From: Sphingobium lignivorans
GTDB lineage: Bacteria; Pseudomonadota; Alphaproteobacteria; Sphingomonadales; Sphingomonadaceae
DNA length: 64,000 bases
Reading direction: 5' to 3'
Assembly (NCBI RefSeq): GCF_014203955.1
Contig: NZ_JACHKA010000001.1
Coordinates: 434,001 to 498,000 of the forward strand
Shown here: piece by piece, positions 1 through 64,000 of the stretch
Position numbering within the stretch: the stretch's first letter is position 1
Layout of the letters: each line of letters opens with the position of its first letter
Translations under genes and position numbers: made by a program
Notes under the pieces: model-generated
What the model was told of the DNA's origin: nothing
What the model saw: only the letters and a program-made list of their open reading frames with translations
The model's database searches: none

Positions 1-746
1 TAGAGCGTGTCCGTCTTCTCATCGACGGTCATGTACCAGACCCAGACATTGGTGCCGGATCGGCCTTTCCAGCCGTCGTTCAGCCATGTCTCGTGGCCGA
101 CCTCGCCGGGCTGCGGCACGGTGTTGAATTCCCAGAGCTTCTCGCCGGTGCGGGCATCGAAGGCGCGGCTGTTGCCGGATGGGCCGACGAGCATCTCCGC
201 GACATTCGCGCCGACCACGAGCACATTCTTGTAGACGGTCGGCGGGGACGCATAAGGAACCCCGAGCGCGACCGAGCCGTCCTTGCCGAAGCCCGTGTCG
301 ATCTCGCCCGTGCGGGGGTCGAGCGCGGTGATGCTGGCGCCGTTGCTGTAGAAGAGGCGCGGGCCGAGCGTGCCATCGCCGGGCCACCAGGAGACCGTGC
401 GCCGCGCGAGGCCCTTGACCGGATGGCGCCAGAGCTCCTTGCCGGTGTGGCCTTCCAGCGCCACCACCGCATTGCCGATGGGCAGATAGAGCACGCCGTC
501 CACCGCGATGGGCGTGGAGCTGCCGACCAGCCCGCCGCCGCCCTCGGGGCGTACCCGGAACGACCAGGCCTGGCTCAACTTGCCGACATTGCCGCGATCG
601 ATCTGCCGGAGGGGCGAGAAGCGCGTGCTGCCAAGGTCGCGGGCGTAGCGCGGCCAGTCGCCGGGCGGCGGCGCGGAGCCGGATTGCGCCTGCGCCGTCT
701 GTGCCAGCAGGGCAGCGCTCAGCATCAGGGCCATCGAACGACGCAT
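1..746 (-). CDS. PQQ-dependent dehydrogenase, N-terminal part (runs off the window)
   Basis: About 248 N-terminal residues are visible; the rest lies beyond position 1. The start ATG at 746 is preceded by a strong purine-rich SD (complement of the cctcccccc run at 753-761). A signal peptide (MRRSMALMLSAALLAQTAQA) implies periplasmic export. The mature protein begins with GDWPRYARDLGSTRFSPL and continues with beta-propeller strands such as VDGVLYLPIGNAVVALEG and GKELWRHPVKG, the pattern of quinoprotein alcohol/glucose-type dehydrogenases that oxidise sugars or alcohols and pass electrons to cytochrome or quinone. The exact substrate cannot be read from this part, because the catalytic Asp and PQQ ligands lie in the missing region. 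It stands alone, divergent from the autotransporter gene. Confidence 0.8.
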   Translation of the reverse strand, partial: MRRSMALMLSAALLAQTAQAQSGSAPPPGDWPRYARDLGSTRFSPLRQIDRGNVGKLSQAWSFRVRPEGGGGLVGSSTPIAVDGVLYLPIGNAVVALEGHTGKELWRHPVKGLARRTVSWWPGDGTLGPRLFYSNGASITALDPRTGEIDTGFGKDGSVALGVPYASPPTVYKNVLVVGANVAEMLVGPSGNSRAFDARTGEKLWEFNTVPQPGEVGHETWLNDGWKGRSGTNVWVWYMTVDEKTDTL

Positions 747-1080
747 GCAATACCTCCCCCCATGTCGGCCTCGTCCCCGTGCATGTCTCGCCGGGTTGTG
801 CGGGCAGGATGAACTCTCGCAGGTCTTGTATGCGCAATCTCGTTCCGCCTGCAACAGTAGAGATGCTTATGGCAGTAAGATTCAACCTTTGAGATAAGTA
901 AACATTATTGAGAGCCCGGGCGCCGCGATCGCGGGCGGCCCTGCCGCGCATCCCGCCATGCCCGCATGTTTCGCGCCCCGTCGCAATTTTTCGCCAAGGC
1001 TCCGCCTCGCCGGTTCCGTCAGGACTGGCAGAGGCTGGAGAGGAACCCGGCCTGGGGATCAAGAAAAGACCGGAGCTTTC
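747..1080. other. Divergent intergenic region between the quinoprotein and autotransporter genes
   Basis: This 334-bp gap holds no convincing gene. It includes an AT-rich stretch near 850-915 (ttcaacctttgagataagt and nearby) that stands out from the GC-rich background and could carry promoters for either divergent gene. No clear -35/-10 pair or operator dyad was identified. The forward reading frame that extends the autotransporter back to 958 is a shadow: it would put 41 charged residues in front of an intact signal peptide. Confidence 0.4.
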
Positions 1081-4000
1081 ATGCGTTGCTATCTGCTTGC
1101 CTCGACCTGCTGTGTTGCTCTTGCGTCGGCCGCCACGGCCGAGACCACCATCACCACGAAGCAGACTGCCCCCGTGCGCACCTCGACCATCAAGAGCGGC
1201 GCGCCGGATGACATCAAGATCACCTCTGCCGGTTCCCTCGAGCTGACGGTCGCCGGCCCGGCAATCACCGTGGACAGCGCGAACAAGGTGACTAACGAAG
1301 GCACGATCCAGATCGCCAATACCGATGATGCCCGGGGCATCGTCGCGCTGGCCGGCACGTCGGGCGGCATCGTCAACACCGGCAAGATCGTCCTCGATGA
1401 AAGCTACTCCCCGACCGACAGCGATAATGACGGCGATATCGACGGCCCCTTCGCGGTCGGCAAGAACCGTATCGGCATCCATGTCGGCGGCGCCTATACC
1501 GGCGACATCGCCAATGATTTCGGCGGCTCGATCGCCATCGAGGGCAATGACAGCTTCGGCATCCGGCTCGACGGGCCGCTGAACGGCAAGCTCACCCACA
1601 ATGGCTCGACGACCGTGCTCGGCGACCGGGCGGTGGGCATCCAGGCGGGCGCGATCAACGGATCGGTGCGGCTGGCCGGCACCGTTGCGACTGTCGGCCT
1701 CGGCGCGGTCGGCGCCCGTTTCGACGGGCCGATCGACGGCACGCTCACGATCCAGGGCTCTATCACCTCCACCGGCTATCGCTACACGACGCCGCCCGCG
1801 GACACCTCCAAGCTCGATGCCGACGATCTGCTGCAGGGCGGATCGGCCGTGATCGTCGCGGACAATGTGGCCGGCGGCATCATCCTCGCCGTGCCGCCCA
1901 AGGACAACAGCACCACGGACAATGACGAGGACAAGGACGGCATCGAGGACAGCAAGGAAGGCTCGGCCGCCGTTCGCTCCTATGGCGCCGCGCCCGCGAT
2001 GCGCATCGGCTCGGCAACCAAGGATATCGCCATCGGCGCGGTGCCGGCCACCGGCACGGGCTATGGCCTCATCATCGATGGCACGATTGCCGGCAGTGGC
2101 CTTTACAAGGACGTGACCGGCACGGGCCTCAGCGTCGGCGGCCTTGGCGGGAGTGTGACGATCGCCGGCGGCATCGGCGTGAGCGGCACCGTCTCGGCGA
2201 GCTCCGTCAACACGTCCGCGACGGCCATCCATCTCGGTGCGGGCGCCTCGACACCGCTCATCCATGTCACCGGCACGGTCTCGGCGAGCGGCAGCAGTGC
2301 GGCCAATACCGTCGCGGGCGGCATCGTGGTCGATGCCGGCGCCTCGCTGCCCACCATCCGCAATGCCGGCTCAATCAAGGCCGCGACCACCGGCGAAGAC
2401 GGTACGGCCGTCGCGATCTGGGATCATTCCGGCACGGTCGGCCTCGTCGAAAATGCCGGCACCATTGCCGCGACGGGCGCGAAGGCGGACTCCGGCCGCA
2501 ACGTCGCGATCGATCTCTCCGCCAACAATAGTGGCGCGACGATCCGTCAGACGCAGGTCGCGGCCGGCATCACGGCCCCCAGCATCACCGGCAACATCCA
2601 TTTCGGCGGCGGCAATGACGTGCTGGATGTCGCGGACGGCACCGTCACCGGCAACACCTCTTTCGGCACCGGCGCGGACACGCTGCGGCTGAGCGGCGAC
2701 GCCATCTACAAGGGCGACGTTGATTTCGGCACGGGCGGCGCGACCATGACGCTCGCGGGCACCGCGCAGTTCCAGGGCAAGGCGGACTTCAGGGGAGACG
2801 CCTCCACGCTTGGCATCGCGACCGGGTCGATCTTCTCCGGCAGCCTCGCCAATGCCGGCGCGCTGGCGCTCACCGTGAACGGCGGTGCGCTCGATCTCAC
2901 CGCGCCGGCCGCGATCGGCAGCCTCGCGGTCTCCGACAAGGGCATCCTTGCCGTCACGCTGAGCGATGCCGGCAACACAACGCCGATCCTCGATGTGGCC
3001 GGCACCGCGAGCTTCGCGGCGGACTCCCGCCTCGTCCTGCGCGTGACCGATGTGGAGAATGCGGAAGGCAATCATCTCGTGCTGCGGGCCGGCACGCTCA
3101 CCGGCGCGAGCAACATCACGGCGGATACCGCGCTGGTGCCCTGGCTCTACAAGGCGAGCCTCTCCTCCACGGCGAATGCGCTCAACGTCGCGCTCGCGCG
3201 CAAGTCGACCAGCGAGCTGGGCCTCAACCGTTCGGAAGCGGCGGCTTTCGATGCGATCTACGCGGCGCTCGGCAAGGACGCGAAAGTGGAAGGCACTTTC
3301 CTCTCCATCATGAACGAGGAGACGTTCGGGCTCCAGATGCAGCAAATGCTGCCCGATCATGCCGGCGGCATCTTCTCCGCCGTCACGCAGGGCTCGCGGC
3401 TCTTCGCGGGCATGCTCCAGGATCCCACCGGCCCGTTCAAGGACGAGGGCAAATGGGGCTACTGGATCAATCAGGTCGCCTGGGGCGTCGAGAAGGACCG
3501 TGGCGACACCAGCGCCTTCGAGAACAGCGGCTGGGGCATTGGCGGCGGTGGCGAGATCAAGACCGGTCTCGGCAGCTTCGGCGGATCGCTGGCCTATCTC
3601 TGGAGCCGCAATCGCGGCACCGAGACGGCGAATCAGACCAATGCCAAGCAGTTCGAGCTGGCAGCCTACTGGCGCCTCAAGTCCGGCGGGCTTCGCGCCA
3701 CGGCGCGCGGATCCATGTCGTTCATCGACCTGGACGGAAGCCGCGCCTTCGAGGGCATGAACGGCACCGAGAAGGTCTCGCTCACGGCAAACAGCGATCG
3801 TGGCGCCCGCCTCTATTCGGGCTCCGGCTCGCTGTCCTATGACTGGGTGTCGACCGGCGGCATCTCCTTCCGTCCCGTCGTCGCGCTGGATTATTACCGC
3901 CTTCACGAGAAGGCCTATACCGAGACGGGCGGGGGCGATGCCTACAACCTCGCCGTGCGGTCCCGCACCAGCGACGAACTGGCCGTCACCGGCAGCGCCG

Positions 4001-4293
4001 TGGTCGGCCTCGACATGGGCGGCGAGGATCAGTGGTCCGGCTGGTCGCGGTTTGAGCTCGAGGCCGGCCGCCGCGAGATCGTGAGCGGCAATCTCGGCAA
4101 GACGGTCGCGCGCTTCGCGTCCGGCGGCGAGGAATTCACGTTGCTGCCGGACGATCGCGAAAGCGGCTGGATCGGCCGCCTGCGCGGCCTTGCCGGCAAT
4201 TCCGCCTTCCAGATCGGCGGCGAATTGGGCGCTGAGCAGCATCAGGGCAACTGGGCCCTGTCGCTCCGCGCCAGTCTCCGCGTCGGCCTCTGA
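1081..4293 (+). CDS. Autotransporter (type V secretion) with C-terminal beta-barrel domain
   Basis: This is a 1070-aa exported protein. Start ATG 1081 was chosen because it opens a clean signal peptide (MRCYLLASTCCVALASAATA) and has a ggag-type SD, although the frame is open from 958. The passenger (about residues 25-760) is low-complexity beta-helix-like sequence rich in G, A, T, D and N, with repeated AGTI/NAGTI-type turns. Two acidic loops (DNDGDIDG near residue 115 and DNDEDKDGIEDSKEG near 285) resemble Ca-binding thrombospondin-3-like repeats. From about residue 790 it matches an autotransporter beta-domain (GYWINQVAWGVEKDRG, alternating amphipathic strands to the end). The last residues (SLRVGL) end in Leu rather than the usual aromatic. 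It lies directly upstream of the sigma/anti-sigma/receptor genes, but 271 bp separate it from the sigma gene, so co-transcription is not shown. The passenger's role is unknown. Confidence 0.85.
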   Translation: MRCYLLASTCCVALASAATAETTITTKQTAPVRTSTIKSGAPDDIKITSAGSLELTVAGPAITVDSANKVTNEGTIQIANTDDARGIVALAGTSGGIVNTGKIVLDESYSPTDSDNDGDIDGPFAVGKNRIGIHVGGAYTGDIANDFGGSIAIEGNDSFGIRLDGPLNGKLTHNGSTTVLGDRAVGIQAGAINGSVRLAGTVATVGLGAVGARFDGPIDGTLTIQGSITSTGYRYTTPPADTSKLDADDLLQGGSAVIVADNVAGGIILAVPPKDNSTTDNDEDKDGIEDSKEGSAAVRSYGAAPAMRIGSATKDIAIGAVPATGTGYGLIIDGTIAGSGLYKDVTGTGLSVGGLGGSVTIAGGIGVSGTVSASSVNTSATAIHLGAGASTPLIHVTGTVSASGSSAANTVAGGIVVDAGASLPTIRNAGSIKAATTGEDGTAVAIWDHSGTVGLVENAGTIAATGAKADSGRNVAIDLSANNSGATIRQTQVAAGITAPSITGNIHFGGGNDVLDVADGTVTGNTSFGTGADTLRLSGDAIYKGDVDFGTGGATMTLAGTAQFQGKADFRGDASTLGIATGSIFSGSLANAGALALTVNGGALDLTAPAAIGSLAVSDKGILAVTLSDAGNTTPILDVAGTASFAADSRLVLRVTDVENAEGNHLVLRAGTLTGASNITADTALVPWLYKASLSSTANALNVALARKSTSELGLNRSEAAAFDAIYAALGKDAKVEGTFLSIMNEETFGLQMQQMLPDHAGGIFSAVTQGSRLFAGMLQDPTGPFKDEGKWGYWINQVAWGVEKDRGDTSAFENSGWGIGGGGEIKTGLGSFGGSLAYLWSRNRGTETANQTNAKQFELAAYWRLKSGGLRATARGSMSFIDLDGSRAFEGMNGTEKVSLTANSDRGARLYSGSGSLSYDWVSTGGISFRPVVALDYYRLHEKAYTETGGGDAYNLAVRSRTSDELAVTGSAVVGLDMGGEDQWSGWSRFELEAGRREIVSGNLGKTVARFASGGEEFTLLPDDRESGWIGRLRGLAGNSAFQIGGELGAEQHQGNWALSLRASLRVGL

Positions 4294-4564
4294 GTCCCGG
4301 ATGCCGACGCCTGGGCAAGAGGGAGTTCGCGATGCCCCCCACCGACCGACTCCCTCTTGCCCAACCTGGAGACGACGCAGAATGCATGCGACCGGCCTGA
4401 GGAGCGCCATGACGCGAGACCGCGACCCCCGCGGGTCAGCCCCCCGCCGCGCCGGGCAGCCCTTGCATGGCACCCCCACGCCGTTATATGCCGCGGCGAC
4501 CGGGGGGATGCAGGCAGGAGCCCGTGCCGATCTGGCGCGGCGCATGGACCGGACAAGGCAAGCA

Positions 4565-5086
4565 ATGACGGGAGAGCGCGGTCAGGGAATGGATGCCGTG
4601 CTGCTGGCGCATCGCCCGCAGCTCATCCGCTTCCTCGAGGCGCATGGCGCCGGGGACGCGGCGGAGGATCTCGTCCAGGAACTGTGGATGCGCGTCACGC
4701 AGCGCCCCACGGGTCCGGTCGCCAATCCGCTTGCTTATCTTTATCGCGCGGCCAACAATCTGATGGTGGATCGCTATCGCGCCGAGCGTCAGGCGCGCGT
4801 GCGCGATCAGGCCTGGACGGAAGCGCGCGGCGCCACGGGCGAGCAGGTTCCGGAGCCGAGCGCGGAGGAAACGATGGTGGCGCGCGAGGAATTGCGGCGG
4901 ATGGACGCGGTGCTTGCCACGCTGGGCGAGCGCGTCTCCCGTTGCTTCCGCCGCTTCCGCCTGGACGGCATCCCGCAAAAGCAGATCGCGCTGGAGCTGG
5001 GCGTCAGCCTCAGCACGGTCGAGAGCGACTTGCGGCGCGCCTATGCGGCCCTGCTTGCCGCACGGAGGCAATCCGATGACGCATGA
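4565..5086 (+). CDS. ECF RNA polymerase sigma factor, FecI-like
   Basis: A 173-aa sigma-70 family ECF factor. The sigma-2 region contains LIRFLEAHGAGDAAEDLVQE and AYLYRAANNLMVDRYRAE. The sigma-4 helix-turn-helix is IPQKQIALELGVSLSTVESD near the C terminus. The length is typical for FecI-type factors. The frame is open far upstream; ATG 4565 has an AAGG SD about 9 bp away, with ATG 4544 and 4589 as alternatives. The anti-sigma gene begins 11 bp before this gene ends, and the receptor gene overlaps that one in turn, so the three are translationally coupled. By family precedent it directs transcription of a surface-signalling regulon when the receptor binds its ligand. Its target promoter could not be identified here. 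Confidence 0.88.
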   Translation: MTGERGQGMDAVLLAHRPQLIRFLEAHGAGDAAEDLVQELWMRVTQRPTGPVANPLAYLYRAANNLMVDRYRAERQARVRDQAWTEARGATGEQVPEPSAEETMVAREELRRMDAVLATLGERVSRCFRRFRLDGIPQKQIALELGVSLSTVESDLRRAYAALLAARRQSDDA

Positions 5087-6011
5087 TCCGCATCTCGAGA
5101 CGACGGCGATCGACTGGCTGATGCGCCAGCGCGATCCGGCCTTCGAGGACTGGGAAGCGTTCGCGGACTGGCTCGCGGCCGATCCGGCGCATCAGCGCGT
5201 CTATGCCGAGCTGTCCGCGCTCGATGCCGATCTCGCGGGACTGCCGGGACCTCCGGCGCGTCACTCGGTCGGCGATGTGGATGCGTCCCCTGCCGCGCCG
5301 CGCCGGTTCGGGCGGCGGCAATGGCTCGCCGGGGCGCTCGCGGCATCGCTGGTCGGCGTCGTCAGCGTGGGGCTGCTCCAGCGCGCGCCGGACAGCTACC
5401 GGATCGAGACCGCGCCGGGGCAGGTGGAAGTCGTCTCGCTGGACGATGGCAGCAACATCGTGGTGAATGGCGGCTCCTCCGTGTTGCTCAGCCATGCCGA
5501 TCCGCGCCGCGCGACGGTGGAGCGCGGGCAGGCGCTCTTCACCGTGCGGCACAGCGACGAGGCGCCGTTCCGCGTGGCGGTCGGCAATGCCCAGCTGGTC
5601 GACGTGGGCACGGTGTTCGACGTGACGCGGACGGACGACCGCACCGTCGTGGCCGTCTCGGAAGGCGCCGTGATCTACAATCCCGATGCGGATGCCGTTC
5701 GCGTCGATGCCGGCGCGCGCCTCGCGGTGCGCGATGGCGGCGCGGCGGAAGTGTCGCCAGTCAGCCTCGCGGCGGTCGGCGGCTGGCGTAGCGGCCAGCT
5801 CGTCTATGACGGCGTGCCGCTGGCGGATGTCGCGGCGGAAGTCTCGCGCACCACGGGCATTCCCATTCGCACCGCGCCGGGCGCGGGCGGCATCCTGTTT
5901 CGCGGCGCGCTGCAGGCCGGGCGGGACGAGGCGCGCATCGTGAATGATCTGGCCGGCCTCTCGGGCACGCGCGCGACCCGGGATTCAGGAGGGTGGACGC
6001 TCGCGAGGTGA
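5076..6011 (+). CDS. FecR-like anti-sigma factor / sigma regulator
   Basis: A 311-aa single-pass inner-membrane protein. The N-terminal cytoplasmic DUF4880-type segment (AIDWLMRQRDPAFEDWEAFA, then a typical AADPAHQRVYAEL run) should bind the sigma factor. One membrane segment follows at about residues 88-108 (LAGALAASLVGVVSVGLL). The periplasmic FecR domain includes YRIETAPGQVEVVSLDDGS and VDVGTVFDVTRTDDRTVVAV. ATG 5076 is supported by GGAGG at 5064-5068. Its stop (TGA 6009-6011) overlaps the receptor's GTG as GTGA. By family knowledge it passes the ligand-bound state of the TonB receptor's N-terminal domain to the cognate sigma factor. Confidence 0.88.
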   Translation: MTHDPHLETTAIDWLMRQRDPAFEDWEAFADWLAADPAHQRVYAELSALDADLAGLPGPPARHSVGDVDASPAAPRRFGRRQWLAGALAASLVGVVSVGLLQRAPDSYRIETAPGQVEVVSLDDGSNIVVNGGSSVLLSHADPRRATVERGQALFTVRHSDEAPFRVAVGNAQLVDVGTVFDVTRTDDRTVVAVSEGAVIYNPDADAVRVDAGARLAVRDGGAAEVSPVSLAAVGGWRSGQLVYDGVPLADVAAEVSRTTGIPIRTAPGAGGILFRGALQAGRDEARIVNDLAGLSGTRATRDSGGWTLAR

Positions 6012-8470
6012 CTCGATCCGGCCTGCTTCGCCTCGGCGTCGTCGCGCTGGTTTGCGCCGGCGCGCCCGTGTGCGCGCAGGCTTCCGAATCGCGCCGGATC
6101 GATGTGCCCGCCGGGCCGCTGGCGCAGAGCGTGCCGCAACTGGCGCGCCAGTCGGGCGTGAGCATCAGCGTGACCAGCCACGAACTCTGGCAGACGAAGG
6201 TGCGCGGAGTGCGCGGCCGGCTCACGGCAGGCGAGGCGCTGGCGCGGATGCTCTCGGGCACGCGCAGCCGCGCGGTGCAGCTCAGCGCCACGAGCTGGCG
6301 GATCGAGGCGATGCCGGCCCCGCTCGCCGCGCGCGACGCCCCGCCGCCCAAGCGGCGCGTGCCCGAGCAGCCGCTGCCCACCGTCTCGGATGACGAGACG
6401 CCGATCATCGTCACCGCCAGCAAGATGGACCAGAGCTACCAGGATTTTCCCGGCACCGCGCATGTCATGAACGGGCAGGATCTTGGCTTCGGGGGGGAGC
6501 GCGGCACGGAGTCCATTCTCTCGCGCATGGCGAGCGTCGCTTCCACGCATCTTGGCTCTGGCCGCAACAAGCTGTTCATCCGCGGCGTCGCGGATTCGAG
6601 CTTCACCGGGCCCACGCAGGCGACGGTCGGCCAGTATCTCGGCGACCTGCGCCTCTCCTACAATGCGCCCGATCCGGACCTGCGCCTGCATGACATCAAG
6701 CAGGTCGAGGTGCTGGAGGGCTCGCAGGGCACGCTTTATGGCGCGGGGTCGCTGGGCGGCATCATCCGGCTCGTGCCCAATGATCCGGACCCGCGCGCCT
6801 TCTCGCTGGAGACGATGGTCGGGGTCAGCGCCACCTGGCATGGCGAGCCGGGCGGGGACATCGCCGCGACGATCAACATGCCGCTGGGGAAGAGCGGCCA
6901 TGCCCTGCGCGTCACCGGCTATGGGCTGAGCGACGGCGGCTATATCGACAATCCCCTGCGCGACGCGGAGAATGTCAATCGCACCCGCATCGGCGGTGGC
7001 CGCGCGGCGCTGCGGCTGGAGGCCGGCGATGGCTGGACGGTCGATGTCGGCGGCATCTACCAAACGACCACGATCGACGATTCCCAATATGCCGACCGGG
7101 ATGGCCCGCCGCTCAGCCGCGCGAGCGCGGTGGTCGAGGATGCCGACGCCGATTATGGCATGGCGATGGTGGTGGTGCGCAAGGCATGGGGCGACCTGCT
7201 GTTCCAGTCCTCCAACGCCTGGGTGAGCCATGGCCTTGGCGAGCGCTTCGATGCCTCCTCCTCCACCGAGAAGCCGAGCGTGTTCGATCAGCGCAACCGG
7301 ACGCGGATGTGGGTGAGCGAGAACCGGCTGTGGCGCCCCGTGACGGACGGGGTCGGCTGGGTGATCGGCGCGAGCTTCATCGACAACCGGACGGAGCAGC
7401 GCCGCGCCTTCGTGGAAGGCGGCGAGCGGCGCCCCATCACCGGCGTCACCAACCGCGTGACGGAAGTCACCGCCTATGGGAAGCTCAGCCTGGAACTGAA
7501 GCCGGGCCTGCTGCTCAGCGGCGGCGGGCGCCTGACCCACAGCCGGCTGGGTGGCGAGGGCGAGGACGTCCAGCCCCTGTTCGCGGTGAGCGGCCGCTCG
7601 ATCACGGCGGAACGGACCGAGACCGAATTGCTGCCCTCCGTCGAGCTGCTCGCGCATGTCATGCCCGGCGTCACGCTCTACAGCCGCTTCGAGGAAGGGT
7701 TCCGGCCCGGCGGACTTGCCATCGAGACGCATTTCGTCCGCCGCTTCCGCAACGATCATGTGGAAAGCTGGGAAGCGGGCGCGCGGTTCGGCAGCCCGCG
7801 TGACGGCATTGCCGCCAATCTTTCGCTCACGCATGTCTACTGGCGCGACATCCAGGCCGATTTCATCGATGGCAGCGGCCTGCCGAGCACCGCCAATATC
7901 GGCAATGGCCGGATCACGTCGGTGGCGGCGAGCGTGGCCCTGGCGCCGACCCGTGACCTGCGCATTGACCTCAGCGCAGTCTATAATCACAGCCGCGTCA
8001 TTGCCCTGACGCCCGAGGTGGCGCGGCTTGCCGCCTCAGCCTCGCTGCGCCTCCCGGTCACCGGATCGAGCTTCGGCCTGCCCCTGCAGGGAACGCTTGG
8101 CACTTTCGAGCCGGAGGCGCGCCTCGGCCGTATTCCGAACGTGGCCGATTATGCGATCCAGGCCAGTTTCGATTACCGGATGCCCGTCGGTCGCGACGAT
8201 CTCCGGGTGGGCGGCTGGCTCAAATATATCGGTCCCTCCCGGCTCGGCATCGGGCCCGTGCTGGGGGACGAGCAGGGCGACTATGTCGATACCGGCTTCG
8301 CGGCCCGGCTGGGCGATGCGTGGCGCGGCATCACGCTTTCGCTCACCAATCTTCTCGATACGCAAGGCAATCGCTTCGCGCTCGGCACGCCGTTCGACAT
8401 CGAGACCGGCGGCTTCATCACGCCCCAGCGTCCGCGCACCATCCGGCTGGCGTTCGACTGGCGCTATTGA
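6008..8470 (+). CDS. TonB-dependent outer-membrane receptor with STN signalling domain (FecA-like)
   Basis: About 820 aa. A signal peptide (LLRLGVVALVCAGAPVCAQA) is followed by a secretin/TonB short N-terminal (STN) domain (IDVPAGPLAQSVPQLARQSG ... SATSWRIEA), a TonB-box-like ETPIIVTASK, a plug domain (RNKLFIRGVADSSFTG, IKQVEVLEGSQGTLYGAGSL) and a long 22-strand-type barrel that ends in PRTIRLAFDWRY, with the expected terminal aromatic. The STN domain plus adjacent sigma/anti-sigma genes mark it as a transducer of cell-surface signalling rather than a plain transporter. Start: GTG 6008 gives a GTGA overlap with fecR; GTG 5993 is the in-frame alternative and lies immediately after AGGAGG. The ligand is not evident; siderophore, heme, glycan or vitamin are all possible. 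Confidence 0.88.
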   Translation: MTRSGLLRLGVVALVCAGAPVCAQASESRRIDVPAGPLAQSVPQLARQSGVSISVTSHELWQTKVRGVRGRLTAGEALARMLSGTRSRAVQLSATSWRIEAMPAPLAARDAPPPKRRVPEQPLPTVSDDETPIIVTASKMDQSYQDFPGTAHVMNGQDLGFGGERGTESILSRMASVASTHLGSGRNKLFIRGVADSSFTGPTQATVGQYLGDLRLSYNAPDPDLRLHDIKQVEVLEGSQGTLYGAGSLGGIIRLVPNDPDPRAFSLETMVGVSATWHGEPGGDIAATINMPLGKSGHALRVTGYGLSDGGYIDNPLRDAENVNRTRIGGGRAALRLEAGDGWTVDVGGIYQTTTIDDSQYADRDGPPLSRASAVVEDADADYGMAMVVVRKAWGDLLFQSSNAWVSHGLGERFDASSSTEKPSVFDQRNRTRMWVSENRLWRPVTDGVGWVIGASFIDNRTEQRRAFVEGGERRPITGVTNRVTEVTAYGKLSLELKPGLLLSGGGRLTHSRLGGEGEDVQPLFAVSGRSITAERTETELLPSVELLAHVMPGVTLYSRFEEGFRPGGLAIETHFVRRFRNDHVESWEAGARFGSPRDGIAANLSLTHVYWRDIQADFIDGSGLPSTANIGNGRITSVAASVALAPTRDLRIDLSAVYNHSRVIALTPEVARLAASASLRLPVTGSSFGLPLQGTLGTFEPEARLGRIPNVADYAIQASFDYRMPVGRDDLRVGGWLKYIGPSRLGIGPVLGDEQGDYVDTGFAARLGDAWRGITLSLTNLLDTQGNRFALGTPFDIETGGFITPQRPRTIRLAFDWRY

Positions 8471-8595
8471 TTCTCCCCTGATCCTCCTCCGGGGGACAAC
8501 CACCAGACGCCGCCGGGTCGACAGGCCCTTTCGCCACGGCTCATGCGGGACGTGGCGCCGCGCAAGGATGCGCGGGAGCGTGGACAAGTGTCTCA

Positions 8596-8619
8596 AGCTA
8601 TATATAGAAGTATATAGCT
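8596..8619. promoter_or_regulatory. AT-rich inverted repeat upstream of the small exported protein
   Basis: A perfect 9-bp inverted repeat (AGCTATATA, 6-bp spacer TAGAAG, TATATAGCT) lies 24 bp upstream of the TTG start at 8644. It is almost pure A/T in a region of about 65% G+C, which makes a chance occurrence unlikely. It could be an operator or overlap a promoter -10 region. No specific regulator family is assigned. Confidence 0.45.
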
Positions 8620-8643
8620 CATCTGCTTCGGGAGGACCTTGCC

Positions 8644-9180
8644 TTGTTCCTGCGCCATGCCTGCCTTGCGTTGCTTCTCGCCGGTGCGGCGGGGACAGCG
8701 CTCGCCCAATCCGCCTGCGAAGCGCCTGCCTTGCCGGCGCATCTGGCCGGCTGGTCCGCGCCCGTCGCACGCGTGGCGGCCCGGGATGCCGCATCGGCGC
8801 AGGCGGCGCCGCTCGTGCCCGGGCAGGCCGTCGACTTGGCGCTCGCACCGGTGCGGGAGGTCCGCTTCGCTGCCGAGCCGGGGAAGCACCCCGATCCCGA
8901 GAGCCATGCCGGGCTCGCCGGGTTGACGGTGACGAAGGCCGGGAAATATCGGGTCGCCGCGGACAGCCCCGTCTGGATCGATGTGGTCGCCGCCGGGCGA
9001 CCGCTGCCGTCCGCCGGGCATGGCCACGGCCCGGCCTGCTCGGGTATCCGCAAGATGGTGGACTTCCAGCTGGAGCCCGGCCGCTATCTGCTGCAGATCG
9101 CGGGCAGCGCCGGGGCTTCGGCGCGCGTGCTGGTGGCGGCCCTTCCTGCCGGCGAGGTGGAAGCAGAGGGCAGTCGCTGA
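8644..9180 (+). CDS. Small exported protein of unknown function with His-rich segments
   Basis: A 178-aa product. TTG 8644 is chosen because GGAGG (8631-8635) sits 8 bp upstream and the translation opens with a textbook signal peptide (MFLRHACLALLLAGAAGTALA). The mature protein has two histidine-containing loops (GKHPDPESHAG and SAGHGHGPACSGIRK), and a C-terminal beta-rich stretch (MVDFQLEPGRYLLQIAGSAG) resembling a small beta-sandwich. The His/Cys loops suggest metal binding, but this is inference. It follows the TonB receptor by 173 bp with its own AT-rich dyad, so it is probably separately controlled yet functionally linked to the receptor module. I do not recognise the family by name. Confidence 0.65.
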   Translation: MFLRHACLALLLAGAAGTALAQSACEAPALPAHLAGWSAPVARVAARDAASAQAAPLVPGQAVDLALAPVREVRFAAEPGKHPDPESHAGLAGLTVTKAGKYRVAADSPVWIDVVAAGRPLPSAGHGHGPACSGIRKMVDFQLEPGRYLLQIAGSAGASARVLVAALPAGEVEAEGSR

Positions 9181-9186
9181 AAGGCT

Positions 9187-9576
9187 TCAGAACATCCCGT
9201 TCACATTCGGCCCGCCGGTCACGACATCCTGCGCCACGTCCCAATGTTCCGCGATGAGGCCGTCCTCGATGCGGAAGATGTCGATCACTGCCCATCCGGC
9301 ATCGTCTGGCCAGCGGCGGACATGATAATGGACGATGACATGGTCCCCGTCCGCGAACATGCGCTTCACGTCATGGACGCCGTGCGGGTTCAGCGCTTTG
9401 ATCGTGTCCAGAAACGCCTTGAGCGGCTCGCGCCCCGTTTCGACATTGGGATTATGCTGGATGTAGCCGGGCGCGATGAACCGGTCGACCGCGCCTGAAT
9501 CCATGGGATTGAGCACGTCGTCGAAGAGCCCGCGCACAAGCTCCAGATTGGCCTGCTCGGCCGGCGTATAGGGCAT
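9187..9576 (-). CDS. SnoaL/NTF2-like protein (polyketide-cyclase-like fold)
   Basis: A 129-aa protein with the hallmarks of the SnoaL branch of the NTF2 superfamily: LVRGLFDDVLNPMDSGAVDR, YIQHNPNVETGREPLKAFLD, the HDVKRMFADGDHVIVHYHV strands and a final IFRIEDGLIAEHWDV. ATG 9576 has a GGAGAGGAC SD directly upstream; the frame is open further (to 9879), but that extension is a shadow. These proteins form alpha+beta-barrel dimers and act as small hydrolases, cyclases or ligand binders; the substrate cannot be inferred. It is convergent with the small exported protein (6 bp between stops). Confidence 0.8.
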   Translation of the reverse strand: MPYTPAEQANLELVRGLFDDVLNPMDSGAVDRFIAPGYIQHNPNVETGREPLKAFLDTIKALNPHGVHDVKRMFADGDHVIVHYHVRRWPDDAGWAVIDIFRIEDGLIAEHWDVAQDVVTGGPNVNGMF

Positions 9577-9646
9577 GTCCTCTCCACTCTCCGCTTTGCC
9601 GGAGACTATATGAGCGGTCGGATCAGGCCCGCAAGGTCGCGTCCGC

Positions 9647-11122
9647 TCAGCCTGCCAGTCCGGGGGCATGGGGTTGCTCTTCGTCGCTGTCCGGCGGCGT
9701 ATCCTCGTTCCTGTTGGCCGCCACGAGCGAGGCGGTCGGTTCGCCGTCGTCGTCATCGAGCGCATCGAGGAAGCTGCGCAGCCACCAGTGGACATCCTCG
9801 CGCTCGACATTCGCCATGAGCGCTTTCCAGCGCGACTGGCGCTCGGCAAGCGGCATCCGCAGGGCCTGCGCCAGCGCATCCGCCAGTTCCTCGGGACTGA
9901 AGGGATTGACGAGCAGCGCTTCCTTCATCTGCTCGGCCGCCCCGGCGAAGCGCGAGAGGATCAGCACGCCGGGGTCGTCCGGGTCCTGCGCGGCGACATA
10001 TTCCTTCGCGACCAGGTTCATTCCGTCCCGCAGCGGCGTGACGAGCGCGGCGCGCGAGGCGCGGAACATGCCGGCCAGGGAGGCGCGGTCATAGCCGCGA
10101 TTGACGTAGCGCAGCGGCACCCACAATGCGGTTGCGAACTCGCCGTTGATATGGCCGGACAGCGCATCGAGCTGCCGGCGGATATCCTGATAGCTCTCGA
10201 CATTCTCGCGCGAGGGCGGCGCGATCTGGAGCAGCGAGACTTTCTCCTGATATTCCGGATGGTCGGCGAGGAGTCGCTCATAGCCGTGAAAGCGCTGTTC
10301 CAGCCCCTTGCTGTAGTCGAGCCGGTCGACGCCGATGATGAGGGCACGGCCATCGAGGCTCTTGAGCATGTCGAGCCGGGCCTGCTCGGCTTCCTCGCTG
10401 CGGGCACTGGCCACGAATTCCCGCGTGTCGATGCCGATGGGGCAGGCGACAACGCGCACGGTGCGCTCGCCCAGCCGGATCGTGCCGTCCTCGGTCACAT
10501 CCGCTTCGGCGAACTGTTCCCGCACGTAGAGCAGGAACGAATCGAGCCATGTCTGGCTCTGGAAGCCGATCAGATCGTAATCGAACAGGGCCTCCACGAG
10601 CTGCCGGTGGCTCGGCAGGGCTAGCAGCAGCCGGAGCACCGGCCAGGGCGTGTGCAGGAAGAAGCCGATATGATTGGTGACGCCCCGCTGGCGCAATTCG
10701 CTGCCCAGCGGAATGAGGTGATAGTCATGCACCCAGATCAGGTCTTCGGACGTGACGAGCGGCAGCATGGTTTCGGCGAAGCGGGCATTCACCCGCTCAT
10801 AGCCGCCCGCGAAGGTCCGCTCGAACTCCGCCAGGTCCACCCGGTCATGGAACAGGGGCCAGAGCGTCCGGTTGGCGAAGCCGTTATAATATTCCTCGAC
10901 GTCCTGCGCCTCGAGGTCGACCGTGGCGGTGGTCACGCCGTCGTTGCGGGCAAAATTGATCTGGCCGGTGAAGGCGTCGATCTCGTTGCCGGACCAGCCG
11001 AACCAGATGCCGTTGGTTTCCCGCAGCGCGGAGGACAAGGCGACGGCGAGGCCGCCCTGGTTAGCCTTGCCTTCCCCCACGGGAGGACTCACGCGATTCG
11101 AGACGACGATGAGCCGGGTCAA
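9647..11122 (-). CDS. otsA: Trehalose-6-phosphate synthase
   Basis: A 491-aa GT20 glycosyltransferase that forms trehalose 6-phosphate from UDP-glucose and glucose 6-phosphate in the cytoplasm. Signatures are an N-terminal LIVVSNRVSPPVGEGKANQG loop, IWFGWSGN, WPLFHDR, WVHDYHLIPLGSELRQRG, HTPWPVLRLLLALPSHRQLV, GVDRLDYSKGLEQRFHGYER and a C-terminal RDGMNLVAKEYVAAQDPDDP. The start is taken as TTG 11122, whose TTGA overlaps the GH15 stop by 4 bp and places LIVVSNRV at residue 4, as in other OtsA proteins; an ATG at 11206 would add 28 unrelated residues. It is the last gene of the otsB-GH15-otsA operon, by overlap translationally coupled to GH15. Confidence 0.93.
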   Translation of the reverse strand: MTRLIVVSNRVSPPVGEGKANQGGLAVALSSALRETNGIWFGWSGNEIDAFTGQINFARNDGVTTATVDLEAQDVEEYYNGFANRTLWPLFHDRVDLAEFERTFAGGYERVNARFAETMLPLVTSEDLIWVHDYHLIPLGSELRQRGVTNHIGFFLHTPWPVLRLLLALPSHRQLVEALFDYDLIGFQSQTWLDSFLLYVREQFAEADVTEDGTIRLGERTVRVVACPIGIDTREFVASARSEEAEQARLDMLKSLDGRALIIGVDRLDYSKGLEQRFHGYERLLADHPEYQEKVSLLQIAPPSRENVESYQDIRRQLDALSGHINGEFATALWVPLRYVNRGYDRASLAGMFRASRAALVTPLRDGMNLVAKEYVAAQDPDDPGVLILSRFAGAAEQMKEALLVNPFSPEELADALAQALRMPLAERQSRWKALMANVEREDVHWWLRSFLDALDDDDGEPTASLVAANRNEDTPPDSDEEQPHAPGLAG

Positions 11123-12915
11123 CGGATGGCGCTCCAGGGTTTGCTCAGCAGGACAGCGCAATTGATCAGTCCGACCAACGAATAGGTCTGGGGATAGTTG
11201 CCCCACAGCTCCCCGGTCACCGGATCGATGTCCTCTGAGAGCAGCCCCGCGGCGGTCCGCCGGCTCAGCATTTCCTCAAACAGGACGCGGGCCTCACTGA
11301 TGCGCCCGGTGGCGTGCAGTGCCTCGATGAGCCAGAAGGTGCATACGTTGAAGGCGGTGGCGGGCAGGCCGAAATCGTCTTCCGTGGCGTAACGCAGCAT
11401 GTGGCTGCCGCGCCGCAGCCCTTCCTCCACCGCCTCGAGCGTGCCGAGGAAGCGGGGGTCGTCCGGCGCCAGGAAGCGCAGGTCGAGAAGCTGGATGATG
11501 CTTGCGTCCAGATCATCGCCGCCGAATGTCGCGGAGAGGCGATTGGTATCCGGGCGCCAGGCTTCCCGCTCGATGGCCGCGCGAATGACGTCCGCGCGCG
11601 CCTGCCAGAATTCGGCCCTTTCAGTGAGGCCCAGCGCGGTCGCGGCATTGGCGAGCCTGTCGCAGGCCGCCCAGCACATGGCCGAGCTGTAGGTGTGGAC
11701 ATGGGCGCGGGTGCGCAGTTCCCACAGGCCCGCGTCCGGCTTGTCATAGACGGCCCATGCCCGCTCGCCGACGGCTTCGAGCGCATGGAAATCCTCGATG
11801 CCGCCCATGCGCAGCAGGCGCTGGTCGAAGAAGCTCTGCGTATTGGAAAGGACGATCTGGCCATAGGCATCGTGCTGCACCTGTTCGGCCGCCTGATTGC
11901 CCACGCGGACCGGACCCATGCCGCGATAGCCCTCGAGCCCGGGCGCGATCCATTCCCTGAGCGTCGCTTCCCCGCCCACGCCATAGAGCGGCTGGATGTG
12001 GCCGCCCCGGGCATTGTCGACGATGTTGCGCAGATATTCGAGATAGGTTTCGAGGACGTCCAGCGCACCCAGCCGGTTCAGGGCCTGCACCGTGTAATAG
12101 GCGTCGCGGATCCAGCAGTAGCGATAGTCCCAGTTGCGGCCGCTGTCGGCATGCTCGGGAATGGACGTGGTCAAGGCGGCGACGATGGCGCCGGTTTCCT
12201 CATGCTGGCAGAGCTTGAGCGTGATGGCGGCGCGGATCACCGCGTCCTGCCACTCGACCGGGGTAGCGAGCCCCCGCACCCAGCCCTGCCACTCGCGCAC
12301 CGTGCGATCGAGCATGGAATCGAGCGCCAGCCGCAGGTCCTCGCCGAAGCTCTCGTCCGGGCCGAGGAAGAAATGCAGGGGGCGCTCCACGCGGAACAGC
12401 CGCTCGTCCTCGATCCAGCCGACCGGCGCGGTGGTGGTGAGCCGCAGCGTCATGGTGTCGAGCAGATAGCGCACATGGTTGGTGCCGCGGGTATGGCCGG
12501 GGTCGCTGGCGCCCCAGTTGCGGGCCGGGCGCAGGCGCACCCGGATGCGCGGCGATCCTGCCACCGGCCGCACGATCCGCGCGAAGGCGACGGGCCGGTA
12601 CATCCGGCCGCTGCGGAAGAAGCGCGGGCAGAAATCGGTGACTTCGATGGCGTTGCCCGCCGCGTCGCAGTGGCGCGTCACCAGCACTGGCGTGTTGCGG
12701 ATGTAGCGCTGCGTCGTCTCCACGCAGTCTTCCAGGTCGATTTCCCAGAAGCCGCGTGCGCCCGGCGCGGCGCGGGCCGCAGGGTCGAGCAGGGAGGAGA
12801 AGGTGGGGTCGCCATCGACGCGGGGCAGGCAGCCCCACACGAAGCGACCGGCCCGGTCGACGAGCGCGGAGACCTGGCAATTGCCGATCGGCCAGAGGTC
12901 GAGCGTAGCAGTCAT
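11119..12915 (-). CDS. Glycoside hydrolase family 15 (glucoamylase/trehalase-like)
   Basis: A 598-aa cytoplasmic enzyme (no signal peptide). The N-terminal beta-sandwich begins IGNCQVSALVDRAGRFVWGC, typical of bacterial GH15. The (alpha/alpha)6 domain has NWDYRYCWIRDAYYTVQALN, the catalytic-acid region EGYRGMGPVRVGNQAAEQVQ and the catalytic-base region GLLSEDIDPVTGELWGNYPQ. Its position between otsB and otsA, with 4-bp overlaps on both sides, argues that it acts on trehalose or a linked alpha-glucan; some actinobacterial GH15 proteins of this type are trehalases. Whether it degrades trehalose or trims glycogen-derived oligosaccharides is not settled by sequence. Confidence 0.9.
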   Translation of the reverse strand: MTATLDLWPIGNCQVSALVDRAGRFVWGCLPRVDGDPTFSSLLDPAARAAPGARGFWEIDLEDCVETTQRYIRNTPVLVTRHCDAAGNAIEVTDFCPRFFRSGRMYRPVAFARIVRPVAGSPRIRVRLRPARNWGASDPGHTRGTNHVRYLLDTMTLRLTTTAPVGWIEDERLFRVERPLHFFLGPDESFGEDLRLALDSMLDRTVREWQGWVRGLATPVEWQDAVIRAAITLKLCQHEETGAIVAALTTSIPEHADSGRNWDYRYCWIRDAYYTVQALNRLGALDVLETYLEYLRNIVDNARGGHIQPLYGVGGEATLREWIAPGLEGYRGMGPVRVGNQAAEQVQHDAYGQIVLSNTQSFFDQRLLRMGGIEDFHALEAVGERAWAVYDKPDAGLWELRTRAHVHTYSSAMCWAACDRLANAATALGLTERAEFWQARADVIRAAIEREAWRPDTNRLSATFGGDDLDASIIQLLDLRFLAPDDPRFLGTLEAVEEGLRRGSHMLRYATEDDFGLPATAFNVCTFWLIEALHATGRISEARVLFEEMLSRRTAAGLLSEDIDPVTGELWGNYPQTYSLVGLINCAVLLSKPWSAIR

Positions 12916-13724
12916 TGCGCCAGCCGCCCCAGCCAGCCGCGCACCGCGTCCGGGTCCGGCAGGGCGTGGATCGCCGCGGTCGGTTCGCGATGGCCCACGA
13001 GCACACCGGCGCCGCCCAGCGATCGCGCGGCGGCGAAGCCCGGTTCGTCCGTGGCGTCGTCACCCAGGAACCAGGGGAGCGTGCCCTGCATCGGGGCGCG
13101 ATCCATGAGCATCAGCAGAGCCTTGCCCTTGTCGCCGCCCGGCAGGCGCAGCTCCGTCATCATCTTTCCCGGCTGGACGACGAGATCCAGCGTGTCGGCA
13201 AGTATGTCCGCCAAGGCCTGCGCTTCCTTCTCCACATCGGGGGCCATGCGGTAGTGCAGGGCCACGCCGAAGCTCTTGTCCTCCACCAGCACGCCGTCGC
13301 GCCCTTCGGCAAAAGCGCGCAGCCTCTCGCGGGCCTCATTGAGACCGCGGGGGCGGATGGGGTGGGCCGTCACGCCGCGCCAGCGATGTTCGCTGCCATG
13401 GCTGCCGGACAAGGCGAGCCTGTCCGCCACGGGACCCAAGATCGCATCCATCTGCGCGATCGACCGGCCGCTCACCAGCGCGAGCCTGCCCTCCAGGCGA
13501 TCAGCGAGCCGCAGCAGCAGGGTGCGCAACGCCTCGTCGGCAACGACGTCATCGGGCCGGTCGACCAGGTCGAGGAGCGTGCCGTCGAGATCGAGGAACA
13601 GGCTGATGCCATCCGCTTCCGGGATGGGCGGGACGGTGAGGCGGAGACGTGGTGGTTCGAAAATGGTTCTTTCCCCCTGTCGTGTCTGACATTCTCGGCA
13701 GAGTCGTTTTCCAATGCAACGCAT
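12912..13724 (-). CDS. otsB: Trehalose-6-phosphate phosphatase
   Basis: A HAD-superfamily phosphatase that converts trehalose 6-phosphate to trehalose. Motif I is FLDLDGTLLDL, motif II LALVSGRSIAQM, the substrate-binding region SGSHGSEHRW, and motif IV GDDATDEPGFAAARSLGG. It ends with an ATGA overlap into GH15. The start is uncertain. ATG 13724 gives 270 aa, but its first 27 or so residues (RCIGKRLCRECQTRQGERT) look non-native and it lacks a good SD. A better SD-like AGGGGGAA sits ahead of an in-frame ATT near 13664, without any ATG/GTG/TTG in that position. ATG 13811 is a third option, colliding with the divergent phosphatase start. First gene of the trehalose operon. Confidence 0.9.
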   Translation of the reverse strand: MRCIGKRLCRECQTRQGERTIFEPPRLRLTVPPIPEADGISLFLDLDGTLLDLVDRPDDVVADEALRTLLLRLADRLEGRLALVSGRSIAQMDAILGPVADRLALSGSHGSEHRWRGVTAHPIRPRGLNEARERLRAFAEGRDGVLVEDKSFGVALHYRMAPDVEKEAQALADILADTLDLVVQPGKMMTELRLPGGDKGKALLMLMDRAPMQGTLPWFLGDDATDEPGFAAARSLGGAGVLVGHREPTAAIHALPDPDAVRGWLGRLAQ

Positions 13725-13810
13725 CGGATGCCGCCGACGTTCCCGCACCGGATGATCCACGGGAGGCAGAGCGGAATGACAGCGGCGCGCGGGCCTGCTA
13801 CCGGGCGGCA

Positions 13811-14284
13811 ATGGCCGTTCTTCCGCGACCCGCCGCGCTCTTCGTCTGCCTCGGCAATATCTGCCGTTCCCCCCTGGCGCAAGCCGCCTTTGCCCATGAG
13901 GCAGGGCGGGCGGGGCTGGACGTGCTGGCGGATTCGGCCGGAACCGGCGACTGGCATGTCGGCAACCCGCCCGATCTGCGGGCGCAGGCCGTGGCCCTGC
14001 GACACGGGATCGACATTTCCGGCTATCGCGCCCGGCAGGCCGGGCCGGCGGATTTCGAGCGGTTCGACCTCATCTATGCGCTGGACCACAGCAATCTCGA
14101 AGCACTGCGCGGAATCGCGCCGAGGGCCGGGCGCGCGCGCCTGTCGCTCCTGCTCGATCTTGTCCCGGGTCGCGCCGGGCAGGCGGTCGCCGATCCCTAT
14201 TTCGGGCCGGACAGCGGCTTCGAGGAGAGCTGGGCCGATGTGACGGCCGCCGCCCGGGCGCTGGTGGCGCGCCTGCGCCGCTGA
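13811..14284 (+). CDS. Low-molecular-weight protein tyrosine phosphatase
   Basis: A 157-aa LMW-PTP. The active-site P-loop LFVCLGNICRSPLAQAAF matches CX5R near the N terminus, and the general acid lies in the late ADPYFGP (DPY) motif. ADSAGTGDWHVGNPPDLRAQ is also characteristic. ATG 13811 places the P-loop at the usual distance from the N terminus; the frame is open from 13649, but that extension overlaps otsB. It dephosphorylates phosphotyrosine proteins or small phosphomonoesters, often in exopolysaccharide or stress control. Arsenate reductase is a related possibility, but the DPY motif favours a phosphatase. Monocistronic, divergent from the trehalose operon. Confidence 0.9.
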   Translation: MAVLPRPAALFVCLGNICRSPLAQAAFAHEAGRAGLDVLADSAGTGDWHVGNPPDLRAQAVALRHGIDISGYRARQAGPADFERFDLIYALDHSNLEALRGIAPRAGRARLSLLLDLVPGRAGQAVADPYFGPDSGFEESWADVTAAARALVARLRR

Positions 14285-14653
14285 AGGCAGGTCGGTCTCC
14301 CGCGCCGCTCGGCTGATCCGGTCGGGCATAAGCAACAGAGTTGCACGTCACAGGGTGAAATACCCGCGTGTTGGCAAGACGAATTTTCTCTGCAGATGCC
14401 GGGAAAGACATTATGTTTCGATCGCGCCCGAGGCGGCGGTTCGACGCGAAAATACGGGAATTTCGGGCTCCGTTTGGGTCTCGCGACCCTTCCCGCGCAG
14501 GGCGAGTGAAGGGCCCATCTCCCGCCTCGCCAACCCTGCGATTCAAATTGTTTATTATCTCAACCATTATTAGAGTGACGGGAGTCGGCGCAAGAACCGG
14601 ACTTAATCAAGAAGGCTGATCGGCACGAGCGGTCGGCGGGGCTGAGAGGAAAG
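14285..14653. other. Intergenic leader upstream of the YejA-type ABC operon
   Basis: 369 bp without a supportable gene; short open frames at 14355-14619 lack coding character. The segment 14540-14580 is distinctly AT-rich (ttcaaattgtttattatctc and onward) and probably contains the operon promoter. The start of the first binding protein has a good GAGAGGA SD at 14642-14648. No riboswitch or attenuator could be recognised by eye. Confidence 0.4.
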
Positions 14654-16612
14654 ATGCGGACCAGTCGCAATGACGAGGCGCGCGGATCGGGCAGGGAGCG
14701 CAGGGCGTCCCCGGCACGCATCCGGTCCTGGCTGGCGCGGGCGCTTGGCCTGTCGCTTCTCCTCGCAACCACGACTTCCGATCTGGCCGCGGTTCCAGAC
14801 CAACCGGACGTCACGACCGCTCATGGCTATGCCGTCTTTGGCGAGCTCAAATATCCCGCCGATTTCAAGCATCTCGATTATGTAAACCCGGATGCGCCCA
14901 AGGGCGGCATCTATCGCTATGCCCAGACCGGCAGCTTCGACACGCTGAATTTCTTCGGGTTGCTCGGCACGCCGCCCTTCGCGCTGCTCTGGATCTATGA
15001 CACGCTGATGCAGCGCAGCCTCGACGAGCCTGCCTCATATTATCCGCTCATCGCGGAGACGATCAGCTATCCCAGGGACCTTGCCTGGGTGGAGTTCCGG
15101 CTGGACCCGCGCGCGCGCTGGCATGACGGCAAGCCGATCACCCCCGAGGACGTGATCTTCACTGTCGCCAAGTTCAAGGAACTGGTGTCGCCCACTTACC
15201 GGCGGATCGGCGCGGCCGTGAGCCGCGTGGAGAAGACCGGTCCGCGCAGCGTGCGCCTCTATTTCGTGCAGAAGGGCAATCCGACGATGCCCACGGTGGT
15301 CGCGGCGATGCCTGTCGTCCCCCGGCATGTATGGCAGGGCAAGGATTTCACGGCCTCGACGCTGGAGCGGCCGGTGGGCAGCGGCCCCTTCCGCATCGGC
15401 CGGATGAGCCCGGGCCGCTGGCTCGAGATGGAGCGGGTGAAGGACTATTGGGCGAAGGACCTGCCCATCAACAAGGGCAAATGGAACTTCGACATCATCC
15501 GGCATGATTTCTATCGCGATGTCGGCGTGATGAACGAGGTCTTCCTCTCGGGGCAGGCGGACCTGCGGTTCGAGGGCAGCGCGGCGCGCTGGGACGCGCA
15601 GGACCAGATGCCTGCCTTCAAGGCGAAGAATCTCGTCCGCGACGTGATCCGTTACGAGAATGGCGCCTTCTACATGGGCCTGATGATGAACAGCCGCCGC
15701 CCGTTTCTCGCGGACCGGCGCGTGCGCAAGGCGATCACGCTGGCTTATGATTATGAATGGGTGAAGCGGGTGCTGCTGGCCGGGCATCATGGCCGGCTGG
15801 CGAGCTTCTTCGCCAATACCGAGTTCGCGGCGGAGGGCTTGCCCGGCGAGGACGAGCTGGCGCTGCTCGCCCCGTTCCGCGACCAGCTGCCGCCCGAGCT
15901 CTTCACGCAGCCGCCGGAGCTTCCGGTCGCCGGCCAGTGGGGCAGCCGCAGGGAGAATCTGGTGCAGGCGGCCGCGCTGCTGCGCGAGGCGGGCTATCGC
16001 ATCGAGGACGGCCTGCTCATCGATCCGCGCACGCGCCAGCCGGTGCGCCTTGGCCTCGCGGCCTATTCCGCGCTCATGGACCGGCAGGTGAGCCTGTTCA
16101 TCGAGAATATGCGCCAGCTCGGCATCACGGTGGATTTCCGCAGCTACGATACGGCGCAGTTCCGTCACAAGATCCGCAATTTCGATTTCGATCTGATGAT
16201 CAACCTGCCGAGCTTCCCGCCGCTGGTGACGCCGGGGCTGGAGCTCATGCAGTTCTGGTCGTCGCGGGCGGCCGATACGCCGCAATCGTTCAATTATATG
16301 GGCGTGCGCAGCCCGGTGGTGGATGCGCTGGTCATGAAGGTCGGCACCGCGACCGATCGCGCCACGGTGGTGAGCGCCATGCGCGCGCTCGATCGGGTGC
16401 TGCTCTGGGATTATTACGCCATCCCCTTCCAGCATACCTATCCCGCGCCCATGGGGCAGGTGCCGATCACATACTGGAACCGCTTCGGCCGGCCGGCCAA
16501 GGACCCCACTTATAATTTCCCCTTCCTCACCATGGATCATTGGTGGATCGACAAGGAGAAGGAAGCGCGGCTGACTTATGGCGACTTTGGCCGCCGGGCG
16601 CAGGGCAAGTGA
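14654..16612 (+). CDS. yejA: Extracellular solute-binding protein of a YejABEF-type ABC transporter (first copy)
   Basis: A 652-aa SBP_bac_5 family protein. A long twin-charged N terminus leads to a signal peptide ending near TTTSDLAAVP. The mature part begins with [20 protein letters not shown] and [20 protein letters not shown], the diagnostic opening of E. coli YejA-like microcin C/oligopeptide binders, followed by ARWHDGKPITPEDVIFTV. SD GAGAGGA precedes ATG 14654. It is followed by a second, clearly paralogous binding protein and then yejB, yejE and yejF. In E. coli the homologous system imports peptide-nucleotide antibiotics such as microcin C and other oligopeptides; the ligand here is unknown. 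It begins the operon. Confidence 0.9.
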   Translation: MRTSRNDEARGSGRERRASPARIRSWLARALGLSLLLATTTSDLAAVPDQPDVTTAHGYAVFGELKYPADFKHLDYVNPDAPKGGIYRYAQTGSFDTLNFFGLLGTPPFALLWIYDTLMQRSLDEPASYYPLIAETISYPRDLAWVEFRLDPRARWHDGKPITPEDVIFTVAKFKELVSPTYRRIGAAVSRVEKTGPRSVRLYFVQKGNPTMPTVVAAMPVVPRHVWQGKDFTASTLERPVGSGPFRIGRMSPGRWLEMERVKDYWAKDLPINKGKWNFDIIRHDFYRDVGVMNEVFLSGQADLRFEGSAARWDAQDQMPAFKAKNLVRDVIRYENGAFYMGLMMNSRRPFLADRRVRKAITLAYDYEWVKRVLLAGHHGRLASFFANTEFAAEGLPGEDELALLAPFRDQLPPELFTQPPELPVAGQWGSRRENLVQAAALLREAGYRIEDGLLIDPRTRQPVRLGLAAYSALMDRQVSLFIENMRQLGITVDFRSYDTAQFRHKIRNFDFDLMINLPSFPPLVTPGLELMQFWSSRAADTPQSFNYMGVRSPVVDALVMKVGTATDRATVVSAMRALDRVLLWDYYAIPFQHTYPAPMGQVPITYWNRFGRPAKDPTYNFPFLTMDHWWIDKEKEARLTYGDFGRRAQGK

Positions 16613-16767
16613 CGGACCGCCCGATGCCTCCCACGCCACCATCCGTGCAAATGGAATTGTTTCGGATATCAACCAACGATAGGGAAAGGCCATGCCGGCG
16701 CGAGAACCGGCGAAGCTCGGGCCAGGGGCGGTCATCCCGTCCTCTGCATGGCTGGGAAAGGAATGCG

Positions 16768-18702
16768 ATGGCGAAGCGCGTGGACGGCGCGTGGACGCGA
16801 AGCAGTGCATGGGGCCGGGCCATGCATCGCGTCAGGGGCGGCGCGCGCTTCTGCTGGCTTCCGGTGGTGCTCTGCGCCGTGACGGCCGACGCCGTGGCGG
16901 TGCAGGAGGAGCCCGAGATCAGGACCGGCCATGGCTATGCCGTGTTCGGCGAGCTCAAATATCCCGCCGGCTTCACTCATGTCGATTATGCCAATCCGGA
17001 TGCGCCCAAGGGCGGCACATACCGCTATGCCAATATCGGGAGCTTCGACAGCCTCAATCTCATGAACCTGCTCGGCACGCCGCCACTCAGCATGGTCGCC
17101 ATCTACGACACGCTGATGCGGCGCAGCGCGGACGAGCCTGCCGTGCGCTATGCGCTTGTCGCTCGCTCGATCAGCTATCCGCGCGATCTGGCCTGGATGG
17201 ATTTCCATCTCGATCCGCGCGCGCGCTGGCATGACGGCCGGCCGATCACGCCGGAAGACATCATCTTCACGATCGACCAGTCTCGCGGGCTGGTGGCGCC
17301 GGCGCTCAAGCGGGTGGCGCAGGCCGTCGCTCGCGCCGAGAAGCGCGGCCCGCGCACCGTGCGCGTCTGGTTCGTGCAGAAGAACAATCCCACGCTTCCC
17401 AGCGTCGTCATGGATATGTGGCTGCTGCCGCGCCATCATTACGAGACGCACGATCTGATGGCCGCCTCGCTGGATCGCCCGCTCGGCAGCGGACCCTACA
17501 AGGTGGGCCGGTTCAGCGCCGGCCGCTGGATCGAATATGAGCGCGTGAAGGATTATTGGGCGAAGGACCTGCCGATCAACAAGGGCCGCTACAATTTCGA
17601 CATCGTCCGGCACGATTATTACCGGGACGCGACCATCGCCAACGAAGCCTTCTTCGCCGGCAATGCCGATCTGCGGTTCGAGACCAGTGCCGTGCGCTGG
17701 GCCAGCGAGGCGAAGATCCCCGCCTTTCGGGCCGGCCGCATCCGGCGGGACTTCATCCCCTACAGCAATGCCGCTTTCTACATGGGGCTGGTGATGAACA
17801 CCCGGCGCCCGATCCTCGAGGACCGGGCGTTCCGCAAGGCGCTGATGCTGGCCTATGATTTCGAGTGGGTGCGCCGCGTCATCCTTGCCGGCCACCATGG
17901 CCGCCTGCCGAGCTTCTTCTCCAACAGCGAGTTCGAGGCGAACGGCCTGCCGGAAGGACGCGAGCTGGCCCTGCTGGAGACAGTGCGCGATCAGGTGCCG
18001 CCCGAAGTCTTCACTACCCCGCCCGGCCTGCCGGTCGGCGGGAGCTGGGCCAATCGCCGCGCCAATCTCGTCGAGGCGGCGCGGCTGCTGCGTGCGGCGG
18101 GCTATCGCGTGGTCGATGGGCAGCTGCGCGACAGGCGGTCCGGAGAGCCGGTGGTGCTGCAGCTGGTCGCCTATACGCCTCTCATGGACAAGCAGGTCTC
18201 GCTGTTCATCGAGAATGCGCGCCAGCTCGGCATCACCGTCAATTTCCGCGCCTTTGACAGCGCCCAGTTCCGTCATCGGCTGCGCCATTATGATTATGAT
18301 CTGCTGGTGAACGTCCCCATGTTCCCCGGCGCCGAGACGCCGAGCACCGGCATGCTGCTGATGTGGGGCTCAAAGGCGGCGGACATGCCGCAGCAGCTCA
18401 ATTATGCCGGCGTCCGGAACCCCGCCGCCGACGCCATGATGGAGCGGATGATCCAGGCGGAGGATCGCGAGACGGTGGTCGCGGCGATGCGCGCGCTCGA
18501 TCGCATCCTGCTGTGGAATTATTATGCCGTGCCTTTCCAGCACAATTATCCCGCGCCGCTCGGCGAGATGCCGATCACTTACTGGGACCGCTTCGGCAAG
18601 CCGGACAAGCAGCCGCTCTACAACTTCCCCTTCACGACGCTCGACACCTGGTGGATCGATCCGGCCAGGGACGCGAAGCTCATGCACGGACGGTCCCAAT
18701 GA
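16768..18702 (+). CDS. yejA: Extracellular solute-binding protein of a YejABEF-type ABC transporter (second, tandem copy)
   Basis: A 644-aa paralogue of the preceding protein. It shares [80 protein letters not shown] and [18 protein letters not shown] blocks. ATG 16768 has AAAGGA at 16757-16762, and the signal peptide core is [16 protein letters not shown]; the frame is open back to 16540, but that part overlaps the first copy and is not used. Its stop overlaps the yejB start as ATGA. The two copies probably feed one permease with different peptide preferences. Differences cluster in ligand-contact loops such as ELFTQPPELPVAG versus [13 protein letters not shown], but which residues set specificity cannot be told here. 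Confidence 0.9.
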
Positions 18703-19778
18703 CAGCCCTCTGGTCCTACATCGCGCGCCGCCTGCTGCTGATGGTGCCGACCCTCATCGGCATCGTGACGGTGAGTTTCATCATCATCCAGTTCGTGCCC
18801 GGCGGGCCGATCGACCAGATCCAGGCGCGCTTCGCCGGGCAGGCCATGGACGCCACCGCCACGATCAGCGGCAGCACGGACGTGAGCGGCGGCGGCGGCC
18901 TCACGCCCACCGGCGAGCTGGACCCGGAAATGGTGAAGGAGCTGGAGAAGCTCTACGGTTTCGACAAGCCGGTGCTCTATCGCTATTTCAAGATGCTCGG
19001 CGATTTCGCCCGCTTCGAGTTCGGCAACAGCTATTTCAAGGACCAGCCGGTCGTCGATCTCATCATCGAGAAGCTGCCGGTTTCCGTGTCGCTCGGCCTG
19101 TGGACGACGCTCATCACCTATCTCGTGGCCGTGCCGCTGGGCATCCGCAAGGCGGTGCGGGCGGGCACGTCCTTCGATGCATGGACCAGCTTCTTCGTCA
19201 CGGTGGGCTATGCCATTCCCGGCTTCCTCTTCGCGGTGCTGCTGGTCGTGTTGTTCGCCGGGGGCAATTTCTGGAGCATCTTCCCGGCGCGCGGCCTCGT
19301 GTCCGAGAATTGGGAGGAACTCTCCACGCTGGGCAAGATCGGCGATTATCTCTGGCACATCACCCTGCCGGTGACGGCGATGGTGATCGGGGCCTTCGCC
19401 AATCTCACCATGCTCACCAAGAATTCGATCCTCGATGAAGTGAGCAAGCAATATGTGACGACCGCGCGCGCCAAGGGGCTTTCGGAGAATGGCGTGCTCT
19501 ACGGCCATGTCTTCCGCAACGCGATGCTCATCGTGATCGCGGGCTTTCCCGCCGCCTTCGTGGGCGTGCTGTTCACCTCCTCGCTGCTCATCGAAGTGAT
19601 CTTCTCGCTGGACGGGCTGGGGCTGCTCGGCTTCGAGGCGACGATCAACCGGGATTATCCGGTGATGCTCGGCTCGCTGTTCATCTTCTCGCTGCTCGGC
19701 CTGCTCGCCAATCTCATCGGCGACATCACTTATGTGCTGGTCGATCCGCGCATCGATTTCGAAAGGCGGGACGTCTGA
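18699..19778 (+). CDS. yejB: Microcin C/oligopeptide ABC transporter permease YejB
   Basis: A 359-aa inner-membrane permease, close to the 364 aa of E. coli YejB. It opens with [20 protein letters not shown] and [14 protein letters not shown], the start of DppB/OppB-type permeases. It keeps the long periplasmic insert with [20 protein letters not shown] and the EAA-type loop [20 protein letters not shown] that contacts the ATPase. Five to six membrane spans are visible. ATG 18699 overlaps the upstream stop (ATGA), and the stop overlaps the yejE ATG by one base (TGATG), so translation is coupled. Confidence 0.93.
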
Positions 19779-20859
19779 TGAACGCCGAAGCGAAAGTCGC
19801 GACGGGGGGCGAGGTCGCGAGCGGCCCGGCGAAGCGCAGCCGGTTCAGCCCGCTCACGCGCCGCCGCTGGGCGAACTTCCGCAATCACAAGCGCGGCTAC
19901 TGGAGCCTGTGGCTCTTCCTCGCGCTTTATGGTGTCAGCCTGTTCGCGGAGCTGATCGCCAACGACCGGCCGATCCTCATGAGCTACCGGGGCGAACTCT
20001 ATGTCCCGGTGCTGAAGGCCTATCCGGAAACCGCGTTCGGCGGCGTGCTGGAGACCGAGGCCAATTACAAGGACCCGGCAGTGCGCGAGATGATCGCGCA
20101 GGGTGGCGGCTGGGCGCTCTGGCCGCTCATTCCCTACAGCTACCGCACGATCGATTATGACATTCCCGTGCCCGCGCCCGCGCCGCCTTCCGCGCGGCAC
20201 TGGCTCGGCACTGACGATCAGGCGCGCGACGTGCTGGCGCGGCTCATCTATGGCTTCCGTCTCTCGGTCACTTTCGGTCTGGTGCTCACTTTGCTCAGCT
20301 CCATGATCGGCGTGACCGCCGGCGCCATCCAGGGTTATTTCGGCGGCTGGACTGACCTGCTCTTCCAGCGCGGCATCGAGATCCTGCAGAGCCTGCCGAT
20401 GCTTTACCTGCTCATCATCATGTCCAGCTTCCTCCAGCCCGGTTTCTTCACGCTGCTGGGCGTGCTGCTGCTGGTGAGCTGGATGACACTGGTGCATGTC
20501 GTGCGGGCGGAGTTCCTGCGCGCGCGCAATCTCGATTATGTGCGGGCCGCACGCGCGCTCGGGCTGGGCAACCGGAAGATCATGTTCCGCCACATCCTGC
20601 CCAACGCGATGGTGGCGACCATCACGTTCCTGCCCTTCATCCTGTCCAGCTCGATCACGATCCTCACCGCGCTGGATTTCCTGGGCTTCGGCATGCCGCG
20701 CGGTTCGCCGTCGATCGGCGAGCTGCTCAACCAGGCCAAGAACAATCTCTACGCGCCCTGGCTGGGCATTGCCGGCTTCGCCGTGATGGCCACCATGCTC
20801 TCGCTGCTGATCTTCATCGGCGAGGCAGCGCGCGACGCCTTCGATCCGAGGAAATCCAG

Positions 20860-20863
<4 letters not shown>
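19778..20863 (+). CDS. yejE: Microcin C/oligopeptide ABC transporter permease YejE
   Basis: A 361-aa DppC/OppC-like permease. FSPLTRRRWANFRNHKRGYW and LWLFLALYGVSLFAELIAND form the first span, with the YejE-typical large periplasmic part (YRTIDYDIPVPAPAPPSARH, LGTDDQARDVLARLIYGFRL). The EAA loop is YVRAARALGLGNRKIMFRHI, followed by LPNAMVATITFLPFILSSSI. It pairs with YejB to form the channel. It overlaps yejB by 1 bp and yejF by 4 bp, which supports one transcript. Confidence 0.93.
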
Positions 20864-22500
<1,637 letters not shown>

Positions 22501-22628
22501 ACCGGGCCACCCCGCCTCACGCGCGGCAATCGGCAGGAATTGTGAACGATCACTGCCGTTCTGCGCATGGTCGGGCTGTTGCGCGTTCGCTAGACGGCGA
22601 AGTGGCAATCAAGACCATGGAGGACAGG

Positions 22629-23678
22629 ATGGCAGAGGCAAGCAGTGCACGCGTTGGTGACAGGCAGCGGGGCAGGATGCGGTCCCGCCTTGTGATGGCC
22701 GGCGCCGTTCTCGCCATGCTCACCAGCGGCTGCGCCCATGCGCAGAGCCGCGCCGATGCCGGCCCCGGCCCGATCGCGGTCTATGGCAACACCACCACTT
22801 TCGAGATCGCGCCGGTCTTCGTCGCTGCCGAATCCTATTATCCCGGCGTCGCGACCGTGAAGATGGGCAGCGTCACCAATCTGGTCGGCGAGGCGTCCGT
22901 CCCCGGCTATGGCAGCGAAGGCGTTGCCGACGTGGCGACGAACGCCGAGACGCAGGCCCTGCGCTATTCGCTGCGCAATCCGGACATGCGGATCATCATG
23001 ACGGTGACCGAGGGGCTTTATCGCATCGTGGCGAAGCGCTCGTCCGGAATCAACAAGCTGGCCGACCTCAAGGGCAAGAAGATCGCCACCATTTCCGTCA
23101 CCTCCTCGGGCTACTTCACCCAGAAGATGCTGAAGACCGTGGGCCTCACCAGCGATGACGTGACGATGGTCGGCATGCGCCTGCCCGACATGCCCAAGGC
23201 GCTTGCGGACGGGGCGGTCGATGCGGTGGCCATCTGGGAGCCCGAGGTCGAGCGGGCTGCGCAGGCGATCGGCTCGGATGTCATCGAGTTCACCGGCAAG
23301 GGCGTCTATCGCGAGCTGTTCAATCTCAACACCATCGCGCCCAACCTCGCCGATCCCGAGAAGCGCCGGAAGATCGTGACGTTCGTGCGCGCGATCATCG
23401 ATGCTGCGGCGGAGGTTCGCGAAAAGCCCGCCCGCGCGCAGGAACTGGTGTCGGAGCACAGCAAATATCCGCTCGATCTCGTCAAGCAGAGCTGGTCGCA
23501 CCATGCCTTCATCGCCAACTGGACCGGCGATCTGCTCGACGTGATGGTGGAGGAAGAGGCCTGGCTCGCCAGGCAGGACAAGCGCACGCCGCGCACGCGC
23601 GCGCAGCTCGCCACGCTCATCGACACCAGCGTGCTCGAGGAAGCGATGGCGATGAAGCCGCTGCCCCGGCGGAAATAG
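22629..23678 (+). CDS. Orphan ABC substrate-binding protein, NMT1/SsuA-like
   Basis: A 349-aa exported periplasmic binding protein of the nitrate/sulfonate/thiamine-precursor class. Signatures are ADVATNAETQALRYSLRNPD, GINKLADLKGKKIATISVTS, GYFTQKMLKTVGLTSDDVTM and ALADGAVDAVAIWEPEVERA. The signal region MAGAVLAMLTSGCAHAQ could be cleaved by signal peptidase I after AHA, or as a lipoprotein at the Cys of TSGC. ATG 22629 is preceded by GGAGGA at 22619-22624; the frame is open from 22542. No cognate permease or ATPase is adjacent; the upstream Yej system is a different transporter family. The ligand is unknown. Confidence 0.82.
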   Translation: MAEASSARVGDRQRGRMRSRLVMAGAVLAMLTSGCAHAQSRADAGPGPIAVYGNTTTFEIAPVFVAAESYYPGVATVKMGSVTNLVGEASVPGYGSEGVADVATNAETQALRYSLRNPDMRIIMTVTEGLYRIVAKRSSGINKLADLKGKKIATISVTSSGYFTQKMLKTVGLTSDDVTMVGMRLPDMPKALADGAVDAVAIWEPEVERAAQAIGSDVIEFTGKGVYRELFNLNTIAPNLADPEKRRKIVTFVRAIIDAAAEVREKPARAQELVSEHSKYPLDLVKQSWSHHAFIANWTGDLLDVMVEEEAWLARQDKRTPRTRAQLATLIDTSVLEEAMAMKPLPRRK

Positions 23679-23760
23679 GCGCGCCGGGAGCAAGGGCGGC
23701 GCAGGCACGCGGCCGGCGGACTTGTCCGTCGGCGCCCGCGCGCCACGCCCTCCGGCGGGT

Positions 23761-24441
23761 TCAGCCTTCCTCGGTATCCAGCTTGCGGATGAAGCCGATC
23801 AGCCCGGTCTGCCGCGAGCGCTTGAGGCGCTCGGCGTGCAGGATGGTGCGGACCTTGGCGAAGCAGGCGTCCGCATCGTCATTGACGAGCACATAGTCAT
23901 AGCCGTCCCAGTGCGCGATCTCGCTGTGGGCGCGGGCCATGCGGCGATCGATCACGTCGTCGCTGTCGGTCCGGCGGCCGCGCAGGCGCTTCTCCAGCTC
24001 GGCCATGGATGGCGGCAGGATGAACACGCGGACCACATCCCCGCCGGCCAGCTGATAGAGCTGCTGCGCGCCCTGCCAGTCAATGTCGAACAGGATGTCG
24101 TGGCCGCGCTCCAGCAGGCCTTCCACGGGTGCGCGCGGGGTGCCGTAGCGATGGTCGAAGACATGCGCCCATTCGAGGAAGGCGTTGTCGGACACCATTT
24201 CGCGGAACTTCTCCAGATCGACGAAATGATAATCGCGCCCGTCCTCCTCGCCCGGCCGCATCGGCCGCGTGGTGGCGGAGACGGACATGGTGAGGCCCGC
24301 ATCGTCGGCCAGCAGCTTGCGCGAGATGGTGGACTTGCCGGCTCCCGAGGGGGAAGACAGCACGAAGAGCAGACCCCGGCGCTTGAAGGAGGCGGGCTGG
24401 GCAAGCGCGTCGGCGCTGGCGTTTTCGGTCATGTCGGCCAT
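23761..24441 (-). CDS. gmk: Guanylate kinase
   Basis: A 226-aa kinase that phosphorylates GMP/dGMP to the diphosphates with ATP. The P-loop is LFVLSSPSGAGKSTISRKLL. GMP-binding residues lie in SVSATTRPMRPGEEDGRDYH and FLEWAHVFDHRYGTPRAPVE. The lid and late motifs are ILPPSMAELEKRLRGRRTDS and DYVLVNDDADACFAKVRTIL. ATG 24441 has GCAGGAG upstream; the N-terminal ADMTENASADALAQPASF is a short extension before the core. It is convergent with the upstream binding protein. Confidence 0.95.
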   Translation of the reverse strand: MADMTENASADALAQPASFKRRGLLFVLSSPSGAGKSTISRKLLADDAGLTMSVSATTRPMRPGEEDGRDYHFVDLEKFREMVSDNAFLEWAHVFDHRYGTPRAPVEGLLERGHDILFDIDWQGAQQLYQLAGGDVVRVFILPPSMAELEKRLRGRRTDSDDVIDRRMARAHSEIAHWDGYDYVLVNDDADACFAKVRTILHAERLKRSRQTGLIGFIRKLDTEEG

Positions 24442-24601
24442 GCCCGCTCCTGCCGCGACTTGCGGGCCGCGTCAATCAGGCTAGCATGGCGAGGACGACA
24501 AAAGCGCCGGGATGACGAGTCGCCGCAGGGCCCTGATCGAGCACGGCAACCGTTCCGTCGGCCGATCGTTCTTCCATGTGATGAAAGATGGAGGAAACAA
24601 G

Positions 24602-24733
24602 ATGACTCGCAATGCCATCATCGGCTTTTTGCTCGGCGCGACCCTGATGCTCAACGCTTGCGCGACCGTGAAGGGCGTGGGCCGCGACATCGAATCGGTG
24701 GGTGAAGCCGGCTCGGAAGCGATCGACCAGTAA
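24602..24733 (+). CDS. Entericidin A/B family small lipoprotein (copy 1)
   Basis: A 43-aa lipoprotein. Signal sequence NAIIGFLLGATLML is followed by lipobox LNAC, so the mature peptide is CATVKGVGRDIESVGEAGSE plus four residues. This is the entericidin pattern of small cationic/amphipathic membrane lipoproteins (antidote/toxin pair in enterics, general envelope-stress lipoproteins elsewhere). ATG 24602 has a GGAGG SD at 24589-24593. A paralogue of identical length lies at 27083-27214. Confidence 0.85.
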   Translation: MTRNAIIGFLLGATLMLNACATVKGVGRDIESVGEAGSEAIDQ

Positions 24734-24757
24734 GAAGCGGCGAATGAGGAGGACAGC

Positions 24758-25063
24758 ATGGTTCAACCCGAGGGAGGCAGGCCTGTGAACAATGATCCCG
24801 CACGGGAGAATGCCGAGCAGGACGAAAGCGATACACAGGCGCAGGACGTCGCCAGCGATGCGCTGGAAAACCCCTGGCGTGGCGGCGAGGAAACCGAGCA
24901 TGGCGGTCGCCCCAATGTCGCTCAGGTCATTCCCGACGATGTGCAGGATGTGGTCGACCACATGACCGACATGGAGCGCAGCGGCCGCATCGACATGGAT
25001 GCGTTCGAAGGCGAGGAGAATATGGACGACGAGGACGGATCGGTGCCCGATACGGGCGCCTGA
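24758..25063 (+). CDS. Small acidic hypothetical protein
   Basis: A 101-aa, strongly acidic, proline-poor, probably partly disordered soluble protein. Blocks such as ENAEQDESDTQAQDVASDAL and MDMERSGRIDMDAFEGEENM-like sequence dominate; no Cys, no signal peptide and no membrane span are seen. ATG 24758 has GAGGAGG a few bases upstream, and the gene lies 24 bp behind the first entericidin, so co-transcription is likely. No recognised family. Confidence 0.6.
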   Translation: MVQPEGGRPVNNDPARENAEQDESDTQAQDVASDALENPWRGGEETEHGGRPNVAQVIPDDVQDVVDHMTDMERSGRIDMDAFEGEENMDDEDGSVPDTGA

Positions 25064-25087
25064 TCCTGTCACCCCGGCGAGCAGAGT

Positions 25088-25116
25088 CCCCGGCCGGTCG
25101 CAAGGACCAGCCGGGG
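25088..25116. terminator. Hairpin between convergent genes
   Basis: CCCCGGC, one mismatch, GGTC, loop GCAAG, GACC, one mismatch, GCCGGGG forms a strong stem between the stops of the acidic protein (+) and the lipoprotein (-). There is no true T-run, so efficiency is uncertain; it would serve both directions. Confidence 0.45.
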
Positions 25117-25147
25117 CTTGTCTCAGGCGTGGTCGATCACTGATCGA

Positions 25148-25831
25148 TCACTGGATGCCGGTGCCCGGCGTGGTGGTCTGGCCTGTGCTGCGCGCGGAAA
25201 GGGGCGTACCGGCCGGAAGGCTGGCCGCGCCGCCGCTCGCTGCTGCCGCTGCGGCACGGGCGAGCTTCCCGTCGGGATCGGGAATCCCGGCCGCCTTGTT
25301 CAGCTCCCAGAGCATCGTGGTCGCATGTTCCGAGAGATGCAGGGCCGTGGCGCTCTCGGCCTGCGTGAGCAGCTCCTTGGAGCGGCCGCAGAAGGCTTCG
25401 CGCGTCAATGTGCCGGAATAGCCATTGTAGACCTTGGTCATCTTGTCGTCATAGACTTCCTGCCATTTCTTCCCGCCGGTGGCGCGGAAATGCTCCACCG
25501 TGGCCCGCGCCGCTTCCGCGAGCAGGCCTTTGTGCGTGTTGAGCAGGCGGTTGTAGCTCGCGACCATCGCCTCGTTGTCCGGGCCCTGGCACAGCAGGAC
25601 CGCGACGTTGAGGCCGGAGCGCAGATGCCACAGATCCTCGCTGCGGCTCTGGTTGATCAGCACCGGGGGCGGTGGTGGCGGCGGCTCGATGAGCGGGATA
25701 TTCTCCGGCAGCGGCGCCGGGATGTTCGCGATCGGCGTTTCGGTCGCCTTGGGCGGCCCGCAGCCCACCAGCGCGGCAAGCGGCAGGGCAAGCGCCACCA
25801 GGGCGGACGCTCTGGTCATGCGCACGGCCAT
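25148..25831 (-). CDS. Hypothetical lipoprotein with proline-rich linker
   Basis: A 227-aa product. The signal peptide is LVALALPLAALVGC with a perfect lipobox (LVGC). Next comes a proline-rich tether (PIANIPAPLPENIPLIEPPP plus further prolines), then an alpha-helical domain with two Cys (VAVLLCQGPDNEAMVASYNR and LTREAFCGRSKELLTQAES) and a low-complexity A/G/T tail. ATG 25831 lies 7 bp after GGGGAG; ATGs at 25837 and 25819 are in-frame alternatives, and the open frame to 25927 is not used. The tether suggests an envelope-anchored domain. Family not recognised. Confidence 0.7.
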   Translation of the reverse strand: MAVRMTRASALVALALPLAALVGCGPPKATETPIANIPAPLPENIPLIEPPPPPPPVLINQSRSEDLWHLRSGLNVAVLLCQGPDNEAMVASYNRLLNTHKGLLAEAARATVEHFRATGGKKWQEVYDDKMTKVYNGYSGTLTREAFCGRSKELLTQAESATALHLSEHATTMLWELNKAAGIPDPDGKLARAAAAAASGGAASLPAGTPLSARSTGQTTTPGTGIQ

Positions 25832-26073
25832 TTCCATTCTCCCCAATGAGGCGGCGCCTTGACGCGCGCCCGTTGATGCATTCCCCCGTCCTGATCCCCA
25901 TATCTTCTCATCCGAGTCGCATGGCAAGAGTCCGCGCGACTCGGCTCATCGTTTTGGCGGGGATCTGTGGAGCAGCGGGCACGCGCATGCCGCGGGCCGG
26001 GAGACTGCGCAGGGTCGCCGCGCACCGGGCGACAGTCTCGCCCGGCAGCATGGCGCCCCGTCGGGTCAGGGGA

Positions 26074-26232
26074 TCAGGCGGCCGTTCGGGCCCGCTCGTC
26101 GGCAGCGATCATCTGCTGCAACACCACCACGCGCTCTCGCTCACGCGTCCAGTCGCGCGAGGGATTGGCTTGGATCTGCTCGATCAGGCTGCGCAACTCC
26201 TTCTTGCGATCGTCGATGGTTACCGGTGTCAT
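26074..26232 (-). CDS. Small hypothetical protein, helical
   Basis: A 52-aa peptide (begins TPVTIDDRKKELRSLIEQIQ) predicted to form two charged helices, with no Cys, signal peptide or membrane span. ATG 26232 has AGGAGG 6 bp upstream, the main reason to accept it as a gene; the longer frame to 26373 has a lower-quality, Arg-rich N terminus. Function unknown; isolated between short non-coding stretches (25832-26073 and 26233-26439) in which nothing else was seen. Confidence 0.6.
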   Translation of the reverse strand: MTPVTIDDRKKELRSLIEQIQANPSRDWTRERERVVVLQQMIAADERARTAA

Positions 26233-26439
26233 GAACATCCTCCTGCAGAAAAGGGCGATCCGCCGGTCCGCTGGCGCATGTGCGGGATGTCTCTCCGGCG
26301 CGCTGCCAGCGCCCGTGGTCGCACGGGCTCTCCCGGCAATACGCATGCGCACGGCGCCGGTTCCCTTGCGCACCCTTGATGCCCGTCAAGGCCGGCGGTG
26401 GCCCCATCGGCAAGGTGCGGGCGAGGAGGGCAAGCCGCC

Positions 26440-27009
26440 ATGCGCATCTTCATCCTGCTGGGCCATCCGGACGCTGCGAGTTTCAACGGCCGGATCGCCG
26501 ACGCCTATGAGGCCGCCGCGCGCGCCGCGGGGCATGAGGTTCGCCGCCAGGATGTCGGCGCGCTCGCCTTCGATCCGATATTGCGCCGGGGCCATCGCGA
26601 TCCGCCGCCGGTCGAGCCCGATGTCGCGGCCGCGCAGCAGGCGCTGATGTGGTGCGAGCGGTTCGTGCTTGTCTATCCCATGTGGTGGGGCGGCATGCCG
26701 GCACTGCTCAAGGGCTGGATCGACCGGGTGCTGATGCCCGGCTTCGCGTTCCGCTATCATGATGCCGATCCATGGTGGGACCGGCATCTGGCGGGCCGCA
26801 CCGCGCACATCATCTCCACCTGCGATTGCCCGGTCCTCTATGCGCGCTGGCGCTATCGCGACTGTGATTTCACCGGCCTGCGCCACGCCATTCTCGGCTT
26901 CTGCGGCATGCGGACGGCGCGGACGAAGCGCATCGGTCGCGTCAAGTTCCTGGACGCGGCGGCGCGGGAGGGAGCGCTGGCGGGCGTGGCCAGGATGGCG
27001 CGCCGTTGA
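26440..27009 (+). CDS. Flavodoxin-fold NAD(P)H:quinone oxidoreductase
   Basis: A 189-aa member of the NQO1/KefF/MdaB-type flavoprotein family. It has the FMN/FAD-binding start MRIFILLGHPDAASFNGRIA, the FVLVYPMWWGGMPALLKGWI flavin-contact motif, the RVLMPGFAFRYHD segment and the HIISTCDCP loop. ATG 26440 has GAGGAGGG upstream; the frame is open from 26398. Such enzymes reduce quinones by two electrons, protecting against redox cycling. It is followed by an entericidin gene 73 bp later; no functional link is evident. Confidence 0.85.
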   Translation: MRIFILLGHPDAASFNGRIADAYEAAARAAGHEVRRQDVGALAFDPILRRGHRDPPPVEPDVAAAQQALMWCERFVLVYPMWWGGMPALLKGWIDRVLMPGFAFRYHDADPWWDRHLAGRTAHIISTCDCPVLYARWRYRDCDFTGLRHAILGFCGMRTARTKRIGRVKFLDAAAREGALAGVARMARR

Positions 27010-27082
27010 GCCGGGCGCTGCACCGGATTGCATGGCCCGCCGCTTTGTGGAAGATCGGCGCGGAATGAGAAAAGGAATGGTT

Positions 27083-27214
27083 ATGAAGGGCTCGCTTCTG
27101 CTGGCCGCGCTGCTCGGCGCGGCGCTCGTGCTGTCTGGCTGCGCCACGGTCAAGGGCCTTGGGCGGGACATCGAATCGGTCGGTCAGGCCGGCTCGGACG
27201 CGATCAACCGCTAG
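27083..27214 (+). CDS. Entericidin A/B family small lipoprotein (copy 2)
   Basis: 43 aa, the same length as the copy at 24602 and with nearly the same mature peptide (CATVKGLGRDIESVGQAGSD), whereas the signal sequence differs (LLLAALLGAALVLSGC). ATG 27083 is chosen for AAGGA at 27072-27076; ATG 27065 and 27077 are alternatives. Selection on the mature part but not the leader points to an ancient duplication with retained function. Confidence 0.85.
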   Translation: MKGSLLLAALLGAALVLSGCATVKGLGRDIESVGQAGSDAINR

Positions 27215-27366
27215 GGCTGATTGACATTGTCCTGTGGACGCCTTCGGCTCCAGCGCTGGAGCGCGTCGCCTCCCCATGACGAAAAGGTTGGCGGGAAGGG
27301 TGCGTACTCAACCCCGGAAATGAAGGCCGCTCCGCCCGAGGGCCGATCAGTATCCCGCGCCCTGCT

Positions 27367-27858
27367 TCAGTCCACGGCGCGATGGCTGAGGCTGAGGACG
27401 CGCGCGAGGCGCCACGGGCCTTGCCCGTCCTTCTGCCAGAGCTGGACGAAGCGCGCCCGGCCGACCAGCCGTTCCGGCCCGTCTCCCTTGCGTTCGTAGA
27501 AGAGATGCTCGCCTTCCTCGATCGCGCCGAAGCCGGGGACGGGCTCGACCTTCAGGCTGTCCTCCACCAGTGCGCGGCGGCTGCGCCAGGCATCCGGGCG
27601 GGACCGCGCGGCGCATCCCTGCGCATAGAGCGCGATGAAGCTCTTGCCGTCCCGCGCCACGACGCCGTCCCGGTCATGATACATCTCGAAGTCGGGCGCG
27701 ACCATCTCGCTCAGCGCGTCCGGATCGCACCGCTCGAAGAACAGGGTGAAGAAGGCCGTATCCGCCGCCTGGATATCCGCACGCAACGTGGCGGCGTCTG
27801 TCGGGATGGGCGAGGCGGTACCCTGCGCAAGGGCGGCGGCAAGCAGCAGGGAAAGCAT
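27367..27858 (-). CDS. Exported DUF4440/NTF2-like protein
   Basis: A 163-aa protein with a short signal peptide (MLSLLLAAALAQGTAS). The NTF2-like domain contains DIQAADTAFFTLFFERCDPD, LSEMVAPDFEMYHDRDGVVA and a C-terminal RARFVQLWQKDGQGPWRLAR typical of DUF4440/SnoaL-like folds. Export makes a periplasmic role likely, but no catalytic function is assigned. The start is close to an AT-rich dyad (27874-27891). Convergent with the second entericidin. Confidence 0.78.
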   Translation of the reverse strand: MLSLLLAAALAQGTASPIPTDAATLRADIQAADTAFFTLFFERCDPDALSEMVAPDFEMYHDRDGVVARDGKSFIALYAQGCAARSRPDAWRSRRALVEDSLKVEPVPGFGAIEEGEHLFYERKGDGPERLVGRARFVQLWQKDGQGPWRLARVLSLSHRAVD

Positions 27859-27873
27859 GGCGGCCTCTAATGT

Positions 27874-27891
27874 GTATTATGATGATAATAC
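27874..27891. promoter_or_regulatory. Palindromic operator-like site GTATTAT-N4-ATAATAC
   Basis: A perfect 7-bp inverted repeat with a GATG spacer, 16 bp upstream of the DUF4440 start codon and strongly AT-rich in GC-rich surroundings. The position would overlap the promoter or 5' leader of that gene. No regulator assigned. Confidence 0.45.
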
Positions 27892-27944
27892 GCTTGGGAA
27901 GGTCGACGCGCAAGCGGCGCTGACTGCATCGTAACCGAAGCATG

Positions 27945-27980
27945 CGAAAACGGCGCGGGGCAAGGGGGCCCGCGCCGTTT
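27945..27980 (-). terminator. Intrinsic terminator of the glycine-zipper gene
   Basis: A perfect 12-bp stem (AAACGGCGCGGG at 27948-27959 pairing with CCCGCGCCGTTT at 27969-27980) with a 9-nt loop. Read on the minus strand it ends in TTTTCG, 65 bp past the stop of the gene at 28045-28599. Confidence 0.65.
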
Positions 27981-28044
27981 CCATCTCATGCCGGCGGCTG
28001 TCCGGCGGGCGATCGAGGTCGCCCGCGGCCGCCGGGTCGCTTGT

Positions 28045-28599
28045 TCAGCGGCAGACCACGTCGCCGCGATCGATCTCGCGACCGATCATCGCGCCGGCGC
28101 CGGCGCCCAGCACCGCGCCCAGGATGGACGAGCGGCCCTGGTCGATCTGGTCGCCCAGCAGCCCGCCGACCGCCGCGCCGATGATGAGGCCGGTGGTGCC
28201 GTCCGAGCGGCGGCAATAATAGCGGTTGTCATGGCCGCGATAGACGCGGGTCTCGCGCGTCACGCGGATCGGGGCATAGCCGCCGCGATAATAACGGTCC
28301 GCATAATAGCCGCGATAGCGCGGGTCGGGCCGGTTCCAGTCATAAGCATAGACGACGCGCGGCGCCGGGCGGACGACAGGGCGGCGATCGATCACCACGA
28401 CCCGGTCCGGCCCGCGACGGTCATGCTTCCAGTGGCGGTCATTCCGGCGGTCATGATGCCGGCGATCGTCGCGATCGCGCTTCCAGTGGCGGTCATTGTC
28501 CCGCCCGCGATCGGCATAAGCCGGGGTGGCGGCCAGACCGCCGATGGTCACCGCGCCCAGCACGAGGGCCGCGACGCTCTTCTTCAGTGCCTTGTACAT
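28045..28599 (-). CDS. Exported glycine-zipper (2TM) protein with basic His/Arg-rich region
   Basis: A 184-aa protein. The signal peptide is SVAALVLGAVTIGGLAATPA. A very basic repeat region (NDRHWKRDRDDRRHHDRRND and a second RHWKHDRR copy) resembles RcnB-type periplasmic proteins, followed by YDWNRPDPRYRGYYADRYYR. The C-terminal glycine zipper (TGLIIGAAVGGLLGDQIDQG, ILGAVLGAGAGAMIGREI) is seen in 17-kDa-antigen-like outer-membrane proteins. ATG 28599 is preceded by GGAG; the frame is open to 28698. The His-rich part may bind metal. Ends in a clear intrinsic terminator. Confidence 0.82.
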   Translation of the reverse strand: MYKALKKSVAALVLGAVTIGGLAATPAYADRGRDNDRHWKRDRDDRRHHDRRNDRHWKHDRRGPDRVVVIDRRPVVRPAPRVVYAYDWNRPDPRYRGYYADRYYRGGYAPIRVTRETRVYRGHDNRYYCRRSDGTTGLIIGAAVGGLLGDQIDQGRSSILGAVLGAGAGAMIGREIDRGDVVCR

Positions 28600-28712
28600 C
28601 TGTCTCACTCCGACATCTGTTCTGTCTCTCCCGGCAGCGGGGAGAACAGGTCGGAGCCTAACGCGATTCGCCTGAACCGGCAGCGACGGGCGGTTCATGT
28701 GGGAGAAAGGGG

Positions 28713-28904
28713 TTATTTCGGTGCCAATGGCATTTCTGCTATCTGCGTTCGGCTTTGGCAGTCACGGCAGAAAGCATCGTCGTAGGCCGTTCCCAGCACC
28801 CATTCTTGCTGCGCTTCATTCCACTCGGCCCATGCATCTAGCGCAACGGCCGTGCCCTGGCAGTTCAGGCAGATATATGTGACGGGCTTGCGACCAGTTT
28901 GCAC
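28713..28904 (-). CDS. Small zinc-ribbon-like protein
   Basis: A 63-aa protein with two CxxC knuckles (YICLNCQGTAV and AFCRDCQSRTQ) about 30 residues apart, flanking AWAEWNEAQQEWVLGTAYDD. This is a treble-clef/zinc-ribbon arrangement. GTG 28904 is taken as start; the SD is weak. It is transcribed away from the HNH gene, with 41 bp between starts, so the two probably share a promoter region. Small proteins of this look occur in alphaproteobacteria without an assigned role; binding to nucleic acid or a protein partner are options. Confidence 0.65.
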   Translation of the reverse strand: MQTGRKPVTYICLNCQGTAVALDAWAEWNEAQQEWVLGTAYDDAFCRDCQSRTQIAEMPLAPK

Positions 28905-28945
28905 CTGAGTAGGATCGCACGCTGTGGCAAAGGGGGCAAGTAAAC

Positions 28946-30100
28946 GTGACGAAAAGTTGGTCCGATGCGGTGACCGATGCTGTGAGACGACACGTCGCCG
29001 CCACGGGTTTGCGAACCTTCACGCGTCAAGCGCTTATAGATTCTCAGTTAGACAATATTGTGTCGGAAACCGGCTCTGCTGGAGCGACACCTCACCAGAC
29101 CCTCAGTCGGGAATTGCAGCAACTTCGCGATAGGGGATTACTCGAATTCCTCGATCATGGAATCTATCGTTGGATGGGTGCTGCGCCTAACCCGGATCGC
29201 AAAGGGCTGCATAAAGGCGTCTTCGTTATCGGGTCACATTCCATTTATCAGGATGAACCTGATCGTTTTTATCGCTTCCCGGTAAAATGGCTTGCCAATG
29301 CGTCCAAGATCGAAGGCAACTGGATTATCTATCAAGAGCCCCGGCGTGCCGGACGGCGGGGCTATTATGCTGTTGCCAGGTTCGAAAAAATTGTTCCTGA
29401 CCCGGCTAAAGAGAAAATGTACTTGGCCCTCATAGCGCCCGGTTCATATTTGGAATTCGGTCGTGACGTACCTTTTCAGGTGGAGGGCGCGGCGGTCGAG
29501 CGAGGGCTCCTAAATCCCGATGGTCGGCTGAACAACGGACGAGCCATTCAATCCATAAGGCCGATTTCGGACGAGGATTTCAATCGTATCGTTGGCCTGG
29601 GCCTTGTCGATGAAGACGAGCTTTTGCCGAGAAGCGAGAATGCTGAGGTCCTCAACACCGTTCGGGAAGAGGCTCTGCCCTGGCACGGCCCGATCGACCG
29701 GGCCACAATGCTTGTAAATCGCGCTGTCAGAGATCGGCAGTTTCGTAAGCGTGTTCTTGATGTCTACGATTGCCGTTGTGCACTGACTGGGATGAAGTTG
29801 ATCAACGGCGGTGGTCGTGCTGAAGCACAGGCCGCGCATATTATGAGTGTCGCAGCCGGTGGGCCTGATCTAGTTAACAACGGAATCGCTCTTTCCGGCA
29901 CCGTTCACTGGATGTTTGACAGAGGACTGATCTCGTTGAGCGATGATGGCGAGATTTTACTCTCTCGCAAAATCAACGACATTGAAGGCGTCCGCAGGCT
30001 CATCCATGATGACCAGAAAGCTCGATTCCCGATCTCTTTGGCGCATCGTCCCCATGCGCGTTACCTTGATTGGCACCGGCGCGAGTGCTTCAGCCCTTAA
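28946..30100 (+). CDS. Predicted modification-dependent-type nuclease: winged helix, PUA/EVE-like domain, HNH_2
   Basis: A 384-aa protein. Residues 1-75 look like a winged helix (FTRQALIDSQLDNIVSETGS, TLSRELQQLRDRGLLEFLDH, GIYRWM). Residues about 90-180 resemble a PUA-superfamily/EVE module (DRFYRFPVKWLANASKIEGN, WIIYQEPRRAGRRGYYAVAR, MYLALIAPGSYLEFGRDVPF), folds used to read modified bases. The C-terminal part is an HNH_2-type nuclease: CRCALTG, then EAQAAHIMSVAAGGPDLVNN and HWMFDRGLISLSDDGEI, with the H, N and H positions kept. Start GTG 28946 has AAGGGGGC upstream. Base composition is visibly more AT-rich than neighbouring genes, suggesting acquisition. No methyltransferase is adjacent, which fits a type IV-like stand-alone restriction role (inference). 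Confidence 0.72.
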   Translation: MTKSWSDAVTDAVRRHVAATGLRTFTRQALIDSQLDNIVSETGSAGATPHQTLSRELQQLRDRGLLEFLDHGIYRWMGAAPNPDRKGLHKGVFVIGSHSIYQDEPDRFYRFPVKWLANASKIEGNWIIYQEPRRAGRRGYYAVARFEKIVPDPAKEKMYLALIAPGSYLEFGRDVPFQVEGAAVERGLLNPDGRLNNGRAIQSIRPISDEDFNRIVGLGLVDEDELLPRSENAEVLNTVREEALPWHGPIDRATMLVNRAVRDRQFRKRVLDVYDCRCALTGMKLINGGGRAEAQAAHIMSVAAGGPDLVNNGIALSGTVHWMFDRGLISLSDDGEILLSRKINDIEGVRRLIHDDQKARFPISLAHRPHARYLDWHRRECFSP

Positions 30101-30142
30101 GGTTCAAACTTCCGAGGGCAGAGGAATTGCTTCTCTGTAGCC

Positions 30143-31198
30143 CTACTCCGCCGCCACCCCGGCCCGAGAGAACATATCCTCGCCGCCTTCGGTTTCGTCG
30201 CCTGCGCCGTCGTTCGCGCGCATTTTCTTGCGGCTGTCGAAGCTGTCCCACACTTCGTTCCAGTTGCCGCGCGTGGCGCCCTTGGAATATTCGGTGGCGC
30301 GGGTCTCGAAGAAGTTGGCGTGCTCCACGCCGTTGAGCAGCGGGGTGAGCCAGGGGAGCGGGTGCTCCTCGATCATGTAGACCGGCTTGAAGCCGAGCTG
30401 GCCCAGGCGCCAGTCCGCGATGTAGCGGATGTAGCGCTTGATCTCGTTGGCGGTCATGCCCGGCACCGGCCCCTGCTCGAAGGCGAGATCGATGAAGGCG
30501 TCCTCCAGCCGCACGGTCTTCTGGCAGCAGTCGATGATGTCTTCCTTCACCGCCCGGGTGAGGCAGTCGCGCTCCTTCACGAATTCGTGGAACAGGCGCA
30601 CGATGCCTTCGCAGTGCAGGGTCTCGTCGCGCACGGACCAGGTGACGATCTGCCCCATGCCCTTCATCTTGTTGAAGCGCGGGAAGTTCATCAGCATGGC
30701 AAAGCTTGCGAAGAGCTGCATGCCCTCGGTGAAGCCGCCGAACATGGCGAGGGTGCGGGCGATGTCCTCGTCGCTGTCCACGCCGAACTGCTGCATATAG
30801 TCATGCTTGGCACGCATCTCGTCATATTCGAGGAACATCGAATATTCGCTCTCGGGCATGCCGATGGTGTCGAGCAGGTGCGAATAGGCCGCGATGTGGA
30901 TCGTCTCCATGTTGCTGAACGCGGTCAGCATCATCTTGATCTCGGTCGGCTTGAACACGCGGCCATATTTGTCGTGGTAGCAATCCTGCACTTCCACGTC
31001 CGCCTGGGTGAAGAAGCGGAAGATCTGCGTGAGCAGGTTGCGCTCATGGTCGGAGAGCTTCTGCGCCCAGTCCCGGCAGTCCTCGCCCAGAGGCACTTCC
31101 TCGGGCATCCAGTGCACCTGCTGCTGGCGCTTCCAGAAGTCATAGGCCCAGGGATATTCGAAGGGCTTGTAGACCTTGGAGGCTTGAAGAAGAGACAT
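30143..31198 (-). CDS. nrdB: Class Ia ribonucleotide reductase, beta (radical) subunit
   Basis: A 351-aa R2 protein that carries the diiron-tyrosyl radical cofactor for ribonucleotide reduction. Helices with metal ligands are visible: LTQIFRFFTQADVEVQDCYH, FSNMETIHIAAYSHLLDTIG and WSVRDETLHCEGIVRLFHEF. The C-terminal tail is acidic and aromatic as needed to dock with NrdA. ATG 31198 follows GGAG; the longer open frame to 31456 is a shadow. No ATP-cone is fused at the N terminus. It is separated from nrdA by about 2.1 kb of unrelated genes. Tandem NrdR-like boxes lie upstream. Confidence 0.94.
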   Translation of the reverse strand: MSLLQASKVYKPFEYPWAYDFWKRQQQVHWMPEEVPLGEDCRDWAQKLSDHERNLLTQIFRFFTQADVEVQDCYHDKYGRVFKPTEIKMMLTAFSNMETIHIAAYSHLLDTIGMPESEYSMFLEYDEMRAKHDYMQQFGVDSDEDIARTLAMFGGFTEGMQLFASFAMLMNFPRFNKMKGMGQIVTWSVRDETLHCEGIVRLFHEFVKERDCLTRAVKEDIIDCCQKTVRLEDAFIDLAFEQGPVPGMTANEIKRYIRYIADWRLGQLGFKPVYMIEEHPLPWLTPLLNGVEHANFFETRATEYSKGATRGNWNEVWDSFDSRKKMRANDGAGDETEGGEDMFSRAGVAAE

Positions 31199-31444
31199 GG
31201 GATTACTCCGGAACGGCAGAAGAAGCGTGGATGGACGAGGGCCGGGCGGGGGCGGCGAGGACCGGTCCGGCGGTACGAAAGGAATATGGGCGGATCTGGT
31301 GCCCGGGGGAAGAGCGGACGAGCGCCGCGCGGCCGGGAAAAGCGCGCGCCTGCATGCCTTGCCGCCCGCGCGACCGGCGGCGCATATCGCTGCCCGGACA
31401 GGACAAGGACGGCATTGATGAAGGACTCCCCGCTGGACGTTGCA

Positions 31445-31493
31445 ACACCAGATCAAGGGGTATGCTACGCCGATTCACCACAATGTCTAGCGT
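31445..31493. promoter_or_regulatory. Tandem NrdR-box-like sites upstream of nrdB
   Basis: Sites at 31445-31460 (ACACCAGATCAAGGGG, about 10 of 16 matches to acaCwAtATaTwGtgt) and 31478-31493 (CCACAATGTCTAGCGT, about 12 of 16) are spaced 33 bp start to start, close to three helical turns, the arrangement used by the RNR repressor NrdR. The second site is nearly the same as the first box upstream of nrdA. Matching was done by eye. Confidence 0.5.
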
Positions 31494-31568
31494 CGAGATG
31501 GGAGTTGCCCACAGCAAAATTTCTTCCCCGCGGGCTTGACTTTCCCGCAGGCGGGCGCGGTCCGCGCG

Positions 31569-31739
31569 TCAGCCCTGGATGCGCTCCAGCCCCCAGGCGA
31601 AGATGGCGAGGATGAGCGCGAAGGAGAGCGCCATCGTCCCGGCGATGCGCTTGAGATAGACGGCCTGCATGCTGCGCGCGGGGCGGGCGAGCAGGATGCC
31701 TCCCGCGAGCGCGGAGACGGCCGCCACGCCGGCCATCAC
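31569..31739 (-). CDS. Small inner-membrane protein downstream of the PepSY-type gene
   Basis: A 56-aa hydrophobic protein with two probable membrane helices (MAGVAAVSALAGGILLA and GTMALSFALILAIFAWGLER). It lies 11 bp downstream of the PepSY-like gene in the same direction. The start is uncertain: GTG 31739 or ATG 31736 lack a good SD, and the open frame continues upstream through the neighbouring gene, so the true start could be a few codons earlier. Likely part of the same membrane cassette; function unknown. Confidence 0.5.
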   Translation of the reverse strand: MMAGVAAVSALAGGILLARPARSMQAVYLKRIAGTMALSFALILAIFAWGLERIQG

Positions 31740-31750
31740 GAGGGGCGGCG

Positions 31751-32164
31751 TTATTTCCAGAACAGTTCCTTCCGGTTGCGCGCGCGCCGCTGGCGGTACA
31801 TCTGGAGATACATCCACATGCCCGATCCCGCGAAGAACAGCAGGGCGAAGCCGGCGAGAAGCGAGATGATCACGCCCACGGGGCCGAAGAACTCGCCCGA
31901 GTGGAGATGATGAAACAGGCCGACGAGCTGGCGCGCGGAACTTGGTGCTGGTGGCGTGGTCGGAGCCGTCGCGGGCGCCGTCGCTGCGCCTGCGGCCGGA
32001 GCGGCGCTCGCGGGCGCGCCGCGCGGCGGCCCTTCGCTCTGCGCCTGCTCGAAGAAGCTGCCGCGCGCATACATTGCCGCGAAATGGCTGCCCAGCCCGG
32101 TAAGGGCAATGAACAGCATGAAGATGCCGATGAAAACCGTGATCCAGCGATGCCACTTGCGCAT
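31751..32164 (-). CDS. PepSY-associated membrane (PepSY_TM-type) protein
   Basis: A 137-aa protein that starts RKWHRWITVFIGIFMLFIAL and ends with VGVIISLLAGFALLFFAGSG, MWMYLQMYRQRRARNRKELF. Two membrane helices flank an Ala/Pro-rich linker of about 35 residues ([20 protein letters not shown]). The KWHRW start and LLGLFHHLHSGEFFG-like segment (GLFHHLHSGEFFGPVG) are typical of PepSY_TM proteins, which often accompany iron uptake or ferric reduction. It is the middle gene of a three-gene minus-strand cassette; no peptidase domain is present. Confidence 0.75.
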   Translation of the reverse strand: MRKWHRWITVFIGIFMLFIALTGLGSHFAAMYARGSFFEQAQSEGPPRGAPASAAPAAGAATAPATAPTTPPAPSSARQLVGLFHHLHSGEFFGPVGVIISLLAGFALLFFAGSGMWMYLQMYRQRRARNRKELFWK

Positions 32165-32203
32165 GTTGTGTTCCTTGCGAGGACGGGGACGTGGCAGCGG
32201 AAT

Positions 32204-32515
32204 TCAGCGCGATCGCCAGCGATCGACGTAGACGGTGACGGTCTTGGATTTCCGCGCGCCCACGCCGAACACGACGATGCCGAGGAAATAGCCGAAGTCG
32301 TACCAGCCGCCCGTGTTCGGCACGGCATAGATGGCGACGTCCGGGAAGATCAGCGAAAGCAGCCAGGCGACCGGAAAGATGAAGCCATGCCACAGCCCGA
32401 GCAGGAAGCCCGGCGTATCCGGCGCGGTGGAGACGGCCTGCGCGCTCTGGCGCGCGCACGCAGCCAGCGCCAGCAGCGCGGAAGCGGCAAGAGCGAGGCG
32501 GGGCCATGCGATCAC
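32204..32515 (-). CDS. Small membrane lipoprotein-like hypothetical protein
   Basis: A 103-aa protein. The N-terminal LALAASALLALAACARQ has a lipobox-like LAAC. Next comes a conserved-looking pair of membrane helices, LGLWHGFIFPVAWLLSLIFP and the segment containing GGWYDFGYFLGIVVFGVGAR. Proteins of this type are widespread as uncharacterised membrane proteins. ATG 32515 opens the cassette, with the PepSY-type gene 39 bp downstream. Confidence 0.72.
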   Translation of the reverse strand: MIAWPRLALAASALLALAACARQSAQAVSTAPDTPGFLLGLWHGFIFPVAWLLSLIFPDVAIYAVPNTGGWYDFGYFLGIVVFGVGARKSKTVTVYVDRWRSR

Positions 32516-32698
32516 GAGGGCAGACGGTAGCGAAGGCCCCGATGGCTGGCAACTCAGGGTTTCCCCGCATTGCGGCGCGGGGCGGCGCGTGGGCCTGGCT
32601 CCGGCAGGACGTTAGAGAGTCGCGCCGTGCTGCGCGCCTTTCCGGGAACCGCGGGCCGGGCCCGGGGGTTGTCCCCACGTCAGTGGGAGACAATCATC

Positions 32699-33001
32699 AT
32701 GCATGAGGGACTGCGGATCGAGCCCGGCTCGGACGTCATCGATGCGAACGGGCAGCGCGTGGGCACGGTGCTGTCCGTGGAAGGCGGGATCATGCGCATG
32801 GCCTTTCACGACGCCGGGGTCTCGCCCAGCCTGCCGATCCGGGTGAACGGCATTGCGCGTGTCGATGCGGATGGCGTTCATCTCGCCGGGCCGGTGTCGC
32901 AGGACCTCGGGGGCGAGGGGGACGAGGACGGGAGCGGCATCGATCTCAACCCAGCCGCCCTGAACGCCCTTCACCGGGGACAGGCGCGCTCGGCGCCCTG
33001 A
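32699..33001 (+). CDS. PRC-barrel/DUF2171-like small protein
   Basis: A 100-aa soluble protein. The N-terminal half (RIEPGSDVIDANGQRVGTVL, SVEGGIMRM) has the beta-strand rhythm of PRC-barrel/DUF2171 domains, followed by an acidic Gly/Asp-rich linker and a short tail. ATG 32699 has GGGAGA upstream. It is the only plus-strand gene between nrdA and the PepSY cassette. A role in RNA or membrane-associated processes is known for some PRC-barrel proteins, but none can be assigned here. Confidence 0.6.
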   Translation: MHEGLRIEPGSDVIDANGQRVGTVLSVEGGIMRMAFHDAGVSPSLPIRVNGIARVDADGVHLAGPVSQDLGGEGDEDGSGIDLNPAALNALHRGQARSAP

Positions 33002-33131
33002 GGCGCCGCTCCTGAACGGGAGGCCATTGTCCTGCCTGACCCGGGCGGTCGCGCCCGCGAGCTCCATCGGATGACGCGTCCGAAGGGACGGCCGGTGCAG
33101 CCCTTGCGTCCGGCCGCATCGATCCTATCTC

Positions 33132-33256
33132 CTGTTTACCGGGTTCATCTCCCACAAGGGAGGAGAGAAACTGCGAGGCGACGGACTCCCACACGCCGCC
33201 TTCCGGTTGAAATGGTCCGGCCTTCCATCCCCCCGGAAGGCCGGACTTTTCTTTTC
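33132..33256 (+). ncRNA. Candidate small RNA ending in an intrinsic terminator
   Basis: The gap between the PRC-like gene and nrdA (33002-33294) ends in a textbook terminator (33215-33255), 214 bp after the nearest plus-strand gene, which is far for an mRNA terminator. Upstream a weak promoter-like pair, TTGCGT (33104-33109) and TATCTC (33126-33131), has 16-bp spacing. The predicted RNA of about 120 nt contains a CTCCC-ACAA-GGGAG hairpin whose 3' arm lies in an SD-like GGGAGGAGA. No start codon or coding potential follows. This is inference from layout only. Confidence 0.3.
33215..33255 (+). terminator. Strong intrinsic terminator
   Basis: A perfect 12-bp stem (GTCCGGCCTTCC, loop ATCCCCCC, GGAAGGCCGGAC) is followed immediately by TTTTCTTTT. 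It ends plus-strand transcription just before the convergent nrdA stop. Confidence 0.85.
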
Positions 33257-33294
33257 AGGCTCTTGCGGGCTGTCCGCGACCGCTCACCCCTGCG

Positions 33295-35220
33295 TCACTG
33301 GCAGGCGAGGCACTCGTCATAATCGGTGTTCGGCAGCTCGATCTTCTTGAGCTCGGCGGTGTTGTCCGCCTCGACCCCGCCCGCAAAGCCGGCGCGCTGG
33401 ATCGACTTGGAGCGCAGATAATAAAGCGACTTCACGCCCAGCTCCCAGGCCCGGTAATGGAGCATGAGCAGATCCCATTTCTCCACATCGGCGGGGATGA
33501 AGAGATTGAGCGACTGGGCCTGATCGATGAACGGGGCGCGGTCGGCGGCCAGTTCGAGCAGCCAGCGCTGGTCGATCTCGAAGCTGGTCTTGTAGGCGTC
33601 CTTCTCGTCCTGCGTCAGGAAGTCCAGATGCTGGACCGAGCCGCCCTTCTCCAGGATCGAATTCCACACATTGGTCGAATCCTTGCTCTTGGCCTGGAGG
33701 ATATTCTCCAGATACGGGTTCTTGACGATGAAGCTGCCGGACAGCGTCTTGTGCGTATAGATGTTCGCCGGGATCGGCTCGATGCAGGCCGACGTGCCGC
33801 CGCAGATGATGCTGATCGAGGCGGTCGGCGCGATCGCCATCTTGCAGGAGAAGCGCTCCATCACGCCCTGGTCGGCGGCGTCCGGGCAGGGGCCGCGCTC
33901 ATGGGCGAGCAGCATCGATGCCTCGTTGGCCTTGGCGTTGATATGCTTGAAGATGCGCAGGTTCCAGCTCTTGGCCATCGCGCTTTCGAAGGGGATGCCG
34001 CGCGCCTGCAGGAAGCTGTGGAAGCCCATGACGCCCAGGCCCACCGAGCGCTCGCGGCTGGCGGAATATTTGGCCCGCGCCATCTCGTCCGGCGCGCGGT
34101 CGATATAGTCCTGCAGCACATTGTCGAGGAAGCGCATCACGTCCTCGATGAAGCTCTTGTCCCCCTGCCACTCGTCCCAGGTTTCCAGGTTGAGCGAGGA
34201 GAGGCAGCACACGGCGGTGCGATCGTTGCCGAACTGGTCCTTGCCGGTCGGCAGCGTGATTTCCGAGCAGAGGTTGGACGTCGAGACCTTGAGCCCCAGG
34301 TCGCGGTGGTGCTTGGGCATCGTGCGATTCACCGTGTCCGAGAACACGATATAGGGCTCGCCGGTCGCAAGCCGCGTCTCGACCAGCTTCTGGAAGAGCG
34401 AGCGGGCATCGACCTTGCCGCGCACGCTGCCGTCCTTGGGGGACCTGAGCGCGAACTCGCTGCCGTCCCGCACCGCTTCCATGAACTCGTCGGTGACGAG
34501 CACGCCATGGTGGAGGTTCAGCGCCTTGCGGTTGAAGTCGCCCGAGGGCTTGCGGATCTCGAGGAACTCCTCGATCTCCGGGTGGGAAATGTCGAGATAG
34601 CAGGCCGCCGAGCCGCGCCGCAGCGAGCCCTGCGAGATGGCGAGCGTGAGCGAATCCATCACCCGCACGAAGGGGATGATGCCGCTGGTCTTGCCGTTGA
34701 GGCCGACCGGCTCGCCGATGCCGCGCACGCTGCCCCAATAAGTGCCGATGCCGCCGCCGCGCGAGGCGAGCCAGACATTCTCGTTCCAGGTGTTGACGAT
34801 GCCTTCCAGGCTGTCGTCCACCGAGTTCAGATAGCAGCTGATCGGCAGGCCGCGCCCGGTGCCGCCGTTGGAGAGCACGGGCGTCGCGGGCATGAACCAC
34901 AGCCGCGAGATATAATCATAAAGCCGCTGGGCATGCGGCTGATCGTCCGCATAAGCGGCGGCCACACGGGCAAACAGGTCCTGGTAGGATTCGCCGGGCA
35001 GCAGATAGCGGTCCCGCAGCGTCTCCTTGCCGAATTCGGTCAGCAGCGCGTCGCGGCTGGCGTCCGTGGCGATGTCGAAGCGGCGCGCATCGACGCTGTT
35101 CGAGGCCGCGGCCTTGCGCGTCTCCCGCGCCTTGGGCTCGGGACGCGCGCTTTCGGTCGCCGGCTCGGCGACAACCAATTCCGCTGCTGAACCTTCTGCC
35201 TGCAAATCGCGAAACTCCAT
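33295..35220 (-). CDS. nrdA: Class Ia ribonucleotide reductase, alpha (catalytic) subunit, without ATP-cone
   Basis: About 641 aa. The catalytic barrel shows RLWFMPATPVLSNGGTGRGL, substrate-loop ISCYLNSVDDSLEG, ASRGGGIGTYWGSVRGIGEP, the central NLCSEITLPTGKDQFGNDR with the radical Cys region, AIAPTASISIICGGTSACIE, and the C-terminal redox pair in YDECLACQ. The barrel begins by about residue 45 (RRFDIATDASRDALLTEFGK) after a short Pro/Glu-rich leader; the roughly 90-residue ATP-cone of E. coli NrdA is missing. Start ATG 35220 is preferred to TTG 35262 because GGGGG precedes it. Tandem NrdR-like boxes lie about 110-160 bp upstream. It works with NrdB encoded 2.1 kb away. Confidence 0.94.
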   Translation of the reverse strand: MEFRDLQAEGSAAELVVAEPATESARPEPKARETRKAAASNSVDARRFDIATDASRDALLTEFGKETLRDRYLLPGESYQDLFARVAAAYADDQPHAQRLYDYISRLWFMPATPVLSNGGTGRGLPISCYLNSVDDSLEGIVNTWNENVWLASRGGGIGTYWGSVRGIGEPVGLNGKTSGIIPFVRVMDSLTLAISQGSLRRGSAACYLDISHPEIEEFLEIRKPSGDFNRKALNLHHGVLVTDEFMEAVRDGSEFALRSPKDGSVRGKVDARSLFQKLVETRLATGEPYIVFSDTVNRTMPKHHRDLGLKVSTSNLCSEITLPTGKDQFGNDRTAVCCLSSLNLETWDEWQGDKSFIEDVMRFLDNVLQDYIDRAPDEMARAKYSASRERSVGLGVMGFHSFLQARGIPFESAMAKSWNLRIFKHINAKANEASMLLAHERGPCPDAADQGVMERFSCKMAIAPTASISIICGGTSACIEPIPANIYTHKTLSGSFIVKNPYLENILQAKSKDSTNVWNSILEKGGSVQHLDFLTQDEKDAYKTSFEIDQRWLLELAADRAPFIDQAQSLNLFIPADVEKWDLLMLHYRAWELGVKSLYYLRSKSIQRAGFAGGVEADNTAELKKIELPNTDYDECLACQ

Positions 35221-35331
35221 GCTCAAGACCCCCAATATTTTCTCTACATTCGCTTCGATCAAGGGGCCGCGGCGCGGATGCGCGCGGCGGCGGGAAAACG
35301 CGCTGCAGTGCCGACTTCAGCCTGCCTGCAG

Positions 35332-35379
35332 CCACAATCTGTTGCGTGAACCCCTGTTCCTGACCACCATCGATTGTGC
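35332..35379. promoter_or_regulatory. Tandem NrdR-box-like sites upstream of nrdA
   Basis: CCACAATCTGTTGCGT (35332-35347; about 12 of 16 matches to acaCwAtATaTwGtgt) and CCACCATCGATTGTGC (35364-35379; about 11 of 16) are separated by exactly 32 bp start to start, the classic NrdR two-box geometry. They lie in the 507-bp gap between nrdA and the divergent HhH gene. Confidence 0.6.
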
Positions 35380-35423
35380 CACAGCGGCACGGCGATGCAA
35401 GGCGTAAACGTTCCGGTCATGAT

Positions 35424-35443
35424 TCATTTCGTCGATGAAATGA
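35424..35443. promoter_or_regulatory. Inverted repeat TCATTTC-N6-GAAATGA
   Basis: A perfect 7-bp inverted repeat with a GTCGAT spacer in the nrdA/HhH divergent region, upstream of the NrdR-like boxes. It could be an operator or a small hairpin. The remaining part of this gap (35444-35727) shows no gene. Confidence 0.35.
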
Positions 35444-35727
35444 CTCGTCTCATGGACGGCGGGGCGGGCCGGCAGGGCGCGACGCGCGGCCAGTCCTCGC
35501 CTGCCGGAAATGCAAGGGAGAAAGCGCTGGCGAAAAAATAATCCTGTGGACAGCGGGAAGGGGCTCGCCGCGCCGCCTTCCCTCCGATCCGCCGTCCGCG
35601 TCGCCGCCGATTCCCGCTTCCGGGCCTGCAAGGCGCTTTCCCTCGCCACGCAACTCCCTTACTGGCAATGCCCGGCCGCCATGCTTATGATTGGCGCCGT
35701 TTCGCACGATTTCCGAAGGGGCCTCCA

Positions 35728-36312
35728 TTGAGCCAGAACCTCATCCTGATCGTCGTCGCACTGCTGGTCGCGGTGCTGGTCATCTGGCTGCTGCGATCGC
35801 GCTCCAGCCAGGCGGGGCATCATGTCGACAGCTCGGCGACCGCCGTCGGCGCGGCGAGCGAGACCGCCCGGAACGTGGCGGAAGAGGTCGCCCAGACCGT
35901 CGAGGATTCGCTGGAGGCGGACGTCGTCGCGAGCGGCGCCCGGCCGGACGACGCGTCCGCGGTGGCGAGCAATGCCGCGGCGATCATGGCCAGCGGCGGC
36001 GCGGCGGCCGGCGCCATGTCCTTCACCGAGATCGGCGTGCCCGCCGACAGCAGTGCGCCGGACGATCTTCGGCAGCTCAAGGGCGTGGGCCCCAAGCTCG
36101 CCAGCCTGCTGACCAGCCTCGGCATCACTCACTTTGATCAGATCGCGGCGTGGAGCGATGCGGACATCGTGGCCGTGGACAGCCAGCTCGGCACGTTCAA
36201 GGGGCGGATCACGCGTGACAACTGGGTGGAGCAGGCCCGCTTCCTCGCCGCCGGGGATGTCGCCGGCTTCGAGGCGAAGTTCGGCAAGCTGGACAGGCCG
36301 GGCAACAACTGA
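35728..36312 (+). CDS. Membrane-anchored helix-hairpin-helix protein
   Basis: A 194-aa protein. The N terminus is one membrane helix (LILIVVALLVAVLVIWLLRS). A low-complexity Ala/Ser/Val linker of about 80 residues follows. The C-terminal domain, DDLRQLKGVGPKLASLLTSL, GITHFDQIAAWSDADIVAVD and RDNWVEQARFLAAG, is the HhH-like module found at the end of some NuoE proteins and in small stand-alone proteins. TTG 35728 is taken as start: AAGGGG lies 6 bp upstream and the membrane helix starts immediately. The open frame to 35668 adds an unlikely polar stretch. DNA or protein binding at the membrane is possible; not known. Confidence 0.75.
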   Translation: MSQNLILIVVALLVAVLVIWLLRSRSSQAGHHVDSSATAVGAASETARNVAEEVAQTVEDSLEADVVASGARPDDASAVASNAAAIMASGGAAAGAMSFTEIGVPADSSAPDDLRQLKGVGPKLASLLTSLGITHFDQIAAWSDADIVAVDSQLGTFKGRITRDNWVEQARFLAAGDVAGFEAKFGKLDRPGNN

Positions 36313-36332
36313 CGGATCGATCGTTCCGGACC

Positions 36333-37562
36333 ATGGCCCATCGCACCGATAGCGGGTCGCGGCGCGACACCCCGTCCGCCGCACCCGAGAAGCTGCCGCT
36401 CGGGCAGATCATCCTGCTCGCCGCGCTGACGGCAGTACTCCCCGCGTCGATCGATGGTCTCTCGCCTGCCCTGCCGGCGATTGCCGCCGCGCTCGATACC
36501 CGGGCCGCGCATGTGCCCGCGGCGATCAGCGCCTTCGTCATCAGCTTCGCCATTGCCCAGCTGCTGGGCGGCATGCTGGCCGATGCGCTGGGCCGTCGCC
36601 CGGTCGTGCTCGCCGGCCTTGCCATTTATGTGCTGGCCAGCGTCCTCGCCCTGTTCGCGACCAGCTTTCCCTTGCTGCTTGCGGCCCGCGCGCTGCAGGG
36701 GCTGGGCGCCGCCGCCGCCGTCCTCCTGGCGCGGACGATCGTGCGCGATCAGCTCCCGCGTGAGGCGGCGGGGCGGGCGCTGGCGCAGATCGGCATCTTC
36801 TTCTCCTGCACGCCCATCATCGCGCCGCTCATCAGCGGCGTGCTGGTGAGCGTGGGCGGATGGCGCGCGCCGCTGCTGGCCATGGCTGTGCTGGGCGTCG
36901 TCATCGGCGCCGCCAGCCTGCTGCGCCTTCCCGAGACGCTGGCGCGCGACAAGCGCCTGCCGTTTGATGGCCCGGGGCTGCTCGGCTCCTTCGCGCGCCT
37001 GTCCCGCTCGCCCGCGCTGCTGGCTTATGTGCTGGCCAATGCCTTCGCCTATAGTGGCATACTGCTTTTCTCGGCCGCTGCGCCGCAGGTCATGATCGAT
37101 CATATGGGGCTTGGCGCGCTCGATTATGCGCTGCTGTTCGCGCTCTCGACCATGGGCTTCATGGCGGGCAATGCGGCGTCCTTCCGGCTCGTGCGGCGGC
37201 AGGGCGTCGATGGCACGCTGCGCATTGGCGTGCCTTTCCAGCTCGCCGGCCCCATCGCCATGCTCGTGGCGACGCAGCTGTGGCCCAATGCGTGGGCAGC
37301 GCTGATCGTCCCGCAGATTCTCTACACCTTCGGCTGGGGCATCGTGCAGCCGCAGGCGCAGGCCGGTGCGCTCTCCACGCATCCTGAGAGCATCGGCCAG
37401 GCTTCCGCGCTGCTCGGCTTCGTGCAGCTCGCCATCGCGGCGATCATCGTGGCGGTCTTCTCGCGCCTCACTGGCGGCACTTCGCTCGCCCTGGCCCTCG
37501 GCATGGCCTTCTGCGGCGCCGGAGCGCTGCTGTGCGGCTGGCTGCTGGTCGGGCGGCGCTAG
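36333..37562 (+). CDS. MFS exporter, Bcr/CflA drug-resistance family
   Basis: A 409-aa inner-membrane antiporter with 12 predicted helices. The family-specific first helix and loop (VLPASIDGLSPALPAIAAAL) and motif A (LLGGMLADALGRRPVVLAGL) are clear, as are ARALQGLGAAAAVLLARTIV and RDQLPREAAGRALAQIG (motif C-like region). It should expel drugs or small metabolites in exchange for protons; the substrate is unknown. Starts 20 bp after the HhH gene, so the two may share a transcript. Convergent with the chemoreceptor. Confidence 0.88.
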   Translation: MAHRTDSGSRRDTPSAAPEKLPLGQIILLAALTAVLPASIDGLSPALPAIAAALDTRAAHVPAAISAFVISFAIAQLLGGMLADALGRRPVVLAGLAIYVLASVLALFATSFPLLLAARALQGLGAAAAVLLARTIVRDQLPREAAGRALAQIGIFFSCTPIIAPLISGVLVSVGGWRAPLLAMAVLGVVIGAASLLRLPETLARDKRLPFDGPGLLGSFARLSRSPALLAYVLANAFAYSGILLFSAAAPQVMIDHMGLGALDYALLFALSTMGFMAGNAASFRLVRRQGVDGTLRIGVPFQLAGPIAMLVATQLWPNAWAALIVPQILYTFGWGIVQPQAQAGALSTHPESIGQASALLGFVQLAIAAIIVAVFSRLTGGTSLALALGMAFCGAGALLCGWLLVGRR

Positions 37563-37598
37563 GGGGACAGCCGCGCCCAGGCTTCAGCCCTGCTCCTG

Positions 37599-39152
37599 TC
37601 AGGCCACGCGTTCGCGCTGCGGGAGCGGGGCGGGCTGGTCCGCTTCGGCCTGCGCGGCCGCCCGGCTGACCGGGTCCTCATAAGCGAGCTGGAGCACGCC
37701 CCAGTGGCGGCCCGCCACATGGATGGACGCGATCACCTGCTTGAGCAGCATGACGCCGCCCGTGGCGACCGGCCGGCGATAGGCCTTGAGGCAGAAGGGC
37801 TGCGTCATCTGGCATTGGTCGCGCGTGTCGGAGAAATTGAAGATCTGGCCGGCGCGCGAATATTCGAGGTTCCAGTCGATCTGGCCGGAACGCTGGGGCA
37901 GCGACCGCTCCGGCATGGCGACGGCGCCGAAGGCATTGCGGTCGGTGCAGCTCATGCCGAAGAAGCCCGGCAGGCTGCGGGCCTTCTCCTGCCACGGGCG
38001 CGCCGCGCGGGTGATGATCGGCTGGGCGGGATGCGCGTAGAGCGGCGGATCGCTCCCCGGCACCGGCTCATAATGGTCGCTGAGCATGGCCTCGGGCGTG
38101 ATCTCGCCGGCCGCGAGCGCGGCTTCCAGGCCCAGCACGATGCCCGCCGCCGCTTCCAGGCCGAACTGGATATAGGGCGAATCGGGCAGGTCGACGCCGC
38201 TTTCCGCCAGATACTGGAGCAGCAGGTTCGTGTCGTCACTGACCGAGGTCACGCGCGTGGAGAGCCGCTGCAGGCCGATCGCATTGTCGATCGAGGCGTC
38301 GGCAAGGTCGCTCAGCCCGCCCCGGATCTCGCCGATCGCGCCCAGGATGGAATGGACATTGCCCGAGACCGCCTCGCTGTTGTCGGACAGGCCGAGGATG
38401 AGGTCGCGCAGCCGGTCGACGAGCGCGCCGATCTCGCCGGACGCGCGATGCGCGTCATTGGCCTTCTCGCTGCCCGCCACGATGCGCGAGAGCATGGCCT
38501 CGGCCTCGCTGGTCAGCTCGCGGATGGAGCCTTCGATCTGCTGCGTGGCGAGCGCTGTTTCCTGCGCGAGCTTCTTGACCTCGCTGGCGACGACCGCGAA
38601 GCCCCGGCCGGCATCGCCCGCGCGCGCGGCCTCGATGGCGGCATTGAGCGCGAGGAGATTGGTTTGCCGGGCAATGGTGCTGATGATCTTGCTGGTATGG
38701 CCGACGCTGGAGAGCGCGTCGTTGAAGCTGCCCAGGCCGTGATGGATGCGGGAGACCTGCTCGATGAGTTCGAGCACATTCTGGGACGCGGAGCTGAGCT
38801 GCTGGCTGGAATCGTCCACCACGGCGCGCGCGGTGTCGGCCTGGGCGCGGGCGGCATCGACCTTCTTCTCCACCTGGTCGCTCGATTGGGCGAGGCCGAT
38901 CGCGGCTTCCTCCAGGGATTCGAGCATCGCGGCCTGATCGGTCACGCGGTCGGCGAGTTCGGCGATGTCGGCCTGCAGGTCGAGCGTCCGGAGGCCGAGG
39001 TCTCCGACATTCTCGACGGTGCGGATGATCGTGGTTTCCAGTTTGCTCGTCTGCGCCACGCTGCTGTGTCTGCCTGTTAGTCCCTGCCCCGGTTTCGCTA
39101 GATGAAAGCGGTTAACAGGCCCTTGTCCTTCCGCTTGCATAATATGCATCAT
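37599..39152 (-). CDS. Soluble methyl-accepting chemotaxis protein with C-terminal sensor domain
   Basis: A 517-aa receptor without membrane spans or HAMP domain. The N-terminal 70 residues lead into coiled coil. The signalling hairpin tip is [20 protein letters not shown], followed by [20 protein letters not shown]. After about residue 330 comes a sensor-like domain that in membrane receptors reads RHWGG/LQTYRRD; here [20 protein letters not shown] and [17 protein letters not shown]. Three Cys lie in [11 protein letters not shown] and [20 protein letters not shown], perhaps a redox or metal site. The start is uncertain (ATG 39152, with no SD; other in-frame ATGs at 39149 and 39140, or GTG near 39060). 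It presumably signals to CheA; no che genes are nearby. Confidence 0.85.
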
Positions 39153-39229
39153 GAGGCGGCGGGGCGGGTGCTGGCCAGCGCCGCGTCAGAACGACATGGC
39201 CGGCTTCGCGTCGGCCGGAAAGGGAGCGG

Positions 39230-40153
39230 ATGACGATCGAGATGGAGACCGTGGCGGAGGGGCTCGAGTTTCCGGAAGGGCCCATCGCCTGCGCGGACGG
39301 ATCGGTGCTGCTGGTGGAGATCGCGCGGCAGACCCTGACCCGCGTGCGGCCGGACGGCACGGTGGAGATCGTCGCGCATCTGGGCGGGGGGCCCAATGGC
39401 GCCGCCATCGGCCCGGACGGCGCCGTCTATGTCGTCAACAATGGCGGCGCGCTCGAATTCCCGGAAGGGTGGAAGGAGGCCGGCAAGCTCGGCCTGCCCG
39501 CGCATTATGAGGGCGGCTATGTCCAGCGGGTCGATCTCGCGACCGGCGCTGTCACGCGGCTCTACGACAATTGCGACGGCAAGCCGCTCAATGCGCCCAA
39601 CGACATCGTGTTCGATGCCGCCGGCGGCATGTGGTTCACCTGCTTCGGCTTCTCGGACGGGGAGACGCGGCGGCTGGGCGGGGTCTATTATGCCAGGCCG
39701 GACGGCTCGGCGATCACGCGCTGGCGCTCCGAGCAGATCTCGCCCAACGGCATCGGCCTCTCGCCGGACGGCCGGATGCTCTACTGGGCGGATTCCATGC
39801 TCCAGCGGCTCTGGTCGCTGGATATTCTGGAGCCCGGCGTGGTCGCGCCGGAAGCGGGCCATGACAGCGGCGCGATCCTCACCAACCTGCCCGGCATGCA
39901 GTGGTTCGACAGCCTGGCCGTCGAGGCGGGCGGCAAGGTCGCGGTCGCGACCCTGTTCAATGGCGGCATCACGCTGGTCGATCCGGCCGACGGCAGCGTG
40001 GCGCATATCCCCGTGCCCGATCCCATCGCCACCAACATCTGCTTCGGCGGCGCGGACATGCGCACGGCCTGGATCACCGGATCGGCGACGGGCAAGCTCT
40101 TCCGCTGCCGCTGGCCCCGGCCGGGCCTGCGCCTCAATTTTCAGGCGGTCTGA
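39230..40153 (+). CDS. SMP-30/gluconolactonase-like protein
   Basis: A 307-aa six-bladed beta-propeller of the SMP-30/LRE family. Blade motifs include AEGLEFPEGPIACADGSVLL, PDGAVYVVNNGGALEFPEGW, APNDIVFDAAGGMWFTCFGF, ISPNGIGLSPDGRMLYWADS and LPGMQWFDSLAVEAGGKVAV. Metal ligands at the central channel (Glu of FPEGP, Asn of NAPND and SPNGIG, Asp of WADS) are present. Such enzymes hydrolyse sugar lactones. SD GGGAGCGG precedes ATG 39230. The last 20 bp overlap the 3' end of the convergent membrane gene. Confidence 0.88.
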   Translation: MTIEMETVAEGLEFPEGPIACADGSVLLVEIARQTLTRVRPDGTVEIVAHLGGGPNGAAIGPDGAVYVVNNGGALEFPEGWKEAGKLGLPAHYEGGYVQRVDLATGAVTRLYDNCDGKPLNAPNDIVFDAAGGMWFTCFGFSDGETRRLGGVYYARPDGSAITRWRSEQISPNGIGLSPDGRMLYWADSMLQRLWSLDILEPGVVAPEAGHDSGAILTNLPGMQWFDSLAVEAGGKVAVATLFNGGITLVDPADGSVAHIPVPDPIATNICFGGADMRTAWITGSATGKLFRCRWPRPGLRLNFQAV

Positions 40154-40553
40154 CCGGCCGGCGCGGCGCCGGCGCGCCGGGAAAGGCAATGAGCGCGGGG
40201 AGCAGGGCGAAGATCACTTGCCCGGCAAGGCCGATCCAGCCCGGCGTGCGCAGGAGGTCGGCCGCCCATGCGGCAGGATCGCGCCCTTCGAGCAGCAGCG
40301 CCAGCCCCGCGTCCGCCGCCATCAGCAGCACGAAGGCGATCGCCCCCATGCCGAGCGCCGCCGGCACGCCCATGCCGCGCTGGCGCACGATCCGCCGCGC
40401 CACATAGCCGCTCGCGGCCAGCATGAGCGGCAGCTCGATCAGCACCGCACTCGTCGCATCGGTCGCGGGCGAAAGCCAGATCGCCCGCATCGTCCCCAGC
40501 AGGAAGCCCAGGACGAAGATCACGCCGAAATAATTGAACGCCGGAAGGATCAT
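40134..40553 (-). CDS. Small integral membrane protein
   Basis: A 139-aa protein with four likely membrane helices (FNYFGVIFVLGFLLGTMRAI, LIELPLMLAASGYVARRIVR, MGVPAALGMGAIAFVLLMAA, WIGLAGQVIFALLPALIAF) and a short Pro/Arg-rich tail. No enzymatic motif was recognised. ATG 40553 has GGAAGG upstream. It overlaps the SMP-30 gene tail to tail by 20 bp. Confidence 0.75.
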   Translation of the reverse strand: MILPAFNYFGVIFVLGFLLGTMRAIWLSPATDATSAVLIELPLMLAASGYVARRIVRQRGMGVPAALGMGAIAFVLLMAADAGLALLLEGRDPAAWAADLLRTPGWIGLAGQVIFALLPALIAFPGAPAPRRPVRPPEN

Positions 40554-40666
40554 GCGCCCCTTCTAAGCAGCGCAGGCAAAACCGGACAACCGCCGTGCGC
40601 GATCCATGCCGAAAAAAGGGACAGGACGGGACACGATGAAAACGAGAGGTCATCTCGTCCTCCCAT

Positions 40667-40779
40667 CGTCATTCCCGCGCACGCGGGAATCCAGCTTAGC
40701 GACGTTGCGATGAAGCGCTGCCGCAGCCTCGGTTTCGCGCCGCGAGGGTGACTGGATTCCCGCGTGCGCGGGAATGACG
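40667..40779. repeat. REPIN-like inverted pair of 28-bp palindromic units
   Basis: Two 28-bp units at 40667-40694 (begins CGTCATTCCCGCG) and 40752-40779 are perfect reverse complements of each other across 57 bp. Each is itself an imperfect hairpin around ATTCCCGCG-CA-CGCGGGAAT. This matches the organisation of REP doublets (REPINs) and the widespread TCATTCCCGCG...GCGGGAATCCAG dispersed repeats of proteobacteria. It sits in a 359-bp gene-free gap (40554-40912), otherwise empty. Confidence 0.8.
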
Positions 40780-40912
40780 GGAAATGGGAGTGTTATTTCT
40801 GCTCCCACAACAATTCAGCCTTTCAGGACACCACAACATTGCGGACGTTACCGCTGGCCATTCTCTTACGGAAGACGATGCGCTTTCCTTCCCGGACGAA
40901 GCGCGTCCCCGC

Positions 40913-41836
40913 TCAGTGCCACGCCCCCACGAGCGCCAGCACGACCCCGGTGACGACCAGCGCCAGCCCTGCCACTTCGCTGCGCCGGAGCGGCTCGCGC
41001 AGGTAGAAATGGGCGAAGCTCAGCGTGAAGAGCACTTCCACTTGCCCCACGATCCGCACCAGCGCCACCGGGGCGCTGGCGAAGCCGGTGAACCAGCAGG
41101 CCGAGCCGAGCGAGGAGAGCAGGCCGACCTGTCCGGAGATGCGCCAGCTGGTGAACACCGCGCGCACCTGCAGGGGCTCGCGCCAGATCAGCCAGGCGCC
41201 CTGCATCAGCGTCTGCAGGGTCACGGTCACGGCCAGCACGATCAGCGCGGCGGAAATGGTGTCGGTGGTCGGCACTTCCATCGTCGCGCGCCGCACGCCC
41301 ACGGCGGTGAAGGCGAAGAACAGGCCGGAGGCGATGCCGTAGCGCGCCGCCGGATGGCCGAGCGCGCGCAGGAAGTCCGCGGCGCTCATCCGCCGTCCGC
41401 CGGTGGAGAGGATCATCACGCCCGCCACGCCCGCGCCGATGCCCGCCCAGGCCAGCAGGCCGAGCCGTTCGCCGAGCAGGGCCCAGGAGAGCAGGGCGCC
41501 CTGCGCCGCTTCCGTCTTGGAATAAGCGGTGCCGACGACGAAATTATGCTCGCGAAAGGCCATCAGCAGCAGGTTGGTGGCGATGATCTGGGCCAGCCCC
41601 GCCGCCGCGCTGAACATCAGCAGGCGCCCGCCCGGCATGGGCAGGGCACCGCCATGGACGATCGCGTGATAGCCCAGCGCCAGCAGCAGCGCGAAGGGCA
41701 GGCCGTAAAGATAGCGCACGAGCCCGGCGGCGTTGACGGAGAGGCTTTGCCCCACCCGTCGCTGGACGGCCGTGCGCCAGGCCTGCAGCGCGGCGGCGGC
41801 GAGCGTGGCGGGCAGCCAGATGAACGAATGGATCAG
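40913..41836 (-). CDS. DMT (EamA-like) permease, probable CTG start
   Basis: A 307-aa protein with ten predicted helices in the drug/metabolite transporter layout. It begins IHSFIWLPATLAAAALQAWR and contains RYLYGLPFALLLALGYHAIV, NFVVGTAYSKTEAAQGALLS, VRIVGQVEVLFTLSFAHFYL and the final EVAGLALVVTGVVLALVGAW. No ATG, GTG or TTG occurs in frame at the right place. CTG at 41836 immediately before ATCCATTCG lies 7 bp after GCGGAG, a good SD, so a CTG start is the simplest reading. Substrate unknown. The open frame extends far upstream as a shadow. Confidence 0.78.
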   Translation of the reverse strand: MIHSFIWLPATLAAAALQAWRTAVQRRVGQSLSVNAAGLVRYLYGLPFALLLALGYHAIVHGGALPMPGGRLLMFSAAAGLAQIIATNLLLMAFREHNFVVGTAYSKTEAAQGALLSWALLGERLGLLAWAGIGAGVAGVMILSTGGRRMSAADFLRALGHPAARYGIASGLFFAFTAVGVRRATMEVPTTDTISAALIVLAVTVTLQTLMQGAWLIWREPLQVRAVFTSWRISGQVGLLSSLGSACWFTGFASAPVALVRIVGQVEVLFTLSFAHFYLREPLRRSEVAGLALVVTGVVLALVGAWH

Positions 41837-41992
41837 AAGACGCTCCGCAAGGAGAGGGGAGGAGGGCGCGCACGAATGGCGGCCCGGCGGGATTAATGCG
41901 ATGCGCTCTCCTATCCGGCGGCGCGGGGGAATCAATGGCTGGCGCGCAGTCCGCGCTTGCCCCGCCCGGGCGATCCGTCGCACAGAGGGACG

Positions 41993-43201
41993 ATGATCGC
42001 TCATCTTCGCTGGGTCCTGCCCCTGCTCTGCTGCGCCGGTGCCGCCACCGCCGCCATGGCTTCCACCGCCGCCGCCCCGCCACCCGCAGACGCCGCGCGC
42101 GTCTGGGCGGCCTTCGATCGCGCGGGTATCCGCGCTTCCGATGCGTCCGGCCTCGCCGATCGCAGGACCGGCCGGTCCGTCACGGCGGATGACGCGGCGC
42201 GCATCGCGTCGGTCTCCAAGCTGGCGGTCGCGCTCGGCGTCATGCGCCTTGTCGAGGCGGGCCGGCTCGATCTCGATGAGGATGTTTCCGTGCGGCTCGG
42301 CTGGCCGCTGCGCCATCCCGGCTTCCCGGACCAGCCGGTGACGCTGCGGGCGCTCCTCTCGCACACCGCCGGCATTCGCGACGGGATCGATTATGCCTTG
42401 CCGCTCGACGCGGATCTGGAAAGCGAGATGCGCCGCCCGGAAGCCTGGGACGCCGCTCACGGCCCCGCGGCGGGCTTCTACACATACAGCAATCTCAATT
42501 TCCCGGTCATCGCGGCGGTCATGGAAGCGGCGACGGGCAAGCGCTTCGATGTGTTGATGAAGGAGGAAGTCTTCGCGCCGCTCGGCATTGACGCCTGTTT
42601 CAACTGGACGACCTGCAGCGACGATGCGGTCGCGCGCGGCGTCGTGCTCTATGATGGCGAGGGGCAGGCGCTGCGGGACGACAATGGCGGCGTCCGCCCC
42701 GCCTGCGGCGCGATTCCGGCGCGGGACGGCTCCTGCGACGTCGCGACGTATCGGCTCGGCCGGCAAGGCGCCTTCTTCTCCCCGCAGGGCGGCATGCGCA
42801 TTTCTGTGAAGGGCCTCGCGCGGATCGGCCAGCTGCTGCTCGGCGCGGTTCCGGAGTATCTGCCCGCCGCGCGGATCGCCGAGATGATGCAGCCCCAGTG
42901 GCGCTATGATGGCCGCAACGGGGACATCGAGAATGGCTATCCCTGCGCCCTCGGCCTCGGCGTCATGATCCTCGCCTTGCCGGACCAGCTGGCCGTCTGC
43001 CGCGACGATCCCTTCGGCGATGGCCGCACGCGCATCGGCCATAGCGGCGAGGCCTATGGCCTGCGCTCGGGCCTGTGGGTCGATCCGCAGGGCGGGGAAG
43101 GCGTCTCCTTCTTCGTCACCGCGCTGCCCGCCGACACGCCCCGGGGGCGCACGGCCTTCACGCTGGCCGAGGAGGACATGATCGCCCGCGCCCGGCGCTG
43201 A
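41993..43201 (+). CDS. Exported serine hydrolase, beta-lactamase/class C-like
   Basis: A 402-aa periplasmic enzyme. The signal peptide is LRWVLPLLCCAGAATAAMAS. Catalytic SxxK is SVSK in ARIASVSKLAVALGVMRLVE, the YxN motif is FYTYSNLNFPVIAAVMEAAT, and the third motif appears as GHSGEAYGLRSGLWVDPQGG. SHTAGIRDGIDYALP is also typical of DD-peptidase/esterase-type members. Four Cys in the middle (ACFNWTTCSDD, ACGAIPARDGSCDVAT) may form disulfides. ATG 41993 follows AGAGGGA; the longer frame to 41957 is disfavoured. True beta-lactamase activity is not implied. Confidence 0.87.
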   Translation: MIAHLRWVLPLLCCAGAATAAMASTAAAPPPADAARVWAAFDRAGIRASDASGLADRRTGRSVTADDAARIASVSKLAVALGVMRLVEAGRLDLDEDVSVRLGWPLRHPGFPDQPVTLRALLSHTAGIRDGIDYALPLDADLESEMRRPEAWDAAHGPAAGFYTYSNLNFPVIAAVMEAATGKRFDVLMKEEVFAPLGIDACFNWTTCSDDAVARGVVLYDGEGQALRDDNGGVRPACGAIPARDGSCDVATYRLGRQGAFFSPQGGMRISVKGLARIGQLLLGAVPEYLPAARIAEMMQPQWRYDGRNGDIENGYPCALGLGVMILALPDQLAVCRDDPFGDGRTRIGHSGEAYGLRSGLWVDPQGGEGVSFFVTALPADTPRGRTAFTLAEEDMIARARR

Positions 43202-43230
43202 GGCGGTTGCTCAGCCCGGCGCGGCGCGCC

Positions 43231-44754
43231 TCATGCCTTCTCCAGCAGCCCTTCCTTGGCGATCTTCTCGCGCCAGACGAGCGGGGCGAGCTGGTGGACA
43301 TTGTTGCCTTCGCTGTCCACGGCCACGGTCACGGGGAAGTCCTTCACCTCGAATTCGTAGATCGCTTCCATGCCGAGATCGGCGAAGCCCACGACCTTGC
43401 TGCCCTTGATGGCCCGCGCCACCAGATAGGCTGCGCCGCCCACGGCCATCAGATAAGCGCTCTGCGCGTCCTTGATCGCGGCGGTTGCCGCCGGGCCGCG
43501 CTCGGCCTTGCCCACGCAGGCGAGCAGGCCCTGATCGAGCATCATGCGCATGAAGCTGTCCATGCGGGTTGCGGTGGTGGGGCCGGCGGGGCCGACCACT
43601 TCCTCGCCGACCGGATCGACCGGGCCGACATAATAAATGACACGCCCCCGGAAATCGACCGGCAGTTCCTCGCCCTTCGCCAGCATGTCCTGGATGCGCT
43701 TGTGCGCGGCATCGCGCCCGGTGAGCATCTTGCCGCTCAGCAGGATGCGGTCGCCCTGCTTCCAGCTGCGCACCATTTCCGGCGTCAGCGTGTCGAGGTC
43801 GACGCGGATCGCCGCGCTGTCCGGGGCCCAGTCGACCTTGGGCCACTCGTCGAGCTTCGGCGCTTCCAGATAGGCGGGGCCCGAGCCATCGAGGCTGAAA
43901 TGCGCATGGCGGGTCGCCGCGCAATTGGGGATCATCGCGACCGGCTTGGAGGCGGCGTGGCACGGCGCGTCGAGGATCTTCACGTCGAGGATGGTGGCAA
44001 GGCCGCCCAGCCCCTGCGCGCCGATGCCGAGCGCATTGACCTTGTCGAAGATCTCGATGCGCAGCGCCTCGAGATCATTCTGCGGCCCGCGCTCCTTGAG
44101 CAGGCTCATGTCGATCTGCTCCATCAGCGCCTTCTTGGCGAGCAGCACGGCATGCTCCGCCGTGCCGCCGATGCCGATGCCGAGCATGCCCGGCGGGCAC
44201 CAGCCGGCGCCCATCTGCGGGATCATCTCCAGCACCCAGTCGACGATATTGTCGCTGGGGTTCATCATCTTGAACTTGGACTTGTTCTCGGAGCCGCCGC
44301 CCTTGGCCGCCACGTCCACATGCACATGATGCCCCGGCACCATCTCGACATGCAGCACGCAGGGCGTATTGTCCTTCGTGTTGCGGCGCGTGAAGGCGGG
44401 GTCGGCGAGCACGGAGGCGCGCAGCTTGTTCCGGGGGTTGAGATAGGCGCGGCGCACGCCCTCGTCGACGATCTCCTGCAGCGACTTGCTGGTGTCGTCG
44501 AGGCGGCAATCCATGCCCCATTTCACGAACACGTTGACGATGCCGGTGTCCTGGCAGATCGGCCGGTGGCCTTCCGCGCACATGCGGCTGTTGGTCAGGA
44601 TCTGCGCGATCGCGTCCTTCGCGGCCGGGCCTTGCTCGGCCTCATAGGCCGCGCCGAGTGCCCGGATATAGTCCATCGGGTGGTAATAGCTGATATACTG
44701 AAGCGCGTCGGCGACGCTTTCGATGAGATCGGCGGTCTTGATGGTCACGGTCAT
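43231..44754 (-). CDS. Class I [4Fe-4S] fumarate hydratase
   Basis: A 507-aa enzyme of the citric-acid cycle (fumarate plus water to malate). The alpha-like half carries ICQDTGIVNVFVKWGMDCRL, NTPCVLHVEMVPGHHVHVDV and MGAGWCPPGMLGIGIGGTAE. IPNCAATRHAHFSLDGSGPA supplies the third cluster Cys. The beta-like half has GDRILLSGKMLTGRDAAHKR and VGPVDPVGEEVVGPAGPTTA, so both halves are fused as in FumA/FumB-type proteins. Predicted Fe-S ligands are the Cys in CQDTG, WCPPG and NCAATRH. ATG 44754 is used; the open frame to 44877 is not. Oxygen-labile by family. Monocistronic. Confidence 0.94.
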   Translation of the reverse strand: MTVTIKTADLIESVADALQYISYYHPMDYIRALGAAYEAEQGPAAKDAIAQILTNSRMCAEGHRPICQDTGIVNVFVKWGMDCRLDDTSKSLQEIVDEGVRRAYLNPRNKLRASVLADPAFTRRNTKDNTPCVLHVEMVPGHHVHVDVAAKGGGSENKSKFKMMNPSDNIVDWVLEMIPQMGAGWCPPGMLGIGIGGTAEHAVLLAKKALMEQIDMSLLKERGPQNDLEALRIEIFDKVNALGIGAQGLGGLATILDVKILDAPCHAASKPVAMIPNCAATRHAHFSLDGSGPAYLEAPKLDEWPKVDWAPDSAAIRVDLDTLTPEMVRSWKQGDRILLSGKMLTGRDAAHKRIQDMLAKGEELPVDFRGRVIYYVGPVDPVGEEVVGPAGPTTATRMDSFMRMMLDQGLLACVGKAERGPAATAAIKDAQSAYLMAVGGAAYLVARAIKGSKVVGFADLGMEAIYEFEVKDFPVTVAVDSEGNNVHQLAPLVWREKIAKEGLLEKA

Positions 44755-44934
44755 GGCGCTTGGCGGGCTCCCGGCAGGACGGCGGAACAGGGCGGACGGG
44801 CGGGCTATACGCCATTGCCCGGAGGTGACAAGATGCCGGAACGCTTGCGTTCCATCTGTATTGCTGCGATAACACACGTGGACGGCCCGGCGCCTGCCCC
44901 GTCCGTCGCGAAGGCATCAGGAGAGCGGAACGCC

Positions 44935-45186
44935 ATGGGACGTGTTATCGGCACCATCATCGTCGGGTTCATCGTGGGCGTGCTTGCGCGGTTCTTCTAT
45001 CCCGGGCCCGTGCCCATGGGCTTTGTCGGCAGCGTGCTGCTCGGCATCTGCGGGTCGCTGGTCGGCGGGTTCGTGCCGCGCCTGTTCAGCGGCAACCGCT
45101 CGACGGCGCCATTCGAGCCGGCCGGGATGGTGGGCTCGGTACTGGGCGCCATTCTCGTGATCTTCCTGGTGCGCGCGCTGTCCTGA
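44935..45186 (+). CDS. GlsB/YeaQ/YmgE-type small membrane protein
   Basis: An 83-aa Gly-rich membrane protein with three helices: GRVIGTIIVGFIVGVLARFF, GFVGSVLLGICGSLVGGFV and MVGSVLGAILVIFLVRALS. This is the transglycosylase-associated/GlsB family linked to general stress response. ATG 44935 follows AGGAG. The open frame back to 43075 is antisense shadow of fumarase. Confidence 0.85.
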   Translation: MGRVIGTIIVGFIVGVLARFFYPGPVPMGFVGSVLLGICGSLVGGFVPRLFSGNRSTAPFEPAGMVGSVLGAILVIFLVRALS

Positions 45187-45216
45187 TCGCGCGTTTCCGG
45201 TCGGGGTGCGTGCGCT

Positions 45217-46086
45217 TCAGCGGCGCATCGCCTTGCTGAAGAGCGGCAGCCGCGCCAGGTCCTCGCGGTCGAGGTCGAGATGGAACTGCCCGGCGAGGCA
45301 GCGGTGATAATCGTCCGGCCCGGCAAGCACGGCCTCGTGCAGCACGCCGCCGCGATGCACCTTGAGCGCCTGTTCGGTCAGGGATGCAAAGCCGTCCGGC
45401 AAGGCGATGCTCACCACATGCAGCGTCGTGAAGCGCGTCGCCGGGCGCGTGGCGGTCCAGTGATTGCACTGGTCGAGATCGGCCTGCACGACGGGCAGCA
45501 GATCGAAGCCATATTGCGCCTGCCAGTCCGCCTGCGGGCCGGCGCGCCCGTCGGTCGCACCCGCGTCGCCGGCGCGTTCCAGCAGCCATTCCCCGCCGGG
45601 ATCGCCGGCCTCGCCGATCCTGCGCAGCCGGTGCGCCGCGCCGTCGCCGGTCCGCACGGATGCGCCGTCGCGCAGCGGCAGCGGCGGCACATAGCTGCCG
45701 CCGAAGCCCGCATCCGCGATCCAGGGAGCGCCGTCGATCTGCGCGAGCAGCAGCACATGCGTGCGCGGCGGCGTCTCGTCCGGCGCCACGCCCAGCCGCA
45801 CCCGCGCCAGCAGCGGCCGGTTGGGGATGCCGAGCATCGCCAGCATGTCGCTGAACAGGCGGTTATGCTCGAAGCAATAGCCGCCGCGCCGCCGCGTCAC
45901 CAGCTTGCCGAACACCGCGTCGCTGTCGATTGCCGGCGGCCGGCCGAGCCGGACATCGAGATTCTCGAAGGGGATGCGTTCGCGATGCGCCGCCTGCAGC
46001 GTGGCGAGGCCTTCCGCGCTGGCCGGGGGCGCGTGCTCGAGGCCGAGGCGGTCGAGATAGAGGGAGAGACGATCGGGACTGGTCAT
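45217..46086 (-). CDS. Arylamine N-acetyltransferase
   Basis: A 289-aa NAT that transfers acetyl from acetyl-CoA to aromatic amines or hydrazines. The Cys-His-Asp triad is visible: Cys in VTRRRGGYCFEHNRLFSDML, His in ETPPRTHVLLLAQI, Asp in PWIADAGFGGSYVPPLPL. HRERIPFENLDVRLGRPPAI is the conserved N-terminal motif. ATG 46086 (TSPDRLSLYLDRLGLEHAPP) matches family starts; the frame is open to 46170. Tail-to-tail with the GlsB-like gene. Confidence 0.93.
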   Translation of the reverse strand: MTSPDRLSLYLDRLGLEHAPPASAEGLATLQAAHRERIPFENLDVRLGRPPAIDSDAVFGKLVTRRRGGYCFEHNRLFSDMLAMLGIPNRPLLARVRLGVAPDETPPRTHVLLLAQIDGAPWIADAGFGGSYVPPLPLRDGASVRTGDGAAHRLRRIGEAGDPGGEWLLERAGDAGATDGRAGPQADWQAQYGFDLLPVVQADLDQCNHWTATRPATRFTTLHVVSIALPDGFASLTEQALKVHRGGVLHEAVLAGPDDYHRCLAGQFHLDLDREDLARLPLFSKAMRR

Positions 46087-46142
46087 GGTCCGGCCAGTGG
46101 CACGATTGTCGCCCGGGCTCAATCGATGCTCACCGGGCGCGA

Positions 46143-46538
46143 TCAATCGTCGCCGCCCGGCCCGACGCAATAGAAGCAGAGCTTGTTGCCATCCAGGTCA
46201 CGCACATAAGCGGCATAGAAGGCCTGGCTGCCGTCGGCGCCGCGCACGCCTGGCATGCCCTCGTCCGATCCGCCCAGTTCCAGCGCCTTGGCGTGAAGCG
46301 TGCGGACCTTGGCGCGGGTCCGCTGGCCGAGCGCGATCATCACGCCGTTGCCCGGCGTGGCGCGGCTGCCGTCATAGGGCTTGGCGACGCCGAAGATCGG
46401 CTTGCTCCAGTTCACGCCCCAGGCGGCGATCTGCGGCAGCTCGAGCAGGCGCGTGATGCCGACGCTCCCGAAGAGCGCATCATAGAAGGCCATGGCCCTC
46501 TGCAGGTCATTGGTTCCAACCGTTGTGTAGCCGATCAT
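46143..46538 (-). CDS. VOC/glyoxalase-fold protein
   Basis: A 131-aa vicinal-oxygen-chelate protein with the betaalphabetabetabeta start IGYTTVGTNDLQRAMAFYDA and the late VRDLDGNKLCFYC strand. The middle contains NWSKPIFGVAKPYDGS. These proteins act as dioxygenases, isomerases or resistance proteins; the metal-ligand pattern is not complete enough to choose. ATG 46538; the upstream 46539-46689 carries a short tandem of GATATAG and is the probable promoter. Separated from the NAT gene by 56 bp in the same direction. Confidence 0.8.
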   Translation of the reverse strand: MIGYTTVGTNDLQRAMAFYDALFGSVGITRLLELPQIAAWGVNWSKPIFGVAKPYDGSRATPGNGVMIALGQRTRAKVRTLHAKALELGGSDEGMPGVRGADGSQAFYAAYVRDLDGNKLCFYCVGPGGDD

Positions 46539-46689
46539 GGATCAAGCTCCGGTCCGGCCGTTGCGAGGCGCGCGACTCGTTTTATCACCGACGATATAGG
46601 ATATAGCGTTTCCGGGTGGGGCGGACCAGCGATGCTTGGCTGGCCGCTGCCCCGAAATGAACCTGGCGGCGCAGGCGCCCGGGCCCCGT

Positions 46690-47253
46690 TCAGCTCTCGT
46701 CCTCGGTGCCGCGGCAGACGCCCACGCGCTTGGCATTGACGGACATCTTCATGGACATCGCACCCATCGGCGAATTGCCCTCGGCCCGGGAGCTCATGTC
46801 CATGCGATAGGTGTCGGCGGAATAGTCGCCCTTCATGGTCATGGCCATCTTGCCCTCGGCGCCCCGGTCGCAGGTCATGCTTGCGTCGATCTTGCCGCCG
46901 GACAGCGAGAATTTGTCATATTTGCAGCTCTTGTCGTCCATATCGCCGGTGAAGAAGGCCTTCTGCTGCTTGACGTCTTCCTCGGTGACGCAGCTGACGA
47001 AATTGTTGGTGCGGCTGAGCTGGGCCCGCATCTGTTCCTTGGCCTCGGGCGGCATGTTGGGCACATCGATCTCGTGAATGGTCATCGCGCCTTCCCACCG
47101 GCCGGGCTGCACCATGATCGTGTCGCCGGCCCCGGATGCCGCCAGCTTCTCCTGCACTTCGGCCTGTGTCGCGTTGGTGGCCGTCACGCTGGGGCCGCTG
47201 TCGCAGGCAGCGAGGGGCAGGATCAGAGCAGTGACGATCGGGGCAAGACGCAT
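46690..47253 (-). CDS. DUF3617-family lipoprotein
   Basis: A 187-aa protein with lipoprotein leader MRLAPIVTALILPLAAC. The domain includes MVQPGRWEGAMTIHEIDVPN, FVSCVTEEDVKQQKAFFTGD, SLSGGKIDASMTCDRGAEGK and a closing SMKMSVNAKRVGVC, the DUF3617 pattern with paired Cys. ATG 47253 follows GAGAGGA by 8 bp. Function unknown; periplasmic side of the envelope. Confidence 0.85.
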   Translation of the reverse strand: MRLAPIVTALILPLAACDSGPSVTATNATQAEVQEKLAASGAGDTIMVQPGRWEGAMTIHEIDVPNMPPEAKEQMRAQLSRTNNFVSCVTEEDVKQQKAFFTGDMDDKSCKYDKFSLSGGKIDASMTCDRGAEGKMAMTMKGDYSADTYRMDMSSRAEGNSPMGAMSMKMSVNAKRVGVCRGTEDES

Positions 47254-47627
47254 CTGGATTATCCTCTCATGCTGGGAACGGCGCGACCGGCGCCCCTTCG
47301 GGGTCTGCAGGCGAGATGCCGCCTTCGATCCGGCGGGGCAAGGCCTTTCGCTTCCGGGGAGCGAAAGGGGCAGTGTGAGGAAAACGACTCCGGTGGGCTC
47401 CGCTCCCCGGAAGGGCCTGTCATCCGATACACAGCCCGGAAATGCGACGAGCCGAGCCAATAGTTCCCGGGCCAGCGGCAAGGCGTTGCTAAATCGGGTT
47501 AATTTTCTGTTACCTAATGGGATCGATTGGGCTGCAGGGGCGTATAAGGGCCGGGGCGAGGCATCTTTGCGCGTGCACGACGCGTCTGGGTGTCCGGCCT
47601 CGTGGGAAAACCATGGGAGAAAAATAC
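47254..47627. other. Intergenic region before the PEP-CTERM gene
   Basis: 374 bp without a gene. The AT-rich segment near 47489-47520 (ctaaatcgggttaattttct and on) is the likely promoter zone of the PEPxxWA-CTERM gene. Repeats of a gctccgctccccggaag / cttccggggagcg motif (near 47350 and 47400) form an inverted pair around 47353-47415. The DUF3617 promoter also lies at the left end. Confidence 0.4.
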
Positions 47628-48164
47628 ATGAAACCCTATCTCTTGGCGGGGGCGCTTGCCGCGCTCGTGGCAACGACTCCTGCTGCGCAGGCGGCTGTGT
47701 TCAACGTGGGAAGCGACAACTTCTTCCTGACCAGTGGCGATCCGTTCAGCCCGTCGATCACGGCGGTGTTCTTCAACGGCTTCGAAACGACGACGGAGTT
47801 CGACGACACCTTCCAGTTCACCATTCCCCAGAATGGCGTTGGCAGCGGGTCGATCTCGACGAGCTTCTCGAGCAACCTCAACATGCTCGTCATCGATGAG
47901 CTGTGGATCAACGATGTGCTCTACAACGTTCCCTCGACCGGCAGCGGCCAGTCGGTGACCGTGGGCAACATTCCGATCTTCGACGGCGTGCTCAACTCGA
48001 TCCGCGTTGTCGGCCGCACCTTCGGTTCGGGCAGCTATTCGGGCACGGCGACCTTCTCGGTCAGCCCGATTCCGGAGCCCGCTTCCTGGGCGCTCATGAT
48101 CGGCGGCTTCGCGCTGGTCGGCTCGGCGATGCGTCGCCGCGCGGTGAAGGTTTCCTTCTCCTGA
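47628..48164 (+). CDS. PEPxxWA-CTERM sorted surface protein
   Basis: A 178-aa exported protein. Signal peptide MKPYLLAGALAALVATTPAA is followed by a beta-rich, Ser/Thr/Gly/Phe-rich domain (FNVGSDNFFLTSGDPFSPSI, TFQFTIPQNGVGSGSISTSF). The C terminus has the sorting signal PEPASWALMIGGFALVGSA followed by MRRR, exactly the sphingomonad PEPxxWA-CTERM tripartite signal processed by an exosortase. No exosortase gene is visible in the window. ATG 47628 has GGGAGA at 47613-47618. Probably an exopolysaccharide-associated or surface matrix protein. Confidence 0.92.
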   Translation: MKPYLLAGALAALVATTPAAQAAVFNVGSDNFFLTSGDPFSPSITAVFFNGFETTTEFDDTFQFTIPQNGVGSGSISTSFSSNLNMLVIDELWINDVLYNVPSTGSGQSVTVGNIPIFDGVLNSIRVVGRTFGSGSYSGTATFSVSPIPEPASWALMIGGFALVGSAMRRRAVKVSFS

Positions 48165-48173
48165 AATTGAGGC

Positions 48174-48204
48174 TTGAGCCGCCGGCGGAGCGCCGGCGGC
48201 TCAA
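48174..48204 (+). terminator. Hairpin after the PEP-CTERM gene
   Basis: A perfect 14-bp stem (TTGAGCCGCCGGCG, loop GAG, CGCCGGCGGCTCAA) lies 9 bp past the stop. No T-run follows, but the stem is strong enough to pause or protect the transcript end. Confidence 0.6.
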
Positions 48205-48607
48205 CCCCTTGGGCAGGCAGGCGAATCGCCGCCTTTTCCCTTCCGGCAGCGCGCCGTTTCCCCCATTTTACGAACGATCCCAAGGCTGATCTCAAAGCGG
48301 ACACAGTTCGTCGCGCGCGTACCCCATAGTAAATAGAAAATTTACTTCTCTGCTGCTTAGTGATCGCACTGCACGACGCGGGCGTTCTGCAAGCGCACAT
48401 CAAGATAGCGCGATCAGGGATGTCCCGAACGGGTAGAGCCGGTGATTTTCGGCCACTGCTCGAGTGGTGGCCGGCACATGCCATAGTCGGGAGAACGGGG
48501 GCTTCGTTCACCTCAACGATCTGACTGCAAAGCAGCTGCTTTGCAGAACGACGCCGCGTGTCGACCGACTTGGCCAGAGACAACCCACTGTCAAAGGTCG
48601 CTACGCA
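48205..48607. other. Leader region of the FeeM-like gene
   Basis: A gene-free gap of 403 bp. It contains two overlapping, mutually exclusive small dyads around 48453-48474 (GGCCAC...GTGGCC and CCACT...AGTGG) and, further down, the 22-bp perfect palindrome listed separately. An AT-rich part at 48330-48350 (atagtaaatagaaaatttac) may hold a promoter. Confidence 0.4.
48525..48546. promoter_or_regulatory. Perfect 22-bp palindrome upstream of the N-acyl amino acid synthase
   Basis: Half-site CTGCAAAGCAG followed directly by its exact complement CTGCTTTGCAG, with no spacer, 61 bp before ATG 48608. Length and symmetry resemble lux-type boxes or other dimeric-regulator operators. Assignment to a LuxR-type regulator is a hypothesis only; no such gene is in the window. 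Confidence 0.55.
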
Positions 48608-49432
48608 ATGACGCTCATGCTTTTGGATCAAAGGGAGAAGGTTGGCCCTCCCTTCAGCCGCTTCCGGGACCTCGATGAGACCCAGACGCTTTATTCAGCG
48701 GATGTGACGACGGCCACGCCTGGACAGCCGTCCAGCCGGCTCGACGTCCGGCTGGCCACCAGCGATGCGGATCGCGCGGCGGCCCGCGAGCTCATCAATC
48801 ATCGCTATGAGTGGCGGGGCTATGGCAACAGCCATGTCCTTCCCGCGCGCCGGACCCATTCCACCTTCATCGCGGCGCTCGACGACGAGATCGTCGGCAC
48901 CGTCACGCTGGCGGTCGATTCCCCCGCCGGCCTCGCCGCGGACACGATCTTCCGCGATGAGATCAACAGCTATCGCCGGGTTCCGGGCGCCAGCGTTTGC
49001 GAACTGACCAAGCTGGCATTCGATGCGGAGATCCCCTCGCGCAAGCTGCTCGCCTCGCTGTTCCACATCGTCTTCATCTACGGGCGGCGTCAGCATCGCT
49101 GCACGGACCTCTTCATCGAGGTGAACCCCCGGCACCGGCGCTATTATGAAGCGATGCTGGGCTTCAAGCCTATCGGCGAGCTGCGTACCAATCCCGGCGT
49201 CAATGCGCCCGCGCAGCTGATGTGGCTGCGGGTGGCCGACATCGCCGCGCGGATCAGCGAATTCAGCGGCCAGGGCGAGGCAGCGAACAGCCGTTCGCTT
49301 TATCCCTTCTTCCTCAGCCGGTCGGACGTGCGCAATGTCCACGCCACGCTCAGCCGCGGCTTGCGCCGGAGCCCGATGCCACCGCCGGGCCTGATGGCTG
49401 GCGGCGCGGCCGGCATGGAAAATTTCGCCTGA
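48608..49432 (+). CDS. FeeM-like N-acyl amino acid synthase (GNAT-type acyltransferase)
   Basis: A 274-aa protein of the long-chain N-acyl amino acid synthase/autoinducer-synthase-like GNAT group. Core motifs are DRAAARELINHRYEWRGYGN, THSTFIAALDDEIVGTVTLA, SVCELTKLAFDAEIPSRKLL, the FHIVFIYGRRQHRCTDLFIE strand and VNPRHRRYYEAMLGFKPIGE. It should acylate an amino acid with an acyl-ACP or acyl-CoA. ATG 48608 has AAGG 10 bp upstream; the frame is open from 48464. It directly follows the PEPxxWA-CTERM gene; such acyltransferases occur repeatedly with PEP-CTERM systems. Product structure unknown. Confidence 0.8.
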   Translation: MTLMLLDQREKVGPPFSRFRDLDETQTLYSADVTTATPGQPSSRLDVRLATSDADRAAARELINHRYEWRGYGNSHVLPARRTHSTFIAALDDEIVGTVTLAVDSPAGLAADTIFRDEINSYRRVPGASVCELTKLAFDAEIPSRKLLASLFHIVFIYGRRQHRCTDLFIEVNPRHRRYYEAMLGFKPIGELRTNPGVNAPAQLMWLRVADIAARISEFSGQGEAANSRSLYPFFLSRSDVRNVHATLSRGLRRSPMPPPGLMAGGAAGMENFA

Positions 49433-49679
49433 TCCCGGCTGCATGAGCTGATCCCGGGGAGCGACTCAGGCGGCTCCAGAGTCGCTCCCGGGCCATCTCT
49501 TTCATTCCCCGGCCTGTGGGCGTGGGAGGGCACCCGGGCCGATTGATGTTGAAACGGCCCAGTCGCCGGCGGGTTCCCGAGGCCGGAATGCAGGGTTCCG
49601 CGACCGGCCGGGGCCGCCTTGCCCCACATTTGTTCTTCTCCGCATTGCCGCCGGGCGGTCCGCTCGCCATATTGCCGCC

Positions 49680-51875
<2,196 letters not shown>

Positions 51876-52040
51876 GCGGCGCGGAGGTGCCGCTGGCTTG
51901 GCGTAACGGCGTCATCCGGGGTTTTCGTCCAGGAGCAGCCTGTCGGGGTGCGAAGCCAAGTCCGTTGTGGAATTCTCCTGTTCTGACGTTGTCGAGGGGC
52001 GCCTCTAAGCGGATTGGAGGCCCTCCAGCTTAGTTCAAGG

Positions 52041-52946
52041 TCATGCAAGCCGTCCGGCGGCGAAGTCGCGCGCGAGTGCGATAAAGGCTTGGAAGGCCGC
52101 GGAGGAATTGCGCCGATTGGAATAATAGAGGCACAGCGGCACCAGCGGCGGCGTCCAGTCTTCGAGAATGCGCACGAGCCGACCCGCCGCAATGTCGTCG
52201 CGTATGTCGGCTTCCATGAAATAGCCGACCCCTACGCCGTTGGTCACCGCGATCCGGGCTAGCGACGCTTCGTCGAGGGTGATCGGGCCCTCGACATCGA
52301 GCTGCAATTCTTCGCCGCCCTTCTCGAACCGCCATCGGAACAAGGCGCCATTGGGAAGCCGCACGCGAAGGCAGGGATAAGTGAGCAGCTCCTGCGGCAC
52401 TTGCGGGATGGCCCTGCTTTCGAAAAAGGCGGGGGACGCGGCAACCGCCATGCGTCGCATCTGACCCAGCGGTATGGCGATCGCGTCGCTGGGCACCAGA
52501 TCCGCGCTGCGCACGCCCAGATCGAAGCCCGCCGCCACGACGTCGACCAGCCGTCCTTCGGTGACGAGGTCGATATGAACCTGCGGATAGCGCTGCAGAT
52601 AGGTCAGGACCAGCGGCACCATGATCTCGCGCGCCGCCGTCGCGAAGGCATTGATGCGCAATGTGCCGGACGGCGTCTCCTGCTGGGAACGCGCCGTGTT
52701 CATCGCCTTCTGGATGTCCTCCAGCGCTGGCTTGATCTGTGCGACGAAGATCCGCCCCGCATGAGTGAGCGAGACGCTGCGCGTGGTGCGATTGAACAGC
52801 CGCACGGCAAGCTCCCGCTCGAGCTTGCCCACCGCGTTGCTGATGGCCGTGGTCGACATGCCGAGGTCCAGCGCCGCCGCTCGAAACGAGCCGCACCGGA
52901 CGATGGCGAGAACCGCCTCGAGCTCGATCAGCGAATGGCGATTCAT
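52041..52946 (-). CDS. LysR-family transcriptional regulator
   Basis: A 301-aa LTTR. The winged helix-turn-helix is [54 protein letters not shown]. The effector domain begins about residue 90 ([39 protein letters not shown]). ATG 52946. It is divergent from the NTF2-SDR pair with 96 bp between starts, so it most likely controls that pair. An ATTT-N13-AAAT dyad-like element in the gap (tcgatttgtctcgattatca and after) is a possible binding site. Confidence 0.92.
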
Positions 52947-53042
52947 TGTCCCGATATCCGCAACATCCTATGTCGATTTGTCTCGATTATCAGGCGAAAT
53001 GTCCATCGCTAAATAGGCCTCCTCACTGTCGAGGAGATGACC

Positions 53043-53372
53043 ATGTCAATGGACCTGCCCAAGCCGATCGCCGACTATGTCGAGGCGAATGCCCGTCTCG
53101 ATATCGACGGCATGTTGAAGCCCTTCCAGCGCGATGCCGTCTTCATCGACAACGGCAAGCATTTCGAGGGACAGGCGGCGATCCGCCAGCTGTTCGAGGA
53201 AGAAGTGATCCCGGTGAAGGCGATCTTCACGCCCGATACCATCCGGGAAGACGGCGACGATATCGTCGTCGAAGGTCCCGCTCATGGTGACTTCCCGGGC
53301 AGCCCGCTGCGCTTCACCTACCGCTTCACGCTGGCGGATGGCGCCATCAGGACGCTGGAGGTCACGCTATGA
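53043..53372 (+). CDS. SnoaL/NTF2-like protein
   Basis: A 109-aa protein with IADYVEANARLDIDGMLKPF, AVFIDNGKHFEGQAAIRQLF and a closing PLRFTYRFTLADGAIRTLEV, an NTF2-like fold of the SnoaL type. ATG 53043 is favoured over ATG 53037 because GAGGAG lies 6 bp before it. The stop overlaps the SDR start (ATGA), so the two are translationally coupled. Probable partner enzyme or ligand binder for the SDR substrate. Confidence 0.83.
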   Translation: MSMDLPKPIADYVEANARLDIDGMLKPFQRDAVFIDNGKHFEGQAAIRQLFEEEVIPVKAIFTPDTIREDGDDIVVEGPAHGDFPGSPLRFTYRFTLADGAIRTLEVTL

Positions 53373-54157
53373 GCATCAAGGTCGATCCCACCGAGTTCGC
53401 CGGCAAGCGCGTGCTCGTCAGCGGCGGCACCAAGGGTCTGGGCCGCGCCACGGTCGAGCGCTTCCTCGCCGGCGGGGCCCGGGTCATCACCGCCGCCCGC
53501 GCGATCAGGGACCCCATGGAGGGCGTCGAATATGTGCAGGCGGACCTGACCACGCCCGAGGGCGGCCAAGCGCTGGCCAGGGCGGCGCGCGAGCGGCTGG
53601 GCGGCATCGACATTCTCGCCCATGTCATCGGCGGTTCGGCTTCGCCGGCCGGTGGCTTCGCCGCGCTGACGGACGAGCACTGGCTCGCCGAGCTGAACCT
53701 CAATTTGCTGGCGACGGTCCGGCTCGATCGGCTGCTGATCCCGCAGATGATTGAGCGAGGCACCGGCGTGGTGGTACACATCACCTCGATCCAGTCGGTC
53801 CTGCCGCTGCCGGAATCCACGACCGGCTATGCCGCCGCCAAGGCGGCGCTCAGGACCTACAGCAAGTCGATCTCGAAGGAGCTCGGTCCCAGGGGCGTGC
53901 GGGTCAATTCCGTCTCGCCCGGCTGGATCATGACGGAGGCCGCCGGAGATTTTCTCGGAATGCTTCAGGCTGCCAATGGCGGCACGATCGACGATGCGCG
54001 CCAGTCCGTGCTCGATGCCCTGGGCGGGATCTCGATCGGGCGGGGCGCCGAGCCCGAAGAGGTGGCCGACCTCATTGCCTATCTCGCCTCGGACCGTGCC
54101 GCCGCGATCCATGGCGCCGAGTTCGTCATCGATGGCGGGACCATCCGCACCGTTTGA
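53369..54157 (+). CDS. Short-chain dehydrogenase/reductase
   Basis: A 262-aa classical SDR. The Rossmann motif is VLVSGGTKGLGRATVERF, the Asn-containing region is LAELNLNLLATVRLDRLLIP, the catalytic Ser-Tyr-Lys are in VVHITSIQSVLPLPESTTGY and AAAKAALRTYSKS, and the family end is GAEFVIDGGTIRTV. It reduces or oxidises a carbonyl/alcohol with NAD(P)(H). Coupled by ATGA to the NTF2-like gene and divergent from a LysR regulator. Confidence 0.92.
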   Translation: MSIKVDPTEFAGKRVLVSGGTKGLGRATVERFLAGGARVITAARAIRDPMEGVEYVQADLTTPEGGQALARAARERLGGIDILAHVIGGSASPAGGFAALTDEHWLAELNLNLLATVRLDRLLIPQMIERGTGVVVHITSIQSVLPLPESTTGYAAAKAALRTYSKSISKELGPRGVRVNSVSPGWIMTEAAGDFLGMLQAANGGTIDDARQSVLDALGGISIGRGAEPEEVADLIAYLASDRAAAIHGAEFVIDGGTIRTV

Positions 54158-54645
54158 GCGGCCATCCGGCGCTCGTCCTCGGGGGAAGCTCCTCGCGCAA
54201 ATGCTGAACGGCAGCTTCTGACAGGGGCTGCCGTTCCACCTGTCGCACGAGAAGGACGGCTTGGTCCCTCCGGGCCGTTTCATTTCCGACGCGCGGATAA
54301 TTTCAGTGTGTTTTTCATAGCACTATTGGGCGCGCGATGCAGTATAACGCTGCCACGGCACAGTGAAACCGATTGACTCAAGGTTGATGAACTCTACAGA
54401 GACTGCCGGTCGTTTCGGGCTGCGCTGGCGGTCCGGAGGCGAGATACAATCAGCCACACGCCAAGCTTAATGCCCTGTTCATGGCGGAAGGACCACATGG
54501 CCGCAGGCCATGGCTGGCCGGCCGGCGGGGGGACGAGAATGTTGCAGCTGCGAAATTTCTTCGAATCCGGCTTGTCGGTGGTGATTTATTCGGATAATAC
54601 AGTTCGGACCACGAGGGGCGCTCATGCGCCGAGGCGGCGGAACCC
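54158..54645. other. Gene-free region upstream of the RND efflux operon
   Basis: 488 bp with no supportable gene. A plausible sigma-70-like promoter is described separately (54373-54400). AT-rich segments at 54290-54330 and near 54580-54602 stand out. The large minus-strand frame that enters here is antisense shadow. Confidence 0.4.
54373..54400 (+). promoter_or_regulatory. Predicted promoter for the RND operon
   Basis: TTGACT (54373-54378), 16-bp spacer, TACAGA (54395-54400). It lies about 245 bp before the first gene, implying a long leader. Confidence 0.35.
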
Positions 54646-55821
54646 ATGAATTACGAAACCAACATGAAATACGAGGCCATGCTGGGGGACGAAATCGACG
54701 CGGAGACGGCCCGCAAGCGGCGCAGGATGCTCCTTTTCGTTGGCCTTGGCGTGTTGCTCGCGCTCGCGGTCTTCATTGGCTATCGCATGTTTGCCGGCTC
54801 CGGCAACGAGGGTGAGACGGCCAATCAGGTCCCGCTGGTGACGGTCGCCGTGCCCGGGCAGGAAGCGGTCACGCGCATGGCGAATGCCACCGGCACGCTC
54901 GCGGCCCGCGTCGACATGCCCGTGGGCGTGGTGGGCGAGGGCGGTCGCGTCCTCGCGGTCCATGTCCAGCCGGGCGATCGCGTCGGGGCCGGCCAGATCC
55001 TCGCCTCGATCGAGCGTTCGGTCCAGGCCGAGCAGATCGCGCAGCTGGCCGCCAGCGTGGAAGTGGCGAAGGCCGATGCCAAGCTCGCCCAGAACAATCT
55101 CGATCGTGCCCGGGCCCTGCTTTCGGACGGCTTCGTCTCGCAGGCCGATATCGATCAGCGCGTCGCGACGCGGGATGCCGCCGTGGCGCGGGTCAATGTC
55201 GCGGCTGCCCAGCTCAATTCCATGCGCGCGCAGGTCGGCCGGCTCGATATCCGTGCCCCTGCCGCCGGCATCGTGCTCACCCGTGATGTCGAGCCCGGCC
55301 AGGTGGTCAGCGGCGGCAGCGGTGTGCTGTTCCGTATCGCCCGTGGCGGCGAGATGGAGCTGCGCGCCCTGCTTTCGGAAGACGAGCTTGCCCGCCTGAA
55401 GATCGGCACGGTCGCGAATGTCACGCCCGTCGGCTTCGAGCGCAGTTTCGAGGGCCATGTCTGGCAGGTGTCGCCGGTGATCGACCAGTCGACCCGGCAG
55501 GGCATCGCGCGCATCGCGCTGCCTTATGATCCTGCCCTGCGCCCCGGCGGCTTCGCCAATGCCCAGATCGCGATGGAGCGGCTGGATGCTGCGGTGCTGC
55601 CGGAATCGGCGGTGCAGAGCGACCAGAAGGGCAGCTTCGTCTACATCGTGGGCAAGGACAACAAGGTCGAGCGCCGCGACGTGCGGACCGGTGCGGTCAC
55701 CGCTGGCGGCATCGCGATCACGCAGGGTCTCCAGGGTGGCGAGAAGGTGGTGCTCTATGCGAGCGGCTTCCTCAACCCCGGCGAGACGGTGAATCCGCGA
55801 ATCGAGAAGAAGAGCAGCTAA
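54646..55821 (+). CDS. RND efflux periplasmic adaptor (membrane fusion protein)
   Basis: A 391-aa HlyD/AcrA-type adaptor. A signal-anchor helix (LLFVGLGVLLALAVFIGYRM) follows a charged N terminus. Next come a lipoyl/barrel-sandwich half (GRVLAVHVQPGDRVGAGQIL), a helical hairpin (ARALLSDGFVSQADIDQRVA) and the second lipoyl half (LDIRAPAAGIVLTRDVEPGQ). It bridges the pump to an outer-membrane channel. ATG 54646, with ATG 54664 as alternative. The pump gene begins 57 bp later; no TolC-like gene is in the unit. Confidence 0.92.
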   Translation: MNYETNMKYEAMLGDEIDAETARKRRRMLLFVGLGVLLALAVFIGYRMFAGSGNEGETANQVPLVTVAVPGQEAVTRMANATGTLAARVDMPVGVVGEGGRVLAVHVQPGDRVGAGQILASIERSVQAEQIAQLAASVEVAKADAKLAQNNLDRARALLSDGFVSQADIDQRVATRDAAVARVNVAAAQLNSMRAQVGRLDIRAPAAGIVLTRDVEPGQVVSGGSGVLFRIARGGEMELRALLSEDELARLKIGTVANVTPVGFERSFEGHVWQVSPVIDQSTRQGIARIALPYDPALRPGGFANAQIAMERLDAAVLPESAVQSDQKGSFVYIVGKDNKVERRDVRTGAVTAGGIAITQGLQGGEKVVLYASGFLNPGETVNPRIEKKSS

Positions 55822-55878
55822 AGGCGCGTCCGCGCCGGCGATCGGCCGGCGGGTCGCAGCCTGACGGAGCAAGTGGCT

Positions 55879-58800
55879 ATGCGCAATATTTCGGCCTGGT
55901 GTATCCGCAATCCGGTGCCGCCCATCGTCATTTTCCTGGGGTTGCTGCTCGCGGGCATCATCTCGTTCATGAACATGGCGGTCGTGGACAATCCCGACAT
56001 CGATTTCCCGGCGGTGGAGATCACGATCACCCAGCCGGGCGCCGCGCCGACGGAAATCGAGACGCAGATCACGCAGCGCATCGAGGCCGCGGTGCGCGGC
56101 ATCAATGGCGTGGACGAGATCCAGTCGACGGCGCGCGAGGGCTCGAGCGAGACTTTCGTCCAGTTCCAGATTGGCATCGATCCCAATGTCGCCGTGCAGG
56201 AAGTGAAGAACGCGGTCGACCAGATCCGCTCCGACCTGCCGGAGGGCATTCTCGAGCCCTTCGTGCAGAAGGTGGACGTGGGCGGCGCGGAAATCGCTTA
56301 TTATTCCGTCCAGGCGTCGGACATGACGATCGAGCAGCTGAGCTGGTTCGTGGACGATACGGTGGCCAAGCGCCTGCTCGGCATTCCCGGCATGGCGCGC
56401 GTGGGCCGCGGCGGCGGCGTGGACCGCGAGATCCGCGTCATCCTCGATCCGGTGAAGATGCAGTCGCTGGGCGTCACGGCCACGCAGATCAATCAGGCGC
56501 TGCGCCAGGTGAACCTGAACGCCGCGGGCGGCCAGGCGGAAATCGCCGGCTCGCGCCAGTCGGTCCGCGTGCTCGGCAACGCGCAGTCGGCTTATGATCT
56601 GGGCCAGACGCAGATTTCGCTCGGCAATGGCCGCAGCGTGCTCCTCTCCGAGCTGGCTACCGTGACGGACGGCTATGGCGAGCAGAAGCGCATGGCCAAG
56701 GTCGCCGGCAAGCAGGTCGTCAATTTCTCGATCGAGCGCGCCAAGGGCGCCTCGGACGTGAACGTCTATGACGAGACGATGCGCGTGCTCAAGAGCCTGG
56801 AGGAAACCAATCCGGGCGTGAAGTTCTACCAGCGCTTCACCAGCGTCAATTACACCAAGAACCAGTATAACAGCTCCATGCACGCCATCGTGGAAGGCGC
56901 GGTGCTGGCGGTCATCGTGGTGTTCATCTTCCTGCGCGACTGGCGCGCCACGGTCATCAGCGCCATCGCCATCCCGCTCTCGGCGATCCCGACCTTCTTC
57001 TTCATGGACATCATGGGGTTCAACCTCAACTTCCTGTCCCTGCTGGCGCTCGGTCTGGTCGCGGGCGTGCTGGTCGACGATGCGATCGTGGAGATCGAGA
57101 ACATCGTCCGGCACATGCGCATGGGCAAGACGGCCTATCAGGCGTCGATCGACGCGGCGGACGAGATTGGCCTGGCGGTCGTGGCGACCACCATGTCCAT
57201 CGTCGCGGTGTTCCTGCCGGTCGGCCTCATGCCCGGCATCTCCGGCCAGTTCTTCAAGAATTTCGGCTTCACGGTCGTCATCTCGGTGCTCATCAGCCTT
57301 GCCGTCGCGCGCATGATCACGCCGATGATCGCTGCCTATTTCCTCGAGCATCATGGCGAGGAGAAGCATGGCGAAGGCTGGCTGATGGACCGCTATATGG
57401 GCCTGCTGGCCTGGGCGCTCGATGACCGGCGGGCCAAGGCCTATGCCAGCGGCGGCGGCTTCGGCCGGCGGTTCCGCGCCAAGTTCCTCGATCATCGCCT
57501 GTGGATGATGGGCTTCGGCCTCGCCGCGTTCGTCCTGACGATCGTGCTGCTGATGACGATGCCGCAGCAGTTCGAGCCGAACCAGGACAATGACTTCAGC
57601 CGCATCAACATCGAGATGGTGCCGGGCACCACGCTGCGGCAGTCGGAAGCCGTTGCCGATCGCGTCGCGGCGCTCATCAATGCCCAGCCAGAGGTGGAAA
57701 ACGCCATGGCGAACATTGGCGAGGGCAATGCGCGCATCTTCATCACGCTGAAGAAGGATCGCAAGCGGTCCAGCATCGAGCTGGAGCGCGAGCTGGCGCC
57801 GCGGCTTGCCGAATTCCCCGATGCGCGCGTCACCTTCGCGTCGCAGCAGGGCGGCTTCGGCACCGGGCGTGACATCTCGGTCATGCTCAACGGCTCGGAT
57901 CCCAAGGTGCTCGAGGAGACCGCCGCGCAGCTCGCCGAGGAAATGAAGTCCATTCCCGAGGTGGTGGCCCCGCGCGTGAATGCGGACATGCAGCGCCCCG
58001 AGCTCATCATCCGTCCCCGGCTCGATCTGGCTGCGCAGCTGGGCGTCACCACGACCTCGCTGAGCCAGGCGATCCGCATCGCCACGCTGGGCGACATCGA
58101 CCAGAACAGCGCGAAATTCTCGCTGTCGGACCGGCAGGTGCCGATCCGGGTGATGCTGCCTGAATCGTCCCGTCGCAATCTCTCGACCATCGAGAACCTG
58201 CCGGTGCAGACGGCGGCCGGCGGATCGGTGCCGCTCAGCCGCGTCGCCGAGATCAGCTTCGGTGCCGGCCCGACCTCGATCCAGCGTTATGCCCAGCAGC
58301 GCCGCATCTTCGTCGGCGCGGATCTGGCGCGCGGGGCCGTCAAGGGCCCCGTGATGAACAAGATCAACGAGCTGCCCACGATGAAGAACCTGCCGGCCGG
58401 CGTCACCAACCAGGCCGTCGGCAGCGATCGCTGGCAGCAGGAGCTGATCGTCAACTTCATCGTCGCGGTCGCGTCGGGCGTGATGCTGGTCTTCGCGGTG
58501 CTGGTGCTGCTCTACAAGCGGTTCATTTCCCCGCTGGTCAACATGTGCTCGCTCGCGCTGGCGCCGCTCGGCGGCCTGCTTTTCCTGCTCGTGCTGGGCG
58601 AGCCGATCTCGCTGCCGGTCTATATCGGCCTGCTGATGCTGCTCGGCATCGTGGCCAAGAACTCGATCCTGCTGATCGACTTCGCGCTGGAGGAGATGGA
58701 TCGCGGCGTGCCCAAGTTCGAGGCGATCATGGAAGCGGGTCACAAGCGCGCCCAGCCGATCGTCATGACCACGGTCGCGATGACCGCGGGCATGGTGCCG

Positions 58801-59025
58801 ACTGCCCTGTCGCTGACCGGCGATGGCGCCTGGCGCTCGCCGATGGGCATCACGGTGATCGGCGGCCTCGTGCTCTCGACCCTGCTGACACTGGCAATCG
58901 TCCCGGCGGCCTTCAGCCTGGCGGACGGGCTGGAGAAGCGGCTCGGGCCGTGGCTGCGCCGCCGCTTCCTCACTTATGACGGTCGCGAAGGCGGCGCGCC
59001 GGCGGCCACGCACCCGGCCGAATAG
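55879..59025 (+). CDS. RND (HAE1/AcrB-type) efflux transporter
   Basis: A 1048-aa inner-membrane proton antiporter. It begins [20 protein letters not shown]. Porter-domain sequences include [20 protein letters not shown] and [20 protein letters not shown]. Helices 4-6 carry [20 protein letters not shown] with the two adjacent Asp residues used in proton relay. The second half repeats the layout with [23 protein letters not shown] 55879 is chosen over GTG 55873 because GGAG lies 9 bp upstream. Substrate range is unknown. Confidence 0.94.
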
Positions 59026-59114
59026 CGCGCTTTCGGGAACCAAAGCGCGCCATCGGGCTTGTCACCATGCCGGGTGGGCGGCATGACAGGCGAGCGATGG
59101 GCGGCGAGAGAGGC

Positions 59115-60365
59115 ATGATCCGGATTTCCGCTGGCGGCGGCGGCGCACGGCAGATGCGGATCGTCGCCACCGGCCTGCTGCTGGTCATGGCCGCGCTTTA
59201 CGTCACCGCGCGCAGCTTCGAGCCCATGCATCCCGGCATAGGCTTCGTGCGCGCCTTCGCGGAAGCGGCGATGGTCGGCGGACTGGCGGACTGGTTCGCC
59301 GTCACCGCGCTGTTCCGCCATCCGCTCGGCCTGCCGATCCCGCACACCGCGATCATCCCGCGCAACAAGAACCGCATCGGCGACACGCTGGCGGCCTTCC
59401 TGCGCGACAATTTCCTCACGCCCGCCGTTGTTGCGCGCCGCATGGGCCGGGTCGATGTGGCCGCCGCCGCTGGGCGGCTGCTCGCGGCGCCATCAGGCAC
59501 GGACGACCGGCTGCGGCGCGGCGCCTCGCGCCTGCTGGCGGACGGGCTCGAGGCGCTCGATGACCAGCGCCTTGGCGGCATGATCAAGGCCGCGCTGGTG
59601 CAGCGCATCGGCCAGGTGCAGCTTGCGCCGCTCGCCGGGCAATTGCTCAGCGCCGCGATGCGGGAGGGGCGCCACCGCCCGGTCATTGACGCGCTGATCC
59701 GCTGGGCCGCGCGCACGCTGGAAGCCAATGCCCCGCTCATCCACCAGATCGTGCACGAGCGGTCGGGCACGATCATGCGCTGGACCGGGCTCGACGAGAC
59801 GCTGGCGGGCAAGATCATCCAGGGGCTCGAGAATCTGCTGCAGGAAGCCGCCGACGATCCCGAGCACCGCTTGCGCGCCAAGGTGGAGGAAGGGTTGATG
59901 ACGCTGGCCTTCGATCTGCAGCATGACCCGAAGATGCAGGCGCGGGTCGATCGCATGCGGGACGAGATGATTGCCAATCCCGCGATGCAGCGCTGGCTGG
60001 ACGGGCTCTGGCAAGCCGCGCGCGAGGGGCTGCTGCGCGCCGCGCGCGATCCTGAGGCGGTGCTCGCCGGCCGTCTTGGCGAGTTCACCCGGCAGATCGG
60101 CGAGACCATGCGGGACGATCCGGCCCTGCGCCGGCTGGTGAACCGCTTCGCCCGGCGCGTCGCCGTGGGCACGGCCGCGCGTTATGGCGGCAGCATCGTG
60201 ACGCTCGTCTCGGAGACGGTGCGCAGCTGGGATGCCCGCACCGTGACCGACCGGCTGGAAAGCGCGGTCGGCCGGGATCTGCAATATATCCGCATCAACG
60301 GCACGCTGGTCGGCGGACTGGTCGGCGTCGGCCTGCACAGCATGTCGGCGCTGTTCCCCAGCTGA
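59115..60365 (+). CDS. DUF445 membrane protein
   Basis: A 416-aa protein. An N-terminal membrane helix (IVATGLLLVMAALYVTARSF) is followed by the DUF445 signature AFAEAAMVGGLADWFAVTAL, FRHPLGLPIPHTAIIPRNKN, then a long alpha-helical part and a C-terminal membrane helix (YIRINGTLVGGLVGVGLHSM). ATG 59115 is taken as start (GAGAGAGGC before it); ATG 59067 and 59097 are alternatives. Function unknown; the family is conserved with cell-envelope roles. Follows the RND pump by 90 bp. Confidence 0.85.
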   Translation: MIRISAGGGGARQMRIVATGLLLVMAALYVTARSFEPMHPGIGFVRAFAEAAMVGGLADWFAVTALFRHPLGLPIPHTAIIPRNKNRIGDTLAAFLRDNFLTPAVVARRMGRVDVAAAAGRLLAAPSGTDDRLRRGASRLLADGLEALDDQRLGGMIKAALVQRIGQVQLAPLAGQLLSAAMREGRHRPVIDALIRWAARTLEANAPLIHQIVHERSGTIMRWTGLDETLAGKIIQGLENLLQEAADDPEHRLRAKVEEGLMTLAFDLQHDPKMQARVDRMRDEMIANPAMQRWLDGLWQAAREGLLRAARDPEAVLAGRLGEFTRQIGETMRDDPALRRLVNRFARRVAVGTAARYGGSIVTLVSETVRSWDARTVTDRLESAVGRDLQYIRINGTLVGGLVGVGLHSMSALFPS

Positions 60366-60410
60366 GGGCCGGGGACGCCGCAGCCCGTCAGCGCCGGCCG
60401 TCGATCAGCC

Positions 60411-61746
60411 TCACAGTTGCGCGCATGGCCGCAGGGCCGTGCGCAGCGTCGCCGGGGCGTTCGCGAGCGAGGCCTCGCCTTCCAGCTTGCCGTTCAGCCG
60501 GAGCATCACCGTGCCTTTCTGCTGCATGAGCAGTGGCAGCAGCTGCGTGCCGGAGACGCTGCCGATCCACTGGGTGCCGTTGTTGCTGGCGGCGCGCACC
60601 GGCAGATTGACCAGCCGTCCCGAGAAGTTCCACGTCATGGTGAGCGCGCCCGGGCGGGCCGGCTTGTTCAGCAGCATCGCCATATAGGGCTTGCCGCCCT
60701 CGCAATAGAGGCTGAGCGATTCGATGTTGGGCGATCCGGCGGCGCTCACATAAGCGAGGGGCGCGCGGCCCTGCACCGGCACCAGCTCCCAGGGCGTACC
60801 CGGCAGCGGCACGGCCGTTTCCGGCGGGCTGTTCTGCAGCATGGTCGCGATTTCGGCGGGCACGGGGATGCGGCCGCCCTGCGCGGGGGGATAGACGGTC
60901 AGCTTGCCCTTTTCCCAGAGGCCCACCTGCACGGCCTTGCGCGCGGGGTCGATCAGCACATAGGCCTGCTCGACGCCGCCCTGATGCTGCGCATTGCCGG
61001 AGATATAATAGAGATTGCCCTGCCGGCCGAGCGGGCCGACCACATTGAGGTTGGTCTTGAGAACCTCCATCTTCGGGCCGAGCCGGCTGCGCAGCGCGGC
61101 GGCGACCGCGCCCTTGTCGAACAGGTCGATATTGTCCCGCGCATAGCTGCCGGGATATTTGCCGACGAGGCTCGGCAGGTTCGTCCATTCCATCGGCAGG
61201 CCCGCGACCGGCGCGGGCCGGCGCGGCCGCTGCCTTGGTCGCCGCCGGGGCAGCGGTCACCGCCGCGCCGGTGCCCTTGCAGAGCTGGAAGGGCGAGGCG
61301 GACGTGAAGGCCGCCTGGAAGGGATCGGCGCGCTGCCCCGGCCCCAGATCGGCATCGAAGCGGATGACGCCCCGCTTCTCGTCGTCATTCACGAACATGA
61401 TGAGCCGGCCGAAATCGCTTTCGCTGACCGGGAAGGGGAAGAAGACGGACGTGATGCCGTCATAGGTCGGCCCCATGAAGGATGCGGCATATTCCACGCG
61501 GTGCTGGGTCACCGTGCGGCCCGTGGCGCGAAAGGTGAAGCCCTTGTCGTCGATGGTGACGCTCGGCCCGCTCGCGCAGTCGCCGCGCGGCGCATAGCTG
61601 CCGTAGATCTCGCCAAAGGCGTCGCGCGTGAGGCCGTTCAGCGTCACGGCTTGCGCACTGCCCGATATCAGCAGCGCCGCGATGCCCAGCGCAAGACCAT
61701 GTCCGTGCCGGGCCACTCGCCCGGGGCGTGCAATCTCATTCGCCAT
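60411..61746 (-). pseudogene. Exported hypothetical protein interrupted by a frameshift
   Basis: The N-terminal part (61746 to about 61205) has a signal peptide (ALGIAALLISGSAQA) and sequence such as GVIRFDADLGPGQRADPFQA ending in an Ala/Pro linker. The C-terminal part (from about 61205 to 60411) continues in a different frame with LPMEWTNLPSLVGKYPGSYA, AVQVGLWEKGKLTVYPPAQG and a plausible end. A single extra base in the GC-only run at 61212-61230 would explain it: removing one G gives an uninterrupted protein of about 440 aa. Either a sequencing error, a real null allele or a slippery site. Family not recognised; probably periplasmic. Confidence 0.75.
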
Positions 61747-61864
61747 ATCCTGTTACCTCCCACCATGAACCCAGGCGAAGAATAATGCGGCGAAATGAAC
61801 GATGGTGGAATGGACTTGTCAGTATTTCGACAGCGCACCGCTGTCTCAGCCTCTCATCGGCGTC

Positions 61865-62626
61865 TTACGCTGGGCAGGTAAAAGCGAGGCGGGTTTCCCC
61901 CGCCGGCGCGCCATCCGGCGTGAAGCGCCGCTCGATGATCGTGCCCTTGCCGGCCCGGTCGATCGCCACCACGCTGCTGCACCGCGTGCCATAGACGGGA
62001 TTGCGGATGAACACCGGCGACTGGCGCGGCTCCTGCGCGATCTCGGACGGGATGGCGGGCGCCTGCCCGAAATCGGGGAGCTGTTCCTGCCGCAGCGGGT
62101 CGAGCAGCGCGGCGGGGTCGCCGGCGTCCGTCAGCAGCCAGTCGAGCAGGGCGGCCTTCAGCTGCACGGTCTTGGGCCAGGGCTCGTCGAGCGCGCCGTT
62201 GGAAAGGCCGTAGAGGCCCGGCCCCAGCCGCGCGCGGTCGGGCGCCGGCCGGTTGGTCAGGAACAGCGCGCCCTGCCGGTCGGCAACGATCAGGTTGAAG
62301 GGATTGAACGCGGCAAGGTCGGCCGTCCGCGCGTCGGCATGGCGGCCTGTCCCGGTGAGCAGGTCGGCAACCAGCGCCCCGCGCGAGGCCCGGCCGGGCG
62401 CCGGCGGGCCATAGCCGCGCAGATTGGTCACCACGGCGAAGCGGCCTTCCTCGGAGACGCCGAGCCAGCTTCCGCCCGATTGCAGGTCGCGCCCGCCGAT
62501 CACATGCGCCGCCTGCGGCCAGCGCCCGAGCGCCGCCGCCGGGCGGTCATGCAGCTCGTCGCGATTGCCCGCCATCACCAGCGCCCAGCGCGGGTGGGCA
62601 TCCCAGGCGAAGGCCAGCACGCACAT
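61865..62626 (-). CDS. NRDE-family protein (TANGO2-like)
   Basis: A 253-aa protein beginning CVLAFAWDAHPRWALVMAGN directly before RDELHDRP, giving the NRDE motif with the N-terminal Cys exposed after Met removal, an arrangement reminiscent of N-terminal-nucleophile hydrolases. RDLQSGGSWLGVSEEGRFAV and NPFNLIVADRQGALFLTN are also typical, as is the late NPVYGTRCSSVVAIDRAGKG. The biochemical function is not settled for the family. hemW ends 3 bp upstream, so the two are an operon. Confidence 0.88.
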   Translation of the reverse strand: MCVLAFAWDAHPRWALVMAGNRDELHDRPAAALGRWPQAAHVIGGRDLQSGGSWLGVSEEGRFAVVTNLRGYGPPAPGRASRGALVADLLTGTGRHADARTADLAAFNPFNLIVADRQGALFLTNRPAPDRARLGPGLYGLSNGALDEPWPKTVQLKAALLDWLLTDAGDPAALLDPLRQEQLPDFGQAPAIPSEIAQEPRQSPVFIRNPVYGTRCSSVVAIDRAGKGTIIERRFTPDGAPAGETRLAFTCPA

Positions 62627-62629
62627 CGC

Positions 62630-63778
62630 TCAGACCGCCACGATCTCGGCGAGGATGCCGTCGAGCAGCAGCATGCCCGCCGGGGTAGTGGCGAGCCGGT
62701 CGCCCGCGCGCGTCACCAGCCCGTGCCCGGCCAGTCGCGCCACGGCCGCCTCGTCGATGAGGGCGTCGGGGGCGAGGCCGGTCCGCGCGGCGATGGCGCG
62801 CAGGTCCACGCCATCGGCGAGGCGCAGCCCCATCATCAGCGCTTCCCCCGCCTGCTCGGCGGGCGAGAGCAGGCGCTCCTCCACGAGGCCATGGCCATTG
62901 CGCTCGATGGCGCGCATCCAGTTTTCGGGCTTGCGGTGGCGCGCGGTGGCGGTGCCGCCGCGCCGGCCATGCGCGCCCGGCCCGATGCCGGCATAATCGG
63001 CATAGCGCCAGTAGGCGAGATTGTGCCGGCTCTCCTGACCGGGGGCGGCATGGTTGGAGACTTCATAGGCCGGGCGCCTCGCCGCGCCCGTCATGGCGCG
63101 CGTCAGCTCGAAGAGGTCGGCGGCATGGTCCGCATCGGCGGGCGTGAAGGCGCCGCGCCGCACGTCCGTCTCGAACCGCGTGCCCGGCTCGATGGTTAGC
63201 TGGTAGAGCGAGAGATGATCGGTGCCGAAGCCGAGCGCGCGGCGCAGCTCGCTGTCCCAGTCGGCAAGGCTCTGGCCGGGGCGCGCATAAATGAGGTCGA
63301 TGCTCACGCGATCGACGCAGGCCTGTGCCGCGTCCAGCGCCGCGAGTCCTTCGCTGAGGTCGTGGGCGCGGCCAAGGAAGCGCAGCGCCGCGTCGTCGAG
63401 CGCCTGCAGGCCCAGCGAGAGGCGATTGATCCCGGCATCGGCCGCCTGCCGGAAGCGCGCCGCTTCCGCGCTGTTCGGATTGGCCTCCATGCTGATCTCG
63501 ATGGCCTCGTCGAAGCGCCAGTGCCCCGCCGCCGCGTCGATCAAAGCGGCAATGGTGGCCGGCGGCATCAGCGAGGGCGTGCCGCCGCCGAAGAAGATGG
63601 AGCCGAGCGTCCGGCCCGGCAGCAGCGCGGCCTCATGGGCCAGGTCGCGCAGCAGCGCGTCCCGCCAGGCCTCCTGGTCCACCTCTTCCCGCACATGGCT
63701 ATTGAAGTCGCAATAGGGGCATTTGGCGACGCAGAACGGCCAATGGATGTAGAGGGCAAGAGGCGCCGCGGGAGTCAT
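62630..63778 (-). CDS. hemW: HemW, heme chaperone (radical SAM, coproporphyrinogen III oxidase-like)
   Basis: A 382-aa radical-SAM protein. The cluster motif is CVAKCPYC in LALYIHWPFCVAKCPYCDFN. Later motifs are IFFGGGTPSLMPPATIAALI, EISMEANPNSAEAARFRQAA, GINRLSLGLQALDDAALRFL and YEVSNHAAPGQESRHNLAYW. HemW lacks one extra Cys required for HemN activity and acts as a heme-trafficking chaperone in characterised cases. ATG 63778. Coupled to the NRDE gene. Confidence 0.93.
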   Translation of the reverse strand: MTPAAPLALYIHWPFCVAKCPYCDFNSHVREEVDQEAWRDALLRDLAHEAALLPGRTLGSIFFGGGTPSLMPPATIAALIDAAAGHWRFDEAIEISMEANPNSAEAARFRQAADAGINRLSLGLQALDDAALRFLGRAHDLSEGLAALDAAQACVDRVSIDLIYARPGQSLADWDSELRRALGFGTDHLSLYQLTIEPGTRFETDVRRGAFTPADADHAADLFELTRAMTGAARRPAYEVSNHAAPGQESRHNLAYWRYADYAGIGPGAHGRRGGTATARHRKPENWMRAIERNGHGLVEERLLSPAEQAGEALMMGLRLADGVDLRAIAARTGLAPDALIDEAAVARLAGHGLVTRAGDRLATTPAGMLLLDGILAEIVAV

Positions 63779-63808
63779 CGCGCCGATATAGCGGCTGCGC
63801 GCGGAAAG

Positions 63809-64000
63809 TCAGCCGGCCTGCGTCTCCCGGGCCGCGCCCAGCAGTCGCAGCGCGGGCCAGTAGAGCAGCCGTTCCTCGCGCTCCATCATGGCGCGCAGCT
63901 GGTCGAGCATCTGCGAGAGCGCCTGCGCATAACCGGCCCGGTCCGCGTCGATGGCGGGCAGGGTCCATCTGCGCACATGGTCGGAATAAGCGCCGTGCCC
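63809..64000 (-). CDS. C-terminal fragment of an uncharacterised alpha-helical protein (gene enters from the right edge)
   Basis: The last 63 codons and stop of a gene whose start is outside. The visible translation begins GHGAYSDHVRRWTLPAIDAD and ends with a helix containing MLDQLRAMMEREERLLYWPA. His, Glu and Tyr spacing is faintly reminiscent of hemerythrin-like bundles, but this is not enough for a family call. 30 bp upstream of hemW in the same direction, so possibly in the same operon. Confidence 0.55.
   Translation of the reverse strand, partial: GHGAYSDHVRRWTLPAIDADRAGYAQALSQMLDQLRAMMEREERLLYWPALRLLGAARETQAG

Follow-up and report, generated by a model that had tools for sequence, protein, structure and literature searches.

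The window, as the whole stretch of 64,000 nucleotides analysed here is called, was taken from the genome of Sphingobium lignivorans (G000; 4,207,152 bases in one contig, conspecific with G171). An open reading frame encoding 384 aa lies at positions 28946..30100 of its forward strand. On the reverse strand, at 28713..28904, a second ORF encodes a zinc-ribbon-like protein of 63 aa with four cysteines arranged as CxxC...CxxC. Both ORFs begin with a GTG codon, and a divergent intergenic gap of 41 bp (28905..28945) separates the two starts. The gene for the small subunit of ribonucleotide reductase, nrdB (30143..31198), is found on the same strand as the 63-aa gene, convergent with the 384-aa gene, and its stop is situated 42 bp past the stop codon of the latter. 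The 3' end of nrdB forms one edge of a variable slot. The other boundary is given by a gene for a 217-aa protein (28045..28698, reverse strand), the flank of which is 75.9% identical in DNA over 659 columns to that of the sister genome G123. In G123 both flanks are the same and the slot holds a DUF4145 gene instead. The flank opposite nrdB, common to the window and G123, differs between genera.

GC content measured in 500-bp windows is 0.52-0.56 over positions 28750-30249, and this trough ends 42 bp from nrdB. The remaining 500-bp windows between 24 and 40 kb range from 0.59, inside nrdB, to 0.73. Third-position GC of the 384-aa gene is 0.55. An earlier note, made from the sequence alone, had described a low-GC divergent pair with AT-rich codon use, wedged beside nrdB, and this description is accurate. 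The adjacency to nrdB is not incidental, since the slot holds many other defence-type genes (see below). No direct repeats of 9-12 bases, which could represent a target-site duplication, were found around the insertion; the exact-repeat search returned one inverted match of 10 bases. The counterpart of the 384-aa gene in Sphingobium sp. SYK-6 is 99% identical, with 20 synonymous and three non-synonymous differences in 1152 bases, and the synonymous rate falls inside the range of the neighbouring core genes. This copy, together with full-length homologues at six other loci (57-81% identity), indicates that the gene is real. It is a resident gene under purifying constraint.

In the 384-aa protein Pfam recognized an HNH_2 domain (2.3e-7, which passes the cut-off) and, weakly and below the cut-off, DpnI_C. 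The top NCBIfam match over the HNH part was a phosphorothioate-DNA restriction family, at 90.8 of 180 bits and thus also below the cut-off. For the middle domain no family was named by Pfam, NCBIfam, PADLOC or PHROGs and therefore a comparison of folds was needed. The AlphaFold2 model, based on a 42-row alignment of the window protein with 41 of the 86 loci fetched, had a pLDDT of 80.7 and a pTM of 0.75, with a linker (residues 227-249) below pLDDT 50. In Foldseek only VcaM4I (2.4e-10) and TagI (1e-5) were matched with E below 0.001. They were followed, at E 0.002-0.07, by ScoMcrA, PH1033, THYN1, the N-domain of McrB and DpnI, the last with a probability of 1.00 but an E of 0.067. Superposition of the whole chain on VcaM4I and TagI was poor (TM 0.25-0.33). 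This implies that the domains alone match, not their arrangement, and that domain-wise comparison by VIA is more telling.

By VIA three domains are predicted. Residues 1-77 (28946..29176, forward strand) form an N-terminal winged helix like that of DpnI (4kyw; Z 11.1, rmsd 1.6 A over 71 residues), in keeping with the Foldseek and weak Pfam matches. On this stretch the winged helices of MukE, MCM and ORC reach Z 8.7-9.3, and the lead of DpnI over generic winged helices is therefore modest. Residues 88-220 (29207..29605, forward strand) are modelled as an EVE/PUA-superfamily domain, presumably a reader of a flipped base, that compares best with PH1033 (2hd9; Z 12.8, 2.4 A over 123 residues) and also with 2eve (Z 10.6). 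Residues 228-384 (29627..30097, forward strand) contain the HNH nuclease domain named by Pfam, which resembles that of TagI (6ghs; Z 14.2, 2.3 A over 112 residues). The model thus bears out the succession of winged helix, PUA/EVE-like domain and HNH nuclease that had been proposed from the sequence, including the PUA-like fold that structure prediction was to reveal in the middle region. A fold that reads modified bases would be fused to a nuclease, as in type IV enzymes, and within residues 88-384 EVE would precede HNH in a single chain, the order of VcaM4I.

The presumed catalytic residues H298, N312 and H321 were kept in all 42 rows of the alignment, the window included. They have the spacing of H296, N310 and H319 of HHPV4I, mutation of any of which is described as abolishing cleavage (PMC10101028). 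The earlier assertion that the H-N-H residues are intact is thereby upheld, and no aligned homologue has lost them. Y109, F111, W126, Y129 and Y140 in the EVE domain are invariant aromatic residues in the same alignment. The base pocket of VcaM4I consists of P24, W82 and Y130, to which these five would be candidate counterparts. The EVE motif E131-P132 is lost in the homologues L005 and L006, which have AS and GS respectively at this position; the reader may have changed its specificity in these two or gone out of use.

At least 575 relatives of the protein were confirmed among the candidates. The winged helix is present in seven of the best 80 of these loci and 72 align only from residue 72-92 onward; L053, also among the 80, runs off its contig. 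Some match was found in 113 of 396 Sphingomonadales genomes, a full-length one in eight, and in six of these eight the fused form adjoins nrdB. In all, the fused gene is located beside nrdB in eight lineages (window/SYK-6, L002, L003, L004 [= G301], L007 [= G374], L141, G272 and G273), and in L005 and L006 it adjoins another gene, which we take to be UvrA-like. The 11 proteins that carry the winged helix, G272 included, form one clade with a support of 1.0 in a 44-tip tree of the EVE-HNH part. This suggests that the fusion probably arose once. Third-position GC is as low in L007 as in the window and less low in L002 and L004, whereas L003, L005 and L006 have near-normal values (0.77-0.78). Homologues fixed at a core position with normal GC would have spoken against the restriction system proposed in the earlier note. 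The fused form does recur beside nrdB and partly with near-normal GC, but with eight of 396 genomes it is not fixed, and the low values of the window and L007 stand. L141, an IMG/VR contig of 4577 bp, is the only contig of a viral collection with the full-length gene; the partial nrdB and the PemK-like toxin gene that it also carries suggest a piece of chromosome and not viral DNA.

The residues K229, R231 and Q235 are described as important in the winged helix of DpnI (PMC10101028). In the profile alignment Q235 corresponds to Q58, and gapless extension of this alignment places T52 and S54 at the positions of K229 and R231. As both of these residues are replaced and only Q235 is kept, reading of Gm6ATC is not predicted: the domain is DpnI-like in fold, not a predicted Gm6ATC reader. 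Of the winged-helix fusion proteins surveyed in PMC11037411, about 10% are reported to carry the DpnI-type motif or one close to it; for the remainder that source considers it probable that modified DNA of some other, unspecified kind is read. The replacements would also agree with a protein in which EVE alone reads the modification and the winged helix simply anchors the DNA or, as an autoregulator, represses divergent transcription from the 41-bp gap, and so would the far greater abundance of the form without winged helix among the best 80 loci. Yet eleven of its residues (F25, R27, T48, P49, T52, R55, Q58, R61, D62, G64 and Y74) are invariant in eight sequences down to 51% identity. The same winged helix also occurs in two other HNH proteins without an EVE match, in front of the HNH_2 domain in L361 (= G155) and behind the HNH domain in L360 (= G131). 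We regard a mere anchoring or autoregulatory role as quite possible, if short of an even chance. In L360 (1172-2107, 311 aa) the C-terminal winged helix behind the HNH domain is accompanied by a further N-terminal part, so that the module stands in reverse order.

Among known enzymes VcaM4I (PDB 6yex; PMC7897488), the top Foldseek match, shares the EVE domain followed by HNH. Unlike the 384-aa protein it is without a winged helix, and sequence similarity is detectable over the HNH part only. HHPV4I/HhiV4I and HtuIII, as described in PMC10101028 and PMC11037411, contain the same three kinds of domain in the order PUA-wH-HNH, whereas the order modelled here is wH-EVE-HNH, and in the 384-aa protein the lysine and arginine typical of a Gm6ATC reader are replaced. 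TagI has a similar HNH domain with an SRA reader instead of EVE and no winged helix. DpnI has a C-terminal winged helix of the same fold with the conserved glutamine, but its lysine and arginine are not kept here and the 384-aa protein has no PD-(D/E)XK domain. The table of 16 enzymes in PMC11037411 comprises archaeal and viral ones and a single one from a Gram-positive organism, and EVE-HNH fusions in general had been predicted earlier (PMC7641849). The wH-EVE-HNH order differs from that of the published PUA-wH-HNH and EVE-HNH enzymes found, of which HHPV4I and VcaM4I are the closest.

Taken as a class, the modelled domains indicate that the protein is probably a stand-alone type IV restriction endonuclease. 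We give a probability of roughly three in four to the reading that the gene encodes such a modification-dependent enzyme and is cargo of the variable slot behind nrdB. A modification of the DNA would then be the trigger. The EVE domain would read the modified base, with the winged helix as an extra DpnI-type module beside it, and the HNH domain, possibly in a dimer, would cut, which may protect the cell against phage. Such an enzyme would work without a methyltransferase partner, because the host would not make the mark that is read.

The earlier note had stated that no methyltransferase lies nearby. This holds for the window (434-498 kb of the contig), in all 64 kb of which searches with PF01555, PF00145 and PF02086 gave no match; elsewhere in G000 the matches to PF01555 (two genes) and PF00145 are at 2.08-2.28 Mb, far from the window. 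PF02086, the Dam-type family, had no match in the whole G000 genome, while the same search was positive in four of 14 named genomes. Its absence is consistent with an enzyme that spares a host lacking the mark, without being proof. The sole PF00145 match (L357, at about 2.114 Mb) is partial and lies in a phage-looking stretch; if active, its product could make a mark that the EVE domain would read.

The statement does not extend to three of the relatives. In L002 a 201-aa fragment of a phage-type methyltransferase (phrog_799) lies between nuclease and nrdB, and in L005 (9293-10933) and L006 (9896-11518) the nuclease is followed by a PF01555 N6/N4 methyltransferase with an Mrr_cat-like part. 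One could thus see in the 384-aa protein the restriction component of a system that once included a methyltransferase, now missing from the window. These methyltransferases, however, are of two unrelated kinds, and no methyltransferase motif was found beside L001, L003, L004 or L007. Moreover, the enzyme of L005 and L006 has a restriction-nuclease-like domain of its own, possibly inactive, and it is in these two loci that E131-P132 is lost. A lost partner is consequently improbable.

The 63-aa protein matches phrog_32296 (2.3e-11), and a scan of viral contigs for it found nothing. Its single-sequence model is poor (pLDDT 68.4). Homologues are present in 30 of 396 genomes. Downstream of nrdB and on the nrdB strand a homologue was found in 12 of 101 regions, and in just two of the 12, the window and G272, the nuclease is present too; others occur in different contexts, some of them phage-like as judged from the ORFs. 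The gene adjoins the nuclease in seven of the eight nrdB-linked lineages, all but L002, as against 10 of 99 nrdB flanks without the nuclease (Fisher 5e-6, a value that ignores shared ancestry and compares lineages and background flanks collected in different ways). A homologue anywhere in the genome was detected in all eight genomes with the fused nuclease and in 22 of 388 others (4e-10, ancestry likewise ignored). The contrast in adjacency suggests that the two genes travel or are kept together. In view of this enrichment next to the nuclease, the idea that the 63-aa protein merely resides at the site was given up.

A partner role is possible, and the two genes might constitute one system in which the small protein serves as regulator, immunity or accessory factor. 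Against this, the gene stands behind nrdB without the nuclease in the 10 regions mentioned, and in L002, L005 and L006 no copy was detected in the vicinity of the nuclease. Together with the limits of the p values this makes a two-gene system rather doubtful. The suggestion that the small protein may be an accessory or regulator, for which a survey of co-occurrence had been proposed, thus gained a strong association with the nuclease but not an exclusive one.

An nrdB homologue is present in 381 of 397 genomes of the family. The region 3' of nrdB was collected from 100 further genomes and the window; after L256 (176 bp) had been left out, 100 were usable. A dip in GC, defined as a 300-bp block within 1.5 kb whose GC is lower than that of the region itself by more than 0.10, was observed in 61 of the 100, the window included, and about two fifths of the sample were without one. 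Some dips, for example those of L216, L282 and L295, contain no convincing cargo ORF. Excluding the window, 80 low-GC ORFs of at least 100 aa were found downstream of nrdB in 62 regions. The majority (72 of 80) are on the nrdB strand, and in 19 regions 20 bp or less separate the nrdB stop from the start of a cargo ORF; the nuclease of the window thus has the minority orientation. Because the cargo so often lies this close behind nrdB on the same strand, it may be expected to be expressed with ribonucleotide reductase.

Pfam and PADLOC were applied to 70 of the 80 ORFs, ten ORFs of 102-147 aa having been left out by eye. Among the 25 of 42 Pfam families listed, NaeI, SIR2_2 and DUF4145 occur three times each, BglII, AbiTii, MT-A70, Panacea, GmrSD_N and deaminase twice, and NgoMIV, C5-methylase, Abi_2, CAP12-TIR, AAA_21, Abi_C, putAbiC, DUF4062 and TIR_2 once; families without a tie to defence, such as AsnC, DUF6680 and DUF4917, are listed as well. 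Type II restriction endonucleases are thus part of the cargo, and no integrase was noticed among the listed families. Scans of individual cargo also revealed DarT and RelA_SpoT, and gave no match for L242 and L269. The DUF4145-type proteins recur as low-GC single genes, that of L199 by its own table and that of L202 by similarity. In G272 a SIR2_2 gene and the wH-EVE-HNH nuclease share one interval. L241 encodes a protein of 499 aa in which a dCMP/cytidine deaminase domain (PF00383) was recognized, and the PADLOC dCTPase model matched two of the 70 ORFs (best 8.6e-147). For a defence gene that acts on the nucleotide pool, a place next to ribonucleotide reductase would be suggestive.

In T4-like phages HNH genes act as free-standing homing endonucleases that target nrdB. 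The HNH domain and the position next to nrdB could suggest that the window gene is of this type. The same slot, though, holds genes that do not encode nucleases (SIR2, TIR, RelA/SpoT), the EVE and winged-helix parts match modification-dependent enzymes, and the L005 and L006 copies are not beside nrdB. Homing is therefore very improbable, and cargo of a defence slot remains the preferred reading.

The 70 cargo ORFs matched 210 PADLOC families versus nine for 95 control ORFs from the gmk and nrdA 3' flanks. These are counts of families, not of proteins, in which related models, many of them SIR2, are counted separately; the cargo ORFs were chosen by low GC (mean 277 aa) and the controls by a coding-bias rule (mean 213 aa). 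A dip below the gene's own GC was present in 24 of 30 nrdB 3' flanks, namely those of the loci most similar to that of the window (22 of 28 without the window genome and its conspecific), versus 10 of 147 pooled control flanks (nrdB 5' 0/30; gmk 3' 2/29 and 5' 1/28; nrdA 3' 3/30 and 5' 4/30). In matched genomes, that is 15 with listed nrdB coordinates and a place in the control draw or its neighbourhood, the values were 7/15 for nrdB 3' and 9/61 for the other flanks pooled (p 0.012; nrdB 5' 2/15; gmk 3' 1/10 and 5' 0/10; nrdA 3' and 5' 3/13 each). Outside the Sphingomonadales the effect is weak (7/26 versus 3/28 on the 5' side). The slot effect is thus real, and its size depends on the sampling, being smaller in matched genomes.

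A conserved flank with variable, defence-enriched cargo, as found 3' of nrdB, is one mark of a core hotspot. The core defence hotspots of Pseudomonas aeruginosa (PMC10250203) likewise hold variable defence genes at a fixed core-gene site, and like them, as far as that source describes them, the nrdB slot is not obviously one kind of mobile element. It differs in that its cargo, roughly one or two genes in 2-3 kb, is far smaller and in that it spans a family, whereas the former belong to one species and to other sites. No nrdB-linked defence site is described by any of the titles listed in searches of open-licence PMC full text. On balance we lean, by a little, towards the view that the Sphingomonadaceae as a family have a defence slot at the 3' end of nrdB, in which single genes, the possible dual-reader nuclease and its 63-aa neighbour included, would be repeatedly exchanged, perhaps by recombination between conserved flanks, and often expressed with ribonucleotide reductase. 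Sphingomonads would fill it with different defence-type functions, mostly of one or two genes.

If this reading of the nuclease is true, the wH-EVE-HNH chain would be a natural permutation of the domains that may read modified DNA through two inputs. It could then help to examine whether enzymes of this kind combine signals from adenine and cytosine marks. Of greater importance than the single nuclease is the slot. The low-GC genes behind nrdB of sphingomonads constitute a short list of candidate anti-phage genes that might escape a guilt-by-association approach based on large defence islands, and this cargo is possibly coupled to ribonucleotide reductase.
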